From contig NZ_JACHDA010000002.1 of assembly GCF_014207235.1 (NCBI RefSeq), positions 620,001 through 684,000 of the forward strand: 64,000 nt of DNA, given 5' to 3'. Position numbers and translations under genes: made by a program. This DNA is from Sphingopyxis sp. JAI128 (lineage in GTDB: Bacteria > Pseudomonadota > Alphaproteobacteria > Sphingomonadales > Sphingomonadaceae). Position 1 is the stretch's first letter, and the number at the start of each line of letters is the position of its first letter. Shown piece by piece: positions 1 to 64,000 of this stretch. The notes below the pieces were generated by a model that worked only from the letters and a program-made list of their open reading frames with translations, searched no databases and was not told where the DNA came from.

Positions 1-44
1 TGGGCAGCCTTCCCATTTGACGGACGGCCTGACGACCTTGGCTG
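1..44. repeat. Island-border direct repeat, left copy
   Basis: This stretch matches 25243-25286 in the same orientation. Positions 5-27 are identical to 25247-25269 (23 nt), and about 38 of 44 positions agree overall. The two copies bracket the IS element plus the whole catabolic cluster. The copy may extend left of the window, which cannot be seen. What the sequence belonged to (an IS end, an attachment site or a gene fragment) is not known to me. Confidence 0.6.
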
Positions 45-69
45 GCCTTGTTTCTTTCTGAAATCGTCG

Positions 70-106
70 ATACCGTCAGGGAGAGATCAGCGCTTGACGG
101 TATTTT
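70..106 (+). terminator. Rho-independent terminator-like hairpin
   Basis: Positions 70-78 and 95-103 form a perfect 9-bp stem, with a T run immediately after it on the plus strand. It would end transcription entering from the left of the window, just before the IS element. A second hairpin, with stem arms 121-130 and 134-143 and a 3-nt loop, follows directly. Confidence 0.5.
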
Positions 107-141
107 TCGCGCGCTAAATGCCGGAAAAGCAGTGCTTTTTC

Positions 142-981
142 GGGCCAGGACCCATTGATTTGCGGAGATGGCTGTGATTCAGGCGACCGCGAAGAAGCCT
201 GAATTTGAGCGATTTATTCTGGCTGACAGACGAGCAGATGGCGCGTCTTCAGCCCTATTTTCGGAAGAGCCATGGCCGCGAGCGCGTTGATGATAGGCGT
301 GTTTTGAGCGGCATCATCTTCGTCAACCGCAATGGGCTGAGGTGGCGCGATGCGCCGAGGGAATATGGCCCGGCAAAGACGCTCTATAATCGCTGGAAGC
401 GGTGGAGCGACAAAGGCATCTTCATCCGCATGATGGAGGGCTTGGCGACACCGCAGGCTCCCGATCGCAAGACGATCATGATCGACGCGACCTATTTGAA
501 GGCCCACCGCACGGCGTCGAGCCTGCGGGTAAAAAAGGGGGGCCGGGACGCCTGATCGGCCGTACGAAAGGCGGCATGAACACCAAGCTGCATGCCGTGA
601 CCGAGCGAATGGTCGTCCCATCAGCTTCTTCATGACCGCTGGCCAGGTCAGCGATTACACTGGCGCGGTAGCTTTGCTCGACAGTTTGCCCAAAGCGCAA
701 TGGATGCTCGCCGACCGGGGCTATGACGCCGACTGGTTCCGCGGCGCATTGCAGGAAAAGGGCATCACGCCCTGCATCCCGGGCCGAAAAATATGCAGCA
801 AGACCGTCAAATACGACACGCGCCGCTACAAACGCCGCAACCGCATCGAGATCATGTTCGGTCGGCTCAAGGACTGGAGACGCGTCGCCACGCGCTACGA
901 TCGGTGCCCGAAGGCCTTTTTCTCCGCCGTGGCACTCGCCGCAACCGTCATCTTCCGGCTCTGATCAATGAGTCCTGACCC
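142..981 (+). mobile_element. IS5-family (IS427/IS1031-like) insertion sequence, inactivated
   Basis: An element of about 840 bp, the usual length for this group. Its ends are imperfect inverted repeats: 142-160 and the reverse complement of 963-981 agree at 16 of 19 positions. It carries one DDE transposase gene that is normally read through a -1 frameshift and is broken here. No clean target duplication is visible at the flanks, so the element may be old or rearranged. It lies at the left edge of the catabolic cluster. Confidence 0.8.
205..964 (+). pseudogene. IS5-family transposase, frameshifted
   Basis: The first frame, from a TTG at 205, reads MSDLFWLTDEQMARLQP, typical of IS427-group transposases, up to a slippery A6G6 tract at 531-542. 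This group uses -1 frameshifting at such tracts to join the second frame. The second frame continues to about 604, where one base is missing (ACC GA-GCG AAT where ACC GAC GCG AAT is expected). The remainder (MTAGQVSDYTGA to the end) therefore lies in a third frame. The DDE residues are all still encoded: the first Asp in MIDATYL, the second in LADRGYD, the Glu in RNRIEIMFG. One programmed frameshift cannot restore the protein, so I call it a pseudogene. The TTG start may also be a decayed ATG. Confidence 0.85.
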
Positions 982-1050
982 TAGCCAGGGGACGATTTGG
1001 GCAATCGCATTCCAAGATTGCGCGCTGGACGAACCAAGGACCGCTTGCCG

Positions 1051-1072
1051 TGTTCTAAAAACTGGGTATGCT
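1051..1072 (+). promoter_or_regulatory. T-rich GGTATG motif upstream of the acyl-CoA dehydrogenase operon
   Basis: GGTATGCT lies about 45 nt before the start of the first acyl-CoA dehydrogenase and contains a -10-like TATGCT. It is the weakest of four similar sites in the cluster (others at 11905, 20440 and 23605). It may be a promoter core or part of an operator. Confidence 0.3.
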
Positions 1073-1115
1073 AAGAATCAGGAAATGCGAAAACGCATAG
1101 AATGGGAGAGTGCCG

Positions 1116-2435
1116 GTGGCCTGGGATTTCGAGACCGACCCGGATTTCCAGCAAAAGCTGGACTGGATGGAGGAATTCGTCGCAGACGAGGTCGAGCCGC
1201 TCAGCCTGCTCGGAATCCACCCTTATGACGTGCGTAATCCCTCCAGAAATGCGCTTGTCCGGCCGTTGCAGCGTGCAGTTCAGGACCAAGGGCTGTGGGC
1301 CTGCCACCTTGGGCCGGAACTGGGCGGCCAGGGCTATGGCCAAGTCAAACTCGGCTTGATGAATGAGATTCTTGGCGGGGCCTCATTTGCCCCGGTGGTC
1401 TTCGGCTGCCAGGCGCCCGATACCGGCAACGCAGAGATTCTTGCCCATTACGGTACGCCGCAACAGAAGGAGCGGTATCTTCGGCCGCTGCTCGCCAACG
1501 AAATCGTCTCGGCCTTTTCGATGACAGAGCCACAGGGCGGATCCGACCCCACCGGTTTCGTCACGCGGGCGCGGTTCGACGGCACGCATTGGATCATTGA
1601 CGGTGAAAAATGGTTCACCACCAACGGACGCTGGGCGGATTTCCTGATCGTCATGGCGGTGACCGATCCCGAAGCTCCGCGCCACAAGCGACAGAGCATG
1701 TTCATCGTCCCTATCGACACGCCGGGCGTTGAAATCGTGCGCAATGTCGGCGTCTTCGGGCAGCAGGACGGTTCGGAAAGCTATATCCGCTATACCGGTG
1801 TCAAGCTGCCTGCCGATCACCTGCTGGGCGAACAGGGTGGCGCATTTACCATTTCGCAGGTCCGGCTGGGCGGAGGGCGCGTGCATCATGCCATGCGTAC
1901 GGTCGGCAATTGCCGCCGCCTGCTCGATGCGATGAGCCGCCGTGCCGTCAGCCGCAAGACCCGCAACGGCGCCATCGGCGATTTCCAAGCCGTGCAGATG
2001 CAGATTGCCGACAGCTATATCGAACTCGAACAGTTCAAGCTGTTCGTGCTCAAGACCGCTTGGATGATCGATAAATATCAGGACTATCGCAGGGTCCGCA
2101 AAGACATCGCCGCGATCAAGGCGCTGATGCCCCAAGTCTATCACAACATCGCAACCCGCTGCGTGCACCTCCATGGCTCGCTTGGGGTGTCGAACGAGAT
2201 GCCGTTCGCGGGCAGCGTCATCGGCGCAATGGTGATGGGAATCGCCGACGGGCCGACCGAGGTTCACAAGGTCACCGTCGCCCGGCAGCATCTGCAGGAC
2301 TATCGCGACGTGTCCGACCCGATGTTCCCGGATTATTCCCTGCTCGCACGCCGCGAAAAGGCCTTTGCCCAATATGGCGACACCATCGCCCAAGCCTCGG
2401 CCGGAGCGGCCGCCAACACCGGAGGAGCGATCTAG
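1116..2435 (+). CDS. Acyl-CoA dehydrogenase, ACAD10/11-like
   Basis: A 439-aa FAD-dependent acyl-CoA dehydrogenase, predicted to introduce the alpha,beta double bond into an acyl-CoA in the cytoplasm. The family signature SMTEPQGGSDPTGF lies in the middle domain, followed by a beta-domain motif (IDGEKWFTTNG). The C-terminus has VHLHGSLGVSNEMPF and the ADGPTEVHKVTVA stretch typical of the ACAD10/11 branch rather than short-chain enzymes. A GGGAG at 1104-1108 is well placed for the GTG at 1116, so I prefer it to the GTG at 1110. The stop overlaps the start of the next gene by one base, and a GGAGGA within this gene serves the transporter, so the two are co-translated. Substrate unknown. Confidence 0.9.
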   Translation: MAWDFETDPDFQQKLDWMEEFVADEVEPLSLLGIHPYDVRNPSRNALVRPLQRAVQDQGLWACHLGPELGGQGYGQVKLGLMNEILGGASFAPVVFGCQAPDTGNAEILAHYGTPQQKERYLRPLLANEIVSAFSMTEPQGGSDPTGFVTRARFDGTHWIIDGEKWFTTNGRWADFLIVMAVTDPEAPRHKRQSMFIVPIDTPGVEIVRNVGVFGQQDGSESYIRYTGVKLPADHLLGEQGGAFTISQVRLGGGRVHHAMRTVGNCRRLLDAMSRRAVSRKTRNGAIGDFQAVQMQIADSYIELEQFKLFVLKTAWMIDKYQDYRRVRKDIAAIKALMPQVYHNIATRCVHLHGSLGVSNEMPFAGSVIGAMVMGIADGPTEVHKVTVARQHLQDYRDVSDPMFPDYSLLARREKAFAQYGDTIAQASAGAAANTGGAI

Positions 2436-3886
2436 TGGTAACGGACATATTGGCACCAAGGCTTGGCCTGCTCACCAAGATCTTCTATGGCGTTGGATCG
2501 ATCGGTTACGGCATCAAGGACGTCGCTTTCCGCTCGTTTCTGCTGCTATATTATAATCAGGTCATCGGCATCCGTGCCGATCTGGTATCGCTGGCCATTC
2601 TGGTCGCACTCGTGGTCGATGCCATTTCCGATCCTGTCGTCGGCCAGTGGTCGGACCAGTTGCGAACGCGCTGGGGTCGCCGTCATCCGATGATGATCCT
2701 GTCGGCCATCCCGGCCTCGCTCAGCATGCTGTTCCTGTTCTTCCCGCCCGCGGGGATGAGCGAGATCGAAACATTCTGGTATCTGGTTGTGGTCGGCTGC
2801 CTGGTGCGGACCTTCATCACCTTCTTTGAAATCCCCAGCTCTGCGCTCGCCCCGGAACTGACCAGCGACTATGACGAGCGCACCAGCATCGCCAGCTTTC
2901 GCTATTTCTTCGCCTATCTGGGCGGGGTCTGCATGGCCTTCCTCACCCTGATGGTATTCCTGGCCCCAACTGCGGACTATCCGGTGGGGCAGCTCAACCC
3001 TGCGGGCTATCACACTTTCGCAATGGTCGGCTCATCGGTCATGCTGGGGGCGATCCTGATTTCCAGCTTCGGCACACTGCACCGGGTCAAATATTTCAGG
3101 CCCCCGCCGCGTCAACCGAAGATCGGCGTGCTCGCGACGTTGAAGGATATGCGGCAAACCTTTTCACACCGAAGCTTTCTGGCGCTGCTCGCCTTCGGGG
3201 TGCTCAAATACACATCCGTGGGCATGACTTCGGCGCTCAGCATCTATTTCGGCACATATCTGTGGGAGTTGAATTCGGCGCAGCTGGCCATCCTTACCGT
3301 CGATTCGCTTGTAGGCGCTGCTCTGGGCCTGTTTTTTGCACCATGGGTGTCGCGCAAGTTCGGCAAGCGCAATGCGGCGCTCTGGCTGTCGGTGATCGCG
3401 GTATTGCTGGCCAGCCTGCCCTATCTGTTGCGGATCAACGGCCTTTTCTTTGAGAACGGCGACCCCCTGCTGGTTCCTGCGATATTCCTGTTTGCCACAA
3501 TCTTTCAGATGTGCGGCATTTCCTCGGCGGTGCTGGTCCATGCGATGATCGGTGATGTGGTCGAAGAGAGTCAGATCGCTACCGGCCGCCGGTCGGAAGG
3601 GCTGTTCTTTGCCGCAAATACCTTGATGCAGAAATCAACATCGGGGCTTGGCGTGTTTGCCGCCGGGATTCTTCTCACCCTCGTCGGCATTGCCCCCGGC
3701 GCCAATCCGGCAACGCTCGATCCTGATCTGCCGCTTCTGCTGGCCAAGCTTTATGTCCCGCTGCTGGTCGTCCTCTACATTGGCGGAGCGGGCTTCCTGT
3801 TGTCCTATGGGATCGACCGGGCCTCGCACGCCGCCAACATCGAGGAGTTGCGTCGCCGCGAGGAAGCGAGCGGCCAGGGGGCTTGA
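2435..3886 (+). CDS. GPH-type (MelB-like) MFS cation symporter
   Basis: A 483-aa inner-membrane transporter with about 12 hydrophobic segments. The N-terminal FYGVGSIGYGIKD and the loop VVGQWSDQLRTRWGRRHP are characteristic of the glycoside-pentoside-hexuronide:cation symporter family. In proteobacterial catabolic clusters, members of this family also carry non-sugar substrates, and the neighbours here are all acyl-CoA genes. It starts with GTG inside the stop of the preceding dehydrogenase, behind a GGAGGA. I infer uptake of the pathway substrate or an intermediate acid, since no specificity residue can be read. Confidence 0.85.
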   Translation: MVTDILAPRLGLLTKIFYGVGSIGYGIKDVAFRSFLLLYYNQVIGIRADLVSLAILVALVVDAISDPVVGQWSDQLRTRWGRRHPMMILSAIPASLSMLFLFFPPAGMSEIETFWYLVVVGCLVRTFITFFEIPSSALAPELTSDYDERTSIASFRYFFAYLGGVCMAFLTLMVFLAPTADYPVGQLNPAGYHTFAMVGSSVMLGAILISSFGTLHRVKYFRPPPRQPKIGVLATLKDMRQTFSHRSFLALLAFGVLKYTSVGMTSALSIYFGTYLWELNSAQLAILTVDSLVGAALGLFFAPWVSRKFGKRNAALWLSVIAVLLASLPYLLRINGLFFENGDPLLVPAIFLFATIFQMCGISSAVLVHAMIGDVVEESQIATGRRSEGLFFAANTLMQKSTSGLGVFAAGILLTLVGIAPGANPATLDPDLPLLLAKLYVPLLVVLYIGGAGFLLSYGIDRASHAANIEELRRREEASGQGA

Positions 3887-3961
3887 ATTGCCAGACTGAA
3901 CCCATTGTCGATCCCTCCCCGCACCGATTGCGGCACGGGAAAATTTTGCGAGGAGCACGCT

Positions 3962-5173
3962 ATGGCCACCCGGCCGATGACTGACAAAGACGCAGCGACC
4001 GACGCCTTCCGCCAGGAAGTGTGCCAGTTTCTGACCGACCATTTCCCGCCCGAACTGAAGGGCAAGGGCAATCCGATGGCGGGGATCGAGAGCGACCTGC
4101 GCGAGACCGAGCCCCAGCGCCGCTGGCGCGAGTCGATGGGCAGCCGTGGCTGGGGCACGCCAACCTGGCCGACCGCTTATGGTGGCGGCGGGCTCAGCCG
4201 CAAGCAGGCGGCGATCCTCAGCGAAGAGCTGACCCGCGCCGGTGCCTATAACCCGATTGGCGGCATGGGCGTGATGATGTTCGGTCCAACGTTGCTGGAA
4301 TATGGCAACGAACAGCAGAAGCAGGAGCATATCCCGCCAATCTGCCGCGGCGAAATACGTTGGTGCCAAGGCTATTCCGAACCCAATGCCGGGTCAGACC
4401 TTGCCAACCTGCAGACCACGGCCGAGGACAAGGGCGATCATTATCTGGTCAATGGTCAAAAGACTTGGACCAGCGGCGGGCAATGGGCGGACAAATGCTT
4501 CTGCCTCGTCCGCACCGATCGGAGCGACAAGCACAAGGGTATCAGTTTCCTGCTGATCGACATGCGCGCGCCGGGGGTGGAAGTGCGCCCGATCCGCATG
4601 ATCAGCGGCCTCAGCCCGTTCTGCGAGACCTTCTTCACCGATGTGAAGGTGCCCAAGGAAAATCTGGTCGGGCGCGAAGGCGAAGGCTGGACCATTGGCA
4701 AGCGTCTGCTGCAGCACGAACGCACCAACCTTTCCGGTGGCGGCTCTACGGGGCGGATGACGGGGCAAAGGCTCCCCGATCTGGCGAAGAAATACCACGA
4801 AACCGATGCCAGCGGTGCCCTTGCCGACAAGGTGCTCCGCGACCGCATCGCCGATTTCGAGATCCGCTGGGGAGCATTCCTCCTCACCGCGCGCCGTGCG
4901 GCAGAGGAAAGCAAGGCACAGGGCGGCGTTTCGGAGATCAGTTCGGTCCTCAAGAAGCTGGGGACCAAGCTGGGCCAGGAACGGTCCGAACTGATCATCG
5001 GGATCATGGGCCTGCAAGGGTTGGGCTGGGAAGGTGAAGGGTTTTCCGAGACGGAGCTTGCGGGCGTGCGCGCCTGGCTGTTCGGCAAGGCCACCACGAT
5101 CTACGGCGGATCGACCGAGATCCAGAACAACATCATCGCCAAGCGGGTGCTTGGTATGCTCGATCACCAATAG
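3962..5173 (+). CDS. Acyl-CoA dehydrogenase, probable subunit of a heteromeric enzyme
   Basis: A 403-aa acyl-CoA dehydrogenase. It has the middle-domain CQGYSEPNAGSDLANL, the beta-domain LVNGQKTWTSGGQWAD and a C-terminal YGGSTEIQNNIIAKRVLG. I chose the ATG at 3962 because AGGAG at 3951-3955 lies six bases ahead of it; a longer frame from 3905 has no ribosome site. The next gene, 16 bp downstream, encodes a smaller family member with complementary conserved motifs. Such pairs form alpha2beta2 enzymes for branched or polycyclic acyl-CoAs in actinobacteria (FadE26-27, FadE28-29), and the same arrangement is inferred here. Confidence 0.88.
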   Translation: MATRPMTDKDAATDAFRQEVCQFLTDHFPPELKGKGNPMAGIESDLRETEPQRRWRESMGSRGWGTPTWPTAYGGGGLSRKQAAILSEELTRAGAYNPIGGMGVMMFGPTLLEYGNEQQKQEHIPPICRGEIRWCQGYSEPNAGSDLANLQTTAEDKGDHYLVNGQKTWTSGGQWADKCFCLVRTDRSDKHKGISFLLIDMRAPGVEVRPIRMISGLSPFCETFFTDVKVPKENLVGREGEGWTIGKRLLQHERTNLSGGGSTGRMTGQRLPDLAKKYHETDASGALADKVLRDRIADFEIRWGAFLLTARRAAEESKAQGGVSEISSVLKKLGTKLGQERSELIIGIMGLQGLGWEGEGFSETELAGVRAWLFGKATTIYGGSTEIQNNIIAKRVLGMLDHQ

Positions 5174-5189
5174 AACGACGGGATAGAAT

Positions 5190-6275
5190 ATGGCGGTTCT
5201 CAGCGAAGAACAGGAAATGCTGCGCGACATGGCGCGCGAATGGGTAGTGAATGAAAGCCCGGTGGCGAAGTTCCGCGCCGTGCGCGCAAGCGGCGAGCCC
5301 CGGGCCTATGATCTGGCGACCTATGCCACGATGGCGCAGATGGGCTGGACCGGGGTGATCATTCCGGAAGCGTTCGGGGGTACTGATTTTGGCTGGCTCT
5401 CGGCGGGGATGATCTTCGAGGAAATGGGCAAGACGGTCACCGCCAGCCCGCTGATGGCAACGACGCTGACCGCCGCCGCCATCATGCTGGGCGGCAGCGA
5501 CGAGCAAAAGGCAAAATGGCTGCCGCAACTAGCCAGCGGCGCGGTGATCGGCACGCTTGCTATCGACGAAGGCCCCCACCACGCCCCACACCGGCTGGCG
5601 ACGACCGTGGCGAATGGCCGGCTGACCGGCACCAAGGCCTTTGTGCACGAGGCGCACGATGCGGCCCTGTTCGTGGTAGCGGCGGCGGACGGACTTTATG
5701 TGGTCGAAGCCGACAGCGCCGAGAACGCAGGCTCGGTGAGGGTGGCGACGCGGCATCTGGCCGACATGCGTTCGCACGCGCTGGTCATGTTCGAAGGCGC
5801 ATCGGCCGAGAAGCTGGCTGCTGGTCCGGAAGACCTGCTCGATCAACTGCTCGACCGGGCCCGTATCCTCACCGCCTGCGAAATGTTGGGCATGGCGCAG
5901 GCGGTGTTCGATACCACCCTCGACTATCTCAAGCAGCGGGTGCAGTTCAATCAGGCGCTCAGCTCGTTTCAGGCGCTGCAGCACCGCATGGCGGATCTGT
6001 TCGGCGAGCTTGCCATGATGCGTTCGGCGGTCGAGGGCGGGTTGCAGGCGCTCGACGCCGGGATGATGGTGGCGCAGGCGGCAACCATTGCGAAGGCCGA
6101 GGCCAACCGAGTGTTGCACATCATCAGCCGCGAAGGCGTGCAATTGCACGGCGGCATCGGCATGACCGACGAATATGACATCGGCTTCTATCTGAAGCGG
6201 GCCCGCGTGCTGGAATCCAGCTGGGGCAGCACAAGCTTTTTAAAAGACAGGTTCGCGAAAATTTCAGGGTACTGA
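5190..6275 (+). CDS. Acyl-CoA dehydrogenase, probable partner subunit
   Basis: A 361-aa acyl-CoA dehydrogenase-like protein, shorter than the usual 380-400 aa. The N-terminal alpha domain (EEQEMLRDMAREWV, FGGTDFGWL) and the C-terminal QFNQALSSFQALQHRMAD and LHGGIGMTDEYDIG are clear. The middle domain lacks a recognisable TEP-GSD signature, and the C-terminus lacks the YGG-TEIQ motif present in the upstream neighbour. This complementary loss is what is seen in heteromeric acyl-CoA dehydrogenases. It starts at an ATG 16 bp after the previous stop and is clearly in the same operon. Confidence 0.85.
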   Translation: MAVLSEEQEMLRDMAREWVVNESPVAKFRAVRASGEPRAYDLATYATMAQMGWTGVIIPEAFGGTDFGWLSAGMIFEEMGKTVTASPLMATTLTAAAIMLGGSDEQKAKWLPQLASGAVIGTLAIDEGPHHAPHRLATTVANGRLTGTKAFVHEAHDAALFVVAAADGLYVVEADSAENAGSVRVATRHLADMRSHALVMFEGASAEKLAAGPEDLLDQLLDRARILTACEMLGMAQAVFDTTLDYLKQRVQFNQALSSFQALQHRMADLFGELAMMRSAVEGGLQALDAGMMVAQAATIAKAEANRVLHIISREGVQLHGGIGMTDEYDIGFYLKRARVLESSWGSTSFLKDRFAKISGY

Positions 6276-6279
6276 ACAA

Positions 6280-7590
6280 TTGGACCCCATTGAAGACCCC
6301 GATGGGCTGAGCATGACGGCCAGCGCATGGCAACGTGCGCGGGACGATCATGCGCGCTTCATGGATGAGAATCTGTCGGGCAACTATCGCGCCAACTTCA
6401 TCCATGGCGTGCTGGGCATGACCGGGTTCCGGTTAATCTATGCGCCGACGATCATCCCGGCCTATCTGCTGATGCTCACCGGCAGCACTGCTGCGGTTGG
6501 GCTGGGCGCGGCGATGCTGCAGCTTGGCGCGACGATCAGCCCCATCGCCAGCGGTTCGCGGATCGAACATCGCAGCCATATTCTGCCCTATGCCATCAAG
6601 GTCGGGTCGCTCATGCGACTGATGATCCTCTGCCTGGCGCTGTCGGGGTGGTTTTTGACCGGCGACATCCTGCTCGCGGCGACCTTTGTCAGCTTTCTGC
6701 TACTCGGCTTTTTCACCGGAGCGCAGCGCGTGGCTTTTCAGATGCTGATGAGCAAGCTGATCCCGATCCGCAAGCGCGGACGGCTGCAAGGCTATCGTAA
6801 TTTCGCTGGCGGCCTGATCGCCGCCGTACTGGCATGGTTTGCCGGGAACTACGTCATTGCCGATGAATGGCTGGGCAATGGGTATGCGACCACATTTCTG
6901 ATGGCGTTCATCCTGACCAGCATGGGCCTCTTCGTCCTGAAAGCCCTGATTCGCGAACCCGCCGCGGCCATCGCCCGGCCGCAAATGCGGATGCGTGACC
7001 GCGTCCGCGAATTTCCCCTATTGCTGCAAAATCGTGATTTTTCGGCCTTTCTCGTGGTGCAGAGCCTGGCCACCATGGTACGGGTCGGCGGCCCCTTCTG
7101 GACAGTTTATGCCGGGAGCAGACTTGGTCTCGATGGCGCGCTGGTAGGCGCGCTGAGTTTCGTGTTCCTGGCTTCCGACACGGTTTCGAATGTCGTCTGG
7201 GGCCCGCTGGGCGACCGCTACGGGTTCAAACTGGTTTATCTTCTGTCGCTGTGCAGTATGCTCGCCGGCATGATCACGCTGATGTTGGGCCATACGGCCC
7301 TGCCCATCTATGCCGCCTTCATGCTGCTGGGAATTGGCGGTGCGGGCTGGATGCTGGCATCGACCACGATGGTTCTGGAATTCGGCGAAACAGAGGATAT
7401 CGCGATGCGGCTCGCGATGGCGACCACCGTGGAGGGGGCGATATCCGCCATTGGCCCGGTGTTGGCTGGGCTACTTGTGGCAATGGCGGGCTTCGCGCCG
7501 CTTTTTGCCGTGCTGATCGGCGCGGTCAGCTTTGCGCTGCTGGGCATGATGTTCAAGGTGCGCGAACCGCGCAACCGGCCACAAGACTAG
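6280..7590 (+). CDS. MFS transporter
   Basis: A 436-aa membrane protein with about 12 predicted helices. The cytoplasmic loop LIPIRKRGRLQGYRN after the fifth or sixth helix and the repeated GDRYGFK-type motif fit the major facilitator superfamily. The frame opens with a TTG at 6280, four bases after the previous stop. An ATG at 6313 is an alternative start, and neither has a strong ribosome site. It is the last gene of the first plus-strand operon and converges on the TetR gene only seven bases away. The substrate is unknown; export of a product or uptake of the substrate are both possible. Confidence 0.8.
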   Translation: MDPIEDPDGLSMTASAWQRARDDHARFMDENLSGNYRANFIHGVLGMTGFRLIYAPTIIPAYLLMLTGSTAAVGLGAAMLQLGATISPIASGSRIEHRSHILPYAIKVGSLMRLMILCLALSGWFLTGDILLAATFVSFLLLGFFTGAQRVAFQMLMSKLIPIRKRGRLQGYRNFAGGLIAAVLAWFAGNYVIADEWLGNGYATTFLMAFILTSMGLFVLKALIREPAAAIARPQMRMRDRVREFPLLLQNRDFSAFLVVQSLATMVRVGGPFWTVYAGSRLGLDGALVGALSFVFLASDTVSNVVWGPLGDRYGFKLVYLLSLCSMLAGMITLMLGHTALPIYAAFMLLGIGGAGWMLASTTMVLEFGETEDIAMRLAMATTVEGAISAIGPVLAGLLVAMAGFAPLFAVLIGAVSFALLGMMFKVREPRNRPQD

Positions 7591-7597
7591 TGCAAAT

Positions 7598-8824
7598 TCA
7601 CACCGGATCGAGCAGCCCGGAAAACAGGGTCGAGGCATATGCCGAAATCGCCTCATCTCCATCGGCGAACCGTTCCGCCCAGCGCCGGGCCTCATAGGCG
7701 GCGTTGAGGGTGGACATGATGATCTGGCTGGCCACCAACGGGTCGATCGGCCGCACCGAGCCATCGGCAATGCCATCGATCAGGAAGCCGGCGAAGCGCC
7801 GCGCCAGCCGGTTCGAACGGGTGACCACATCAGCCTTGTGTTCGCTGTTGAGCGCCTGCAGCGCGGTTGTGCGAAGCAGTGGCATGGTGTCGAAGAACTG
7901 CAAGCGCAGCAATTCGTAGAGCACGCTGGAAAGCCGTCCCCAATAGTCGCCATTGGCATTTTGCCCCGCCATCTGCGTGGCCGAAAGCCGGTTATGGCTA
8001 TTGTTGAAGCAGGCCAGCACCAGCTCGTCCTTGGCCTCGTGATGGTGATAAAAGCTGCCTTTGGTCACGTTGATCGATTCGGCAATCCGGTTGACCGAAG
8101 CCCCGCGATAACCCAGCCGATTGATCATGATCGTCGCCGCGCGCAGAAACTCATCATTCTGGCTCGGCACCTCGCTGGCGCTTCGCCAATGGCGCACTTC
8201 AAGACGGGATGGTCGCCACTCGCCCCGCACCGCTGGAAGGCCATGGGCTAGGATGTCGACCATGCGCTCCTCCACACGCGGGAAATCGAGCGAGGAATAG
8301 CGCAACGACCAGACCGGCCACCACATCATCGCCTCTAGCAGAACATGCGCGCGAGCCGAGAACAACGCCTGCTGCTCCGCGCTGACGGGTTCGCCAAAAA
8401 AACTGCGGACCTTCTCCACCACCTGCCGGTAGCGTTCCAGTAACGGCTTTTGCGTTTCGGTATCGAGTGAGCGAATTTCCGACAGCGCGGTTAATAGCCC
8501 GCGCTCACCGTTGCGGATCCGGGTGCGCAGCGCAACGTGCTGGGCGACGTATTTGCGCAGCCTGTCCTCCGGATTTGGCTCGGCCAGCGCTTCGGACGCC
8601 ATCCGGTCCATCCGGTCGAGCGTCTCTTCATAGACCGCAACGATCAGCTGGTCCTTACGCGAGAAATAATAGGTGATGCTGGTTGCGTTGAGCCCGATGG
8701 CGCGGGCCACATCCGAGAGGGTCGTGGCCTGCACGCCGACCTCGTTCACCAGCACGGATGCCGCATGCACGATTGCCTGCCGTTTCTCCCCGAACCGCTT
8801 GGTACTTTTGCCCGTTTCTGCCAC
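7598..8824 (-). CDS. Tandem TetR-family regulator (two TetR modules in one chain)
   Basis: A 408-aa protein with two complete TetR-type DNA-binding domains. The first helix-turn-helix is at about residues 30-60 (TTLSDVARAIGLNATSITYYFSRKD), the second at about 235-265 (ASVNRIAESINVTKGSFYHHHEAKDE). Each is followed by a helical ligand-binding region. I chose the GTG at 8824 because GGAGGG precedes it by four bases. A longer frame running back into the ligase gene has no support. A single TetR protein is about 200 aa, so this is a genuine duplication or fusion. It probably represses the surrounding acyl-CoA genes in response to a pathway acyl-CoA (inference). Confidence 0.85.
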   Translation of the reverse strand: MAETGKSTKRFGEKRQAIVHAASVLVNEVGVQATTLSDVARAIGLNATSITYYFSRKDQLIVAVYEETLDRMDRMASEALAEPNPEDRLRKYVAQHVALRTRIRNGERGLLTALSEIRSLDTETQKPLLERYRQVVEKVRSFFGEPVSAEQQALFSARAHVLLEAMMWWPVWSLRYSSLDFPRVEERMVDILAHGLPAVRGEWRPSRLEVRHWRSASEVPSQNDEFLRAATIMINRLGYRGASVNRIAESINVTKGSFYHHHEAKDELVLACFNNSHNRLSATQMAGQNANGDYWGRLSSVLYELLRLQFFDTMPLLRTTALQALNSEHKADVVTRSNRLARRFAGFLIDGIADGSVRPIDPLVASQIIMSTLNAAYEARRWAERFADGDEAISAYASTLFSGLLDPV

Positions 8825-8892
8825 CGTTCCCTCCGACAATGATCGCGTTACACCAGCTATTTTCCGAACGCCATGACTCAAGGGACCGCGGT

Positions 8893-10638
8893 TCAAAACA
8901 GGGTGGAGAGCTCCTTTTTCAGGATTTTGCCATTGGCGTTGCGCGGCAAGGTCTCGGCAGAAAAGACAATCCGCACCGGCACCTTGAACCGGGCAAGGCT
9001 GGCGGCGACCCATTGCTGCAGCTCGGCCTCGGTCGCGCTGGTTCCGGGGGCGAGATGCACCACGGCTGCCGGTTCTTCGCCAAGCTGCGGGTGCGGCAGC
9101 CCGACGAGCGCAGCGTCCGTCACCGCCGGATGATTGTAGAGTATGTTTTCCACTTCCGAAGAATAGATATTCTCGCCGCCGCGAATGATCATGTCCTTGG
9201 CACGATCGACGATATAGCAAAAACCCTCATCATCCAGCCGCGCGAGATCCCCGGTCCTCACCCAGCCATCGACGAAGGTCGCCGCGGTGGCTTCGGGGTT
9301 GTTCCAATATCCCTTCACCACCATTGGCCCGCGCGCCCACAGCTCGCCGACCTCTCCCACCGCCAGTTCGTTCACGCCGCCCTCATCCATGATCTTCAGA
9401 TCTGCCACCGCCACGGGCGGACCGCAGCTGTCGGGGCGGTTAAGGTAATCCTCGCTCGAATGGCCGGTGACGGTCGCCATGGTCTCGGTCATGCCCCAGC
9501 CGTTGCCGGGCAATGCGCCGAACACTTCGCGGATTTTTCGGACCAGTTCGGGCGCGGATGGTGCCCCGCCATAAGCAATCGCCTCGATGCTCGAGAGGTC
9601 ATAATTTTTTCGCTCGGGGTGCTCGATCATCTGCCACGCAATGGTCGGAACGCCGCCGGTGCTGTTGACCTTCTCGCGCTCGATGATCTGGAAGGCCCTC
9701 ACCGCATCCCATTTGTGCATGAAGATCATCGTGTTGCCAGCCGCGACGTTACCGATCAGCCCGGCCGAACAGGCGGTGACATGGAACAGCGGAATGACCG
9801 TCAGGGTTACCTTGGGCCGGGGTTCGGGCAATGCCTCGCCCCGCCGCATCACCGCACAAGCGGCATTATATCCGCTGGACAATATGTTCGTGCACAGATT
9901 GCGATGCGTCCCCAGTGCTCCCTTGGGCTTGCCGGTAGTGCCGCTGGTATAGAAGATGGTCGCATCGTCATCGGGTGCAATCTCGACATCGGGCAGCGCC
10001 TGCAAAGGCAGCGCGGCATAGGCATTGGGAGTGCCGAGGATACTCTCGAGAGGAATCGCGTCCGCAAACTCCCCAACGTTGCGCGCGACCATCACCACGC
10101 CCAAATCGGGGCAGTCTTTACGATGAGGGGCGATCCGCTCCCAGCGCTCGTTATCGCAGATCAGCACGCGCGCACCGGAATCTGCAAGGCCATAGGCCAG
10201 CTCCGGCCCGGTCCACCAGGCATTGAGCGGTACGCAGATTGCACCAATCGTCACCGCCGCAAAGAATGCCACCGGCCATTCGGGCAGGTTGCGCATGGCC
10301 AGCGCCAGGCGGTCGCCCTTGCCGATACCACGCGCCTTGAGCGCGTGCGCCAGCGTCGCCACCGCGCGAAACCAGGCGTCGAACGTAACGCGCTCATCCT
10401 CATAGATGGTGAAGACCCGCTCGCCATGCATCTGCCCAAGCATTGCAACCGCGCGCAGATTGGGCGGTGCGTTCTTCCAGACCCGCGTGGGTACACCACA
10501 AATGTCGACGGTCTCCATCTCGAAGCGCTGGTCAGGCGCGGTCAGAATTTCGCGGCAGCGCTCACGGCTGATCACCGGCCAGCCCGGCGGCGGCGCCCAT
10601 TCCGCCTGCGCCACCGACATTTTCTCCTGCATCGTCAT
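8893..10638 (-). CDS. AMP-dependent acyl-CoA synthetase (ligase)
   Basis: A 581-aa class I adenylate-forming enzyme that activates a carboxylic acid with ATP and CoA. The phosphate loop IFYTSGTTGKPKGALG lies near residue 200. GWGMTET (A5), TGDLARLDDEGF (A7) and RAKDMIIRGGENIYSSEVEN (A8 hinge) follow, and the catalytic lysine is in PRNANGKILKKEL at the C-terminus. I chose the ATG at 10638; the thiolase stop lies one base upstream. It is expressed with the thiolase on the minus strand. The side-chain pocket does not reveal a substrate; fatty, terpenoid or steroid-derived acids are all possible. Confidence 0.9.
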   Translation of the reverse strand: MTMQEKMSVAQAEWAPPPGWPVISRERCREILTAPDQRFEMETVDICGVPTRVWKNAPPNLRAVAMLGQMHGERVFTIYEDERVTFDAWFRAVATLAHALKARGIGKGDRLALAMRNLPEWPVAFFAAVTIGAICVPLNAWWTGPELAYGLADSGARVLICDNERWERIAPHRKDCPDLGVVMVARNVGEFADAIPLESILGTPNAYAALPLQALPDVEIAPDDDATIFYTSGTTGKPKGALGTHRNLCTNILSSGYNAACAVMRRGEALPEPRPKVTLTVIPLFHVTACSAGLIGNVAAGNTMIFMHKWDAVRAFQIIEREKVNSTGGVPTIAWQMIEHPERKNYDLSSIEAIAYGGAPSAPELVRKIREVFGALPGNGWGMTETMATVTGHSSEDYLNRPDSCGPPVAVADLKIMDEGGVNELAVGEVGELWARGPMVVKGYWNNPEATAATFVDGWVRTGDLARLDDEGFCYIVDRAKDMIIRGGENIYSSEVENILYNHPAVTDAALVGLPHPQLGEEPAAVVHLAPGTSATEAELQQWVAASLARFKVPVRIVFSAETLPRNANGKILKKELSTLF

Positions 10639-10639
10639 A

Positions 10640-11821
10640 TCAAAGCACCTCGAACAGACCGGCAGCACCCATGCCGCCGCCGATGCACATGGTCACGACT
10701 ATGTAACGCACGCCACGCCGTTTACCTTCGATCAGCGCATGGCCCACGCAGCGCGCACCGGTCATGCCGAACGGGTGCCCGATGGAAATCGACCCGCCGT
10801 TGACGTTGAGCCGGTCGTCAGGAATGCCCAGAGTATCGCGGCAGTAGAGCAGCTGCACGGCAAAGGCCTCGTTCAGCTCCCACAGGCCGATATCGTCGAT
10901 CGAAAGCCCGAATCGCTTGAGCAGGCGCGGGATGGCAAAGACCGGACCGATGCCCATTTCGTCCGGCTTGGTGCCGGCCACCGCCATGCCCACATAGCGC
11001 CCCAGCGGCGCAAGCCCGCGCGCTTTGGCCACATCCGCTTCCATCAGCACCATTGCGGCCGAGCCATCGGCAAGCTGGCTGGCGTTGCCCGCGGTGACCG
11101 TATGTCCCGGCCCCATCACCGGCTCCAGCCGCGCCAGGCCTTCCGCCGTCGTATCGGGACGATTGCAATCGTCCATGCTGATCGTCACATCCTGATTCGT
11201 GACGTCGCCGGTCTGTTTATCCTTGACCTGCATCGTGGTGGAAATGGCGATGACCTCATCCGCAAGCCTGCCCGCCTGCTGCGCTGCGGCGGTGCGCTGC
11301 TGCGACTGCAACGAATAGGCGTCCTGCGCTTCCCGGCTGATGCCATAGCGACGAGCGACCACTTCGGCGGTGCCGATCATCGGCATGAAAATATCGGGAT
11401 GCATCCGAAGCAGTTCTTCGTCCCGCCAAGGCGCGCTGCCCGTTGCGGTCCGCAGCGCGGTGATCGATTCCACCCCGCCGGCGACGCAGATGTCCATGCG
11501 GTCGACGATGACCTGTTTGGCCGCGGTGGCGATGGCCATCAGGCCCGATGAACACTGGCGGTCGATCGTCATGCCCGCCACGTCCACCGGCAGCCCGGCC
11601 CGCAGCGCGATCTGCCGCCCCATGTTGAAACCCTGCGCGCCGCCCTGGCTGGCCGCGCCGATGATCACATCCTCCACATCCTCGCCCGAAACCCCTGCCC
11701 GCTCAATCGCGGCGGCCACCGACCATGCGCCCAGTTGAACCGGATGGGTGGCATTGAAGGCGCCTCTGATGGCTTTGGCCAGCGGAGTCCGCGCAGTGGA
11801 GACAATGACGGCGTCACGCAT
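10640..11821 (-). CDS. Thiolase (acetyl-CoA acyltransferase)
   Basis: A 393-aa thiolase that cleaves a 3-ketoacyl-CoA with CoA, the last beta-oxidation step. All active-site elements are present: the nucleophilic Cys in [15 protein letters not shown], the His in [10 protein letters not shown] and the second Cys in [10 protein letters not shown]. The length is normal. It is the first gene of the minus-strand ligase operon and diverges from the FadB-like gene across a 254-bp region with promoter-like AT-rich DNA. It acts with the three dehydrogenases and the hydratase/dehydrogenase of this cluster. Confidence 0.93.
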
Positions 11822-11904
11822 GATCGATGCAATCCTTTCCCAATGATTCTTTTGTTCCGGAGATTAAGCCAGAAGCAGCGTCACATGGCAAGGGAGGCAC
11901 CTAT

Positions 11905-11926
11905 ATTTCTGAATTTAAGGTATGAT
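11905..11926 (+). promoter_or_regulatory. T-rich GGTATG motif upstream of the FadB-like gene
   Basis: It shares TnTGA and GGTATG at identical spacing with the sites at 20440 and 23605. TATGAT at 11921 is a good -10 hexamer. It sits in the divergent region between the thiolase and FadB-like genes and could serve the plus-strand gene with a leader of about 150 nt. Confidence 0.4.
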
Positions 11927-12075
11927 ATATGCCGCATCTTATAATGTATCCTTGGCATCAAAACGAATGCTGGGTATGGCCTGCGATGATTTGCAAAAAA
12001 AGCAATCGCGCTGCGCTGACATTCCGCGGCGGCATGAAGCCGGACGGGGCCGCAGCCAAATATGGAGGAGGATTG

Positions 12076-14112
12076 ATGACGTCACCCATTCGAACCGAAC
12101 GCGACGGCAATGTGCTTGTGATTGTATCGGACAACCCGCCCGTCAACGCGCTGGGCCAGGCTGTGCGCGCGGGCCTTGCCGATGCCATCGCGAAGGGCCT
12201 GGCCGATCCTGACATAGAGGCAATGGTCATCCGCTGCGATGGCCAGACCTTCTTTGCCGGGGCCGATATCACCGAATTCGGAAAGCCGCCGCAGGGGCCC
12301 AGCCTTCCACAAGTGCTGGACCGGATAGAAGCTAGCGACAAGCCGGTGGTCGCCGCCATTCACGGGACCGCGCTCGGCGGCGGGTGCGAACTGGCGCTGG
12401 CGTGCCATTATCGCCTGGCGGTGCCGAAGGCAAAGCTCGGCCTGCCCGAAGTGAAGCTGGGCCTGATCCCCGGTGCTGGCGGTACGCAACGCCTGCCCCG
12501 CCTGGTCGGAGCCAAGGCCGCGCTGCCGCTCGTGGTGCTCGGCAACCCCATTTCCGCGCGCGACGCGCTGGACATCGGTCTGCTGGACCTGCTGACCGGC
12601 GATTCCTCGCTTGAGGCTGAAGCCATCGCCTTCGCGCGCTCCAAAGCGGGCCAACCGGTGCCGCGCACCAGCCAAGGCACCGCCAATCAGGACGGCGTGC
12701 GCGATCCCGCAATCTTCGACGAATTTCGCGTCACCCAAGGGCGCGCCATGCGGGGCCTCGATGCGCCCAATGCGGCGATTGCCGCGGTAAGGGCTGCAGC
12801 CGAACTCCCATTTGCGGAAGGCGTGAAGAAGGAGCGCGAACTGTTTGTAGGCCTGATGACCGGAACACAATCAAAGGCGATGCGGCACTATTTCTTCGCC
12901 GAGCGCGCCGCGCAGAAGATCGCCGATCTGCCTGCTGATACGCCGCTTTTGCCAATCCGCGCGGTGGGCGTGATCGGGGCGGGGACCATGGGCGGCGGGA
13001 TCGCGATGAACTTCCTCTCGGCCGGCATCCCGGTGATCCTGTTGGAAATGCAGCAGGAAGCACTGGATCGCGGCACGGCAGTGATGCGGCGCAATTATGA
13101 GGCCTCGGCGAAACGGGGCCGCATGACCATGGCACAGGTCGATGCAGCGATGGACCTGCTGACGCCAACGCTCGACTATGCCGACCTTGCGGATTGCGAT
13201 CTGGTAATCGAGGCGGTCTACGAGAACATGGACGTGAAGAAGCAGGTCTTTGCGCGGCTTGACGAAGTGACGAAGCCGGGTGCCATTTTGGCGTCCAACA
13301 CCAGCTATCTGAGCATCGATGAAATTGCCACCGCCACGCAGCGTCCTGGCCATGTTCTGGGGCTGCACTTCTTTTCGCCAGCAAATGTGATGAAGCTGCT
13401 CGAGGTCGTGCGCGGCGCGCAGACGCGCGGCGATGTGCTGGCCACTGCGATGAAGCTGGCGCGCACGATCGGCAAGGTGGCCGCCGTGTCGGGCGTCTGC
13501 GCCGGCTTCATCGGCAACCGCATGCTGTCAAAGCGGCAGGAGCAGGCCAACAAGTTGATCATGGAAGGCGCAAGCTATTGGGACGTCGACGATGTCCTGC
13601 TCGAATTCGGCTTTCCGATGGGGCCTTTTCAGATGGGCGACCTCGCCGGTCTGGACATTGGCTGGCATCGCGATCCGGCCAAGGTCACGACGGTGCGCGA
13701 GGCGCTATGTGCAGCGGGGCGCTTTGGCCAGAAGGCGGGCAAGGGTTTCTATGACTATGACAGCGCGCGCCAGCGCACGCCGTCCGACGAGGTCCGCGCC
13801 ATCATCGCTGATTTCGCGGCCAAAGCCGGACACACCCAGCGCGAAGTCGGCAAGGACGAAATCCGCGAACGGCTGCTCTACCCCATGGTGAACGAAGGGG
13901 CCAAGATCCTCGACGAGAAGATCGCGCAGCGCGCGAGCGATATCGACGTGGTGTGGATCAACGGCTATGGATGGCCGATCTACACCGGCGGCCCGATGTT
14001 CTGGGCATCGACCATCGGCCTGGAAACCATTGTCGCCGGTCTGGATCGGCACGGCCTGCCGGTGAGCGACTATCTGCGCAAGTGCGCCGCCGAAGGTCGC
14101 ACGTTCGATTGA
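12076..14112 (+). CDS. FadB-like enoyl-CoA hydratase / 3-hydroxyacyl-CoA dehydrogenase
   Basis: A 678-aa two-domain beta-oxidation enzyme. The N-terminal crotonase domain (residues 1-190) has [15 protein letters not shown] and [18 protein letters not shown], which hold the hydratase glutamates. The NAD-binding domain starts near residue 295 with [14 protein letters not shown] and is followed by [15 protein letters not shown] and two 3HCDH C-terminal domains. The protein hydrates enoyl-CoA and oxidises the 3-hydroxyacyl-CoA, feeding the thiolase encoded divergently. I chose the ATG at 12076 because GGAGGAG precedes it; an in-frame ATG at 11929 lies in the promoter region. The gene is monocistronic, with a terminator right after it. 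Confidence 0.93.
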
Positions 14113-14119
14113 AGGTGGA

Positions 14120-14150
14120 TGTCCCGGCCGCACATGGCGCTGCCGGGACA
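14120..14150 (+). terminator. Terminator of the FadB-like gene
   Basis: Positions 14120-14128 pair perfectly with 14142-14150 (9 bp, GC-rich). The hairpin is followed by TTT and begins eight bases after the stop codon. The next gene converges from the right. Confidence 0.65.
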
Positions 14151-14183
14151 TTTCACTCCCGTGCGAACAGGTTGCAGTCTATT

Positions 14184-15782
14184 CTAGCGAGGCAGCTTGC
14201 GGATTTCGGCCTCGGGATCATTCGCCATTCCGGGCTTCAAATCCAGTTCCATCACCATGCGCTTGTCCGGCGTGTAGGGCGTCCATTCGGGCAAAAGGCT
14301 GCTGGCAGGCTTGCCGGTACGGGCAAAGGCAATCCAGGCATCGCTCATCATCGCGGCCATCGTCGCCGCGTCCGCACCCTCGCCAACCAGCGATGTGCTC
14401 TCCTTCGCATTGTTGAACATCAGCGGAATGTCGAGCGTGTGCGGCGAACGCAGAATGCCACTGCCAACCGGCGTTTCCCATGTAAGCCGATAAACAAAAA
14501 CTGGCGCCCTTGCCGTCTTTGCCTGCTGATCGGCCATCAGGAAAGTGCCGCGCACAAACCGCGTACCCATCGCCATGCTGGCGATATGCGTCGGCGAATA
14601 GTCGGGGTACATCTTGCGATAGGCTTCGACCGCAGCGACGCCGCCCGGTCCCGCCATCCCAGCCATTGCCGTCATCGTCGCCTCGTCGATCCGGCCGAAC
14701 CACGGCTGCGATGCCAGGAACATCGTCATCTCGGTTTTATTATAGCCGATCATCAGGGGAATATCGCGCGATTGTGCCGGCGCGCCCACCATGAAGGGAT
14801 CGCGCGGAACAATACGGCCATCGGCAATCGGCTGAAACTGCGGTCCGCGGCCGGTTTCGGCGCCTGCTGGCGTTGCCTTGCGCACCGCATCGACCAGTTG
14901 GTCGGCACGAACGGTCCGCAATTGCTCCACCGTCTCGATCCCGGCCTGTTTCAGGATGCTCCCGGCATAGGCCGCTGCCTCGTCGGGCTTGCCGCTCACC
15001 ACGCCTGGTCCGGACTGGACGATTGCCTTATGGAACAGCCCCGCCGCTGCGGGCATCGCCATCAGGTGGCTCACCTTGGAACCCCCGCCGGATTCGCCCA
15101 TGATCGTGACATTGCCGGGATCGCCGCCAAAGGCCGCGATATTGTCACGTACCCATTCGAGCGACCGCACCAGATCGAGATTGCCGACATTGCCGCTTTC
15201 GGCAAATTCCGCGCCAAATTTCTGCGCGAGATTCAGATAGCCGAAGGCGTTGAGCCGATGATTGACGGTGACTACCACGACATCGCCCTTTTGCGCGAGA
15301 TTGCGGCCGTTGTAGGCCGGCCAATTGCCCGATCCATAGGCATAGCCCCCGCCATGAAACCACACCATGACCGGGCGCTTGCCCTTGGTGGCGTCGGGCG
15401 TCCACACATTCAGGAACAGACAGTCTTCATTATCGTTCTTGGCCTCGGTGGCGGTGGGAAAGATTGTCTGGATCTGCCGCGTGAGCGCCGATTCATTCGG
15501 CCCGCTGGCGGAGTAGAGCTGCATGCATGGCGCGCCCGGGCCTGTGGCATCCGCTATGCCGGTCCATGTCGCCATCGGCTCCGGTCGTTTGAAGCGCCGC
15601 TCGCCAAGCGGCGGGGCGGCATAAGGGATGCCCAGAAAGGCATCGACCTCCCCCTGCTTAACGCCCTGCACCTTGCCCTTGTCCGTCTGCACAACGGGCG
15701 TAGCGATCTGCGCCAGCAACTGCGCGGGCATCGCCCATATCAACATGCCCCCACATAAAATTTTGGTACCAATCCCGGCCAT
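14184..15782 (-). CDS. Secreted type-B carboxylesterase, first copy
   Basis: A 532-aa alpha/beta-hydrolase of the carboxylesterase type-B family that hydrolyses carboxylic esters. A signal peptide (ILCGGMLIWAMPAQLLAQ) points to export to the periplasm. The serine nucleophile is in TIMGESGGGSK, the oxyanion glycines are in WFHGGGYAYGSGN, and a candidate catalytic His is in LRSPHTLDIP. The ATG at 15782 has a GGGAG nine to ten bases upstream. It lies downstream of the TonB receptor gene on the same strand, separated by a terminator hairpin. A second esterase of the same family lies upstream of that receptor. Together they suggest an esterified substrate. Confidence 0.9.
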   Translation of the reverse strand: MAGIGTKILCGGMLIWAMPAQLLAQIATPVVQTDKGKVQGVKQGEVDAFLGIPYAAPPLGERRFKRPEPMATWTGIADATGPGAPCMQLYSASGPNESALTRQIQTIFPTATEAKNDNEDCLFLNVWTPDATKGKRPVMVWFHGGGYAYGSGNWPAYNGRNLAQKGDVVVVTVNHRLNAFGYLNLAQKFGAEFAESGNVGNLDLVRSLEWVRDNIAAFGGDPGNVTIMGESGGGSKVSHLMAMPAAAGLFHKAIVQSGPGVVSGKPDEAAAYAGSILKQAGIETVEQLRTVRADQLVDAVRKATPAGAETGRGPQFQPIADGRIVPRDPFMVGAPAQSRDIPLMIGYNKTEMTMFLASQPWFGRIDEATMTAMAGMAGPGGVAAVEAYRKMYPDYSPTHIASMAMGTRFVRGTFLMADQQAKTARAPVFVYRLTWETPVGSGILRSPHTLDIPLMFNNAKESTSLVGEGADAATMAAMMSDAWIAFARTGKPASSLLPEWTPYTPDKRMVMELDLKPGMANDPEAEIRKLPR

Positions 15783-15806
15783 GTCAGATATCTCCCTGTT
15801 GAAAAT

Positions 15807-15837
15807 GGGGGCGAGTGACCCAAGGTCATCCGCCCCC
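15807..15837 (-). terminator. Terminator downstream of the TonB receptor gene
   Basis: A 14-bp stem with one mismatch and one G-T pair, closing on a 3-nt loop. On the minus strand it is followed by ATTTTC. It separates the receptor gene from the first esterase gene, so the esterase probably depends on partial read-through or its own start. Confidence 0.6.
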
Positions 15838-15890
15838 GACGGAGTTTGCAAACGGCCGGATGCAAGGCCGCTACCCACTCTTCGTTAAGA

Positions 15891-18872
15891 CTAGAAGCGA
15901 ACCTTGGTGCTCAGCCGGAAGGTGCGACCGAGCGCATTGCCGATATACGGATCATAGCTGTACTCCAGCCGCGCCTCCGGCGGGTCGGTGTCGAAGATAT
16001 TCTCGACGCCCGCCGTGATCTGCAGATCCAGCCCTCCGGTTTCCACATTGGCCGACAGCAGAAAGTCATGCTGGGTGAAGCTGCCTATCTTACGCCCGAA
16101 GTCGGTGCCGCCGAACTCCGGCGTCGAAGCACAGGGCAGATCGGGCTGGCAGCGGTTATCGGTGACGCCGTCGATATACAGCATGTTGTACGTGGCCGTG
16201 AACGGACCGAATCCCAGCGAGGCAAAGGCATTACCCCTCCATTTGGAAACCGTACCGGGCGCGCGGTCATAGTTGGCAAAGCCGGCCGCATCATATCCTT
16301 CGCTGAACGTCAGGCCTTCAAAGGTGAAGTCAGAGAAGGTATATTTCATCACGTGCGTCGCGTTCACGCCGACGTTCAGTTTCACTCCACCGAATTCCCC
16401 CCGATAGTTCAGGCCGAAATCCAGACCGCTGACCGTTGAATCCGGCCCATTGACTAGCTGGCGGCGGATACGGGCAATATCCAGACCGATTGTACCGGCA
16501 TTGCAGACACCGCCTTCGAACACCACGAACTGCACAAAGGGGCTGGCGCAGTTGACCGGCTGCTGTCCATCGCTGCCCCCAGGTGCGACCAGAGCGGCGA
16601 TCGCCTGCACCGGAAGGTCCGTAAAACGTCCCTTGAACTTGTAGGTCCAATAATCAGCCGTGAAGGAGAAACCCCCCGTATCGACGATGGCACCGATATT
16701 GTAGGTGAGCGCTGTTTCCGGCTTCAGATTGGGATTGCCGCTGGAATCAATCGCCTTGAAGTTGTTCCCGAGAACATTGATGCCAGCCACCGCGCTTGGC
16801 CCGGTCAGCGAAAGATCGCTTGGCAGCGGTCCACGGAAGGTGTCACCGACCGAACCGCGCAGCGCGAACCAGTCGGTCACCTGCCAGCGCGCATTGAGCT
16901 TTGGATTGAAGGTCGCCCCGACCGCCCCGCCATAATCTTCGTAGCGCACCGCACCGTTCAGCTCGAACCCGGTGAACGGAACGATTTTCGCCTCGGCAAA
17001 AAAAGCGTACACGCTCTGGCTGTTGTCAGCGGTCGGATATTGGCCGAGGAAGATGAACGGCCCCGTCGGGAAGTCAAGATCGGTGGGGTCGTCCAAACAG
17101 CTGCGGCTCCCTTCGATCGCACAAGGAGACGCCGTCGGATCGCTGAAGCTATTGATCGCCCGGCTGACGAACCGCGAGCTGCGGTACTGCGCGCCGAACG
17201 CATAATCGACTTCTATACCCAGATTGGCCGATCCGCTGAATACAAGGTCGACGATCCGCTGCTCTTCATAGGCCTTGGTGCCGTTTCGGGCGCGCATCCA
17301 GTTTACAAGTTCAGGGCTGTTTTCCATGCCCGGCACGAAGAGCGGGTTTTCCAGCCCCAGTGCGGGATTACCGGGGCGCGAATTGACGAAGGGGTTGAAG
17401 TAGAGACAGCCGTTGGCTCCGGGCGTATTCCCGGTGCAGTTCGGTCCACCAAGACCGTTGAGCGCGTTCTGCAAGCGCCCGCCCAGAATATCGAACGAAT
17501 AGGCGGTGCGATGACTGCGCAGGAAGGTGCCGTAAAGCTCTGCCCTGAAATTCGAGCTGAACTCCTTTTCGAATCCGCCCGTGAGCCGCCAGGCGTTGTT
17601 ATACGCTGCGCCTTGGCCTGACCCTTCAGGATCCAGCGGGTTGCCCGTCAAACCGAACGGACGGAAAAACAGGATGCTGGCATATCCCGCCGCATTGGCC
17701 GGGCTTCCCGGTGCAAAAGTCTGCGCCAGGAACGTATTGAAGCCGGGATTGGCTCGGGGAACAAAGAACGCTTGCGACGACCCTGGACCACGCGGCCCCG
17801 AAGTGGGCGGATAGCTGGGCGAATAGCCGAGGTTCGGCACATCGGTGTGCGAATACAGGGCATCGGCGACGAAGCGCAACGTGTCCGACAGATCCACTTC
17901 AAGCTGCGCAAAACCCTGATAGCGATTTTCTTCCTCGATCAGATTAACGAAGGGAATGAAGGAATAGCGGCATACGGGGAATACCGACGCGCCGGATGGA
18001 AACGTACCGTTAAGGCCGCCTAGCGCGGTGCAGGCATCGCCCAGCTGGCCATCGACCCCCAGCCCCAGACTGCGGCCCGCTACGCCTTGTGTGATGGGAC
18101 CAAGCTTGGGGATGTAGGTGCCGACGTCGTTCAGGAACGACCAACCGGACGGGTTCTGCGCATAGGGCACATTCGTGAAATTGCGATCACGCGTGCTCAA
18201 TTCCGATCGGTGCTGATAGCCAAAACCGACCATCAAATTGGCCGCTCCGAAATCATGCCCGGCTAGAATACTGACCTGATAATTACCCTTTGATCCCTTC
18301 ACGAACTGATAATTGCCCGATACTTCTACCCCGGTGAAGTTGCGGCGAGTGACAAAGTTGGCCACCCCGGCGATCGCGTCCGAACCATAGGTTGTCGATG
18401 CACCATCCTTCAGCACTTCGACCCGTTGCAGCGCAAACATCGGGATAAGATTGGTGTCGGAAGCGCCGTCTCCCGGTTCGGGGAAAAAGCGGCGACCGTT
18501 CATCAACACGAGCGTGCGCTCGCGGCCGAGCCCGCGCAGGTTGATCGATCCGACGCCCTGGCTGCCGCCCGCGGCGTATTGATTGGATTCGCCCAGCGTT
18601 ATTCCGACCGACGGCAGCGTGCGAATAAGCTCGAGCGGGCTATCGATACCGCGCTCGGACAGTTCGTCTACCGTATAGACATCGACGGGAAGAGAATCGC
18701 TCTCGGCAGCGCCGGGAATGTAACTACCAGTGACCACGATCTGACGCTCAAGCTCGCGCGCCTCTTCGCTGCTCTGTGCTTCGGATTCCTGGGCTTTCGC
18801 CGTTCCGCCAGTCAAGATCGCCAACGGCAGGACAACCGCAGCCCCCAGCATAAAACCGGTCTTTCTAGACAT
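15891..18872 (-). CDS. TonB-dependent outer-membrane receptor
   Basis: A 993-aa TonB-dependent receptor with a signal peptide (MSRKTGFMLGAAVVLPLAI), a TonB-box-like segment near residue 45 (RQIVVTGSYIPG), a plug domain at about 50-180 (SIGLRG-type RTLVLMNGRRFFPEP, VEVLKDGASTTYGSDAIAGV) and a long beta-barrel ending in the aromatic FRLSTKVRF. It imports a substrate across the outer membrane using the proton motive force via TonB-ExbBD. I chose the ATG at 18872, behind a purine-rich GGGGAGAGAGAG. It lies between two carboxylesterase genes on the same strand, so uptake of an ester or of its products is inferred. Confidence 0.93.
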   Translation of the reverse strand: MSRKTGFMLGAAVVLPLAILTGGTAKAQESEAQSSEEARELERQIVVTGSYIPGAAESDSLPVDVYTVDELSERGIDSPLELIRTLPSVGITLGESNQYAAGGSQGVGSINLRGLGRERTLVLMNGRRFFPEPGDGASDTNLIPMFALQRVEVLKDGASTTYGSDAIAGVANFVTRRNFTGVEVSGNYQFVKGSKGNYQVSILAGHDFGAANLMVGFGYQHRSELSTRDRNFTNVPYAQNPSGWSFLNDVGTYIPKLGPITQGVAGRSLGLGVDGQLGDACTALGGLNGTFPSGASVFPVCRYSFIPFVNLIEEENRYQGFAQLEVDLSDTLRFVADALYSHTDVPNLGYSPSYPPTSGPRGPGSSQAFFVPRANPGFNTFLAQTFAPGSPANAAGYASILFFRPFGLTGNPLDPEGSGQGAAYNNAWRLTGGFEKEFSSNFRAELYGTFLRSHRTAYSFDILGGRLQNALNGLGGPNCTGNTPGANGCLYFNPFVNSRPGNPALGLENPLFVPGMENSPELVNWMRARNGTKAYEEQRIVDLVFSGSANLGIEVDYAFGAQYRSSRFVSRAINSFSDPTASPCAIEGSRSCLDDPTDLDFPTGPFIFLGQYPTADNSQSVYAFFAEAKIVPFTGFELNGAVRYEDYGGAVGATFNPKLNARWQVTDWFALRGSVGDTFRGPLPSDLSLTGPSAVAGINVLGNNFKAIDSSGNPNLKPETALTYNIGAIVDTGGFSFTADYWTYKFKGRFTDLPVQAIAALVAPGGSDGQQPVNCASPFVQFVVFEGGVCNAGTIGLDIARIRRQLVNGPDSTVSGLDFGLNYRGEFGGVKLNVGVNATHVMKYTFSDFTFEGLTFSEGYDAAGFANYDRAPGTVSKWRGNAFASLGFGPFTATYNMLYIDGVTDNRCQPDLPCASTPEFGGTDFGRKIGSFTQHDFLLSANVETGGLDLQITAGVENIFDTDPPEARLEYSYDPYIGNALGRTFRLSTKVRF

Positions 18873-18950
18873 TCTCTCTCTCCCCATTTTATTGATATCT
18901 GTGTTTTTTCAGGTCGTTATCAAAACCTCCACCGTTGCTTTCGCGTCACC

Positions 18951-20378
18951 TCAATTCCCGTCTGCGGGCCCGTCAGGCATGTCGAGTCCGCTGGTCATGA
19001 CCGGTCCGGTGCTGGCGAAGACCGCCGTTTCGCCTGCCCGCCCAAAAGGCTTCCATGCAAAGCCATTGCCGCAATCGAGCGTACGCGCGCCGGTCGGTTG
19101 CCGAGCGAAGGCCACCCAACAGGCGTTCATCTGCTTTGCGACGGCGCGGTCGGTCGCATCGGCCTTTGATCCGCCCCAAGGCGACAGGTCGATGGAATCG
19201 AAAGCGAACATCAGTTCCGCCGAGTGAATGGGGCCCGCTTTCCATTCGGCGCCCCGGAACGCCGGGACATGGTCGAAGCGATAGAGGAAGGCGGGGGCGC
19301 CGCTGTCGCCAGCCAGCCCGGCGAACGTCCGGGCCGCCGCAAATCCCTTCTCGCCCTTATTCGCACCGACGAGCAGCGGCACGTCATATTCGGTGCCGTC
19401 CTTCAGCGCCGCGATCGTAGGGCGCGGCTTATAGGCCGGGTCGCTGGTAAAGAAAAAACCGCTGCGCAGCGCGCTCGATGCCGCAAAGGTCTGCGACGAA
19501 ATGCCCCTGAGATCCTGGGCTTTGACATTCTCGCCTATACCGATGGTCGAAAGCGCTTTGACGGCCATATCTTTTGCAGCGTCCGGATCGCGATCGGGCA
19601 TCAACAGACTGCCGGACTGGACGATGGCTTTGGCAAACAGGCCCTTGGCCGCGGGCAGCGAAAGCAGGTTAGTGACAATGCCCCCGCCTGCGGACTGGCC
19701 CGCGATGGTCACATTGGCCGGATCGCCGCCAAATGCCCCGATGTTGGCGCGCACCCATTGCAACGCCGCCACACTATCCTGCAATGCATAATTGCCGCGC
19801 GGTTCCTTGGCCCGCGCCCCGCCCGCGGCCGTCGCCTCGGCCTCCAGCGCCGGGTGGAGGAAATTCGCCATCGAACCAAGGCGGTAGTTAACGCTCACCG
19901 TAATCACGCCCTGCCGGGCATTGGCGGTTCCGTCGTAGGATCCCAAATGGCCCGCACCCAGGAAGAACGCGCCGCCGTGGAACCAGATGATCACCGGCGC
20001 GCCCTTGGCGGCCTTCGGCGCATGGATGGTAAGATAGAGACAATCTTCCGATTGCGCGCCGTTCACGCCCCCGAAATTGGCCTTCGTCGTATCCAGGTCG
20101 ACCGGTTGGACACAGGGCGCCTCATGCGCGGATGCCGCGCGAGCCCCTGGCCAGTCCGCCACCGGCTGCGGTGACCGCCACCGCAGCTCACCCGTGGGCG
20201 GCGCCGCATAAGGCACACCTCGAAAGACAAGTACGCCATTTTCCTGAGAACCGGACAGCGTCCCATTGGCAACCCGGACCACCGCCGGGTCGATTGTCGG
20301 CGGCATCTGCGCTGAGCCAGAAACCGGCAAAATTGTGAATAAAACAGCGCCAGCAGCGGCTGCAACATCTCGACTCAT
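18951..20378 (-). CDS. Secreted type-B carboxylesterase, second copy
   Basis: A 475-aa carboxylesterase type-B family protein with a signal peptide (AGAVLFTILPVSGSAQM). The nucleophile is in TIAGQSAGGGIV, the oxyanion region in WFHGGAFFLGAGH, and a candidate catalytic His in AGPIHSAELMF. It is about 55 aa shorter than the first copy (14184-15782) and clearly diverged from it, so it is not a recent duplicate. Three in-frame ATGs compete as starts (20378, 20387, 20393); I use 20378 because GAGGA lies about eight bases ahead. It stands upstream of the TonB receptor gene with 78 bp between them. Confidence 0.9.
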   Translation of the reverse strand: MSRDVAAAAGAVLFTILPVSGSAQMPPTIDPAVVRVANGTLSGSQENGVLVFRGVPYAAPPTGELRWRSPQPVADWPGARAASAHEAPCVQPVDLDTTKANFGGVNGAQSEDCLYLTIHAPKAAKGAPVIIWFHGGAFFLGAGHLGSYDGTANARQGVITVSVNYRLGSMANFLHPALEAEATAAGGARAKEPRGNYALQDSVAALQWVRANIGAFGGDPANVTIAGQSAGGGIVTNLLSLPAAKGLFAKAIVQSGSLLMPDRDPDAAKDMAVKALSTIGIGENVKAQDLRGISSQTFAASSALRSGFFFTSDPAYKPRPTIAALKDGTEYDVPLLVGANKGEKGFAAARTFAGLAGDSGAPAFLYRFDHVPAFRGAEWKAGPIHSAELMFAFDSIDLSPWGGSKADATDRAVAKQMNACWVAFARQPTGARTLDCGNGFAWKPFGRAGETAVFASTGPVMTSGLDMPDGPADGN

Positions 20379-20439
20379 TTTTATCATCCTCATCCCTGAG
20401 GATGAAGCCTATCCTGAAATTTACAATCTAACAATATAG

Positions 20440-20461
20440 CATTTTGAGGTTTAGGTATGAC
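20440..20461 (+). promoter_or_regulatory. T-rich GGTATG motif upstream of the HTH-TetR fusion gene
   Basis: Same spacing of TTTTGA and GGTATG as at 11905 and 23605. It lies in the 161-bp divergent region between the second esterase and the HTH-TetR gene, about 80 nt before the latter. It could be bound by the regulator it precedes. Confidence 0.4.
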
Positions 20462-20539
20462 GCCAACTTTCTGAGGAACGCGGCGTCCGATCGACCTTGT
20501 CGGTAGACATGCGGCCTTGCCCGTCGCTATGACCGGGTC

Positions 20540-21388
20540 ATGGAACTGACCCGCGAACTGCTCTTTCGCCAGATCTGGGCGGAACCGATCGGGGCTGTGG
20601 CGGGACGCTACGGCATGACCGGCAATGGCCTTGCCAAGATTTGCGACCGGTTGAACATTCCGCGCCCCAGCCGCTCGCACTGGACACGTAATCCGCCGTC
20701 GCGCGAACCGGCCCCGGACCTGCCTCCGCCGCCGCCTGGGCTGAGTGAGGTCGTCGCTTTCGGGTCGCGTCAGACGCGGCAATCACCGGGCCTGCGTACC
20801 CGGCTCGACGCCGCCAGCCGTCGAAAACAGATCATCGCCGCCGCGAGAAAAATCGCGCTTGAGGAAGGCCTGTCGGCTCTCACCATGCGCCGCCTGGGGC
20901 AGACGATAGGCATCAGCGATACCCAGGTTCACAACTGCTTCGGCGGACGTATCCATCTGTTGGTGGCCATGGCCCGTCAGGAGATCGCCAGACAGGAGGC
21001 CGCCCGCGTACGCCACGTGGCACGCAATGCCGACCGCCGTACGATCATCATGCTCTCGACGATCGGCTATCTCCACGAAGCCGCGGAACATGGGACTCTC
21101 CTGCAGATGCTACTCCGGACGCCGGAGGTCCGGGACGCGCTGCGTGAGGAACGGAAAATGGCTGCTAAAAGCGCCCGCGCGCCGATCATCGACCGACTGA
21201 CGGGGTCGGGCGCGATGGATGAAGCGAGCGCCCGCGCATCGACCACCGCACTCACGGCGGTTTCGCTCAAGGCCGGGGGAATTGTTGCGGCGCGGCGCGC
21301 ACCCTTTGCCATGGTCGAACAGCTTTGCCTTTCGATCATCATGGCCGGCGTTGCCAGTGACGAACGACTGGCCGACGGCGCTGACTGA
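20540..21388 (+). CDS. Chimeric regulator: N-terminal small HTH module fused to a TetR domain
   Basis: A 282-aa protein with two parts. Residues 1-48 (ELLFRQIWAEPIGAVAGRYG, then GLAKICDRLNIPRPSRSHW) match a small helix-turn-helix-like module found in many uncharacterised phage and plasmid proteins. A proline-rich linker follows at 57-68. Residues 90-142 form a TetR-type DNA-binding domain (ALTMRRLGQTIGISDTQVHNCFGGRIHLL) with a normal C-terminal helical region. The usual YYHF element is replaced by VHNCF. It diverges from the second esterase and converges on another TetR gene (7-bp gap). It probably regulates the esterase/receptor genes, but with two DNA-binding modules the mode of action is open. 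Confidence 0.8.
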   Translation: MELTRELLFRQIWAEPIGAVAGRYGMTGNGLAKICDRLNIPRPSRSHWTRNPPSREPAPDLPPPPPGLSEVVAFGSRQTRQSPGLRTRLDAASRRKQIIAAARKIALEEGLSALTMRRLGQTIGISDTQVHNCFGGRIHLLVAMARQEIARQEAARVRHVARNADRRTIIMLSTIGYLHEAAEHGTLLQMLLRTPEVRDALREERKMAAKSARAPIIDRLTGSGAMDEASARASTTALTAVSLKAGGIVAARRAPFAMVEQLCLSIIMAGVASDERLADGAD

Positions 21389-21394
21389 AGGATA

Positions 21395-21994
21395 TTAGAC
21401 CTCGCGCACGGCCATGGCCTCCAACGCCGCCCCGATCAGCCTTTCACTGGTGGCCAGAGCGACCGCCTCTTGCGTCGCACCGGATCGCAACATTCGTGCG
21501 AGCGCCTCTGGTATCGCCGCCAAAAGCTCCAGCGTCACAAAGGCCGCGCGCGGCGAAAGTTGCAGCTCGCGCGATATATCACGTGCAACGATCAACAGAA
21601 TCCTGCGGAACAACCGCGTGCTTTCCTGCTGCAACGGGCTGTCCTGATGGCGTTCGCGCAACACAAGCTGGATCAGATGCCCATGCGCTGCAAGATGTTG
21701 CAGATATCCGCGAAGCAGCCCGAGCATGCGCGGACGAAAATCCTGATGCTCTTCCCGTATCTGCGTCACCAGCCGGTCAAGCTGTCGGGCCTGTTCGACA
21801 AACAGCGCATCGATGATCTGGGGAACGCTCTCGAAATAGACATAGAGCAGGCTGCGACTGACCCCCATCTCCTCGGCGATCGCGTTCAGCGAGATGTTCA
21901 GCGAGCCGCGTGCCAGCACCAGCCGTTCGGTCACAGCCAGAACCTGCTCGCGCCTTCCGGTTTCAACGCCCGCCGCCACCATATCCCAGTCCAT
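21395..21994 (-). CDS. TetR-family transcriptional regulator
   Basis: A 199-aa single-module TetR repressor. The helix-turn-helix spans about residues 30-60 (ISLNAIAEEMGVSRSLLYVYFESVPQII) and the rest is a helical ligand-binding domain. The start ATG at 21994 is the first Met of the frame (MDWDMVAAG). It is encoded upstream of no obvious partner on its own strand; the ACMSD-like hydrolase gene begins farther right on the same strand, 235 bp away. It may control that gene, or the fatty-acyl genes of the island. Confidence 0.85.
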   Translation of the reverse strand: MDWDMVAAGVETGRREQVLAVTERLVLARGSLNISLNAIAEEMGVSRSLLYVYFESVPQIIDALFVEQARQLDRLVTQIREEHQDFRPRMLGLLRGYLQHLAAHGHLIQLVLRERHQDSPLQQESTRLFRRILLIVARDISRELQLSPRAAFVTLELLAAIPEALARMLRSGATQEAVALATSERLIGAALEAMAVREV

Positions 21995-22229
21995 TGGTCT
22001 GTTCTTTACGCGTTGACAAGCCGCCCTGCTCCGAGGCCGAAGCGAAAAATCCAGTCGTTTCTTTGCAGATGATCGACGAAGCCGCGCAGAGCAAGCAGTT
22101 TGGGGAGCGCGGCGTCAATAGCGCCCCTGCCCGGCGTCTGTGAAAAGGTCAGCAGGACTGCGCCGACGTCCGCCGCGCGCTTTGCCCGATGCGAAGACCG
22201 CTGCTACCTGGCAGCGGCCTGCCCAACCC

Positions 22230-23408
22230 TTACTCCGCCGCGACCGCTACATATGCCGCATCACGGCACATCATATGATCATAATTGGTGCGGAAGAACA
22301 TGTCTTGGACCTCCTCGTCAAAGTCCGCGAGCGAGGCCTCGAACTTCCCCAGCGGATCGCGGGTCCCCTCAGGGTGCGGATAGTCGCTCGAGAACATGTA
22401 GAGCTCGGGCGAGCTGTCACGGATCATCCGACCCACATCCTCGTTCGGAAATGGCGTAAATCGCACGGCCCGACGAATATATTCCGAAGGCATTATGTCC
22501 ATCGACTGCAGATAGGGATCGGTCTTGTTGAACGAATGCCAGCCATGATCGAGCATACGCAGAAATTCCGGCACCCATCCGGCCCCGCTTTCGATGACCC
22601 CGCCGCGCAAATCGGGAAAACGCTGGAAGACGCCATCATAGATCATCGCGGTCAGGAATTCCTGCGGCGCATACCAAAGACATAGAAAATCGGGGAAGCG
22701 CAGATTCTCACCTCCGCCATGCAGATCGGGTGCGCGTTCGCGGCCATTGTTCTTGAACCGGGATGGCTGCGTTTTCGTACCGGGGCCGATGTGCAGCATG
22801 AAGGGAATATTATTGTCCTGCAACAATTGCCAAAAGGGGTCGAAATCGGCGTGGCCCGGGCTCTTATCGCCCGCCGGGCCCGCCGAGAACATGATGGCCG
22901 CTGCACCATTGGCAATCGCCCGACGCGCTTCCTCGATCGCGCGAGCGGGATCGTCCAGCGGCGCAAATGCCACGCAATCCAGTCGCGGATCGGCGTTGCA
23001 GAAATCCTGCTGCGCCATATTCAACGCGCGCGCGGCGGCATAGCGCTGGTCGTCGGTTTCCGCCCGTGTAATCGCCCCCAGGCCGAAAGTGGGGAACACC
23101 AACTGCTTCTTGAAACCCAACCAGTCCAGTGCCTCGATCCGCTCTTCCTTGTCGAAACCACCATAGCCCAGCCAGCCCTTCGCCCCCTCGATCGGGTTTT
23201 CCAGCGCCTTGGCGCGCGCGACCGGATCGGCCTTGCGGGCCTTGGCCAGATCGATCATCTTGATGATCCGCTCGCCGCCATCCTTGTTCGAATAGACCTG
23301 CGAATATCGGTCCCTGAACGCGTCATCGACATAGGGGGCAAGCCAGTCCTGCGTCTCCATCGTGTGCGCGTCTGCGTCGTTGATGATTCTTCCCTTTGAA
23401 TAGACCAT
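22230..23408 (-). CDS. Amidohydrolase-2 (ACMSD-like) metal-dependent hydrolase or decarboxylase
   Basis: A 392-aa TIM-barrel protein of the amidohydrolase-2 family, which includes ACMSD and resorcylate decarboxylases. It keeps the DADAHTMETQ metal-site start, a later His in FMLHIGPGT and the C-terminal metal Asp in FSSDYPHPEG. The DADxHxxE form, instead of HxH, is typical of the decarboxylase branch and of related proteins in sphingomonad and mycobacterial catabolic clusters. The ATG at 23408 is chosen because GAGGAG precedes it by seven bases. It is monocistronic and divergent from the thioesterase. The reaction is not predictable; C-C bond cleavage or ring hydrolysis are options. Confidence 0.85.
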   Translation of the reverse strand: MVYSKGRIINDADAHTMETQDWLAPYVDDAFRDRYSQVYSNKDGGERIIKMIDLAKARKADPVARAKALENPIEGAKGWLGYGGFDKEERIEALDWLGFKKQLVFPTFGLGAITRAETDDQRYAAARALNMAQQDFCNADPRLDCVAFAPLDDPARAIEEARRAIANGAAAIMFSAGPAGDKSPGHADFDPFWQLLQDNNIPFMLHIGPGTKTQPSRFKNNGRERAPDLHGGGENLRFPDFLCLWYAPQEFLTAMIYDGVFQRFPDLRGGVIESGAGWVPEFLRMLDHGWHSFNKTDPYLQSMDIMPSEYIRRAVRFTPFPNEDVGRMIRDSSPELYMFSSDYPHPEGTRDPLGKFEASLADFDEEVQDMFFRTNYDHMMCRDAAYVAVAAE

Positions 23409-23432
23409 CACAATTCTCCTCATGATGCAGAT

Positions 23433-23461
23433 ATCATCATCTCTATTTGTGAGCGTGTCAA
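23433..23461 (-). promoter_or_regulatory. Candidate promoter of the amidohydrolase gene
   Basis: On the minus strand a perfect TTGACA (-35, complement of 23456-23461) is followed after 17 bases by GATGAT (23433-23438), a weak -10. The start codon lies about 25 bases further on. Confidence 0.4.
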
Positions 23462-23604
23462 TACAGTTGAAATATGGGTTTGATATCCCTCAGTGCGTCG
23501 ACGCGTCTCTCGGCTTATGTCCGTTGCGCCATTTACCGCTTAGATAGAGGAAATTATTCGCCTTCTGCGCCGCCCGCATCGCAGGCGCCCTTGCAGAAAT
23601 TTGT

Positions 23605-23626
23605 CTATTTGAATATTCGGTATGCT
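23605..23626 (+). promoter_or_regulatory. T-rich GGTATG motif overlapping the nominal thioesterase start
   Basis: TTTGAAT and GGTATGCT are aligned as at 11905 and 20440. Here the ATG of GGTATG is also the nominal thioesterase start. If the motif is a promoter, as at the other sites, translation must begin downstream, probably at the TTG at 23652, which has a strong GAGGAGGAG nine bases ahead. Confidence 0.4.
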
Positions 23627-24509
23627 TGCAATCGAGGAGGAGATCACAGAGTTGATACACGACCTGTTGCGGCCGCAACGCCGATCAGAGGGGGAATGGT
23701 CCGGCGGTCCGGGCCCTGCCATGGGGCCACGCATGTTCGGCGGCCAAGCCGTCGCACAGGCAGTGCTCGCCGCTGCGGGAGAAGAGCAGGATGGAAAGCT
23801 GGTACATTCACTGCACGCACATTTCCTGAAGGCAGGGGTTGCCGCTGACCCTGCAAGCTATTCGGTCTCCACCCTGTCCGACGGGCGCAGCTTTGCCACG
23901 CGCCGCATCGACGCGCGACAGCGAGACCAGCTGATCTTCAGCATGACGGCATCGTTCCATCGGCCCGAAACAGGGTTTTCTCACCAGATCGAGGCGCCAC
24001 TGTCGCTGGATATCGAAGCGGCGCTGCAGGCCCTGGACCAGTGGAGCGAAAAACACCGCGATGCCGCTGCTTCACCCGTTTTCGGTCGTTTGGAGAAGCG
24101 GCCCATAGAGATCGTTCCGCTCGATCCCGGCGCGCTGTTCAGTAACCGCCCGCGCGAAGCACGAACCGGCACTTGGATGCGTATGCGGCAGGCCGCACCC
24201 GCAGACCCGGTCATGCAAAGGGCATTGCTCGCTTATGCTTCGGACATGATGTTCTTGCGCAACGCATTGCTTCCGCATGGCATCGGGCCCGGCAGCAACC
24301 GTGTGCAGGCGGCCAGCCTGGACCACGCCATGTGGTTTCACGCAACGCCTGACTTCAACGATTGGCTGCTCTATGCCACCAGCAGCCCCTGGTCCGGACA
24401 TGCGCGTGGATTGAATCTCGGCCACTTCTTCGCCCGCGACGGGCAGCTGATCGCCACGGTGACACAGGAAAGCCTGATGCGCCCGCGCGATGGAGGAGGT
24501 TCCAAATGA
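23622..24509 (+). CDS. TesB-type acyl-CoA thioesterase
   Basis: A 295-aa double-hotdog thioesterase of the TesB/ACOT8 family that hydrolyses acyl-CoA to free acid and CoA. Family motifs are MFGGQAVAQAVLAA and LHAHFLKAG in the first hotdog, SFATRRIDARQ, and the C-terminal SLDHAMWFHA followed by LNLGHFFARDGQLIATVTQESLMR, which holds the catalytic Asp/Thr/Gln. The ATG at 23622 has no ribosome site. The in-frame TTG at 23652 does, so the true protein may be 285 aa. It could release CoA or rescue dead-end acyl-CoAs. The next frame downstream is a truncated fragment. Confidence 0.88.
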   Translation: MLAIEEEITELIHDLLRPQRRSEGEWSGGPGPAMGPRMFGGQAVAQAVLAAAGEEQDGKLVHSLHAHFLKAGVAADPASYSVSTLSDGRSFATRRIDARQRDQLIFSMTASFHRPETGFSHQIEAPLSLDIEAALQALDQWSEKHRDAAASPVFGRLEKRPIEIVPLDPGALFSNRPREARTGTWMRMRQAAPADPVMQRALLAYASDMMFLRNALLPHGIGPGSNRVQAASLDHAMWFHATPDFNDWLLYATSSPWSGHARGLNLGHFFARDGQLIATVTQESLMRPRDGGGSK

Positions 24510-24512
24510 GCC

Positions 24513-24610
24513 ATGCCATCGAAACCAGCGAAACCGGATAGGCCGCTCTCCTTCGTAAAGATCGTCGTTTCGGATATCGATGCCGCGACACGGTTTTTCA
24601 TCTCAGGCTG
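24513..24610 (+). pseudogene. N-terminal fragment of a VOC/glyoxalase-like protein
   Basis: The frame from 24513 reads PLSFVKIVVSDIDAATRFF, the typical beginning of a vicinal-oxygen-chelate (glyoxalase) domain, then loses all similarity near 24605. A full VOC protein needs about 130 residues. It begins three bases after the thioesterase stop, so an intact operon partner was probably cut off here at the island border. Confidence 0.55.
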
Positions 24611-25242
24611 TGGATCCGCGCCGATGCGGAACCGCGGGGCGTATCGATCAAACCATTGTAAAGGCGCCGGACTTCCCAGCGGAATGGGGTCCCGATCGGC
24701 GCCGATGGTGACACTATTTGTTCAGACATTTCTAAGTTATTTCATCGCTCTACGCCAGGAGGCTGAGGGGTCTCGCCTCGGCGCCGATCTACACCCGGCG
24801 GCCGTCGGATTCCCAAGCCGCGCTCCAACTTGCACCTGATCAACGGCGAGAAGACGGTAGCGCACGGTGCCACCACGTTCCGCAGTGTCCATCAAACCGG
24901 CAGCTGGCCAAACTGACGGTATTCATCGGACGGCAGTCTTGGGCTAAGTCCCGATTGTGAAAGCGCGAGGTTCGAACGTAGCCGAATGACTTCGAATTCG
25001 AGACATCGCAAAATCTAAGGATTTTTCCTTTATTTTCAAAAGTATAGATTTTTGACGGATCTTGGATCGGTGATTTGGGACAAAATATTATTTTATTGTT
25101 ATTTTCCAATATCTTAAGCCATATTGAACAATCGAGTGGGAATGATTCGGGCACGAAAATACGCAAGATTTCCGCGTAGCTTCGAGTTCCAAATATCTGA
25201 AAAAATTTAATTTGTTGCCGATATAAATCGGCGACTATCGAT
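24611..25242. other. Recombination debris with a low-GC patch
   Basis: This stretch holds no intact gene. At 24827-24880 the plus strand reads NLHLINGEKTVAHGATT, which resembles the beta-domain of an acyl-CoA dehydrogenase (L-NGEKT-V-HGA), with no continuation on either side. From about 24990 to 25235 the base composition falls sharply (runs such as AAAATATTATTTTATTG), unlike any neighbour. On the minus strand that patch stays open for about 80 codons without a plausible start. It looks like joined fragments of foreign and local DNA. Confidence 0.5.
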
Positions 25243-25286
25243 GGACAGCCTTCCCATTTGACGGACGGGCTGACGGCGTCGGCTGC
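25243..25286. repeat. Island-border direct repeat, right copy
   Basis: Same orientation as 1-44; 25247-25269 is identical to 5-27. It lies directly after the low-GC patch and before the propeller-like gene, so it marks the right edge of the catabolic segment. Confidence 0.6.
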
Positions 25287-25368
25287 TTCTCCAAGTTCGC
25301 CGCTCGAACGCTGTCGGTCGGCAATCGGCCAGATTTGAGCAAAACCGCTCCTCCTTCGCGCACCGACT

Positions 25369-26109
25369 TCAGAGCGGCGGGATGCGCGTCGAATGCAACT
25401 GGTTGGCGCGCCGGTCGATCGACCACAGCAGGCGTGGTTCGACCGGGTCCCAGTCGATCGCTTGTCCTTCGGTCGGCACCTGCAAGGTCGCGACCAGCTC
25501 CAGCGTCGCGCCCGCCTTTGGCAATCGCAGCGCGTAGATTTCGGGCCGGTCGTGCCCGCTCGCATACATCAGTCCGTCGGCGCCCCAGGCGAAACCCGAG
25601 CAGCTTTTTGGCGCGAAGCGCGCGAGCACAGCATCGGGGAACAGCCAGGATTCGAGCGGGCGGAACGAGGCATCCATACGGACCAGTGTCGTGAAGCGGT
25701 GGTCGCGGCCCGGCTCGCCGCCGCGGTCGTCGTAATTGGCGAAGACCGCCCACCAACTGCCGTCATACCAGTCCATTACCGTAAGCGATCCATACATCCG
25801 GCCAAGGCTGATCGTGCGGATATGACGGAGGGCCTTCGCATCGAAAATCTCGACGCTGCTCGCCATCGGCACTTTCGGATAGTTGGACGCGGCGCAAACA
25901 AGCTCGGCCTTGACCACCGCGCAGCTGTTGAGATGCGGAAACAGCTTCGGATCGCCCTCCCATCCGGCGACGCGCTTACCCGTTGCCTTGTCATATTTTC
26001 CGATCGCATAATTATCGATGGCGTAGACATGGGCGCGATCCGCCGCGACGCCCTGATCGGCCTCGGGCGCCGCGATCGTCGAAAGCGTCAAGAGCGCTGC
26101 GGCGAGCAT
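25369..26109 (-). CDS. Secreted propeller-like protein of unknown function, coupled to a TonB receptor
   Basis: A 246-aa protein with an N-terminal signal peptide (MLAAALLTLSTIAAPEA). Repeated short beta-rich blocks follow (VYAIDNYAIGKYDKATG, SSVEIFDAKALRHIRTISLG, GLMYASGHDRPEIYALRLP), consistent with a small beta-propeller. I recognise no catalytic motif or named family. Its ATG overlaps the stop of the upstream TonB receptor gene (TGATG), so the two are translated together. The shared promoter region carries a Pho box. I infer a periplasmic or surface protein that processes or binds the receptor's substrate, perhaps a phosphorylated compound. It could also simply be a binding protein. Confidence 0.75.
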   Translation of the reverse strand: MLAAALLTLSTIAAPEADQGVAADRAHVYAIDNYAIGKYDKATGKRVAGWEGDPKLFPHLNSCAVVKAELVCAASNYPKVPMASSVEIFDAKALRHIRTISLGRMYGSLTVMDWYDGSWWAVFANYDDRGGEPGRDHRFTTLVRMDASFRPLESWLFPDAVLARFAPKSCSGFAWGADGLMYASGHDRPEIYALRLPKAGATLELVATLQVPTEGQAIDWDPVEPRLLWSIDRRANQLHSTRIPPL

Positions 26110-28697
26110 CAGAAGCGCACCGACGCGCCGACGTAGAAGGTCCGGCCATAGCGTTCGTTCTGGGTGATCCAGTCGCGGCGTTCGCCCTGATATTGGCGTG
26201 TTGGCTCGTCGGTCAGATTCTGCCCTTCGACGAACAGACTGACGTTATCCGTCACGGCGAACGAAGCCTTGGCGTCGAGTCGGCGCAGATCGTCATTATA
26301 TTGATCGCCGAGCATGTCGGCGCCGAGCGAGATCAGCGCGCTGCCGGTGTTGTGATAGGCGATCGACGCTTCTACCGGCCCTTTCTGATAGAACAGCTGC
26401 GCGCCGTAGAGCAGGTTCGACTGCTCGGGGAATGCTGCGGGATCGGCGCGGCCCGGCACCTTCAGCTTCGAATCGATCAGCGTCATGTTCGCTTCGACCC
26501 CGAAGCCCGAGAGGAAGCCGGGAAGGAAGTCGAATTGCTGACGATAGGCGAGCTCTAGCCCGATGATGTCGGCGCTCGTCCCGTTCGCCTTTTGCGAGAA
26601 GCCGAGCACGGCATAGTCGCGCCCGCCATAGCTGGTATCGAGCAGGGTGAAGCTTTGCGTATAGACCGGGTTCTTGACGAACTTCGCGAAGACGCCGACC
26701 GAAAACAGCCCGCCTTTAGCGAAATACCATTCGGCCGAGGCGTCGAGCGCGTCGGCGATATAGGGTTCGAGGTTCGGGTTGCCGAGCGACACCGATCCAT
26801 CGAACGTCCCGTCGTCATTCTGTTCATAGCCGATCTCGCCGCCCGGCGTCAGGTCCGAATAATTGGGGCGGCCGACGCTGCGCGTATAGGCGAGCCGGAC
26901 GATGACTTCGTCATTGGGCTCGATCCGCACGATCAGGCTGGGCAGCCAATTGGTGGAACTGCGCTTCGCGTTCACCGCGACGACGTCGGTTTCATTCTCG
27001 AGCTGGAACCCGCGGATCGTCAGGTCGGTGCGTTCGACGCGAATGCCCGGCGTCACGGTGACTGCCCCGAAATCGAGGTTTGCCATCGCATAGCCGGCGG
27101 CGATATTTTCGCCGAGGTCGATATCGCTCAAGGTCGCATTGGCGAGCGTCGAAGTTTCGTCGAGCACGAAATAGGCGGCATTGGCCGGGTCGGCGGTAAA
27201 GGCATCGACCAGACCGGCGTCGATCACCGGGGTGATCAGATATTCGCGCCCGCCGCCGGCGTATGAGATCACGTCGGCACCCTGAAGTCCGAACTGGCCT
27301 AACGTAAAGCGCGTCGCGGCATTTCCGCCGCGCGTATAGATGCCGTTGTTCGAATCGAAATCCTTGTTGGTCGCGCGATATTTGCCGCCGACCTTGAGCC
27401 AGCTTTCGTCGCCAAAGCCGAGCTTTCGCGTCACATCGAGCCGGCCGGTCCAGATATATTCGTCGCCGCTTTCATCCTGCACCGTATATTGGCGGAATCC
27501 CAGATTGTCCGCCGACAGCGGGGTACGCGGCGCCGCGCTGAACAATTTGTCGGAGAAGTCGAAATCGACCGTCCCCGGATTGCCGCGGAACTGCCACAGC
27601 TGGTTCGGCTCGACGACCTCATTGTGTGAATGTGCCAGACCATAATCAAAGGTCCAGTCGTTCGCCTCGGTCTTACCGCCGATCATGCCGACAAGAACGG
27701 ATTTCTCCTTATATTCAAGCCGCAGCTCCGATCGCTGTTCGGTCACCGTCGATACGCCGGTCAAGCCATCGGGGTTCAATGTTACCGTCCCATTGTCCCG
27801 TTGCGCCTGCGTCGCGAAATCGAGACGGAAGCGCTGCCGATATTCATTCTCGGTGAACTTGCTGTAGAGGCCGCGCGCCCACAGGTGGGTGGTGTCGCCC
27901 GGACGCCAGTCGAGCGAGGCGATGCCGCCAATGCGTTCGCGCTCGAGCTGATAGTCGGTATATTTGATATTGACCGGCATCCCTCCGCGCGCCGCACCGG
28001 GGAACGGTGCCCAATCGTCGGGAAAGATGCCGAAGCTCTGGAAATTGCGCTTCGAATAGCTGCCGCCGATCAGGATCCCGAATTGCTCGTCGCTGCCGAA
28101 ACGGCCGCCGACGCTCGCGTCACCGCGGATCGGATATTTCTCGTTGAGCGTCTGGTATCCGACCTGCGCGTTCGCGGAGAGAATGAACGGCTCGGCGAAG
28201 TCGAACGCCGTCTGGGTCACGAGGTTAATCGTGCCGCCTATGCCCTGCGCGTCGAGGTCGGCGCTCTTCGCTTTGCTCACCTCGACGCGGTTGAGTAACT
28301 GGCCCGAGACGATGTCGAGAGGCAGGCGGCGCGTATTGCCGTCCGGGTTGCCCAGTTCAAAGCCGTTGACGGTATAATTGTTGAGGTCCGACGGAATACC
28401 GCGGATCGCGACATAACGCCCTTCGCCCTGGTCATATTGTACGCCGACGCCCGGCAGCCGCTCGATTACCTCGGCGACGTTTCGATCGGGAAGCTGCCCG
28501 ATCTCGTCGGCCGCGACGACGTCCATGATACCGACAGCATTGCGCTTGATCTCGATCGCGCGCTCCTGCTGCGCGCGCTGCCCCGTGACGACGATCGCTT
28601 CGCCTTCGTCGGCAGGCGCCAAATCCTGAGCGAGAACTGGCGTGGATGTGAGCAGCGCAAGAGCACTGACACCGGCGAGGCAAAGTTTGTTTCGCAT
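26109..28697 (-). CDS. TonB-dependent receptor (Xanthomonas-Caulobacter type), Pho-box controlled
   Basis: An 862-aa outer-membrane receptor with a signal peptide (LAGVSALALLTSTPVLAQ), a TonB box (EAIVVTGQRA) near residue 30 and a plug with LPDRNVAEVIERLPGV, YVAIRGIPSDLNNYTVNG and VEVSKAKSADLDAQGIGG. This set is characteristic of the large Xanthomonas-Caulobacter TonB subfamily that takes up complex organics. The barrel ends in YVGASVRF. The ATG at 28697 has AGGGGAA ahead of it; an in-frame start at 28799 would lie upstream of the Pho box and is unlikely. The downstream propeller gene overlaps its stop. Regulation by phosphate starvation is inferred from three 11-bp-phased repeats 42-70 bp upstream. 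Confidence 0.9.
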   Translation of the reverse strand: MRNKLCLAGVSALALLTSTPVLAQDLAPADEGEAIVVTGQRAQQERAIEIKRNAVGIMDVVAADEIGQLPDRNVAEVIERLPGVGVQYDQGEGRYVAIRGIPSDLNNYTVNGFELGNPDGNTRRLPLDIVSGQLLNRVEVSKAKSADLDAQGIGGTINLVTQTAFDFAEPFILSANAQVGYQTLNEKYPIRGDASVGGRFGSDEQFGILIGGSYSKRNFQSFGIFPDDWAPFPGAARGGMPVNIKYTDYQLERERIGGIASLDWRPGDTTHLWARGLYSKFTENEYRQRFRLDFATQAQRDNGTVTLNPDGLTGVSTVTEQRSELRLEYKEKSVLVGMIGGKTEANDWTFDYGLAHSHNEVVEPNQLWQFRGNPGTVDFDFSDKLFSAAPRTPLSADNLGFRQYTVQDESGDEYIWTGRLDVTRKLGFGDESWLKVGGKYRATNKDFDSNNGIYTRGGNAATRFTLGQFGLQGADVISYAGGGREYLITPVIDAGLVDAFTADPANAAYFVLDETSTLANATLSDIDLGENIAAGYAMANLDFGAVTVTPGIRVERTDLTIRGFQLENETDVVAVNAKRSSTNWLPSLIVRIEPNDEVIVRLAYTRSVGRPNYSDLTPGGEIGYEQNDDGTFDGSVSLGNPNLEPYIADALDASAEWYFAKGGLFSVGVFAKFVKNPVYTQSFTLLDTSYGGRDYAVLGFSQKANGTSADIIGLELAYRQQFDFLPGFLSGFGVEANMTLIDSKLKVPGRADPAAFPEQSNLLYGAQLFYQKGPVEASIAYHNTGSALISLGADMLGDQYNDDLRRLDAKASFAVTDNVSLFVEGQNLTDEPTRQYQGERRDWITQNERYGRTFYVGASVRF

Positions 28698-28738
28698 ATG
28701 GGTTCCCCTGAATGTTGCGGCGCATCTAGATTTGGGCA

Positions 28739-28767
28739 GCGACAATTCTGGGACAGATCGGTGACAG
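28739..28767 (-). promoter_or_regulatory. Pho box with three 11-bp-phased repeats
   Basis: On the minus strand CTGTCAC, CTGTCCC and TTGTCGC begin at 28767, 28756 and 28745, exactly 11 bases apart. The PhoB consensus is two CTGTCAY half-sites separated by four bases. TCTAGA about eight bases further could be the -10. The arrangement places the receptor/propeller operon under PhoB, i.e. induction by phosphate starvation. A further inverted GTGACAG copy lies at 28792-28799. Confidence 0.6.
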
Positions 28768-28782
28768 TTGTGCTTCTTTTGA

Positions 28783-29193
28783 TTGACCACCACTGTCACA
28801 TCTCATGCGCTCCGGGTCGCAAACGCTGTTGCGAACCATTATGCTGGCGATCGAGGTGATGGGCGCAGGCTTGCGGATCCGGCAGGCCTATTCCGACCCA
28901 CACGCCGATCAGCGGCCGCCCCGTTTCGAACGGTTGCATGCCACGACCTCGAGACGAGCGAGCTGTTCGACGATTTTTTCAATCCGATCGCGGGCGACGG
29001 CGCTGCCTTGATCGAGGTTCAGATGCGCCTTCATTTCGTGCTCGAAGCGCTGGCTGAGGCCAATATCCCTCTTTATTCCAACTGCGCTCGCCATCATGCG
29101 TGCCTTGCCCTTGACCGGGCGACTGCTGCTCTGGCCAGCGCGCAGGACAAGAGCCGCCTCGAGCGCCGCGCCGACTGGATCGAGGCGCGTTAA
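28783..29193 (+). pseudogene. Possible C-terminal remnant of a DUF2254-type membrane protein
   Basis: The frame contains ELFDDFFNPIAGDGAALIEVQ and YSNCARHHACLALDRATAAL, which resemble the soluble C-terminal part of DUF2254 proteins as I remember them. The N-terminal 45 codons look non-coding and there is no ribosome site or membrane segment. A minus-strand frame of 98 codons (28909-29205) overlaps it and cannot be excluded. The stretch 28800-29248 otherwise holds nothing I recognise. Confidence 0.3.
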
Positions 29194-29248
29194 AACCTCT
29201 GCCAAGGGGAGCCGGGAGTAAGATTAGGCCATCCGCACGCGCTGGCGA

Positions 29249-29626
29249 TCAGGTCTGAGCGACAATCCAGAGCGCGGCGGCGAGCGCCGCCGTTGCGCTA
29301 ACCAGCGCCCAGGCGAGCAGCCGAATACGCATCGGTTTTAGAACGGCCACATTATGGGATTCGAGCCTTCCGATGATGCTGCGTGCGCGGCGCTCAGCCG
29401 AAACAAAGACATATATCGCAACCAGCAAAAAGCCGGTGGCGATGGCCTTTGGCAGCCAGCTTGGCTCCATGGTCCGGAAAAGCGCGTTGAAACCAAGGCC
29501 GATTCCGACCGCCGCCATCCCGGTGCGCACCCAGCCCGCGAAGCTGCGCTCATGCGCCAAAACGGTGCGGTCTTCGGCCAGCTCCGTCCGGTTTTCGGCA
29601 AGATCGGTACGGTCTTCGGCGCTCAT
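29249..29626 (-). CDS. DUF202 (YidH-like) small membrane protein
   Basis: A 125-aa inner-membrane protein. The N-terminus has a repeated charged stretch (DRTDLAENRTELAEDRTVLA), followed by HERSFAGWVRTGMAAVGIGLGF and two further hydrophobic segments. ERTFLAWVRT-type sequence and three helices are the hallmark of DUF202. The four-residue repeat (D/E-R-T-x-L-A-E) before the first helix is a recurring feature of the family. Its ATG overlaps the stop of the upstream DUF421 gene by four bases, so the two are translationally coupled. The family has no established biochemical function. Confidence 0.85.
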   Translation of the reverse strand: MSAEDRTDLAENRTELAEDRTVLAHERSFAGWVRTGMAAVGIGLGFNALFRTMEPSWLPKAIATGFLLVAIYVFVSAERRARSIIGRLESHNVAVLKPMRIRLLAWALVSATAALAAALWIVAQT

Positions 29627-30138
29627 GGCGCGCGGCTGCGGGCGGTGGGCAATGCGGATCGCGCGCCCGCACGGTCGCGGGAGACGACGCTGAAGCTGCC
29701 ATCTGTTTCGAGCACCACGCTAGCGATATCGGCGATATCACCAAAGCCATGGCTTCGGATCGCGCAGAGGACCTCATTTTGGGTGACGCGCTCGCGCTTC
29801 AAGGCTTCGGCGTCGATCACGCCATCCGTCAGCAGCGGTTGCGGATCGGATTTTGCCAGTCGCTCGGCAAAGCGCCAGCGGACCGAGAGGGCAGCGATCG
29901 TAAATTGCAGCGCGACCAGCGTCAGCAAGGCCATCATGCCTTCGAGAAGCGCCACGTCGCGGCTGAGCAAGATGGTGGCGAGCGTCGATCCGAGCGCAAC
30001 GGTGACCACCAGATCGAAAGCACTCATCTTGGCCAAAGTGCGTTTTCCGCTCAGGCGCAATATGCCGATCAGCGCGATGTAGGAGGCAGCGCCCATCAGC
30101 AATACGCGAAATACGCCGTCCCAAGTGTCGAAGATCAT
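29623..30138 (-). CDS. DUF421 (YetF-like) membrane protein
   Basis: A 171-aa protein of the DUF421 family. The N-terminal half is hydrophobic, with the conserved LRLSGKRTLAKMSAFDLVVTVALGS. The C-terminal half is a small soluble domain (PLLTDGVIDAEALKRERVTQNEVLCAIRSHG). The length is that of the short form, with one soluble domain. AAAGGGA precedes the ATG at 30138. It is cotranscribed with the overlapping DUF202 gene. Bacillus relatives are linked to lipid and spore-membrane processes, but no role can be assigned here. Confidence 0.88.
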   Translation of the reverse strand: MIFDTWDGVFRVLLMGAASYIALIGILRLSGKRTLAKMSAFDLVVTVALGSTLATILLSRDVALLEGMMALLTLVALQFTIAALSVRWRFAERLAKSDPQPLLTDGVIDAEALKRERVTQNEVLCAIRSHGFGDIADIASVVLETDGSFSVVSRDRAGARSALPTARSRAP

Positions 30139-30214
30139 GATATCCCTTTCGCACGAGCCCCATCATCCCAATGCACCGCAACCGGGAGGGTTTCGCTTCA
30201 GCGGAAAACAAGGG

Positions 30215-30490
30215 TCAGTCGTTACTCTCGCGCAGCCACTTCAGCGCGCCGCGGTGCAGGCGTCTGAATTTTGGCGCATCGGCGAGCGGCGCGACCAGCA
30301 GGGCCGCGTCGGTTGGCAGGCCAAGTTTGACCTGATGATAAAGCTCCGAGCGCGTCAGATCACTTCGGACAAGAAAAAGAGTGTCGGCGAGCATGAAAGC
30401 ATCCCCGGGCAGATGTACCGGCCCTTCAGAAGAGGCCGCAACGTCAGCATAAACGAGAAACAAGGTTTGAGCGTCGGGCATAGGGGTCAT
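30215..30490 (-). CDS. Conserved hypothetical protein, 91 aa
   Basis: A small acidic, soluble protein. Readable blocks are LFLVYADVAASSEGPVHLPG, FMLADTLFLVRSDLTRSELY and TDAALLVAPLADAPKF. The regular hydrophobic alternation suggests a compact alpha/beta fold. I do not recognise a named family. It lies 76 bp upstream of the DUF421 gene on the same strand, and 54 bp downstream of the SLC13 transporter gene. An in-frame ATG at 30481 is an alternative start. It may be a cytoplasmic accessory to either neighbour, but nothing in the sequence decides this. Confidence 0.6.
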   Translation of the reverse strand: MTPMPDAQTLFLVYADVAASSEGPVHLPGDAFMLADTLFLVRSDLTRSELYHQVKLGLPTDAALLVAPLADAPKFRRLHRGALKWLRESND

Positions 30491-30544
30491 TCAGCTTCCA
30501 ATCGTTGAAGTCCGGCTCCGTCGCGAACGAACAGCCTACGAAGC

Positions 30545-32365
30545 TTAATGGAGATCGTATCGGAACACGAGTAGGGCCGAGAGGGTGACGATCATCAGAG
30601 CCACCAGCGGCAGGCCCGTTCGCGTATAATCGCCGAACTTATACTCGCCGGCCGACATTATGAGCATGTTGGTCTGATAGGCGACCGGGGTTGCATAGCA
30701 GAGGTTGCACCCGAACAGCACCGCCAGCACCAGCGGCTCGACGGGAATGCCAAGCTGCTGCGCGAGGCTGAACGCGATTGGGGTGCCCACGGCCGCTGCC
30801 GTCGCGTTCGAAGCAAAATTGGTGAGCAGCGTGACGAACAGCATGACCGTCGCGAGCACGCCCGCCGCGGGCAGGAACTGTAGCCCGAGCGCGATCAGCT
30901 GACTGAGCCACTCCGCCGCACCGCTGTCGAGCACGATCTTGCCGATCGCGATGCTCGCGGCGATCAGTACGATGACCTTCGCGGACAGCGCGCGCCCGAC
31001 GCGATCGAATTTGACGCAGCCCGTGACAAACATCAGGATGGCGCCGCCCAGCGACGAGATTGCGATCGGAACCAGGCCGATGCTTGCCGGTATGACCGCA
31101 GCCGCCATGATCGCCAGCGCGAGCGGCGCTTTCGCCGTGCGCGGCATCTCCTTCATGCCCTCGAGTATCAACAGATTCTCGGCGCGTGCGAGAACCTGAA
31201 TATTCTCCACGGTTCCGGCGACGAGAAGAATATCGCCTTCGGACATCGGCGAATTGGAGTTCAATTCGCCCCTCGCGCCCGGCAGGCGCTCCGCGAACTG
31301 GATGCCGAGGATCGCCACATTATAGCCCTCGGCGACCCCCGCATTGGTCGTGCGCTTGCCGATCAGATTGGAGTCGGCCGCGATCGCGAGCTCAACGACC
31401 GAAAGATCTTCGCCGGTTCGGCCATAATCCGCCTCGAGCCGCTCCATCAGCCACGGCGGCGCCGCATGGGCCCCGAGCACCCGCACCGCTTCTTCCAATG
31501 CTTCCTGTGTGGCTAAAACGCCCAGCCTTGCACCCGCGACCAACTGTTGATCGACAGGACCATCGAGCCGGACGTCATCGGGCAGAAGCGTCCTGACCGC
31601 GTCGATCGATTTACCGATCACGGCCGAGCGTTCGCCAAGCCGCAGCGTCGCGCGAAAGCGCCGCGGCTCATGGCCGCTGGCGGGCGAATTATCGGGCAGC
31701 AGGCGCGGCATTACCAGCCAGATGAAGGGAATGGCGACGACGGCTGCCATCAAAACGATCGGGGTGAAGTGGAACACACCCATCGGGGGCAATCCCATAT
31801 CCGTGGCGATCCCAACCACAAGGAGGTTGGTCGATGTGCCGATGGTCGTCGCCATACCGCCGATCAGCACGGCGCTGTTGACCGGAATCAACGTCTGCGA
31901 GGCCGGCATTCCTCCGCGAGCCGCCAGAGATACGAGGATAGGGAGCAAGAGCACGATGACCGGGGTATCGTTCACCATCATGCTCATGAACATGGCCAGC
32001 AACAGCGTCACCAGCAGGCCGAGTTGGCGGTTGAAACGCCAAACCTTGGTCAGCGTTCGCGCCGCCGGTTCCAGCGCCCCGGTGGTGACGAGGCCGCGTC
32101 CCATGATCATCAACGCGCAAATCGTGACGAGGGCGTAATGGCCAAAACCCTCGAAGGCGAGTTTTAGGCCGTCGGTTGGCGCATGGCCGGGCAGCGGAGC
32201 GATGTAGAGGCCGAGCGCAATGATGCTGAGCGTTAAAAGCGAGATGATTTCAATGCGGACGCGGCCCGAAATGAAACCGTAAAACATTGCGACGGTCAGC
32301 AATATGGCACCGATCGCGTGCGGAGGCGGGGCCTCAAGCACTCGTTCGACCGATCCTGGGCTCAA
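30545..32365 (-). CDS. SLC13/DASS-type anion transporter with two TrkA-C (RCK_C) domains
   Basis: A 606-aa inner-membrane carrier. Two blocks of hydrophobic helices (residues 20-230 and 405-606) flank a soluble insert of about 170 residues. The insert has two TrkA-C-like domains, one around LRLGERSAVIGKSIDAVRTL and one around LSVVELAIAADSNLIGKRT. The motifs MVNDTPVIVLLLPI and GTSTNLLVVGI in the first half, and ASNATAAAVGTPIAF in the second, are the substrate/Na-binding hairpins of the family. Relatives transport sulfate, dicarboxylates or phosphate. The frame begins with TTG at 32365; a GTG at 32341 is an alternative. The substrate is unassigned. Confidence 0.87.
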   Translation of the reverse strand: MSPGSVERVLEAPPPHAIGAILLTVAMFYGFISGRVRIEIISLLTLSIIALGLYIAPLPGHAPTDGLKLAFEGFGHYALVTICALMIMGRGLVTTGALEPAARTLTKVWRFNRQLGLLVTLLLAMFMSMMVNDTPVIVLLLPILVSLAARGGMPASQTLIPVNSAVLIGGMATTIGTSTNLLVVGIATDMGLPPMGVFHFTPIVLMAAVVAIPFIWLVMPRLLPDNSPASGHEPRRFRATLRLGERSAVIGKSIDAVRTLLPDDVRLDGPVDQQLVAGARLGVLATQEALEEAVRVLGAHAAPPWLMERLEADYGRTGEDLSVVELAIAADSNLIGKRTTNAGVAEGYNVAILGIQFAERLPGARGELNSNSPMSEGDILLVAGTVENIQVLARAENLLILEGMKEMPRTAKAPLALAIMAAAVIPASIGLVPIAISSLGGAILMFVTGCVKFDRVGRALSAKVIVLIAASIAIGKIVLDSGAAEWLSQLIALGLQFLPAAGVLATVMLFVTLLTNFASNATAAAVGTPIAFSLAQQLGIPVEPLVLAVLFGCNLCYATPVAYQTNMLIMSAGEYKFGDYTRTGLPLVALMIVTLSALLVFRYDLH

Positions 32366-32772
32366 GGCGGATCTGAGCGGCGATCACGCATGCGCTGCAC
32401 CTTGCCGTGTTGCGGTCATGTTCTGCCAAGTTCATTTGGGTCCCAATTTGTCGGCCGACGTTTGAGGGGTTTGAACCGATCGTTCGGAATTGGCCAGTCG
32501 CTCCGGTTTTGCAACGACAACATGAAACAATTACCGGGAGGGCGATATCGCGCGCGGCCAGCGGCGTCGTTTCGAATTTTTTATCGGCCCAATAGGTTTT
32601 CACACCCATGGCGGCAAAGGCCAGAACCGTAGGCTACCTTTGTCCGACCGGAAGATCTTGATGAGGGCATTTTTCGACCAGGCAGGGTCAGGACCCTGGG
32701 TTGGAAAAGGGAAGAAGCGGATGTTCGAGGCCCGATATCGCCTTGCCAGGTAAATCTTTTAGTGGTGATAAA
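32366..32772. other. Divergent intergenic region, no gene recognised
   Basis: About 400 bp between the divergent SLC13 and S41 peptidase genes. A minus-strand frame of 91 codons (32334-32609) has no family resemblance and runs into the transporter gene. Promoters for both neighbours must lie here, but no convincing -35/-10 pair was found. Confidence 0.4.
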
Positions 32773-34281
32773 ATGCCCATGAAACGTGTCATGGCCACCG
32801 TCCTCGTGATGTCCAGTCTGCTGTCTCCCGGCTTCGAGGCTTCAGCGAAAGAGGCGTCAAGCCCGCACGCCTCCGCTGCGGCGCTATCAGCACGAGCGGT
32901 TCGATCCGATTTTGCCCTGTTATACCAGACGCTTCAGGAGGCCCATTTCAATCTGTACGCGCATCGTTCCAAAGCGGAATATGACACGCATTATCGCAGC
33001 TTGTTGGCGACTATCGAAGCGCCAATGGACCCGGTCGCAGTCGCCATCCTGTTCCAGAAGTTCGTCGCCTATGGGCGGATTGGTCACGCGCGTATCGATG
33101 CCCCGGTAATTGCGTTCGTCAGTCAGCTGCGGGGCGGCGGAAAAATATTGCCGATCTTCATCCGGGTCGACGGTGATCGTGTGCTGCTCACGCAGACCGC
33201 CGATCAGGGTGGTTCGCTCCGGGCCGGCGCCGAGATCGTCTCAATTGATGGTGTGCCAATCCGCCAGGTGCTCGAGCGGCTCTCCGGCTATGTCTCCGCG
33301 GAACGCCCCTACATGGCCTACGCGCAAATGGAGGAAAGCTTTCCGGTCCTGCTTTGGCTCGATCGCGGTCCTTTGGATTCACTGTCCGTGACCGCTAGAG
33401 TGGGCAGCACAATGAAGACGGTGTCCGTGAAAGCCGTGACACTTGACCAGCGAAAAGCATTGACGGCGAAGTTCCCGGGCCCAGAACAACTGGTCGAATT
33501 CTCTGACCGGGAGTACAAGGTTCTAGAGCCAGGCATTGCCTATCTGCGGCCTGGGCCTTTTTTCAACACCGAGCAATCAAACGAAGGCCCGGCACCCTCG
33601 TATGAAGCATCGGCATTCCGGACCTTCATCGACGCCAGTTTCAGCAAGCTTATTGCCAGTGGCGCTACCGATCTGCTGATCGACCTACGCAACAATCCAG
33701 GCGGGGACAACAGCTTCAGCGATCCGATGATCGCCTGGTTTGCCGATCGGCCCTTCCGTTTTGCATCGTCCTTCACGTTGAAAGCCAGCGCGGCAACCAA
33801 GGCCGACTATTCCCGCCAACGCGTTGCCGGAGTGCCGATCGATCCTGATTTCCTGCGGCAGATCGACGCCGAGGAAAAACAGCCAAACGGTACACGCTAC
33901 ACATATGAACTCCCCATAGTGGCGCCGCGGGCCGAGCCGCGCTTCCATGGTCGCGTCTGGCTGCTCATTAATCGCCACAGCTATTCGAACGCCGCGTCGG
34001 TTGCAGCGCTCGTGCAGGATTACGGGTTCGGCAAAGTGCTGGGGGAAGAGACGGCGGACGTTGCCTCCAACTATGCGTCGGTTCAGCATTTCACTCTGCC
34101 TCTTACCGGGATAGTCGTCACCTATCCTAAGAGTCACTTCGTCCGACCCAACGGGAACGCCGAGGTAGCAGGGGTAACACCCGACTTTCCGATCGAACCG
34201 CCGCCCGTTGACGCGTCGGGCGATGTGGCGTTGAGCAAGGCACTTGAGATAATAAAAGCGACCGCCGATCGGCCTATTTGA
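32773..34281 (+). CDS. Secreted S41-family peptidase-like protein
   Basis: A 502-aa exported protein. The signal peptide (MPMKRVMATVLVMSSLLSPGF) supports the ATG at 32773 over the ATG at 32701. A helical N-terminal region (FALLYQTLQEAHFNLYAH), typical of tricorn-core/S41 proteins, leads into a PDZ-like segment (LRAGAEIVSIDGVPIRQVL, about 150-175). The C-terminal S41 core has TDLLIDLRNNPGGDNSF, and the likely serine nucleophile is in NRHSYSNAAS (about residues 403-405). VTYPKSHFVRPNG near the end is also family-like. It probably degrades peptides in the periplasm. It is a single-gene unit closed by a hairpin. Confidence 0.85.
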   Translation: MPMKRVMATVLVMSSLLSPGFEASAKEASSPHASAAALSARAVRSDFALLYQTLQEAHFNLYAHRSKAEYDTHYRSLLATIEAPMDPVAVAILFQKFVAYGRIGHARIDAPVIAFVSQLRGGGKILPIFIRVDGDRVLLTQTADQGGSLRAGAEIVSIDGVPIRQVLERLSGYVSAERPYMAYAQMEESFPVLLWLDRGPLDSLSVTARVGSTMKTVSVKAVTLDQRKALTAKFPGPEQLVEFSDREYKVLEPGIAYLRPGPFFNTEQSNEGPAPSYEASAFRTFIDASFSKLIASGATDLLIDLRNNPGGDNSFSDPMIAWFADRPFRFASSFTLKASAATKADYSRQRVAGVPIDPDFLRQIDAEEKQPNGTRYTYELPIVAPRAEPRFHGRVWLLINRHSYSNAASVAALVQDYGFGKVLGEETADVASNYASVQHFTLPLTGIVVTYPKSHFVRPNGNAEVAGVTPDFPIEPPPVDASGDVALSKALEIIKATADRPI

Positions 34282-34300
34282 GCCTGGGGTTCGCTTCTCC

Positions 34301-34324
34301 GGCGCATCGGTAGAACGATGCGCC
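34301..34324 (+). terminator. Hairpin after the S41 peptidase gene
   Basis: A perfect 9-bp stem (34301-34309 with 34316-34324) and a 6-nt loop, 20 bp after the stop codon. No T run follows, so it may stabilise the mRNA end rather than terminate. The remaining 265 bp to the kinase gene hold no gene I can support. Confidence 0.5.
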
Positions 34325-34589
34325 GAATCAGGGAGTCGACAAAGCGCCGTCTCGCGTATTTGCGATCTGACGTCGATACCCGCCGCGCAAATCGTCCGGC
34401 CCGCCCCACATCGGCATGCGGGCTTCTGGAGCCACTGTGGCCCTTTGCTGCGTCGCGAATTTTGCGTGCCTGCGCAATGCGACCTGCTTTCTGGACCTAT
34501 CTTCGTAGATGGCCGCGAACCGCCGGGCAGCTTCCAAAGCGGCCATGGTGAAAGGCAGACGATCGCTTTTCCCGGGGATTTCCTGACGC

Positions 34590-35702
34590 TCAGTTCGCTG
34601 CATTCCCAATGGTCATCCGGAAGGTGAAACAGGTTTGATCGGGCGACGATGCAACATCGATGCAGCCGCCGTGCGCGGCTGCGATCGTCGAGGCGATGTA
34701 CAGACCGAGGCCAAGGCCCCCGGCCGAGGCATGGCTCCCCCCTTGTTCAAAGGGCAGAAACAGCCTCTCGCGAACGTCCGGCGGTATTTCGGCACCGCGG
34801 TTCGAAACCGATAGCCGGAATTCGTCCGCGTCGTCTTCGCACACGACTGAAATGGGTTGATCGCTCGTGCCATGCGTCAGGGCATTGCTCAGAAGGTTCG
34901 ACGTCAGCTGTCCGATCCTTTGCGCATCACACAGCAGCGGCAACGACACCCGGCAGTCGAGATCGATCGCCCGTTCCGGATGGGCGACCATGAGTTCGGC
35001 GGCAATTTGAGCGACCAACTTTCCGACGGCGACGGGCTCGAGCCGAAGCGGCATATCGCCGACCAATCGCCCGCGCGCAAAATCGAGGATGCTGCCGACC
35101 ATCATGTTCATCCGGTCGATCGTCGCCTGCATCGCCCCCAAGACGAATTCAGCGCGTTCCGGCGACTGTCCTCTTCGAAGTATCGATACCCCGGCATCGA
35201 GGGCAGCAATCGGATTGCGCAAGTCGTGCCCGAGAACAGCGATGAACTGTTCGCGCTGAATGCCGGTCTCGCGCTCGCGCCCGAGGTCGGCGCGCGCCGT
35301 CTGCAACATATCGCTCGCGTCGAGATGGAAACCGATGAGATCGGCGAACATACGAAAGGCATTCTGCACTTCGGCGCGCTCAAGATCGCGCGGCTCGGGG
35401 TCGATCGCGCACAGCGTCCCGAAAAAGCGCCCGCCGGGAAGGAGGATGGGGAAGGAGATATAGCTTCGAAAGCCGTAGCGGGCTGGCGTGTGATGTCCGC
35501 TATAATGGGGATCTGCCGCAGCGTCGGAAATGACCACCGCTTGCTGGCTCTGACGAATCTCGTGGCAGATGGTGCTTTCGAGTTCTAGCTCACTGCCCGG
35601 CGCCAGTCCGAAGGCGATCTCGTCCTTTACACTGCAAGCGATCCAACGCGTGTCGGACACGCATGCGACCGCGGCAAAACCCATTCCGGTCAGGCGGCAC
35701 AC
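34590..35702 (-). CDS. GAF-domain sensor histidine kinase, orphan
   Basis: A 370-aa cytoplasmic kinase with no membrane segment. Residues 1-135 form a GAF domain (CHEIRQSQQAVVISDAAADP, GFRSYISFPILLPGGRFFGTLCAIDP). The HisKA phospho-acceptor His is in FIAVLGHDLRNPIAALDAG (about residue 160). The ATPase domain has an N box (LTSNLLSNALTHG) and a G box (GGLGLGLYIASTIA). No response regulator is nearby. The first available start is the GTG at 35702. Coding similarity seems to continue about 15 codons upstream (AIELIPTILDTV) in a frame with no ATG, GTG or TTG before a stop. The true start may therefore be non-canonical or lost through an indel. Confidence 0.85.
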   Translation of the reverse strand: MCRLTGMGFAAVACVSDTRWIACSVKDEIAFGLAPGSELELESTICHEIRQSQQAVVISDAAADPHYSGHHTPARYGFRSYISFPILLPGGRFFGTLCAIDPEPRDLERAEVQNAFRMFADLIGFHLDASDMLQTARADLGRERETGIQREQFIAVLGHDLRNPIAALDAGVSILRRGQSPERAEFVLGAMQATIDRMNMMVGSILDFARGRLVGDMPLRLEPVAVGKLVAQIAAELMVAHPERAIDLDCRVSLPLLCDAQRIGQLTSNLLSNALTHGTSDQPISVVCEDDADEFRLSVSNRGAEIPPDVRERLFLPFEQGGSHASAGGLGLGLYIASTIAAAHGGCIDVASSPDQTCFTFRMTIGNAAN

Positions 35703-35938
35703 CGTGTCCAGGATTGTCGGGATAAGTTCGATAGCGGCAACGGCTTCGGGAGCGTGATCGGCGTCGATGTCATTGGTTCCTGGCGTGAGAGCTGAACAGA
35801 CACTCTAGCGAACCGAATGGCGATTGCCATCACATCGATCATGGGGTCGCACAGTCCGCCGCCCAAGCAACAAGAGCCGTCGATGTGCACCACTCCGAGA
35901 CTTCAATGCCTTCGCTGCGCAGGCACGAAAACGCGCTG

Positions 35939-35957
35939 TCCGGAAATCTTTTCCGGA
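35939..35957 (+). promoter_or_regulatory. Perfect inverted repeat upstream of the DUF305 gene
   Basis: TCCGGAAA and TTTCCGGA (35939-35946, 35950-35957) with a 3-nt spacer, 60 bp before the DUF305 start. A GGAAT at 35962 could be an ECF -35 element. The repeat could be an operator, or a terminator for transcription from the left. Confidence 0.4.
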
Positions 35958-36017
35958 TCGGGGAATAATACAGCACCCACCGCTGTCTAACTCTCGTTCC
36001 ACCGAAACGAGGATAAG

Positions 36018-36398
36018 ATGACAGGACGAAGGATATCCCTGACCGCTGCTGCGCTGCTCGGCGCTGCCGCGCACGCGGCGGTCCCGCAATCGGATTTCGC
36101 TCGCGCAATGGACCTGGCGATGGACCGAATGATGGCCGATATGCACGTTCCCTCGACGGGCGACGCCGACCGGGATTTCGTCGCGATGATGATACCGCAC
36201 CATCAGGGTGCGATCGACATGGCCGTGGCGCAAATCCAATATGGCACCGACTCGCAGCTCAAGCGTATCGCCCAGGAAATCATCATCGAGCAGCAGCAGG
36301 AAATTGCCGCGATGCGGCTGGCGATCGGTGACCCGCTGCCGCCATCCGCGCCCGCGCCGACCCAGCCAGCACCGCTCCAGCCCGCTTCCCGACCATAA
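36018..36398 (+). CDS. Exported DUF305 protein
   Basis: A 126-aa protein with a signal peptide (RRISLTAAALLGAAAHAA) followed by a small four-helix DUF305 domain. The family signature FVAMMIPHHQGAIDMAVAQI is intact, and the preceding MDLAMDRMMADMHVP is rich in Met and His. DUF305 proteins are exported ferritin-like folds; some (CopM) bind copper and silver, which fits the Met/His clusters. The C-terminus is a proline-rich tail (PSAPAPTQPAPLQP). A propeller protein gene starts 14 bp later, followed by a sigma factor and its anti-sigma. Metal sensing or handling in the periplasm is inferred. Confidence 0.88.
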   Translation: MTGRRISLTAAALLGAAAHAAVPQSDFARAMDLAMDRMMADMHVPSTGDADRDFVAMMIPHHQGAIDMAVAQIQYGTDSQLKRIAQEIIIEQQQEIAAMRLAIGDPLPPSAPAPTQPAPLQPASRP

Positions 36399-36412
36399 GG
36401 ACCATTGAAATA

Positions 36413-37849
36413 ATGCGCCCGCTGCTTCTCTCCGGCATCGCCGGCATCGCCCTCCTCGCCTCGCCCGCCAGCGCCCAGTCCCCGGGTCAGGCGCCCTGGG
36501 GACGCGAAGCGCCTGCGAGCCATCGCGACCGCGTTTATGCCGCCGAGCAATTTTCGAACACCGTCTCCGTCAGCGATCCGGTCGACGGCAAATTGCTCGG
36601 GGTCATTCGTCTCGGAGATACGCAGCCCGCCAATTTCAGTCCGCTCTACAAGGGACAGCTCCTCGTCCACGGTCTCGGTTTCTCGCCCGACGGCAAGACG
36701 CTTGCGGTCGTCTCCATCGGGTCGAATTCGGTGACCTTCATCGACACCGCCACGAACAGCGTCAAGCACACGACCTACGTCGGACGCAGCCCGCATGAGG
36801 CGTTTTTCACTCCTGACGGCAAGGAAGTGTGGGTGACAGTCCGCGGCGAAGACTATATCGCGGTACTCGACCCCATAACCTATCAGGAAAAGCAGCGGCT
36901 GCAGACACCGGGGGGACCCGGGATGACAATCTTCTCGCCCGACGGAAAATACGGTTACGTCTGTTCCTCCTTCAATCCCGAACTGGTCGTGTTCGACGTC
37001 GCCAGCCATACAAAAATCGCCAGTGTCGCGCAGCCCAGTCCCTTCTGCCCGAATATCGCCGCCACGCCCGACGGACGGCAGGTGTGGTACACGCTCAAGG
37101 ATATCGGCAAGACCGTCATCATCGATGCGAAGCCGCCCTTCGCACAGATCCGCCTCATCGATAGCGGACCGATCACCAATCACGTCAATTTTGCGCGTAC
37201 TAGCCAAGGTCTGTTTGCCTATGTAACCGTAGGCGGGCTGAACGAAGTACAAGTTTACCGCACCGACAATTTCCGGAAAGTGGCTTCGATCCCCGTCGGT
37301 CGGCTGCCGCACGGCGTCTGGCCGTCGGGCGACGGACGGCGCCTATATGTCGGGCTGGAGAATGACGATGCGCTGGCCGTGATCGATACAGCAACCCACA
37401 GCGTAATCGGAACGATTCCGATCGGACAGGCACCGCAGGCGATCGGATATGTCGCCGGCGCGGTGCCCGACGGTGGGGGAACCCATAATCTCGTGCCCCT
37501 CGGCACCGCCTCGCAGACCGTCCGCCTGTCGCTCGGCACCGGCGGAAAAACCCAGACGAGCGTTACGCTTTTCGACCAGGGCCTGATCCAGATCCTGCAG
37601 GCCGCGGTGACGGGTCTGACGCCCAAGCGCCCCTATCAGCTCGTTCTTGTTCAAAATCCCGATGGCAGCGGCGACGCCGAACCGATCGCGGACTTCATAG
37701 CCAATCCGGCGGGCGCCGCGATTGTCAACGCGACGGGCCCGATACGCCAGGTCGTGCAGAACCAGGTTCCGGCTTCGCGCCGCTGGCTCGCCATCCGCGA
37801 AGGCAGGACCGAGACACCGGGGCCGATCATTCAGGTCCAGCAACCCTGA
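36413..37849 (+). CDS. Exported YVTN-type beta-propeller protein
   Basis: A 478-aa periplasmic protein. After a signal peptide (LLLSGIAGIALLASPASAQ) come at least six propeller blades with the repeated pattern G-S-V-FIDTATNSV, GKEVWVT-GEDYIAVLDP, GKYGYVCSSFNPELVVFDV, and RRLYVGLENDDALAVIDTATHSV. The last 110 residues form a separate beta-rich domain (TSVTLFDQGLIQILQAAVTG, NPAGAAIVNATGPIRQV). It is translated 14 bp after the DUF305 gene and 14 bp before the ECF sigma gene, so all are one unit. YVTN propellers often bind metals or partner proteins; here it could present a ligand signal. The function is unknown. Confidence 0.87.
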   Translation: MRPLLLSGIAGIALLASPASAQSPGQAPWGREAPASHRDRVYAAEQFSNTVSVSDPVDGKLLGVIRLGDTQPANFSPLYKGQLLVHGLGFSPDGKTLAVVSIGSNSVTFIDTATNSVKHTTYVGRSPHEAFFTPDGKEVWVTVRGEDYIAVLDPITYQEKQRLQTPGGPGMTIFSPDGKYGYVCSSFNPELVVFDVASHTKIASVAQPSPFCPNIAATPDGRQVWYTLKDIGKTVIIDAKPPFAQIRLIDSGPITNHVNFARTSQGLFAYVTVGGLNEVQVYRTDNFRKVASIPVGRLPHGVWPSGDGRRLYVGLENDDALAVIDTATHSVIGTIPIGQAPQAIGYVAGAVPDGGGTHNLVPLGTASQTVRLSLGTGGKTQTSVTLFDQGLIQILQAAVTGLTPKRPYQLVLVQNPDGSGDAEPIADFIANPAGAAIVNATGPIRQVVQNQVPASRRWLAIREGRTETPGPIIQVQQP

Positions 37850-37863
37850 CCGGTCCCGACGAC

Positions 37864-38373
37864 ATGATGCTCCTGATCGAGCCAGTGATTCCCCGGCTGC
37901 GGCGCTATGCCCGCGCGCTGCTGCGGGACCATGCCGCGGCCGACGATCTGGTGCAGGATAGTCTGGAGCGCGCGGTGGGACGATGGCACCAGCGGCGCGG
38001 CGATGGCGATGCGCGCAGCTGGCTGTTTACGATCCTCCACAATCTCGCGATGAACCGGCTGCGGCAGGATGCCCGGCGCGGCCATCACCTCCCGATCGAG
38101 GGGGCGAGCCCCGTTGCGATGGCGCAAGCTGCCGACCAGGAAGCGGCCCTCCATCATCAGGACATGCTGGAGGCGCTAGGGCGTCTGCCCCACGACCAGC
38201 GTGCCGTGCTACTTCTCGTCGGGGTCGAGGATCTGAGCTACGCCGACACGGCCAAGGCGCTTGACGTGCCGATCGGGACCGTGATGTCGCGGCTATCGCG
38301 CGCGCGAACCCGGCTGCGCGAGGATCTTGCCGGCCGCGAGGCGGCCATCCCGCATCTGAGGAGAGTGAAATGA
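37864..38373 (+). CDS. ECF-type RNA polymerase sigma factor
   Basis: A 169-aa sigma-70-family factor of the extracytoplasmic-function type. Region 2 lies at residues 8-70 (LRRYARALLRDHAAADDLVQDSLERAV, then ARSWLFTILHNLAMNRLR). Region 4 lies at 105-155 (LPHDQRAVLLLVGVEDLSYADTAKALDVPIGTVMSRLSRAR). No C-terminal extension is present. The stop overlaps the start of the anti-sigma gene (ATGA), a standard arrangement. It is co-transcribed with the exported DUF305 and propeller proteins, so it probably drives this same operon when released. Confidence 0.93.
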   Translation: MMLLIEPVIPRLRRYARALLRDHAAADDLVQDSLERAVGRWHQRRGDGDARSWLFTILHNLAMNRLRQDARRGHHLPIEGASPVAMAQAADQEAALHHQDMLEALGRLPHDQRAVLLLVGVEDLSYADTAKALDVPIGTVMSRLSRARTRLREDLAGREAAIPHLRRVK

Positions 38374-39155
38374 CCGCCGCTCGTCCGATCACCGAGGATG
38401 ATTTGCAGGCTTTTATCGACAATGCGCTCGATGCGCGGCGCCACACCGAAGTCGAAGCCTGGCTCGCAGCGCATCCGGGCGTCGCCGAGCGCGTCGCTGC
38501 GGATATCCGTGTGCGCGACACGCTGCGCGCCGCGTTACAGCCTATTGTCGAGGAACCCGTACCCGCCGAGCTGAACGTGCTGCGTCAGTGGGAGCGTCGG
38601 AATAGGTCCTCGTACGACCGGCGCAGCGGACCTTGGCACGTCGCCGCCGCCATATTGCTGTTGATTGCGGGCGGCGCCGGCGGCTGGGGTCTGCGGGACG
38701 CACAATATCCGCCGCGAGCGGGAATTGCTGCGCTCGCCAGCGAAGCGAGCGACAGCTATGCCGTTTATGCCGGTGACTTGGGCCGTCCCGTCGAAATCCC
38801 CGCCGCCGACGCACCACAGCTGGTCAAATGGGCCTCGAACCGCCTGCAACGGCCGGTGTCGATTCCCGACCTCTCGGCGTCTGGTTTTGAGTTCATTGGC
38901 GGACGCTTGGTGCCTACTCCACACGGGCCCGCTGTCCTCTACATTTTCGACAATGGTGAAGGCACGCGCCTCGCGCTGCTGTCGCGTAACATGAAGATCG
39001 ACAAGGAAGCCCCGATGCGGCTGGAGAACAGAGGCGATCTGGCATTGGTAAGTTGGGCGAAGGATGGACTCGGCTACAGCCTCGTCGGACCGCTCGACGA
39101 AGCGGTGCTGCATCCGATCGCCGATGCGGCGCGCGCGCAGTTCGACACCGCTTGA
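38370..39155 (+). CDS. Membrane-bound anti-sigma factor
   Basis: A 261-aa protein with the layout of a transmembrane anti-sigma. Residues 1-80 form an N-terminal cytoplasmic domain (EDDLQAFIDNALDARRHTEVEAWLAAHP). A single membrane segment follows at 90-107 (HVAAAILLLIAGGAGGWGL), then a periplasmic domain of about 150 residues. The N-terminal pattern, without a HxxxCxxC zinc motif, matches the non-zinc anti-sigma group paired with small ECF factors in proteobacteria. The gene overlaps the sigma gene by four bases. The periplasmic domain is the likely sensor, possibly reading the DUF305/propeller proteins encoded upstream. Confidence 0.85.
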   Translation: MTAARPITEDDLQAFIDNALDARRHTEVEAWLAAHPGVAERVAADIRVRDTLRAALQPIVEEPVPAELNVLRQWERRNRSSYDRRSGPWHVAAAILLLIAGGAGGWGLRDAQYPPRAGIAALASEASDSYAVYAGDLGRPVEIPAADAPQLVKWASNRLQRPVSIPDLSASGFEFIGGRLVPTPHGPAVLYIFDNGEGTRLALLSRNMKIDKEAPMRLENRGDLALVSWAKDGLGYSLVGPLDEAVLHPIADAARAQFDTA

Positions 39156-39379
39156 CGACGTGCCGGAATAAAGCCCCCCATCCCGATCGGCAGATCCGTC
39201 TTCGGACCGCTGATCGAGATTGGCCGAAGGCTGGCAGTCCGGTTGAGCGAAGTTGACGCTGTTAGCGGACCTTGCGCGAGCCAACGCCTTGTTCCGCCTG
39301 TGCCAGGTTAGACAATCGACCATAAAGCGTGCTTCATCTGCTGCAGATGTTTGTGGAGTCCGTAGCGAAGGGAGGGCCA

Positions 39380-39690
39380 ATGCGCCGACTACTCATCATG
39401 ACTGCGCTGATGGCAGGCCCAGCCTTGGCGCAAGAGGCGCGAGAGCCGATCATCGACATGCATGTTCACGCTCGCGCGGCAAAATATGCGGGCGACGATC
39501 CTCCGCCGATGTGCACCCCATTCGAGGTCATGCCGAGATCAGACCCGTCGAAGGGTGTCCATGAAGGAATGAGCTTCGATACCCCGCCATGCGACAATCC
39601 GGTTCTCCCGCGACAACCGACGACCAGGTGATGCGCGACACGATCGCGGTGATGGAGCAGTTCAACATTACTTTCCGTAAGGGATCTGCG
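39380..39690 (+). pseudogene. Amidohydrolase, frameshifted and truncated
   Basis: The frame opens with a signal peptide (MRRLLIMTALMAGPALAQ) and a metal-site motif (PIIDMHVHA) typical of exported amidohydrolases. Similarity continues through GMSFDTPPCDNPVLP, then jumps frame near 39605-39612. There CTCCCGCGACA probably has lost one C; the other frame continues ATTDDQVMRDTIAVMEQFNI. It stops resembling the family at about 39670, so most of the barrel is missing. It converges on the MFS gene and is clearly dead. Confidence 0.7.
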
Positions 39691-39773
39691 AAGGCGGACA
39701 GGCAATCAGCAGGCCAGCGGTCATCCGCGTCTCCACTGCTCGCCCGATTTTGTGATAACGCCAGCAAAGCGAT

Positions 39774-41144
39774 TCAGGAATTTGGGTCGCCCGATTTTGC
39801 CAACTCGCGGGCAAAGGCTGAGAAGCCGAAGGTCAGGATGATCCCCGCAAGGGGCAGCGCGATCGCCGTCACGATGGCGATCGAATAGCGTAGGGCGCTA
39901 TCGTCGCCGAACATATGATCAGTGAGCAGAGCCATCATCATCGGGCCGAAGCCAAGCCCGACAAGATTGACGACGAAAAAATAAAGCGCGGTGACGCGGG
40001 CGCGGTACTCGTTCGGCGTTATGAACTGAAGCGCTACCGTTCCGACTCCATGCATCGTTAGCATGGGAAAGGCGATTGCGAGCATTGTGAAGGCAAGAGT
40101 CGCGCTGGGCATTAATGCCGCCGCGAGTAACGGTGGACCGCCGAGCAGGATCGACAACCGCATCACCCGCAGATGTGCATCGGCAACCCCTTTGGCGAAC
40201 TGTCGGTCGGCCAGCGTTCCGCCGGCCACCAGGCCCGCGGCGCCGCCCGTCGCCATGATGACGCCGAACCACAGGCCGGCCTGCGACACGTCCATCCCAT
40301 AGGTCCGGGCGAAGAAAGTCGGCACCCACGCAATGACGCCGTACATAACAAGCCCGATCAGCGACATCGCCGCGAACAACGACCCGAGCGCGGCTCGCTG
40401 GTTCACCAAATGCGCCAGAAAGCCCGGTGCCGAAACAGCATCTCCGCTCGCCGACGTCCCTTGAAGACCCTGTCGAAGCGGCTCGCGTATCGTCAGCAGC
40501 AGCAGGCATACGAGCAGCCCCGGAGCCGCTACCCAGATGAAAATCGTGCGCCACGCCTCGACCGGACCGATGAGCGGCATATCAACCATCGGCGCCGCGA
40601 GGACCGCCTGCACGACGAACGAGCCCAGGACCAACGCCACGCCCGAACCAAGTGGTACACCGATGGAATAGACCGCCATCGCGCGTGCGAGCCGGTCGCG
40701 CGGGAAAGTGTCGCTCAGCATCGAATAGGCAGCAGGCGAAAGCGCGGCCTCCCCAACGCCGACCCCCATGCGCGCAAGGAACAGCGTCGCATAACTTCCG
40801 GCAAAGCCGCAACCGGCAGTCATCACGCTCCATAGCGCCACTCCGACGACGATGAGGTTCCGCCGGTTCCAGCGGTCGGCAATCCAAGCGATTGGGAGCC
40901 CAAGCAACGTATAGAAAAGTGCAAAGGCGAGCCCGATCAGCAGGCTGACCTGCGTATCCGAAATGTCGAGTGCGGCACGGATCGGCGCGACCAGCAGGCT
41001 GAGGATCATCCGGTCGACGAAGGACAATGTATACGCGACCAACAGGACCGCAACGACGTACCAGCGATAAATGGGACGCGGCCATTTCGGAGCCCCCGCA
41101 TCCGCATTGACGTTCAGCCCGCCACGCGCGCCCTCTTCCACCAT
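39774..41144 (-). CDS. MFS transporter, spinster/sugar-phosphate-like (UhpC/GudP type)
   Basis: A 456-aa inner-membrane carrier with about 12 helices. The motif after helix 1 is VAYTLSFVDRMILSLLVAPI, and the loop between helices 2 and 3 is GLPIAWIADRWNRRNLIVVG. These match the MFS subgroup that often accompanies TonB receptors in sphingomonads. The ATG at 41144 has GGGAG just ahead; an in-frame ATG at 41180 has none. It is divergent from a TonB receptor gene, with a perfect palindrome between the two, so the pair is probably co-regulated and acts in series: receptor in the outer membrane, this carrier in the inner membrane. Confidence 0.87.
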   Translation of the reverse strand: MVEEGARGGLNVNADAGAPKWPRPIYRWYVVAVLLVAYTLSFVDRMILSLLVAPIRAALDISDTQVSLLIGLAFALFYTLLGLPIAWIADRWNRRNLIVVGVALWSVMTAGCGFAGSYATLFLARMGVGVGEAALSPAAYSMLSDTFPRDRLARAMAVYSIGVPLGSGVALVLGSFVVQAVLAAPMVDMPLIGPVEAWRTIFIWVAAPGLLVCLLLLTIREPLRQGLQGTSASGDAVSAPGFLAHLVNQRAALGSLFAAMSLIGLVMYGVIAWVPTFFARTYGMDVSQAGLWFGVIMATGGAAGLVAGGTLADRQFAKGVADAHLRVMRLSILLGGPPLLAAALMPSATLAFTMLAIAFPMLTMHGVGTVALQFITPNEYRARVTALYFFVVNLVGLGFGPMMMALLTDHMFGDDSALRYSIAIVTAIALPLAGIILTFGFSAFARELAKSGDPNS

Positions 41145-41209
41145 CGCTCCCGCTCTCCCGAAAGCAGCCCGCTCTTGCATAGCAAGTCGGCCTGATATAT
41201 TAAATCAAC

Positions 41210-41227
41210 TACTTAGGATACTAAGTA
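41210..41227. promoter_or_regulatory. Perfect palindrome in a divergent promoter region, probable operator
   Basis: TACTTAG-GATA-CTAAGTA, a 7+4+7 inverted repeat, lies between the divergent MFS (start 41144) and TonB receptor (start 41291) genes. Its size and position suit a MarR, TetR or GntR-type dimer. No regulator gene adjoins it, so the binder must be encoded elsewhere. Confidence 0.6.
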
Positions 41228-41290
41228 ATTTCGTGGCCGGGTCAAGCATGATCGGTGCAAACCACAAAACAACGTGTTGGGAGACGCGAT

Positions 41291-43474
41291 ATGACAAATT
41301 TCGGCAGGAAGCAGTCCGCCCTGTTCATGGCCAGCGCGGCCGCCGCCATCATGCCCGCGACAGCTGCGGCACAAGACGCCGCCCCCACGAGCGGAGACAT
41401 TATTGTCACCGCGCAGCGGCAAGAGCAGAGGCTTCAAGACGTCCCGATCTCGGTCACCGCGTTCGGCGCCGAACAGCTTCGCGACAACAGCATCGAGACG
41501 GTGCAGGATATCGCGATCCGCACCCCCGGCCTTGCGGTCAGCGCGGTCGACCCGGTTAACACCAATTTCTCGATGCGCGGTATCGGTAGCCCGCCGGGCA
41601 TCAGCCAGAACGCCGGCGGCGATCCGTCCGTAGTGGTCTTTATCGACGGAGTTTATGCGGGCCGAGGCGGTACCCCGGACCTTGATGCGCTGGACCTCGA
41701 ACGCGTCGAGGTGCTGCGCGGGCCGCAGGGGACGTTATTCGGCAAGAATGCGATCGGCGGTCTCGTCCAGTTCATCAGTCGCAAGCCAACTGACGATACA
41801 AGTTTCTTTTTTGACGCTACCTACGGAAACTACAATCGCTTGGGGGTCTCCGCGCGCGGCAATATGGCGCTGACCGACAATATCTATCTGTCGGCAGGCT
41901 TGTCGCACAAGCAGCGTGACGGGTTCGAATATAATGAAACGACGGGCAATGACGTCAACGACCTCAATCTGACCACAGGCCGCATTGCGCTACGCTTCGT
42001 GCCCACCGATACACTGGACATCATATTGCGTGCCGACATCGCGCATCAGGATCAGCGGGGTAATCCGCGCCACAATGATTGCGACACCAGCTTTAACGGC
42101 GGCATTCACTGCGTCGGCATCAACCCCGACCCCCGCGTGGTCAACGCCTATATCGACGGCGAAGTAAAACGCACGATCCAGACCTATTCGGCCGAAGTCA
42201 ATCTGGAACTGCCTTCCGGGACGCTGACTTCGCTAACCGCGCTGCGTAAAGTAAAGTTCAATTTCGTTACCCCCTTCTTCAGCAATCCAATCAATCCGCC
42301 GGCACAAATCGAATCGACGAGTTTCGGCGAAGAAGATAACAGCCAGTTCAGTCAGGAACTGCGGTTTGCATTCGACGCTTGGGACGGACGTCTGAAAGGG
42401 CAGACCGGCGCCTATTTCCTTAAGGAGAACAACGACCGCGTTGAAGGGCAAATTCAGGATTTCCCGACCCCGGCCGGATCGGGCACCGGTATCTATCCGC
42501 AGTCGGTGAATGCGCGCAGCGTCGCAGTTTTCGGTCAGGTCGATTTCGAGATTGTGCCGTCGTTGACCGCGACCGTAGGCGCGCGCATGACGTGGGAACG
42601 CAAAAGCGGTCGCTTCGCCGGGTTCAAGGCAGACAGCGGCCCAGGCCTGCCCCCACCACTGGGGTCAATCGGCGGCTACGACGTCACTGGAAAAAAGAGC
42701 TGGAAGGCCTTCACACCGCGCTTTGCGCTCAACTGGAAGGCAACCGACGACGTGCTCCTCTATGCCTCGGTCGCGCGCGGTTACAAGAGCGGCGGATTTC
42801 AGGGGTTGTCGGGTACCGCGTCGGGCGCTTCGACACCCTATGACCCCGAATTCGCCTGGGGCTATGAGGTTGGCGCGAAAACCGACTGGCTTGATCGCCG
42901 CCTGCGGCTCAATGTCGCCGCATTCCGGACCGACTATTCGGACCTCCAAGTCTCGCAGCTCATCCCGCTGTGCTGTGTCGTCGTCAGCAATGCCGCAAAG
43001 GCGCGGATCAAGGGCATCGAGATCGAAGCCGTTGCGCGGCCGTTCGATGGCTTCCAGATAGACGGCAGTTATGCCTATCTCGAGGCGAAATTCACCGAAT
43101 ATTCGATTCCGGGTCTGAACTATACGGGCAACCGCGTGCCCCGCTCCCCGAAGAACAAGTTCAACATCGGTGGACAGTTTGAAACACCGATCGGCGAGCT
43201 GTCGGCGAAGCTTCGCGTGGATTACAGCTGGGTCGACGATGCCTATTTCGAGGCGTCGAACATTCCGCAGCAGCTCTGGCCGAGCCACGAAAACCTGGAC
43301 GCGCGCCTTTCGCTGTCGGGCCCCAACGATCGTTGGGAATTGTCGCTGTGGGGCAAGAATCTGACCGACGAGCTTACACCAACCTATGTCACCTATTTCG
43401 GTGCCTTTCGTCAGATCCTCACGCCCTATGCGCCGCCGCGCACCTATGGCGTGACCGTGGCGTTCAAGATCTGA
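41291..43474 (+). CDS. TonB-dependent receptor, FecA/FyuA-like
   Basis: A 727-aa outer-membrane receptor. The signal peptide (LFMASAAAAIMPATAAAQ) is followed by a TonB box (DIIVTAQR), a plug (LQDVPISVTAFGAEQLR, TPGLAVSAVDPVNTNFSMRGIG, LERVEVLRGPQGTLFGKNAIGG) and a barrel ending in YGVTVAFKI. The VEVLRGPQGTLFG pattern is shared by the very expanded sphingomonad group of receptors that take up diverse small organics as well as siderophores. The ATG at 41291 is chosen, as 41255 lies in the operator region. It is divergent from an MFS carrier and followed by a DUF3237 gene 61 bp later, which may complete a small uptake and catabolic unit. Confidence 0.92.
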   Translation: MTNFGRKQSALFMASAAAAIMPATAAAQDAAPTSGDIIVTAQRQEQRLQDVPISVTAFGAEQLRDNSIETVQDIAIRTPGLAVSAVDPVNTNFSMRGIGSPPGISQNAGGDPSVVVFIDGVYAGRGGTPDLDALDLERVEVLRGPQGTLFGKNAIGGLVQFISRKPTDDTSFFFDATYGNYNRLGVSARGNMALTDNIYLSAGLSHKQRDGFEYNETTGNDVNDLNLTTGRIALRFVPTDTLDIILRADIAHQDQRGNPRHNDCDTSFNGGIHCVGINPDPRVVNAYIDGEVKRTIQTYSAEVNLELPSGTLTSLTALRKVKFNFVTPFFSNPINPPAQIESTSFGEEDNSQFSQELRFAFDAWDGRLKGQTGAYFLKENNDRVEGQIQDFPTPAGSGTGIYPQSVNARSVAVFGQVDFEIVPSLTATVGARMTWERKSGRFAGFKADSGPGLPPPLGSIGGYDVTGKKSWKAFTPRFALNWKATDDVLLYASVARGYKSGGFQGLSGTASGASTPYDPEFAWGYEVGAKTDWLDRRLRLNVAAFRTDYSDLQVSQLIPLCCVVVSNAAKARIKGIEIEAVARPFDGFQIDGSYAYLEAKFTEYSIPGLNYTGNRVPRSPKNKFNIGGQFETPIGELSAKLRVDYSWVDDAYFEASNIPQQLWPSHENLDARLSLSGPNDRWELSLWGKNLTDELTPTYVTYFGAFRQILTPYAPPRTYGVTVAFKI

Positions 43475-43535
43475 CGTGCGGGCGCGGCAGCTGCTTCACG
43501 TTGTCGCGCTCTCCACCTTTTTGGAAGGATGACCT

Positions 43536-44006
43536 ATGGAATCCCCCCATTTCAGCTATCTCTGTTCCTACACGGCGACCTTCACCGAACCGCAGCAGAT
43601 GATCGGCAAGGCACATTTCGGGCGCCGGATGATCGCCGCGTTGACGGGCGGCGAAGTCGAGGGCGAACGACTACATGGCCGGATTATGCCCAGCGGCGGC
43701 GACTGGGCAACGATCGACGACAGTGACACGCTACGGCTCGACGCGCGCATCACGATGGAAACAAATGATGGCGCGCTGATATATGTCTCCTACCGCGGGG
43801 TGCTGCGTCCGCTTTCAGCGGCGCATAAACATGCTCGCAACGGCGGCCCCCGGACTCCTGAGGAAAAAGCCGAAGTCTATTTTCGCACAACCCCGATGTT
43901 TGAAACCGGCGACGAGCGTTACCTGTGGCTAAACGACATCGTCGCCGTTGGTCTTGGCGCCAGCATCGGCGGCGCCGTCCGCTACGACGTGTTTGAATTG
44001 CTTTAG
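43536..44006 (+). CDS. DUF3237 family protein
   Basis: A 156-aa cytoplasmic protein of the DUF3237 family. Characteristic stretches are GGEVEGERLHGRIMPSGGDW, LRLDARITMETNDGALIYVSYRGVLR, YFRTTPMFETGDERYLWLNDI and VGLGASIGGAVRYDVFEL. GGAAGG precedes the ATG by seven bases. The family is predicted to be a beta-barrel and is often encoded near aromatic or steroid catabolic genes in sphingomonads and actinobacteria, but has no proven reaction. It probably shares a transcript with the upstream TonB receptor. A decayed transposase lies directly after it. Confidence 0.88.
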   Translation: MESPHFSYLCSYTATFTEPQQMIGKAHFGRRMIAALTGGEVEGERLHGRIMPSGGDWATIDDSDTLRLDARITMETNDGALIYVSYRGVLRPLSAAHKHARNGGPRTPEEKAEVYFRTTPMFETGDERYLWLNDIVAVGLGASIGGAVRYDVFELL

Positions 44007-44112
44007 CTGCGGGCATTTTACACGCCGAGCTATCAGCGCCGAGATACAAAGGGCATGGCAAGACAGTCGGCAGTCGCTCGATACGAAGGCGGCAAAGGCT
44101 TCCTCTTGTCGC

Positions 44113-44597
44113 GGTAGACCGCACCTCGAAGCTGGTGTTCGCCCACATCTATCGACGGGCGACCAAGCTCGCCGCGGCAGCCTTCCTGCGCGTGTCGATC
44201 AAGACGGTTCCCTACAAGATCACACCATCCTGACCGACAACGGCGTGCAGTTCGTTAGCGCGACCAGGGTGGCGCGCTGGGATGGATGGGCCGTATCTTC
44301 GCGAGCAGCACGGCATCGAGCATCGGCTCACCAAAACCCTGTGACCCATGGACCAACGGCCAGGCCGAACGGACGGTGCAACCATCAAGGACGCCACCGT
44401 CAAATCCTTCCATTACACATCGATCAACGAACTGCGCCGCCATGTCGGTGACGGGTTGGTCGCTTGCAACTTCGCCAAGCAGTCGAAGGCACTGCGCTTC
44501 AGGACGCCCTTATGACGCCATCGACGAGCTCTGGAAATCCAAACCAGATATCTTCGATATGGAGCCACACCATCGCATACCGGGACTAAACAGCTAG
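44113..44597 (+). pseudogene. IS481-type transposase remnant (C-terminal half, several frameshifts)
   Basis: Read across three frames, the segment gives VDRTSKLVFAHIYRRATKLAA, then HTILTDNGVQFVSATR (second catalytic Asp), then KPCDPWTNGQAERT (catalytic Glu), YTSINELRRHV and YDAIDELWKSKPDIFDMEP. This is the C-terminal integrase half of an IS481/IS3-like transposase. The N-terminal helix-turn-helix part is missing and at least three indels break the frame. It marks old mobile-element activity between the DUF3237 gene and the core genes. Confidence 0.75.
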
Positions 44598-44714
44598 AAA
44601 TTTTCGATTGATACCGATTGCGGTCGAAGGCGAAATAAGGAAAAGCAACCAAAATATTCTATGATTTCATGAGCGTAGAAATCTTCCGGCCTCGCTGTCG
44701 GCCATTTCGGATGG

Positions 44715-44741
44715 AATGAAATTTTCCTATTCAATTTCATT
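44715..44741. other. AT-rich hairpin upstream of the GFA gene
   Basis: AATGAAATT (44715-44723) pairs perfectly with AATTTCATT (44733-44741) across a 9-nt loop. The surrounding 44630-44775 is low in GC compared with both sides. A 13-nt stretch at 44763-44775 (GAGTGGGAATGAT) recurs exactly at 25134-25146 in the other low-GC patch. Confidence 0.4.
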
Positions 44742-44780
44742 ATGTTACAAGAGACCTGAATTGAGTGGGAATGATGCAGG

Positions 44781-45275
44781 ATGAACAGCCCTACGCGCAT
44801 TGACGTCGAGGCATCGGGCGGCTGCCAGTGCGGCGCGGTGCGTTATCATGTCACCGCGGTGCTCGACACGTCGCATATCTGCCATTGCCGCATGTGCCAG
44901 AAGGCGGCGGGCAATTTCTTCATCGCGTTGATCGGCGTCCCGCGCGACGCGATCGCCTGGACGCGCGGCACGCCCGCGTGGTTCGCCAGTTCGGACAAGG
45001 CCGCGCGCGGCTATTGCCGCGACTGCGGGACCCCGCTCGCCTATGATTATCACGAGAGCAAGCATATCAACCTGACCACCGGCTCGTTCGACGACCCGGC
45101 GCAGTTCCCGCCGCGCGTGCAGTTCGGCCTTGAAGGCCAGCTATCACTGTTCGAGGATTTGCCGATCGAGGCCGAGGGCACGACCGAGGAAACGATGGCC
45201 GCTTATGTCGGTGCGATCAAGGCAAGCAACCACCAGCATCCCGACCATGACACGGAGACATGGCCGGAGAGCTGA
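44781..45275 (+). CDS. GFA family zinc protein
   Basis: A 164-aa protein of the glutathione-dependent formaldehyde-activating enzyme (GFA/CENP-V) family. The zinc ligands are complete: CQCGAVRYH near residue 15, CHCRMCQKAAG near 38 and CRDCGTPLAYDY near 80. Many members do not act on formaldehyde, so only the fold and metal sites are certain. The start ATG at 44781 follows an AGGA at 44778. It converges on ahpF with a 15-bp gap. It has no operon partner. Confidence 0.88.
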   Translation: MNSPTRIDVEASGGCQCGAVRYHVTAVLDTSHICHCRMCQKAAGNFFIALIGVPRDAIAWTRGTPAWFASSDKAARGYCRDCGTPLAYDYHESKHINLTTGSFDDPAQFPPRVQFGLEGQLSLFEDLPIEAEGTTEETMAAYVGAIKASNHQHPDHDTETWPES

Positions 45276-45290
45276 AGATCGCGCGGCGCG

Positions 45291-46853
45291 TCAAAGGCCC
45301 GACCGGATCAGGTGATCGAAGGCCGAGAGCGACGCCTTTGAGCCTTCGCCCATCGCGATGACGATCTGCTTGTACGGCACCGTCGTCACATCGCCCGCGG
45401 CGAAAATGCCCGGCTGGCTCGTCGCGCCGCGCGCGTCGACCTCGATCTCGCCGCGATCGCTGAGCGCCACCGCATCGCCCAGCCATTCGGTGTTCGGAAT
45501 CAGGCCGATCTGGACGAAGATGCCCTCCAACTCGACGAGATGCTCCGCATCCTTGTTGCGGTCGCGATAGCGCAGGCCGACGACCTTCTCGCCATTGCCG
45601 AGCACCTCGGTGGTGAGCGCCGACGTGATGACCGTGACGTTGGGCAGGCTCTTGAGCTTGGTCTGGAGTACCGCGTCGGCACGAAGCTGCGCGTCGAACT
45701 CGATCAGCGTCACATGCGCGACGAGCCCCGCGAGGTCGATCGCCGCCTCGACCCCCGAATTGCCGCCGCCGATCACCGCGACGCGCTTGCCCTTGAACAA
45801 GGGGCCGTCGCAGTGCGGACAGTAAGCGACACCCTTGTTGCGATATTCGGCCTCGCCGGGGACGCCCATCTGGCGCCAGCGCGCGCCGGTCGACAGGATT
45901 ACCGTCTTGCCCTTGACGCTCGCGCCGCTCTTCAGCTTCACTTCGTGCAGGCCGTTCGCGCCGCCCGGGATCAACTCGGCCGCTTCCTGCACGTTCATGA
46001 CGTCGACGTCATAATCCTTCACATGCGCTTCGAGCTGCGCGGCGAGTTTCGGTCCCTCGGTGTGCTGGACGGAGACGAAATTCTCGATCCCCAGCGTGTC
46101 GAGCACTTGCCCACCGAAGCGTTCGGCGACGATGCCGGTGCGGATACCCTTGCGCGCGGCATAGATCGCCGCCGCCGCCCCGCCGGGCCCCCCGCCGACG
46201 ACGAGCACGTCGAACGGCTCCTTTGCGGCGATCTTCTCGGCCGCGCGGGCGACCGCGCCGGTGTCGAGCTTCGCGACGATCTGCGCGAGGTCCATGCGGC
46301 CCTGCCCGAAGGGTTCGCCGTTCAGGAACACTGCGGGCACCGCCATCACCTGCCGTCGCTCGACCTCGTCCTGGAACAGCGCGCCGTCGATCGCGGTGTG
46401 GCGGATATTGGGGTTGAGCGCCGCCATGATGTTGAGCGCCTGCACGACGTCGGGGCAATTCTGGCACGACAGCGAAAAGAAGGTTTCGAAGGTGAAATCG
46501 CCCTCGAGTGCGCACACCGCGTCGAGCAGTTCGGCCTCTTCCTTGGGCGGATGGCCGCCGACGTGGAGCAGCGCGAGGATCAGCGAGGTGAATTCATGTC
46601 CCATCGGCAGGCCCGCGAACGCCGCTTGGGCACGGCCTTCATCGCCGCGGATCGCGAAGGACGGCCGGCGCGCATCGTCGCCGTCGAAGCGCGCGGTGAC
46701 AAGATCCGACTGTGCTGCAACCTCTTCGACCAGCGCGCGCATCTCGTCCGACTTGGGCGAGGCGTCGAGGCTCGCGACGAGCTCGATCGGGCGGCGGAGG
46801 TTGCCGAGATAGGATTTGAGCTGGGCGGTCGTGTTGGCGTCGAGCATCGGCAT
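45291..46853 (-). CDS. ahpF: Alkyl hydroperoxide reductase subunit F
   Basis: A 520-aa NADH-dependent disulfide reductase that recycles AhpC in peroxide detoxification. The N-terminal double-thioredoxin domain carries its redox pair in LSCQNCPDV (about residue 130). FAD binding is at [17 protein letters not shown] (about 218), the second redox pair in [21 protein letters not shown] (about 345), and the C-terminal FAD motif in [15 protein letters not shown]. It aligns with E. coli AhpF from end to end. It follows ahpC by 120 bp on the same strand, the usual order, and is presumably induced by peroxide. Confidence 0.96.
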
Positions 46854-46973
46854 GGGGAGAGCCTTTCGGACAGGGGCAAGGATTCGCCGCAGCGAGCGAC
46901 GTCAGAATCTTATATTTTCAGGGGAGCGAAGACCGGGCGAGCGCTGCCCGCCCGGTCCTCACAAATGGCCGGC

Positions 46974-47537
46974 TTAGATCTTGCCGACGAGCTCGATCGA
47001 GGGAGCGAGCGTTTCGGCGCCCTCTTCCCACTTCGCCGGGCACACCTGACCGGGGTTGGCGCGGACATAGACCGCAGCCTTGATCTTGCGGACCAGTTCC
47101 TCGGCGTTGCGGCCGACGCCCTCGCAGGTGATTTCCATCACCTGGATCACGCCGTCAGGATCGACGACGAAGGTCGCGCGGTCGGCAAGGCCCGAATCTT
47201 CGCGCAGCACGCCGAAATTGTTGGCGAGGACGTGGTTCTGGTCGCCCAGCATATGATAGTTGATCTTGCCGATCGCCGGCGAGCTGTCGTGCCATGCCTT
47301 GTGGCTGAAATGCGTATCGGTCGACACGGCATAGACTTCGACGCCCAGGCCCTTCAGCGTTTCATACTGGTCGGCCAGATCTTCGAGTTCGGTCGGGCAG
47401 ACGAAGGTGAAGTCGGCCGGATAAAAGAAGAAAACCGCCCACTTGCCCTTGGTGTCGGCGTCGGTCACGGGGACGAACTTGCCCTGGTGGTACGAAGTGG
47501 CGTTGAACGGTTTGATCGAGCTTCCAATGATACCCAT
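46974..47537 (-). CDS. ahpC: Alkyl hydroperoxide reductase subunit C (peroxiredoxin)
   Basis: A 187-aa typical 2-Cys peroxiredoxin that reduces hydrogen peroxide and alkyl hydroperoxides. The peroxidatic Cys is in [12 protein letters not shown] (about residue 47) and the resolving Cys in [12 protein letters not shown] (about 165). It starts with [11 protein letters not shown], as do close AhpC proteins of exactly this length; a longer frame to 47633 is unsupported. AAGGAA precedes the ATG at 47537. An imperfect palindrome (47556-47571) in the leader could be a control site. It is the first gene of the ahpCF operon. Confidence 0.97.
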
Positions 47538-47555
47538 GGGAGAGTGTTTCCTTTG

Positions 47556-47571
47556 TTTGCTGCACTGCAAA
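47556..47571 (-). promoter_or_regulatory. Imperfect palindrome in the ahpC leader
   Basis: TTTGC and GCAAA flank a 6-nt centre 18 bp upstream of ahpC. It is not an OxyR consensus. It may be coincidental. Confidence 0.2.
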
Positions 47572-47681
47572 AATGTTTGCAGGGGCCAGCTATAAGGACG
47601 GACGCACGCACTCAACCCCAATTTTCCGGGCACACTTATCGTCTCAATCGATTAAAGGACCAATATCGCGCAAAACCGCGA

Positions 47682-47975
47682 TCAGCGGCAGATATCCTTT
47701 GCTCCCATGAGCAAATCGATCACTTCGCTGTCGAAATCGTCGGGCGCGCCCGGCGTAATCTTGCGGAAACGGCGCGCGCAATAGGCGGCGCGCGGGCCCA
47801 GGTCGGGGACATCGCGAAATTTCAACGCGGTGCCCGACGTTCCGCCAACAAGGTCGGGCATGTCGGTCCACACCGTGCGCACCGTGAAAACTGCGCCCGG
47901 ACGCACTTCGGGCGGGTAGCGCTCGTGCCGGCTGATGCACAGCGCCAGGTCATCCACTCGCCAATCGTCCGTCAT
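47682..47975 (-). CDS. Conserved hypothetical protein, 97 aa
   Basis: A small basic protein (MTDDWRVDDLALCISRH start). Readable blocks are RPGAVFTVRTVWTDMPDLVGG, ALKFRDVPDLGPRAAYCARRFRKI and DDFDSEVIDLLMGAK. I know no named family or function. The ATG at 47975 has GAGGTT ahead; an ATG at 47987 is an alternative. It starts about 40 bp after the ogt stop on the same strand, so the two may be cotranscribed. The residue pattern (short beta strands, few charges in the core) suggests a small SH3-like fold, but this is a guess. Confidence 0.6.
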   Translation of the reverse strand: MTDDWRVDDLALCISRHERYPPEVRPGAVFTVRTVWTDMPDLVGGTSGTALKFRDVPDLGPRAAYCARRFRKITPGAPDDFDSEVIDLLMGAKDICR

Positions 47976-48016
47976 AATCAACCTCATGGTTGTTACGCAG
48001 CGTTGGACGAAGGCTA

Positions 48017-48550
48017 TCACATATGCGTCGCGGTGCGAAGCATTGTATCCGGCGCGCTGCGGCCCCGCAAAGCCTGCCGTTCCAGGTCGAGCAGAAATTC
48101 CTTCGCGTCCAGCCCGCCTGCAAACCCGGTAAGCTTGCCCGTCGATCCGACGACGCGGTGGCACGGCGCGATGATCGATATGGGATTGCGGCCATTGGCG
48201 GCACCAACCGCGCGCGATCCCGCGGGATTGCCGAGCTGGCGTGCAATTTCGCCGTAGCTCCGCGTCTCGCCGAAGGGGATGGTGAGCAGCGCGCGCCACA
48301 CGCGCCGCTGAAAATCGCTTCCCGCAAAAGACAGTGGCAGGTCGAACATCGTCCGCGCGCCGGCAAAATATTCGCCAAGCTGGCGTGCGGTTTCGCACAG
48401 CAGCGGATGGCCGGTCGCAGGGACCAGCGGCCCCAGCGGCACGCGGCCCGGCGGGTCGTCCTCCCACAATATCGCGGCCAACCCGGCCGCGTCGGCGACC
48501 AGCGTCAACTCGCCGACCGGCGACCAGATGGTTTTGCAATGGTGGGTCAT
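48017..48550 (-). CDS. ogt: Methylated-DNA-protein cysteine methyltransferase
   Basis: A 177-aa suicide repair enzyme that moves the methyl group from O6-methylguanine or O4-methylthymine to its own Cys. The active site is in [23 protein letters not shown] (Cys near residue 140). The HTH-like segment [25 protein letters not shown] and the N-terminal [11 protein letters not shown] complete the family pattern. The ATG at 48550 (MTHHCKTIW) is preferred to the first Met of the frame at 48604, which lies close to the divergent purT gene. There is no Ada-type N-terminal domain, so it is the Ogt/AGT form. Confidence 0.93.
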
Positions 48551-48660
48551 GCCTGAAATCCTGTCATTTGCTGTCGCACTTTGGCGACGAACTTCATATG
48601 GCAAGGCGGACCGAGCGGGTCGTCCCGAATCTTGCGCCCAACCTCGATGGAAAGTTTGTC

Positions 48661-49842
48661 ATGACCCCGACCGCAAAAATCCTCCTTCTCGGCTCGGGCG
48701 AGCTTGGCCGCGAGTTCGTTATTTCGGTGAAACGCCTCGGCGCGCATGTGATCGCTTGCGACAGCTATGCCGGTGCGCCCGCGATGCAGGTCGCCGACGA
48801 CTGCGAAGTCTTTTCGATGCTCGACGGCGATGCGCTGCGCGCCACGGTCGAAAAGCACCGCCCCGACCATGTCGTGCCCGAGATCGAAGCGATCCGGACC
48901 GAGGTACTGGCCGAACTCGAGGCCGAAGGATTCCACATCGTCCCCTCGGCACGCGCCGCCCAGCTCACGATGAACCGCGATGCGATCCGCGACCTCGCGG
49001 CGAGCGAACTGAGTCTCAAGACCTCGACCTTCGAATATGCCACGAGCCGCGAGGAACTGGCCGCCGCTGCGGCACGCATCGGCCTCCCGCTGGTCGTCAA
49101 ACCCGTGATGTCATCGTCGGGCAAGGGCCAGAGTACCGTGAAGGACGCCGCGGGCATCGACGCCGCGTGGGATTATGCCGCCGCCGGCATGCGCGGCGAC
49201 CGGCTGCGCGTGATCGCCGAGGCCTTCATCGACTTCGACTATGAAATCACCCTGCTCACCGTCCGACACAAGGATGGCGTCAGCTTTTGCCCGCCCGTCG
49301 GCCACCGGCAGGCACGCGGCGACTATCGCGAAAGCTGGCAGCCCGCCGCAATGTCGGACGCGGCGCTGGCAAGTGCTCAGGATATGGCGACAAAGGTCGT
49401 CGATGCGCTCGGCGGTCACGGCATCTTCGGCGTCGAATTTTTCGTGAAGGGCGACGAGGTGATCTTCTCCGAACTGTCGCCGCGTCCGCACGACACCGGC
49501 ATGGTCACGCTGATCTCGCAGGACCTGTCCGAATTCGACCTGCACGCGCGCGCGATTCTGGGATTGCCGATTCCGCTCATCGACGTGCCGCAACCCAGCG
49601 CCAGCGCCGTGCTGCTCGCCGACCGCGACGCAAGTGATTTCGCGATCACCGGCCTCGCCCAGGCCCTGACGCCGCCGAACGCCGAAACCTCCATTGACGC
49701 GCGCCTCTTCGGCAAACCCGTCACGCGGCCGTATCGCCGCATGGGGGTGGCACTGGCAAAGGTCGCGGGCGGCACCACCGACGACGCGCGGGCGGCAGCC
49801 GTCGCGGCGGCGGACAGGCTGGCGATCCGATATCCGGAATGA
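48661..49842 (+). CDS. purT: Formate-dependent phosphoribosylglycinamide formyltransferase
   Basis: A 393-aa ATP-grasp enzyme that formylates GAR with formate and ATP in purine synthesis. It has the length of E. coli PurT (392 aa) and shows [22 protein letters not shown] at the start, [18 protein letters not shown] (ATP-grasp core, about residue 150), [21 protein letters not shown] and [21 protein letters not shown]. The ATG at 48661 is in the right place by homology. It is divergent from ogt and followed by a repeat-filled 300-bp region converging on fabZ. Confidence 0.95.
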
Positions 49843-49862
49843 GCAGACGGCGGGTTGGCAGG

Positions 49863-50046
49863 TTTCGACCGGAAGCGGTCGCAGGGCAAGTATCGACCGG
49901 AAGCGGGCATAGATCCTCCCTGTGGCGAAACCATGGGGAGGTGGCAGCGCGAAGCACTGACGGCGGCATTGACGCAACCGTCGCGCCTCTCCACCACTGC
50001 TTCGCGTCGGTCCCGCTGCGCTACGCGCCGTCTGCGACTCCCCCGA
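49863..50046. repeat. Intergenic repeats: 28-bp tandem pair followed by a palindromic REP-type element
   Basis: TCGACCGGAAGCGG occurs twice, 28 bp apart (49863-49880, 49891-49908), within a tandem unit. From 49914 begins a longer element, TCCTCCCTGTGGCGAAACC, that matches the ends of the copy at 59191-59324. No gene lies in 49843-50150, the convergent gap between purT and fabZ. Confidence 0.65.
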
Positions 50047-50110
50047 CACCGCCGCCGCCCGCTAGCAGGCAGGCGATTGCGGCATGTTGCACTTCAAATG
50101 TGAAACCACA

Positions 50111-50127
50111 CCCGGATCAAGTCCGGG
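50111..50127. repeat. Short palindrome CCCGGA-TCAAG-TCCGGG
   Basis: A 6+5+6 inverted repeat just downstream of the fabZ stop, in the sequence CCCGGATCAAGTCCGGGATGA, a very common alphaproteobacterial intergenic palindrome (REP-type). It may act as the fabZ operon's 3' stabiliser or terminator. Confidence 0.6.
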
Positions 50128-50150
50128 ATGACGAAGCGGAGACGTGTCGC

Positions 50151-50630
50151 TTAATCGCTCGGCGGATCGGCGATCATCGCGGTGAACTGGCATTCGGTCG
50201 CGAGCTGGCCGTCCAGCATCGCCCTGCCCTCGAACTTGCAGATATTCCGCTTTGCCTGAAGGATGGTGACGTGCAGGTCGAGCAGGACGCCCGGTTCGAC
50301 GGGCTTCCGGAACTTCACCCCGTCGATACCCATGAAATAAACGAGCTTGCCCGACCCGCCGAGACCCAGCGATTCGATCGCAAGAATGCCGCCGGCCTGC
50401 GCCAGCGCCTCGACGATAAGCACGCCGGGCATGATCGGCCGGCCGGGGAAATGCCCTTGGAAAAAGGGCTCGTTCATCGTCACCGCCTTGACCGCGTGGA
50501 TCGAGGTGTCCTTCACCATCGATTCCACCCGATCGACGAGCAGCATCGGATAACGATGCGGCAGCAGCGTCAGGATCCGGCGGATGTCCACCGGGCCCAG
50601 CGCCCCTGCCCCCTTTTCCCCGTCCGTCAT
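50151..50630 (-). CDS. fabZ: 3-hydroxyacyl-[ACP] dehydratase
   Basis: A 159-aa hotdog-fold dehydratase of fatty acid synthesis (3-hydroxyacyl-ACP to trans-2-enoyl-ACP). Motifs: [14 protein letters not shown], the active-site His in [14 protein letters not shown] (about residue 62), and the catalytic Glu in [13 protein letters not shown]. The gene follows skp with a 5-bp gap and ends the bamA operon. In most Gram-negatives lpxD lies between skp and fabZ and lpxA after it; both are absent from these positions. Confidence 0.96.
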
Positions 50631-50635
50631 GGCGC

Positions 50636-51322
50636 TTAGCGCGTGGTCGGCGCGGTGCCGGCGGCCGGAGTCGCCGGCGCCGCGGCGCGTGCCGCATTGG
50701 CCGCAGCCTGATTCTTCTGCTGCATCAGCTGGCCGGGCTGATAGCCGGCGGGCGGAACGATCTGGACGTTCGGCACAAGCGTGTTCAGTTCGGCGACGAT
50801 CGCGTCGGTGATGTCGACATTCTTTTCGGCCGCCAGAACGATCTGCGGATTATAGCTGAGCAGCAGGTCGACCTTGCGCTTGGTCATGCCGGCCTTGACG
50901 GCTTCGTCGAGACGAACGCTGATCTGGTCGATCGCATAGGTCCGCGCGAGGTCGTAAGGCTGCGACAGCTGGCTGAGTTCGCGCTGCGCCGCCGTCGATT
51001 TGTCCTGGAACGCCTTGATCGCGGCATCGACCGCCGCCTGGTTGCGCGGCGTCTTCTTTGCTTCCTCATTGGCCTTTGCGCGCAGAACGTTCAGTTCGGC
51101 TTCCAGCGTCTGGCTGCGCGTTTCGACCTGGTCGATCTGCGCCTTGTAGGTGGTGCCGATCTGGGTCAGCGCCGTCTTGTAGGCGTTCGACTGGGCGACC
51201 GCGGCCTCGAGGTCGGCGACCGCCGAGCCCTTCGTCGATTGGGCCGCCGCCGGGGCGGCGAACATGGGCGAAACCGACACGGCAGCAACGGCGAGAGCCG
51301 AGGCGACAAATATTTTCTTCAT
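50636..51322 (-). CDS. skp: OmpH/Skp-type periplasmic chaperone
   Basis: A 228-aa exported chaperone for outer-membrane proteins. After the signal peptide ([18 protein letters not shown]) comes a coiled-coil rich in Ala, Glu and Lys (residues 60-140), as in the tentacles of Skp trimers. A low-complexity Ala/Pro tail ([17 protein letters not shown]) closes the protein, longer than in E. coli (161 aa). Its ATG overlaps the bamA stop by one base (TGATG), so the two are translated in tandem. It delivers barrel proteins to BamA. Confidence 0.9.
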
Positions 51323-54015
51323 CAGAATTGGGTTCCTACATTGAATGAGAAGCGTTTGGTATCATCGCCCTCTTCTTTGCGAAGGGCGTAAGCGAAGTCG
51401 ATCCGGAAGGGACCGAACGGAGAGTTCCAGTTGACCCCGGCGCCGATCGAAACGCGCGGAAGCCAGGTATCGCCGAAGAAGCGCTCCTCGAACGGCGGCA
51501 GATTCGACGTCGTCCCCTCGAACGCTTCGCACGAATTATACGCGCCGCCCGGAATTGCCGGTGTGTCGGGATTGTTATCGTGATCGACCAACCCTTGCCG
51601 GGCAAAATTGACGCTGCCCGTGGCCGCATTGCGGCACAGATTCTTGGTAAGCCCGTCGGAGGGATCGAGGAAGTTGGCGAGCGTGGTCAGCGTCGGGCGC
51701 TTCACGCTGAATACCGACCCGATATCGAGGAAGATCGACGGCCGCAGCCCCAATTCCTTGGCGCCGGTGCCCAGCGGGATGTCGAGCTCGATCCGGCCGA
51801 GATAATAGGCGCGGCCGCCGAGCGCATCGTCGATCTGCCCGCGATTGCCATCGGTATCGGTAATGACGACGGGGTTTGTGGGGTCGGTGTTGTCGACGCC
51901 GTAGCGGATGACACGTGGACCGACACCGCGAATGTCGAAGCCGCGCATCTGCGGTTCGCCGAGGAAGAAGCGGTCGGTCAGGCGGACCTTGTCGCTGGTC
52001 GGCGTCGGGCGCCCCCCGAACGGGTAGATATAGCCGCCTTCGGCCGACAGGTTCAGGATGAAGCGGCTGCCGAGGTTGAAGTGCTTCGACGCGTTGAGCC
52101 GGGTGCGGACATATTTGACGCTGCCGCCAAGGCCCGCAAAATCCTGGCTGAGCGACAGCGACTGGCCACGGGTCGGGCGCAGGCGGTTGTCGCGGTCGTC
52201 ATAGGCAAGCGTATAGCCCACCAGCGACGTGGTCCGCGTGCCGATCGCGTCGCAAAGATAGCGGCCCGCGACGAAGGGGTCGCACTGGCCGCCGAAATAA
52301 TAAAGGTCGCGGTCGAGCGTCACATCGTCGTAATTCAGGCTGTAACGCGCGAAGAAGGACATGAACTCGGTCAGCGGCACGCCCGCGTTGAGCTGGAAGC
52401 CGGTCGTGACCTGCTGGAAGGTCGTGCGGCGATCATTGTTTATGAAGTTGAACGAATTGAGGTCGCGGCGATAGACGCTGCCGCCGACCGAGATGTTGCG
52501 GTCGAACAGATAGGGTTCGGTAAAGCCGAGTTCGATCGATTTCGAATAGCTCGAATAATTGACCGATGCCTGGAGCTGCTGGCCGAGGCCGCGGAAGTTG
52601 CGCTGGCGGATCGACGCCTGGAGCAGGAAATTCTCGATCGACGAGAAGCCGGCCGACAGCGACAGCTCGCCGGTCGGCTTTTCCTCGACATTGGTTTCGA
52701 GGACGATGCGGTCGGGCGCGCTCCCCTCCTTGCGCTCGATTTCCAGATTCTCCTGGAAGTAACCGAGGCTGTTCAGGCGGTTTTCGGTGCGCTTGATGCC
52801 AAAGCTGTTGAAGGCATCACCTTCGTTCAGGCGAAACTCGCGGCGCACCACCTTGTCGTGGGTCAGCGTATTGCCGTTGACGTCGATGCGCTCGACATAG
52901 GTCCGCGGGCTTTCGCCGACGTTGAAGGTGATCTGCATCGTCCGCGTGTCGGCGTCGCGGCGGAATTCGGGATTGATGTCGGCGAACGCATAGCCGAACA
53001 GGCCCGCGGTCTCGCTGAGGCTCTCGACCGTGTCCTCGACCAGCTTTGCATCGTACCAGTCGCCGGTCTTCATCGGCAGCAACTTCTTCAGCATCTCGGG
53101 CTGGAAGTCGCGCAGCTCGCTCTTCACGTCGACGTCGCCGAACTTGTAGCGTTCGCCTTCCTCGACGACATAGGTGATGATGAAATCCTGCTTGTTGCTG
53201 GTAAGCTCGGCGACCGCCGAGATCACGCGGAAATCGGCATAGCCGTTCTGCAGGTAGAACAGGCGCAGCTTCTGCTGGTCATAGGCCAGGCGGTCGGGGT
53301 CATAGCTGGTGTTCGACGACAGGATCGTCAGCAGTCCCGATTCCTTGGTCGCCATCTCGTCCTTGAGATCGCCGTCGCTGAACTTCTCGTTGCCGATGAT
53401 GTTGATCTGGCGGACCTTCGACTTCGGCCCTTCGTTGATTTCGAAGACGACATCGACGCGATTCTGATCGAGCGAAACCATTTTCGGCTCGACCGTCGCG
53501 GCGAAGCGGCCTTGCCGCTTGTACAGCTCGATGATGCGCGCGACGTCCGCGCGAACTTTCGAACGGGTGAATATCTGGCGCGGGGCAAGTTTAATCTCGG
53601 GCCGGATCTTGTCTTCCTTCAGGCGCTTGTTACCTTCGAGGATGACGCGGTTGATCACCGGATTTTCGGTGACCTGGATTTGCAGCGCGCCCGCATTGTC
53701 GGTGATCTGGAAATCCTTGAACAGCTCGGTCGAGGCCAGATCCTTGAGCGCCTGGTCAAGCGTGGCGCGGTCGTAGGTCTGACCGACGCGCAGGCGCAGG
53801 TACGAAAGGATCGTCTGTGCCTCGAGCCGCTGGTTGCCGACGACAGTGATCGACTGGATGGTCGCTGCCGTCGGCGCGGCTTCGGGCGCGGGAGCCGGGA
53901 CCGTCGGCGGCACAACCTGCTGCGCCATCACCGGCGCGCTGAGCATCGTACCTGCCATGAGGAAGGCCGACAGCTGGGTCCGCGCCGAGAATTTGTGTGA
54001 AGCCACGCTGTTCAT
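51322..54015 (-). CDS. bamA: Outer-membrane protein assembly factor BamA
   Basis: An 897-aa Omp85 protein that folds beta-barrels into the outer membrane. A signal peptide (LSAFLMAGTMLSAPVMAQ) is followed by five POTRA domains (about residues 45-400) beginning with IQSITVVGNQRLEAQTILSYL, and then a barrel. The family motif VRLTDRFFLGEPQMRGFDIRG (VRGF-type lid) lies near residue 690, and the protein ends with FSFNVGTQF (C-terminal aromatic). I chose the ATG at 54015 (MNSVASHKF); a weak TTG a few codons earlier is also possible. It follows rseP by 73 bp and overlaps skp. In this lineage it assembles TonB receptors such as those in this window. Confidence 0.96.
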   Translation of the reverse strand: MNSVASHKFSARTQLSAFLMAGTMLSAPVMAQQVVPPTVPAPAPEAAPTAATIQSITVVGNQRLEAQTILSYLRLRVGQTYDRATLDQALKDLASTELFKDFQITDNAGALQIQVTENPVINRVILEGNKRLKEDKIRPEIKLAPRQIFTRSKVRADVARIIELYKRQGRFAATVEPKMVSLDQNRVDVVFEINEGPKSKVRQINIIGNEKFSDGDLKDEMATKESGLLTILSSNTSYDPDRLAYDQQKLRLFYLQNGYADFRVISAVAELTSNKQDFIITYVVEEGERYKFGDVDVKSELRDFQPEMLKKLLPMKTGDWYDAKLVEDTVESLSETAGLFGYAFADINPEFRRDADTRTMQITFNVGESPRTYVERIDVNGNTLTHDKVVRREFRLNEGDAFNSFGIKRTENRLNSLGYFQENLEIERKEGSAPDRIVLETNVEEKPTGELSLSAGFSSIENFLLQASIRQRNFRGLGQQLQASVNYSSYSKSIELGFTEPYLFDRNISVGGSVYRRDLNSFNFINNDRRTTFQQVTTGFQLNAGVPLTEFMSFFARYSLNYDDVTLDRDLYYFGGQCDPFVAGRYLCDAIGTRTTSLVGYTLAYDDRDNRLRPTRGQSLSLSQDFAGLGGSVKYVRTRLNASKHFNLGSRFILNLSAEGGYIYPFGGRPTPTSDKVRLTDRFFLGEPQMRGFDIRGVGPRVIRYGVDNTDPTNPVVITDTDGNRGQIDDALGGRAYYLGRIELDIPLGTGAKELGLRPSIFLDIGSVFSVKRPTLTTLANFLDPSDGLTKNLCRNAATGSVNFARQGLVDHDNNPDTPAIPGGAYNSCEAFEGTTSNLPPFEERFFGDTWLPRVSIGAGVNWNSPFGPFRIDFAYALRKEEGDDTKRFSFNVGTQF

Positions 54016-54088
54016 CCCGAAAAAATAACTCAAAAGCGACAAACCCGCCTGACCGCGGGTTCGCGCGCCACTCCCTGCCCCAGACTCG

Positions 54089-55225
54089 CTAGCCAATCAA
54101 GCGGGCGATCCCGTCCCACACGCCAATTGAGCCCAAATCGTTGAAAGTCACGACCAGCATCAGCGTGACGATCGCCGCAAAACCGAATCGGAACGCCCAT
54201 TCCTGCGCTTCGGGGGGCGCGGGGCGCCGCCGGATCGCCTCATAGGCGTAGAAGACCAGATGACCGCCATCGAGCATTGGCAATGGCAAGAGGTTGATGA
54301 ACCCCAGATTGATGGAAATGAAGGCGGTGAAGAAGATCAGCGTCGAAATGCCGAGCGTCGCCATCTCGCCGGACTGCTTTGCAATCCGGATGGGTCCGCC
54401 CATTTCCTTGACCGAACGCTGGCCGGTAACGAACTGACCCAATATATCGCCGGTCAGTCGCACGAGTGCCCATGTTTGCGCCGCGCCGCTTTGAAGCGCC
54501 ATTAAAGGCCCTACGGCGGTATAGACCGGTGCGCCCGAACGGACACCGATGACTGCCCTTTCGACCTTGTTACCGAACCCGTCGGTTTCTGTGATCATCC
54601 GCGGCCGCAGCGTGATATCGAGACGTTCGCCGCCACGCTCGATCGCGAGAGCCGCCGGCTTGCCAAGATCGGTGGCAACCGCCATCGGAATATCCTCGAA
54701 AATGTCCATCGACCGCCCATTGATCGACACGATGCGATCGCCAACGCGGAGCCCCGCTTCCTGCGCCGCGCTATGCGGCTGGACCGCGGCGATCACCGGC
54801 GGGGTCTGGGGAATGCCATATGTCATGAACAGGGCCGCAAAGATGGCAATCGCGAACAGGAAGTTGGTCATCGGCCCCGCGAGGACGATCAAGGCGCGCT
54901 TCCACACCGGCTGCGCCGGAAAAGTATGCGACCGCTGTTCGGCGGGCAGTTGCTGCCAGTCGGCGTCGGGCTGGCTGACCGCGTCGCGGTCGCCCGCGAA
55001 CTGGACATAGCCGCCAAGCGGCAGCCAGCCGATCTTCCATTCGGTCCCGCGCTTGTCGGTCCAGCCGAGAATCCTGCGGCCGAAACCGATCGAAAAGGTG
55101 TCCGCCTTCACCCCGCACCAGCGCCCGACGATATAATGGCCATATTCGTGCACGAACACGAGCGGGCCGAGCACCGCGAGGAATGCGACGGGATAGAGCC
55201 AAAGCGGAATGTCAGGCATGTTCAT
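54089..55225 (-). CDS. rseP: Site-2 intramembrane metalloprotease RseP
   Basis: A 378-aa membrane protease of the S2P family that cleaves anti-sigma factors and signal peptide remnants. The zinc site HEYGH (residues 26-30) is in the first helix, one PDZ domain is central (LRVGDRIVSINGRSMDIFED), and the third metal ligand lies in LPMLDGGHLVFY. The start overlaps the dxr stop (MNMPDIP at 55225), so the upper gene is translationally coupled. It has one PDZ where E. coli RseP has two, as is common in alphaproteobacteria. It could process the membrane anti-sigma encoded at 38370, but this is only a possibility. Confidence 0.94.
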   Translation of the reverse strand: MNMPDIPLWLYPVAFLAVLGPLVFVHEYGHYIVGRWCGVKADTFSIGFGRRILGWTDKRGTEWKIGWLPLGGYVQFAGDRDAVSQPDADWQQLPAEQRSHTFPAQPVWKRALIVLAGPMTNFLFAIAIFAALFMTYGIPQTPPVIAAVQPHSAAQEAGLRVGDRIVSINGRSMDIFEDIPMAVATDLGKPAALAIERGGERLDITLRPRMITETDGFGNKVERAVIGVRSGAPVYTAVGPLMALQSGAAQTWALVRLTGDILGQFVTGQRSVKEMGGPIRIAKQSGEMATLGISTLIFFTAFISINLGFINLLPLPMLDGGHLVFYAYEAIRRRPAPPEAQEWAFRFGFAAIVTLMLVVTFNDLGSIGVWDGIARLIG

Positions 55226-56378
55226 ATTGGTCCACAAAGCTTTGCGCAGCCGCACGCGATGCCGCATCGACGCTGAATATGTCCTGAAGCGACGCCGGCG
55301 CCGCCGGTGCATCGGCGTCGATCACGCGGCGAACGGTATCGACGATCGCCGTAAAGGAAATGCGACCAGCCAGGAAAGCGGCGACCGCGACTTCGTTCGC
55401 GGCGTTGAGCTGTGCAGGGCGCGCGCCGCCCTCGGCGATCGCGGCACGGCAGAGCGCGGTCGCGGGGAAGCGCGCCTCGTCGGGCACCTCGAAATCGAGC
55501 CGCGCGATGCTGGCGAGGTCAAGCGGCGTACAGGGCGTCGCCATCCGCTGCGGCCAGGCGAGCGCCGAGGCGATGGGAATACGCATGTCGGGCGAGCCCA
55601 GCTGCGCGAGGGTCGAGCAATCAATATATTCGACCAGGCTGTGGATCACCGATTGCGGGTGGACCAGAATTTCGATGCGGTCGAGCCCGACAGGGAACAG
55701 ATGATGCGCCTCGATCAGTTCGAGGCCCTTGTTCATCATCGTCGCCGAATCGACGCTGATCTTTGCCCCCATCGACCAGGTGGGATGCGCGACCGCCTGC
55801 GCCGGCGTGACCCGCGCCATGTCGGCGGCGGCCATTGTCCGGAACGGCCCGCCGCTCGCGGTCAGGATGATGCGGCGCACCTGGTCGATCCGCCCGCCGG
55901 CCAGGCATTGAAAGATCGCATTATGCTCGCTGTCGACGGGCAGGATCATCGCGCCCGACTTGCGCGCCGCAGCGGTCATCAGGTCGCCGGCCGACACCAG
56001 CGCTTCCTTGTTGGCGAGCGCGACGTCATGCCCTGCCTCCAGCGCCGCCATCGTCGGCGCCAAACCCGCGCAGCCGACGATTGCCGCCATCACCAGGTCG
56101 GCGGGGCGCGCCGCCGCTTCGACCAGCGCATCGGCGCCCGCCGCGACCGCGATGCCGGTATCCGCCAGTGCGTCGCGCAGTTCGCCATGGCGGGCTTCGT
56201 CGGCGATTACCGCGATGTCGGGACGAAATTCGCGCGCCAGCCGCGCCAGTTCGGCGACATCGCTGTTCGCCGTGAGCACGCTGAGCTGCCAGTCAGCGCC
56301 AGCGCGGCGGACGAGGTCGAGGGTCGATTGCCCGACCGATCCGGTGGCGCCGAACAGCGAAAGGCGGCGATGCGCCAT
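55212..56378 (-). CDS. dxr: 1-deoxy-D-xylulose 5-phosphate reductoisomerase
   Basis: A 388-aa enzyme of the MEP isoprenoid pathway that turns DXP into MEP with NADPH. The N-terminal dinucleotide motif is LFGATGSVGQSTLDL. The metal and substrate sites are in LPVDSEHNAIFQ and SMGAKISVDSATMMNKGLELIEAHHLF, the flexible loop in the VHPQSVIHSLVEY region, and NEVAVAAFLAG is near the C-terminus. The ATG at 56378 is one base after the cdsA stop. The enzyme makes precursors for the UppS product encoded two genes upstream. Confidence 0.96.
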   Translation of the reverse strand: MAHRRLSLFGATGSVGQSTLDLVRRAGADWQLSVLTANSDVAELARLAREFRPDIAVIADEARHGELRDALADTGIAVAAGADALVEAAARPADLVMAAIVGCAGLAPTMAALEAGHDVALANKEALVSAGDLMTAAARKSGAMILPVDSEHNAIFQCLAGGRIDQVRRIILTASGGPFRTMAAADMARVTPAQAVAHPTWSMGAKISVDSATMMNKGLELIEAHHLFPVGLDRIEILVHPQSVIHSLVEYIDCSTLAQLGSPDMRIPIASALAWPQRMATPCTPLDLASIARLDFEVPDEARFPATALCRAAIAEGGARPAQLNAANEVAVAAFLAGRISFTAIVDTVRRVIDADAPAAPASLQDIFSVDAASRAAAQSFVDQYEHA

Positions 56379-56379
56379 C

Positions 56380-57057
56380 TCAGCCGGCCGCCCGCACCGC
56401 AATATGTCCGGCAAAAGCGAGCGCGCCGAGCAGCAGCGCCACCGGCAGCAGCCCGTCGACGCGGTCGAACAACCCGCCGTGGCCGGGGATCAGCTTGCCC
56501 GAATCCTTGACCGCCGCGCGCCGCTTCATCCAGCTCTGCGCCAGATCGCCGAGCTGGGCGAGAAGGCCCATGAACAGGCCGATCCACAGCGGCACCCCGA
56601 CAATACCCGCACGGTCGCCGATCGTCGCGCTGGCGATCAACGCGGCGACCATGCCGCCAAACAGTCCCGACCAGGTTTTCGACGGACTGATGGCGGGCGC
56701 AAGCCGCGCGCCGCCAAAGGCGCGCCCCGCAAAATAGGCGCCGATATCGGTCGCCCACACCATCCCGAACACCCAGAATGCCCCCGTCACCCCCAGATGA
56801 TCGCGAACGAACCATAGTCCCGCCATCGAACCCAGAATGAGGATGGGGCCAAGGATGTTGAGGCCCGTCCGGGCGCCGCCGCCGATCGTCATCGCCTTTA
56901 CCAGCTGAAACCATTCGACCAGCACCAGCGCGCCGCCGACGAGCAGCAGCAGGCCGAAGGCGATGCCGCCAAACCACAGCGCGGCGCCCGCAATCGCGAA
57001 CAATATGATCGCCGACCCGGCCCGCACCCAGAAATCCGATTTCACCGCTGCCACCAT
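56380..57057 (-). CDS. cdsA: Phosphatidate cytidylyltransferase
   Basis: A 225-aa inner-membrane enzyme that makes CDP-diacylglycerol, the precursor used by PssA (61784-62557). It has about six hydrophobic segments and the signature SPSKTWSGLFGGMVAALIAS in the middle, then KRRAAVKDSGKLIPGHGGLFDRVDGLLP at the end. Both belong to the CDP-alcohol synthesising family (S-x-x-x-R-x-x-K-D...PGHGG-DR-D). The length is on the short side (E. coli 285 aa), as usual in alphaproteobacteria. It lies three bases after the uppS stop. Confidence 0.94.
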   Translation of the reverse strand: MVAAVKSDFWVRAGSAIILFAIAGAALWFGGIAFGLLLLVGGALVLVEWFQLVKAMTIGGGARTGLNILGPILILGSMAGLWFVRDHLGVTGAFWVFGMVWATDIGAYFAGRAFGGARLAPAISPSKTWSGLFGGMVAALIASATIGDRAGIVGVPLWIGLFMGLLAQLGDLAQSWMKRRAAVKDSGKLIPGHGGLFDRVDGLLPVALLLGALAFAGHIAVRAAG

Positions 57058-57060
57058 GTT

Positions 57061-57747
57061 TTAAAGTCCCCCGTAACGGCGGTCGCGCCGCGCGAAATGG
57101 TCGAGCGCCGCTTTCAGATCGGCCGGTTTGAAATCCGGCCATAAAATATCGGTGAAATAAAGTTCGGCATAGGCCGATTGCCACAGCAGAAAATTCGACA
57201 GCCGCACCTCGCCCGAGGTGCGGATGAGCAGGTCGAGCGGCGGCATGTCGGCGGTGTCGAGGTTCGCCTCGATCGCCTCCGGCGTAATCGCTCCCGCCGC
57301 CGCCGCCGCGGTCGCGGCGCGGACCAGTTCATCCTGCGCGCCATAATTCAATGCAACCGCCAGCGTCGTGCGCTTGTTCCCCGCGGTGCGTTCGAGCGCC
57401 TTGTCGATCAGCGCGACGACATCGGGCGCCAGCGCGCGCCAATTGCCGATGACTTTCAGCTTCACATCATTGGCGGCGAATTCGTCGAGGTCGGAGAGAA
57501 TGAAACGCTTCATCAGCGACATCAGGTCGCTGACCTCTTCCTCGGGCCGTTTCCAATTTTCGGAACTGAAAGCGTAAAGCGTCATCGCCTCGATGCCGAG
57601 GTCGCCCGCGGCGCGCACGATGGTCCGCACGGCTTCCACGCCTGCGCGGTGTCCCGCGACGCGGGGCAGCATGCGTTTTTTCGCCCAGCGGCCATTGCCA
57701 TCCATGATGATGGCGACATGACGTGCGCCGTGATGAGCGTCAGCCAT
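57061..57747 (-). CDS. uppS: Undecaprenyl diphosphate synthase
   Basis: A 228-aa cis-prenyltransferase that makes the C55 lipid carrier for cell-wall and glycan synthesis. The catalytic Asp is D16 in IIMDGNGRWAKKR. The motif GHRAGVEAVRTIVRAAGDLGIEAMTLYAFSSENWKRP and the C-terminal LDLLIRTSGEVRLSNFLLWQSAYAELYF complete the family set. The start is the first Met of the frame. It is followed by cdsA with a 3-bp gap and preceded by frr by 54 bp. Confidence 0.96.
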   Translation of the reverse strand: MADAHHGARHVAIIMDGNGRWAKKRMLPRVAGHRAGVEAVRTIVRAAGDLGIEAMTLYAFSSENWKRPEEEVSDLMSLMKRFILSDLDEFAANDVKLKVIGNWRALAPDVVALIDKALERTAGNKRTTLAVALNYGAQDELVRAATAAAAAGAITPEAIEANLDTADMPPLDLLIRTSGEVRLSNFLLWQSAYAELYFTDILWPDFKPADLKAALDHFARRDRRYGGL

Positions 57748-57801
57748 CGACCGGGCCCGTCATACGGAACTCTTCAGGAAAAATCAGATCGCTAAGCGGC
57801 A

Positions 57802-58356
57802 CTAGCCCAGGATTTCCTTTTCCTTCGCGGCGGCGGCGGCGTCGATCTCGGCGATCGTTGCGTCGGTCAGCTTTTGCACCTCGCCTTCATGGCGCTTGCG
57901 CTCGTCTTCGCTGATTTCCTTTTTATTCTCGTCGGTTTTCAGATTGTCCATGCCGTCGCGGCGGACGTTGCGGACCGCGACGCGCGCCTTTTCGGCATAT
58001 TGACCGGCGAGTTTCGACAATTCCTTGCGGCGCTCCTGCGTCATTTCGGGAATCGGAAGGCGCAGCATCTGGCCGTCTACGATCGGGTTGAGGCCGAGCC
58101 CCGCCGAACGGATCGCCTTGTCGACCGGGCCCACGTTCGTCTTGTCCCACACCTGCACCGACAGCATGCGCGGTTCGGGGGCGCTGACCGAGGCGACCTG
58201 ATTGAGCGGCATGTGGCTGCCGTAAACCTCGACCGTCACCGGATCGAGCAAAGCGGTGTGCGCGCGGCCGGTGCGCAGACCCGCGAGGTCGCTCTTCAGC
58301 GATTCGACCGCGCCGTGCATGCGACGTTCGAGGTCGGCCTTGTCATATTTCGCCAT
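57802..58356 (-). CDS. frr: Ribosome recycling factor
   Basis: A 184-aa protein that splits post-termination ribosomes together with EF-G. The signature [32 protein letters not shown] (N-terminal half) and [33 protein letters not shown] (middle) cover the two-domain L-shaped fold. The ATG at 58356 has GAGGAAATACAG ahead; the frame's upstream extension is spurious. It follows pyrH with a 14-bp gap, the standard pair. Confidence 0.97.
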
Positions 58357-58370
58357 CTGTATTTCCTCTC

Positions 58371-59102
58371 TTATGCGTTGCCGGCGGCGTCGCTGACGAC
58401 GGTCGAAACGCCCTCGCCCGCCAGGACGCGCGCCAGATTGCCGGGTTCGCGAATGTTGAACACCACGATCGGGATATGATTGTCGCGGCAAAGCGCCACC
58501 GCGCTCGCATCCATCACTTTCAAATTGTCGGCGAGCACGCGGTCATAGCCCAGCGTGTCGTAACGAACCGCATTGGGATCCTGCTTCGGATCGGCATTAT
58601 AGACGCCGTCGACGCTGGTGCCCTTGAGCAATGCGTCGCATGTCATTTCGGCGGCGCGCAACGCGGCGCCGCTGTCGGTGGTGAAATAGGGGGCGCCGAC
58701 GCCGGCGGCGAAGATCACGACGCGGCCTTTTTCGAGGTGGCGTTCGGCGCGGCGGCGGATCACCGGCTCGCACACCTTGTCCATCTCGATCGCCGACTGG
58801 ACGCGCGTCTGGACGCCAAGCTGCTCGAGCGCGTTCTGCATCGCCAGCGCGTTCATCACCGTCGCGAGCATTCCCATATAATCGGCCTGCGCGCGGTCCA
58901 TGCCCTTGGCCGCGCCCGCCATGCCGCGAAAAATATTGCCGCCGCCGATGACCAGGCAGATTTCAAGCCCGCGATCCTTCGCTTCCTTGACCTCCGCCGC
59001 CATGCTCGCGACCGTTTCGGGGTCGATGCCAAAGGCGCCCGACCCCATCAGCGCCTCGCCGGACAATTTCAGCAGGATGCGTTTCATGTCGGGCAATGCC
59101 AT
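58371..59102 (-). CDS. pyrH: UMP kinase
   Basis: A 243-aa hexameric amino-acid-kinase-fold enzyme that phosphorylates [25 protein letters not shown] and [12 protein letters not shown] at the N-terminal half bind UMP and phosphates, and [21 protein letters not shown] is the conserved core. The ATG at 59102 is behind GAGGTTT. It is separated from tsf by 230 bp that hold a palindromic repeat element. Its position after rpsB-tsf is the usual bacterial order. Confidence 0.96.
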
Positions 59103-59190
59103 GCTGGGAAACCTCGCTGGGGAACTACATAAACGAATGGCGCGCACCCTAGTGAAGGCGCACGCCATTGCCAAGCGGACTGCCGCGCCA

Positions 59191-59324
59191 TCCTCCCTGC
59201 GGCAAAGCCGTGGGGAGGGGGACCGCCGCGAAGCGGTGGTGGAGGGGCACAGCGACGCTGGCCATCGCCCCTCCGTCAGCGGCTACGCCGCTGCCACCTC
59301 CCCATGGCTTCGCCACAGGGAGGA
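59191..59324. repeat. Long palindromic REP/BIME-type element between tsf and pyrH
   Basis: The two ends of this 134-bp stretch are inverted copies: TCCTCCCTGCGGCAAAGCC at the left and the complement of GGCTTCGCCACAGGGAGGA at the right. Inner palindromes are also present (GCCGCGAAGCGG, AGCGGCTACGCCGCT). A related half copy lies at 49914-50046. As RNA it would fold into one long hairpin and might protect the tsf mRNA or reduce pyrH read-through. Confidence 0.75.
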
Positions 59325-59332
59325 ATTGGCAA

Positions 59333-60259
59333 TCAGACGCCGGCGGCCGCCGCGACTTCCGCCGCGAAGTCGCTTTCTTCCTTCTCGATGCCTTCGCCGA
59401 GCTGGAAACGGACGAAGCTCTTCAGCGTGATCGTCGCACCGACATCCTTGCCGGCGGCGGCCACGACTTCGGCGACCGGGGTCTTGCCGTCCATCACGAA
59501 CAATTGCGACAGCAACGCATTTTCCTTGCGATACTTGGCGATCGCGCCGTCGACCATCTTTGAAACGATTTCGGCGGGCTTGCCCGACTGGGCCGCCTTT
59601 TCCTCGGCAATCGCGCGTTCGCGCGCGACGAGGTCGGCATCCAGATCGTCGCCGTTCAGCGCCAGCGGGTTGGCGGCGGCGACGTGCATCGCGAGCTGCT
59701 TTCCGAGCGGTTCGAGAACGTCGGCGCCGGCGGTCGATTCGAGCGCAACGAGCACGCCGATCTTGCCCATGCCGGGGGCGACGGCATTGTGGACATAGCC
59801 GGTCACAACGCCCGAGGCGACCGACAGGATCGCAGCGCGGCGCAGCGACTGGTTCTCACCGATCGTCGCGATGTTGCTGGTCAGCTTTTCGGCGACAGTG
59901 CCCCCGCCCGGATAGCCGGCGGCGCCCAGCGCTTCGATATCGGTGATGCTGCCGGCGAGCGCGACCTGCGTTACGTCCCGAACGAATTCCTGGAACTGCT
60001 CGTTCTTGCCGACGAAGTCGGTCTCGCTGTTCACTTCGACGACGGCGCCGCGGCCACCGTCGGTGGCGACGCCGACCAGGCCTTCGGCGGCGACGCGGCC
60101 GGCCTTCTTGGCGGCGGCGGCGAGGCCCTTGGTGCGAAGCCAGTCGATCGACGCTTCGATATCGCCGTTGTTTTCGGCGAGCGCTTTCTTGCAGTCCATC
60201 ATGCCTGCGCCCGTGCGGTCGCGCAGTTCCTTGACGAGAGCGGCCGTGATTTCAGCCAT
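59333..60259 (-). CDS. tsf: Elongation factor Ts
   Basis: A 308-aa guanine nucleotide exchange factor for EF-Tu. The N-terminal UBA-like domain ends in [31 protein letters not shown], and the core has [15 protein letters not shown], both family signatures. The C-terminal part includes [18 protein letters not shown]. Length and order (rpsB-tsf) are typical. A strong hairpin sits in the 136-bp gap after rpsB. Confidence 0.97.
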
Positions 60260-60346
60260 GCGATGTTCCTTTCCAAAAGCAGCAGGCTCGCGTTGGGCCC
60301 GCTGTCCGCCGCGCGCATGGCGGCGTGATAAGTCAAAGTGATGACC

Positions 60347-60378
60347 GGGACGGCGCGGGTTTGTCGCCGCACCGTCCC
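60347..60378 (-). terminator. rpsB-tsf intergenic hairpin (attenuator or processing site)
   Basis: GGGACGGCGCG (60347-60357) pairs with CGCACCGTCCC (60368-60378) with one mismatch; the stem is about 11 bp with a 10-nt loop. It has no clear T run on the minus strand, so it is likely an attenuator or an RNA processing and stability element between rpsB and tsf rather than a full terminator. Confidence 0.5.
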
Positions 60379-60395
60379 ATCATGCTAAAGGACGC

Positions 60396-61226
60396 TTATG
60401 CGTCGCTCTGACGTTCGGTTTCGGCGGCAGCTTCGGCCGGGACCTGTTCGTCCTCGGTCACCGGAGCGGCAGCTTCCTCGAGCACCGGTTCGGCGGTCGG
60501 CTCGACAGCGGCGCCCAGATCTTCGCCGCGGTTCGCACGGGCCTGCTGGCCGCCACGGGTCGCCGCCTGGGCGACCGCATCACAATAGAGGCGGATGGCG
60601 CGCGCCGCGTCATCGTTCGCCGGAACCGGAAAAGCGATGCCGTCGGGCGAGACGTTCGAATCGAGGATCGCGACGACGGGGATACCAAGGACGTTGGCTT
60701 CCTTGATCGCCAGTTCTTCCTTGTTCGCGTCGATCACGAACATCACGTCGGGAATGCCGCCCATGTCGCGGATGCCGCCCAGGCTGAGTTCCAGCTTGTC
60801 GCGTTCGCGCGTCTTGTTGAGCACTTCCTTCTTGGTGAGACCCGAGGTGTCGCCCGAAAGCTGTTCCTCAAGCATCTTGAGGCGCTTGATCGAGTTCGAG
60901 ATCGTTTTCCAGTTGGTGAGCATGCCGCCCAGCCAGCGGTGGTTGACGAAATGCTGGCCCGACGCGCGGGCCGCGTCGGCGATCGGCCCCTGCGCCTGGC
61001 GCTTGGTGCCGACGAACAGCACCTTGCCGCCCGCGGCCGAGGTCGAGGCGATGAAGTCGAGCGCGCGCGCGAAGAGCGGCACGGTCTGCGACAGGTCGAG
61101 GATGTGAATGCCGTTGCGCGCACCGAAGATATACGGCTTCATGCGCGGGTTCCAGCGGTGGGTCTGGTGGCCGAAGTGGGCGCCAGCCTCGATAAGATTC
61201 TGCATCGTGACGACAGGTGCCGCCAT
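60396..61226 (-). CDS. rpsB: 30S ribosomal protein S2
   Basis: A 276-aa small-subunit protein. The family signature [27 protein letters not shown] is at the N-terminus, and [18 protein letters not shown] and [24 protein letters not shown] follow. The last 45 residues are an acidic Glu/Ala-rich tail ([18 protein letters not shown]), a usual alphaproteobacterial extension beyond the 241 aa of E. coli S2. GGAAGGAGAAAG precedes the ATG at 61226. The leader contains a stable stem-loop. Confidence 0.97.
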
Positions 61227-61264
61227 AGTCTTTCTCCTTCCGGTTGGTCCTCTGGAAAGCAAGA

Positions 61265-61292
61265 ACCGGGGTCCGCAAGCGGACGATCCCGG
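61265..61292 (-). ncRNA. rpsB leader stem-loop
   Basis: GTCCGC-AA-GCGGAC (61271-61284) forms a 6-bp tetraloop-like hairpin extended by CCGGG/CCCGG with a 3-nt bulge. It ends about 40 bp before the rpsB start. In other bacteria S2 represses rpsB-tsf through its leader, so this may be an autoregulatory structure. The remaining 61301-61449 holds no gene. Confidence 0.35.
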
Positions 61293-61449
61293 CACCGGTT
61301 ATGTGCGCCTTCCATGTGGAATGGGCGGGCCGTTAGCGGGCCTTGGCGTCAAAAGCAAGGGGTTTGCGGCCCGTCTTTGCTATCGACGCCCGCGACGAGC
61401 GTGCCTCAATTCGGCGACAAAGCGACTCGGTTCGTCGCAAATGACTTGA

Positions 61450-61464
61450 GAACAAAACGGGAAC
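61450..61464 (+). promoter_or_regulatory. Alphaproteobacterial LexA (SOS) box GAAC-N7-GAAC
   Basis: GAAC at 61450-61453 and 61461-61464, exactly seven bases apart, is the direct-repeat LexA site of alphaproteobacteria (GTTC-N7-GTTC on the other strand). It lies 75 bp ahead of the small membrane-protein start at 61540. The divergent rpsB start is more than 220 bp away, so the small gene is the likelier target. Confidence 0.6.
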
Positions 61465-61539
61465 ATGGAACAAAAAGACCATAGAAACCGTCGCTGGTTA
61501 ACAAAAGCTTTCGCACAAGAAGGCCGAAAGGACAAGATC

Positions 61540-61800
61540 ATGGTTCAGGTCGCTGCCGCCCTCCTCTTTGCCCTCGCCGCCGGGATCGGTGTCACGGTGA
61601 TCCTGGCCATGCTCAAGCATAACGAAAATGCGATTCTTTCGGCGCTGCTCGGCGAAGGGGCCTTCCCCGTCGGCGCCGCGTCGCAACCCGATCCCGCACC
61701 ACGGAAACTGACGCTTCGCCACGCCCCGGCGCGCCGCGACGCACCCCTCCGGGTTCGTGCCTCCCTCCCCCTGCAACCGGCGCTTAGCCGCGCCGCCTGA
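61540..61800 (+). CDS. Small single-span membrane protein, probable SOS gene
   Basis: An 86-aa protein. Residues 3-25 are one hydrophobic helix (VQVAAALLFALAAGIGVTVIL), followed by a short acidic and polar part and a basic Pro/Arg-rich tail (DPAPRKLTLRHAPARRDAPL). AAGGA precedes the ATG at 61540; an in-frame ATG at 61465 would abut the LexA box and adds an unlikely polar segment. I know no homologue family. The LexA box in front and a size and topology like SOS cell-division inhibitors (SidA, DidA) suggest a damage-induced membrane inhibitor, which is inference. Its 3' end overlaps the convergent pssA by 17 bp. Confidence 0.6.
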   Translation: MVQVAAALLFALAAGIGVTVILAMLKHNENAILSALLGEGAFPVGAASQPDPAPRKLTLRHAPARRDAPLRVRASLPLQPALSRAA

Positions 61801-62557
61801 CCTTTGCATAGCTTGCTAGCCCAAAGGGCAAGGTTGCGGCATAGAGTGCGCAGACCGCAAGCAGCGTTAGCCACGGTGCGGTGACGAGCGCAGCGCCGAA
61901 AAGGCCGACCCCCGCGAGGGCGAACAGGCGCCACGACCGGCGTAGCCGGATCGACGCCCAGCTATAGGTAGGAATAGCCGAGATCATCAGCATCGCGATG
62001 CCCAGCGCCCACGGCATCACGACATACCATTCGCGAAACAGGTCGTTGCCCGTCGTCAGCCACAGATATAGGGGCACGAACGACATGCCTGCGCCCGCCG
62101 GTGCGGGAATACCCGTGTTGAATCCCGCCGACTTGTGCGGCTGAAATTCGGCATCCATGCGCGAATTGAAGCGCGCGAGGCGAAGCGCGCAGCACACGGC
62201 GAGCGCGAGCGCGGCGGTCCACCCGAATTTCGGCGCTTCGTCGAGCGACCAGAAGAACAGAATCATCGCCGGCGCCACGCCAAAGGCGATGACGTCGGAG
62301 AGAGAATCCAGCTCGGCACCGAATTTGCTTTGCGCACGCAGCAGGCGCGCGATCCGCCCGTCCATCCCGTCGAGCACGCCCGCAACGATGATCATCGTGA
62401 TCGCGGCCGCCCACTCGCCATCGATCGCGAAACGAACGCCGGTCAACCCCGAACACAGCGCCAGCAACGTGATTGCATTGGGCGCAAAGGCGCGCAGCGG
62501 AATGCCGCCAATGCGACGATGCTCGGCGTCGCGTGGAACCGGGCCCTGATCCGCCAT
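61784..62557 (-). CDS. pssA: CDP-diacylglycerol-serine O-phosphatidyltransferase
   Basis: A 257-aa membrane enzyme that makes phosphatidylserine from CDP-DAG and serine. The CDP-alcohol phosphatidyltransferase motif DGMDGRIARLLRAQSKFG-AELDSLSD (about residues 63-88) is complete, with the four Asp residues. About eight hydrophobic segments follow. It starts two bases after the psd stop, so both steps of phosphatidylethanolamine synthesis are encoded together. Its end overlaps the convergent small-protein gene. Confidence 0.95.
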   Translation of the reverse strand: MADQGPVPRDAEHRRIGGIPLRAFAPNAITLLALCSGLTGVRFAIDGEWAAAITMIIVAGVLDGMDGRIARLLRAQSKFGAELDSLSDVIAFGVAPAMILFFWSLDEAPKFGWTAALALAVCCALRLARFNSRMDAEFQPHKSAGFNTGIPAPAGAGMSFVPLYLWLTTGNDLFREWYVVMPWALGIAMLMISAIPTYSWASIRLRRSWRLFALAGVGLFGAALVTAPWLTLLAVCALYAATLPFGLASYAKVRRRG

Positions 62558-62559
62558 CC

Positions 62560-63294
62560 TTACTGTCCGATGCCTTCGATCATCTCGGCCGTACCGATCC
62601 GCGCGATCACCGTCTCACCCGCCAGCGTCCGCTGGCCGAGCAGCACCTGCGGCGCCGTGCCGGCGGGCAGATAGACGTCGACCCGGCTGCCGAACCGAAT
62701 GAGACCGACGCGCTGGCCGGGGGTGAGTTCGTTGCCCATGGTCACGAAGGGCATGATACGCCGCGCCACGAGACCTGCGATCTGCGTGAAACCGATGCGC
62801 ACGCCGTCGGGGCGTTCGACGACGAAATGCTGGCGTTCATTTTCCTCGCTTGCCTTGTCGAGGTCGGCGTTCACGAACTTGCCCGGGATATAGACGAGCT
62901 TGCGCAGCACCCCGGCGATCGGCGTCCGGTTGATATGGACGTCGAACACGCTCATGAAAATCGACACGCGCAGCATCGGGGCGGCACCCAGCCCGTCGGC
63001 ACCCGCGATCTCGGGGGGCGGCGGAACCTCGGCAATCTGGGTGATCAAGCCATCGGCGGGGGCGATAACCAGCTCGCTGCCGAGCGGCGTCACGCGCGCT
63101 GGGTCGCGAAAGAAGGCGCCGACCCAGATGGTCAGGCCGAGCATGAGCCAGCCGAGAATTTCCCAGCCGAGCAGCCAGAAGCAGAGCGTCACGATTGCCG
63201 CGATCAACAGGAACTTGCGCCCTTCGGGATGAACCGAGGGCCATTGCCATTTGATGCCGCCGCCAGGCCGGTTCGATGATATGATATTGGACAT
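62560..63294 (-). CDS. psd: Phosphatidylserine decarboxylase proenzyme (short form)
   Basis: A 244-aa pyruvoyl-dependent enzyme that makes phosphatidylethanolamine from the PssA product. The self-cleavage site is Gly-Ser in [13 protein letters not shown] (Ser about residue 203), so the alpha chain would be the last 40 residues. A hydrophobic anchor ([19 protein letters not shown]) lies near the N-terminus, and [12 protein letters not shown] and [13 protein letters not shown] are conserved. FGSR instead of LGST is normal for the short bacterial and archaeal type. It is divergent from icd across 150 bp. Confidence 0.95.
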
Positions 63295-63444
63295 GACCAG
63301 CCTTCTAGGGTGCCGCTCCTATACTGACAATGGATAAGGCTGCGCGATCGTTGCCTGCACCGGAACGACGGGGCGGTTGATCAATCGTCCCGCTTTGCCT
63401 AAGGCCCGCTGCAACTCCGACTCCCCAAGGAAAAGGCTGAAAGC

Positions 63445-64000
63445 ATGGGCAAGATCAAGGTAGCCAACCCAGTCGTCGAACTCGACGGCGACGAAATGAC
63501 CCGGATCATCTGGCAATGGATCCGCGAACGGCTGATCCTCCCCTACCTTGATGTCGATCTTCATTATTACGACCTCGGTATCGAGGAACGCGACCGCACC
63601 GACGACAAGATCACCGTCGAGGCTGCAAACGCGATCAAGAAATATGGCGTCGGCGTCAAATGCGCAACGATCACCCCCGACGAGGCGCGCGTAGAGGAAT
63701 TCGGCCTGAAAAAGATGTGGAAGTCGCCGAACGGCACGATCCGCAACATCCTGGGCGGCGTCGTGTTCCGCGAACCGATCGTGATGAAGAATGTCCCGCG
63801 CCTCGTCCCCGGCTGGACCGACCCGATCGTCGTCGGCCGCCACGCCTTCGGCGACCAGTATAAGGCGACCGACTTCCGTATCCCCGGTCCCGGCAAGCTG
63901 CGTCTGGTGTTCGAGGGAGAGGACGGCACGCTGATCGACGAGGAAGTGTTCCAGTTCCCCTCGGCCGGCGTCGCGATGGGCATGTACAATCTCGACGATT
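63445..64000 (+). CDS. icd: NADP-dependent isocitrate dehydrogenase, cut by the window end
   Basis: The first 185 residues of a dimeric NADP-type isocitrate dehydrogenase, which makes 2-oxoglutarate in the TCA cycle. The start [27 protein letters not shown] and [30 protein letters not shown] (substrate-phosphate Ser/Asn) are those of the eukaryote-like class found in alphaproteobacteria, not the E. coli type. AAGGAAAAGG lies ahead of the ATG at 63445. The gene runs beyond the right edge. Confidence 0.95.

Follow-up and report, generated by a model that had tools for sequence, protein, structure and literature searches.

A candidate PhoB-controlled operon pairing a TonB-dependent receptor with a predicted beta-propeller of an unnamed family in Sphingopyxis

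The window, a stretch of 64,000 nucleotides from Sphingopyxis sp. JAI128, contains on its minus strand a gene for a TonB-dependent receptor that is preceded by three phased Pho-box repeats and followed, with an overlap of one base, by a gene for a small protein with a predicted propeller fold. Among relatives the box recurs upstream of many such receptors, the two genes are repeatedly paired, and phosphorus-related genes lie beside the propeller gene in part of the loci. On balance we favor the view that the pair is a PhoB-controlled operon for the uptake of organic phosphorus, in which the propeller, a member of a new family, would be the ligand-handling partner.

Under this model, phosphate starvation would cause PhoB to bind the box and to switch on the receptor, which would work with TonB to import a phosphorylated organic ligand through the outer membrane, a phosphodiester or a product of its breakdown being the likeliest. 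Synthesized in parallel with the receptor and residing either in the periplasm or at the outer membrane, the propeller would bind or pre-process this ligand at residues that are identical in all of the relatives examined. Cleavage of the phosphate-ester bond would fall mainly to partner phosphoesterases (PhoD, EEP-family enzymes and a phosphodiester glycosidase), which adjoin or are fused to the propeller in some relatives. More tentatively, the family may also represent a new activity: a module with the glutaminyl cyclase fold, lacking the cyclase residues, that would handle one common phosphorus ligand or carry out a second chemical step for several different phosphoesterases in alphaproteobacteria, serving Pho-controlled uptake units of the outer membrane as an exchangeable component.

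The gene pair and its upstream region

Table 1. Features of the receptor/propeller region (window coordinates)
Feature	Position	Strand	Basis
TonB-dependent receptor, 862 aa, Xanthomonas-Caulobacter type	26109..28697	-	TIGR01782, Pfam
Propeller protein, 246 aa, predicted five-bladed beta-propeller, glutaminyl-cyclase type	25369..26109	-	ORF, predicted structure
Pho box, three 7-bp units, exact 11-bp phase	28739..28767	-	pattern, genome scan, matrix
TCTAGAT, candidate -10 region	28724..28730	-	promoter alignment; putative function
TGTGACAG, inverted half-site about 25 bp upstream of the Pho box	28793..28800	-	promoter alignment

Read on the minus strand from 28767 to 28739, the box consists of CTGTCAC (28767-28761), CGAT, CTGTCCC (28756-28750), AGAA and TTGTCGC (28745-28739), which bears out the three repeats in 11-bp phase (28767, 28756 and 28745) of the preliminary description. 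The receptor ATG is at 28697, which places the box 42-70 bp upstream of it. The pattern CTGTCAC-N4-CTGTCAC-N4-CTGTCAC, with up to three mismatches, was matched once in the window and never in 100 shuffles. An untuned pattern of three CTGTCAY units, again with up to three mismatches, had a single match in the 4,100,189-base genome, namely the window box (at exactly three mismatches), and the reversed control of this pattern had none in that genome. The box scored 17.3 against a matrix built from pstS-like promoters alone, and closely similar boxes are found in two Sphingopyxis relatives (L048 and L049). In an alignment of seven promoters, the TGAC of the inverted half-site was conserved in all seven, as was the CTA of the candidate -10 region, with CTAG in six; the -10 candidate was not among the sites listed by a sigma-70 consensus scan.

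The receptor scored 614.2 bits against TIGR01782, far above the curated cut-off of 310, and contains plug and barrel domains (PF07715 and PF00593), as judged by scans of the sequence from 28694 with the first residues left off; its assignment to the Xanthomonas-Caulobacter type was therefore upheld. The reported overlap of the receptor stop with the start of the 246-codon propeller frame was likewise found, the TGA and the ATG having one base, 26109, in common, and the two genes are probably translationally coupled. The description of the propeller as exported is upheld in part: as judged by eye, many relatives have ordinary-looking signal peptides, but the N-terminus of the window protein, MLAAALLTLSTIAAPEADQG, has a short hydrophobic stretch and no basic residues.

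The genome encodes a PhoB (339.3 bits against TIGR02154; cut-off 296.2) and, about 5 kb from the pair, a pstS-like gene (L130) whose promoter has units of the same kind. It has two PhoD genes, both away from the pair, and a whole-genome scan gave no match to the phosphodiester glycosidase NAGPA. No phosphoesterase gene adjoins the pair in the window.

Recurrence of the box and of phosphorus genes among relatives

A hand-made matrix, at a score of at least 10, picked out 13 of 46 receptor regions as compared to 12 of 2,068 tiled control stretches. Because fitting to the target was to be avoided, we replaced it with a matrix that was seeded with the CTGTCAT consensus and then refined on 29 pstS-like promoters from the family (30 loci minus L155, which was too short; all of the pstS-like genes fall below the curated TIGR02136 cut-off). 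At a score of at least 12, the new matrix detected a box in 25 of the 47 receptor promoters of propeller operons and in 16 of 524 control promoters; L120 was left out of this 95-locus count because a contig end cuts its receptor. The signal was specific to the 11-bp spacing, at which the receptor promoters gave 25 sites scoring at least 11, versus 0-3 at spacings of 8-10 and 12-15 bp. The box is not universal: 22 of the 47 promoters scored below 12 and 15 below 8, in some cases because starts were mis-called, as with L088 (2.4), whose box is carried also by L178 (19.7). In a set selected by receptor (11 loci, including the window), the propeller gene was directly downstream in ten and a box scoring at least 12 was present in ten, seven of the 11 loci having boxes that were already in the first set; L171 has the receptor and the box and no propeller. 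The recurrence of the motif before many orthologous receptor/propeller pairs lends comparative support to the PhoB control that had been proposed, and goes against the first of the two refuting outcomes named in the preliminary description, a lack of the motif upstream of such pairs. Strong boxes also lie upstream of some propeller genes with no related receptor (scores of 25.8, 22.3 and 19.6 for L044, L030 and L104, respectively), and among the 47 loci where no related receptor was found, 18 had a site scoring at least 11 within up to 6.5 kb upstream, as a raw count, and 29 did not.

A single scan yielded 254 relatives of the propeller, of which the best 80, those closest to the query, were used. 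Partners were counted at 95 distinct propeller loci when they lay on the same strand within 3.5 kb (5.2 kb for a related receptor), with Pfam identities taken from representatives. A related receptor was present at 49 loci, an EEP-family enzyme at 19, PhoD at 13, a phosphonate-binding-type protein at ten and NAGPA at four, in three of which it is fused to the propeller. The background in 29 whole genomes, counted for PhoD and NAGPA alone, was 40 and 14 matches, respectively; statistical significance is overstated because the propeller loci are related, and ten of the 13 PhoD loci represent one gene-order type, nine of these being from Phenylobacterium. A separate phosphoesterase or phosphonate-binding-type gene was found at 31 of the 95 loci and a fused or adjacent NAGPA at four more. 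The remaining 60 had none of the four partners, and 21 of these also lacked a related receptor under the distance rule, although L080, counted among the 21, does have one and some contigs are short. No part other than the propeller and the receptor was found in the window or at 38 of the 95 loci. The phosphorus genes beside the propeller in some of the relatives lend support to the suggested role in organic phosphorus. An unnamed protein family thereby appears to be tied to the Pho regulon, about one-third of the examined loci having phosphorus genes of four kinds, direct fusions to the phosphodiester glycosidase among them.

Fold of the propeller and its possible activities

The predicted model of the propeller has a pLDDT of 93.3, and its best structural match is the glutaminyl cyclase 3mbr (Z 21.4, rmsd 2.7, 212 of 246 residues aligned); the number of five blades was read off this match and the strand list. 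The fold is common to glutaminyl cyclases (PF05096; 3mbr, 3nol and 2iwa), with Z about 20-21 over 209-212 residues, as compared to 15.5 for squid DFPase and 13.9 for Bacillus phytase (1poo). The idea of a phytase-like propeller was thus not borne out, and the phytase models (PF02333 and PF13449, which we take to be the beta-propeller phytase and phytase-like families) were absent from the matches of 22 family members at E 0.1. Beta-propeller phytase has a six-bladed fold and clustered acidic residues at its calcium sites. Invariant in all 95 sequences are Q19, H59, S75, N76, S108, Y126, S171, H186, E190 and Q216, of which E190 is the sole acidic residue.

Neither Pfam nor NCBIfam nor PHROGs gave a convincing match to the window protein; an NCBIfam linaridin match (E 0.28, under the cut-off) and three single-member Pfam matches among the 22 members (E 0.005 to 0.09) were taken as noise. 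A PDB sequence search with A1 returned designed propellers and weak matches and nothing else, and no relative was confirmed in viral contigs. A class-wide profile search of 385 genomes, with the best seven candidates each at most, matched the window's own genome alone, which is a weak absence.

Could the propeller itself be a hydrolase, its conserved His, Glu, Asn and Gln residues cleaving a phosphoester or other bond in the imported compound, possibly through a metal site formed by H59, H186 and E190? Propeller folds do include hydrolases, such as the DFPase and phytase above, four of the candidate residues (H59, N76, H186 and E190) are invariant, and many loci, like the window, show a propeller and a receptor alone. 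However, a separate phosphoesterase or phosphonate-binding-type gene, or NAGPA, accompanies the propeller elsewhere, and the nearest fold is that of glutaminyl cyclase, not of a phosphohydrolase; we therefore regard a hydrolase as doubtful. The likelihoods that we attach to this explanation and the next overlap, and the whole does not sum to one, because both include the Pho and phosphorus aspects of the favored model.

By analogy with the role proposed for Caulobacter ElpS, which we take to be CC0170, the propeller might instead activate or tether secreted phosphatases rather than bind a small ligand. According to the relevant passages of PMC2996285, ElpS is an exported protein that is made under phosphate starvation and is thought to aid phosphate mobilization; its overproduction raises alkaline phosphatase in the supernatant, and it showed no phosphatase action of its own. 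Like the window propeller, it is encoded beside a TonB receptor (CC0171), which is, however, constitutive, and phosphatase activity stayed the same when elpS was deleted (PMC2996285, same passages). Unlike the propeller, ElpS is a lipoprotein of about 50 kDa that requires type II secretion for its release (PMC2996285, same passages). This comparison is by description. The propeller-NAGPA fusions at three loci would fit such a role, but partner enzymes come from different families, and we therefore favor a shared ligand over a shared docking surface and judge activation or tethering to be unlikely.

TonB receptors have many substrates, and the cargo might have nothing to do with phosphorus (a siderophore or a glycan, for example), the box being due to chance or to another regulator with the same type of repeat. 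That nearly half of the receptor promoters have no clear box is in keeping with this, but the enrichment of the box, its specific spacing, its uniqueness within the genome and the phosphoesterase partners in part of the relatives make it quite improbable.

Finally, it is very improbable that the propeller truly works as a glutaminyl cyclase on the N-termini of exported proteins, its operon context being incidental. The top structural matches are such cyclases, and comparison with a profile of the order's cyclases gave a weak match (E 0.0023, probability 12%) in which their QG and TGx..P motifs are aligned with the propeller, but that alignment sets A30 and H186 against the glutamate of LYE and the lysine of TGK (presumably the catalytic residues), PF05096 was absent from the matches of the 22 members at E 0.1, another protein of the same genome matches PF05096 clearly (303.3 bits), and the genomic context is different, with box and partners pointing to phosphorus.

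Comparison with known systems

With its confident model and invariant residues, the small propeller provides a handle on the organic phosphorus that sphingomonads and their relatives may import. In Caulobacter crescentus the PhoB regulon includes various TonB receptors along with enzymes for phosphate-containing molecules, and it has been proposed that such receptors take up alternative phosphate donors (PMC11208175, relevant passages). The window receptor, putatively under PhoB, resembles the members of this known class, the cargo of which is mostly open (PMC11208175, same passages). TonB receptors under the control of PhoB are thus already familiar from Caulobacter; the propeller family is unnamed. 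The main text of PMC11208175 does not contain the word "propeller", and a receptor/propeller operon is absent from its relevant passages; the relevant passages of PMC9123166 and PMC12041372 hold nothing on a propeller. Searches of the open-licence PMC literature found nothing tying propeller, TonB and PhoD to phosphate limitation, and nothing on a phosphodiester glycosidase with TonB, on an alphaproteobacterial CTGTCA Pho box or on a glutaminyl cyclase with TonB in phosphate starvation.

A system of related design is XanT-XanP of Xanthomonas, described in PMC12807533, in whose main text "Pho box" and "propeller" each occur 0 times. There, according to the relevant passages, a TonB receptor is co-transcribed with a phosphodiesterase, and a sugar phosphodiester (xanthosan) is imported and cleaved; XanP, unlike the window propeller, is a 2H phosphoesterase, and XanT-XanP has a role in plant infection (PMC12807533).

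The operon and its Pho box

The receptor of the window operon is of the Xanthomonas–Caulobacter type (TIGR01782, 614 bits against a cut-off of 310), and its gene overlaps the propeller gene by a single base, common to the TGA stop of the former and the ATG of the latter. The phased box, the receptor gene and the overlapping propeller gene of the preliminary description are real. Directly 3′ of the operon lies an AT-rich stretch (24950–25240) with a GC minimum of 0.38 as compared with about 0.6 in its surroundings.

Features of the window operon
Feature	Position	Strand	Description
Pho box	28767–28739	minus	three units, 11-bp phase, upstream of receptor gene
TonB receptor gene	start codon 28697	minus	862 aa, TIGR01782
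Propeller gene	ends 25369	minus	246 aa

With up to three mismatches allowed, the box pattern matched once in the window as compared with no match in 100 shuffles. At the same tolerance an untuned triple pattern matched only once in the whole genome of the strain, at the window box, and its reversed control had no match in that genome. Because tuning to the target was to be avoided, we built a unit matrix (seed CTGTCAT) from pstS-like promoters of the same family alone, using 29 of 30 pstS-like loci. (TIGR02136 had matches in 57 of 59 genomes, every one below the curated cut-off.) The matrix has the form of the known Pho box, (C)TGTCAY followed by four A-rich bases, and 28 of the 29 pstS-like promoters scored 13 or higher, as expected for a training set, with one misfit. 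In the strain itself the pstS-like promoter carries CTGTCACAAACGCGTCAC, and a PhoB gene, with a match above cut-off, lies about 5 kb from the pstS-like gene.

The control by PhoB that had been proposed is well supported by comparison with other promoters. Receptor promoters of propeller operons scored at least 12 in 25 of 47 cases and at least 8 in 32 of 47, whereas the other promoters of the same loci did so in 16 and 36 of 524, respectively (Fisher p 2.6e-20 at the higher threshold, a value that is overstated since the loci are related). Twenty-five receptor promoters reached 11 at the 11-bp spacing, a number that fell to 0–3 at spacings of 8–10 or 12–15 bp. Two loci (L048 and L049) keep a box closely similar to that of the window, and phased units in three further Sphingopyxis loci (L050–L052) and in Sphingomonas colocasiae (L053) scored from 12.0 to 16.1. 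In the aligned promoters the box is followed on its 3′ side by CTA in seven of seven and by CTAG in six.

About 25 bp upstream of the window box is a Pho unit in inverted orientation (TGTGACAG, 28793–28800), whose TGAC is conserved in all seven aligned promoters; TGACA also stands directly upstream of the pstS-like box in the strain itself (L130) and in L133. Another triple Pho-box-like site of the strain (L002, G000:C4:127159–127187), with three mismatches to a loosened pattern, is located directly 5′ of a gene that by eye resembles a second TonB receptor.

Recurrence of the pair and its phosphorus-related neighbors

Among 296 genomes from the order, a search at E 1e-5 detects the propeller in 22. 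A search of a genome collection returned 254 relatives, of which the best 80 were used (the nearest named ones among these, 94% and 92% identical, are from Sphingopyxis), and 95 distinct loci were retained once duplicates had been dropped. A related receptor lies upstream on the same strand in 49 of the 95, and the two genes overlap by 1 to 7 bases in 22 distinct loci, the window counted. Taking the receptor as the query and scoring four candidates per genome, we found close orthologues (at least 55% identity, E 1e-150) in 11 of 199 genomes. Ten of the 11, the window counted, have the propeller directly downstream. The phased repeats looked for before orthologous pairs were found as well: a box scoring at least 12 precedes 10 of the 11 receptors, a count not independent of the propeller-based one, as seven of the 11 boxes are common to both sets. 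The boxes of the four newly added orthologues scored 20.4, 17.6, 13.2 and 9.6. In the exception to the gene order (L171) the receptor and box occur with no propeller downstream, the propeller being encoded elsewhere in the genome. The pair is a usual, not an obligate, unit.

The suggested role in phosphorus acquisition gained support from the neighbors. Of the 95 propeller loci, 35 have at least one of four kinds of phosphorus-related gene on the propeller strand at a distance of up to 3.5 kb, and 60 have none (a receptor alone in 38, a gene of cluster c6 alone in 1, and nothing scanned for in 21, including L080, whose receptor lies beyond the distance limit). The kinds were PhoD (13 loci; Pfam E 2.6e-100 for a representative), a phosphonate-binding-type protein (10; 6.8e-65), phosphodiester glycosidase or NAGPA (4; 7.4e-24) and an EEP-family gene (19; Exo_endo_phos, 4.6e-10). 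For PhoD and NAGPA the whole-genome background, from 29 genomes of the family, was 40 matches (38 above cut-off) and 14 matches, respectively. Ten of the 13 PhoD loci have the same gene order (nine of these are titled Phenylobacterium) and so come near to a single event. In three loci (L041, L042 and L045) glycosidase and propeller are fused in a single protein of 597–611 aa immediately 3′ of the receptor, and in L046 the glycosidase adjoins the propeller. The partners, varied as they are, are all related to phosphorus esters or phosphonates and are independent support for the phosphorus inference, although 60 of the 95 loci have no such partner.

Of 47 loci in which no related receptor was found upstream, 18 had one or more sites with a score of at least 11 over up to 6.5 kb of upstream sequence and 29 had none (raw counts). 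In L044 (25.8) and L030 (22.3) the box is a short way 5′ of the propeller. In L030 (5597–5908), and at the same position in Sphingobium fontiphilum (L072), the box is accompanied by a 62-aa stretch, 65% identical in L030 to the receptor C-terminus, between a gene that by eye is CTP synthase-like and the propeller; the stretch may be what is left of a receptor gene that was lost, box and propeller having been retained. The c6 gene (about 270–390 aa; for example, L059 6668–7831 and L064 6644–7807) occurs in 15 of the 95 loci, mostly of Sphingobium, and in several it separates the propeller from the EEP-family gene. One representative has a weak likeness to the TonB-receptor barrel (26.5 bits against a cut-off of 27), and c6 is perhaps a plug-less outer-membrane barrel of the same operon.

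Predicted fold and proposed role of the propeller

The window propeller had no match in Pfam at E 1 or in PHROGs at E 0.1; a single NCBIfam match (E 0.28, below cut-off) was dismissed as noise. Among 22 relatives, three different Pfam models gave one match apiece (E 0.005 to 0.09), and NCBIfam gave none at E 0.01. The export that had been claimed finds partial support, the export signal of the window protein being weak by eye.

An AlphaFold2 model from 22 sequences (pLDDT 93.3, pTM 0.91) placed glutaminyl cyclases in the top two positions of a Foldseek search. The phytase-like propeller originally envisaged gained no support: in VIA-align the predicted fold is nearest the cyclases (3mbr, Z 21.4, rmsd 2.7, 212 aligned; 2iwa, 21.2; 3nol, 21.1). 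Next come NHL domains, which start at 16.6, while squid DFPase and Bacillus phytase reach 15.5 and 13.9, respectively. Profile alignment to six PF05096 proteins of the order was weak (probability 12%, E 0.0023); it matched the N-terminal QG motif and set the cyclase LFVTGKxWPxL opposite LYxxGHxxPEL. The cyclase Glu and Lys, which we take to have catalytic roles, fell opposite A30 and H186, and the strain encodes a clear cyclase separately.

Ten residues are invariant in all 95 distinct sequences (Q19, H59, S75, N76, S108, Y126, S171, H186, E190 and Q216). Five of them (Q19, H59, S108, S171 and Q216) lie 0–2 residues from the starts of predicted strands (20–23, 60–66, 108–115, 172–175 and 218–220), a placement that would fit a common central pocket. 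As the residues are invariant although the partner enzymes differ, they suggest a ligand common across the relatives.

Comparison with relatives lends good support to the reading of the operon as Pho-regulated and concerned with phosphorus. The box, its recurrence, the gene overlap, the partners and the predicted fold were established computationally; as to binding, import, ligand and location, we infer the following. PhoB would drive co-expression of receptor and propeller, whose translation is likely coupled; TonB would power import through the receptor; and the propeller would handle the imported ligand, bond cleavage being left to separate phosphoesterases. The strain has two PhoD genes away from the operon, and a scan of its genome returned no NAGPA match. 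That the propeller is itself a hydrolase, or that it activates or tethers secreted phosphatases, are proposals whose odds overlap those of our preferred explanation, a PhoB-controlled operon for organic-phosphorus uptake, because the regulatory part is common to all.

The kind of system, in which a TonB receptor under Pho control is encoded together with an exported protein, is already known. The Caulobacter PhoB regulon includes a variety of TonB receptors whose likely substrates are alternative phosphate donors, together with exonucleases, a phytase, phosphatases and a phosphodiesterase (PMC11208175); ElpS is a starvation-induced exported lipoprotein encoded beside a TonB receptor (PMC2996285); a TonB receptor/phosphodiesterase pair serves a sugar phosphodiester (PMC12807533); and TonB-dependent uptake of organophosphate insecticides has been suggested for sphingomonads (PMC7142613). 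The open-licence literature searched yielded no description of the propeller family or of a receptor/propeller Pho operon. What appears to be new is the propeller family, together with its fold of the cyclase type and its fusion to phosphodiester glycosidase.
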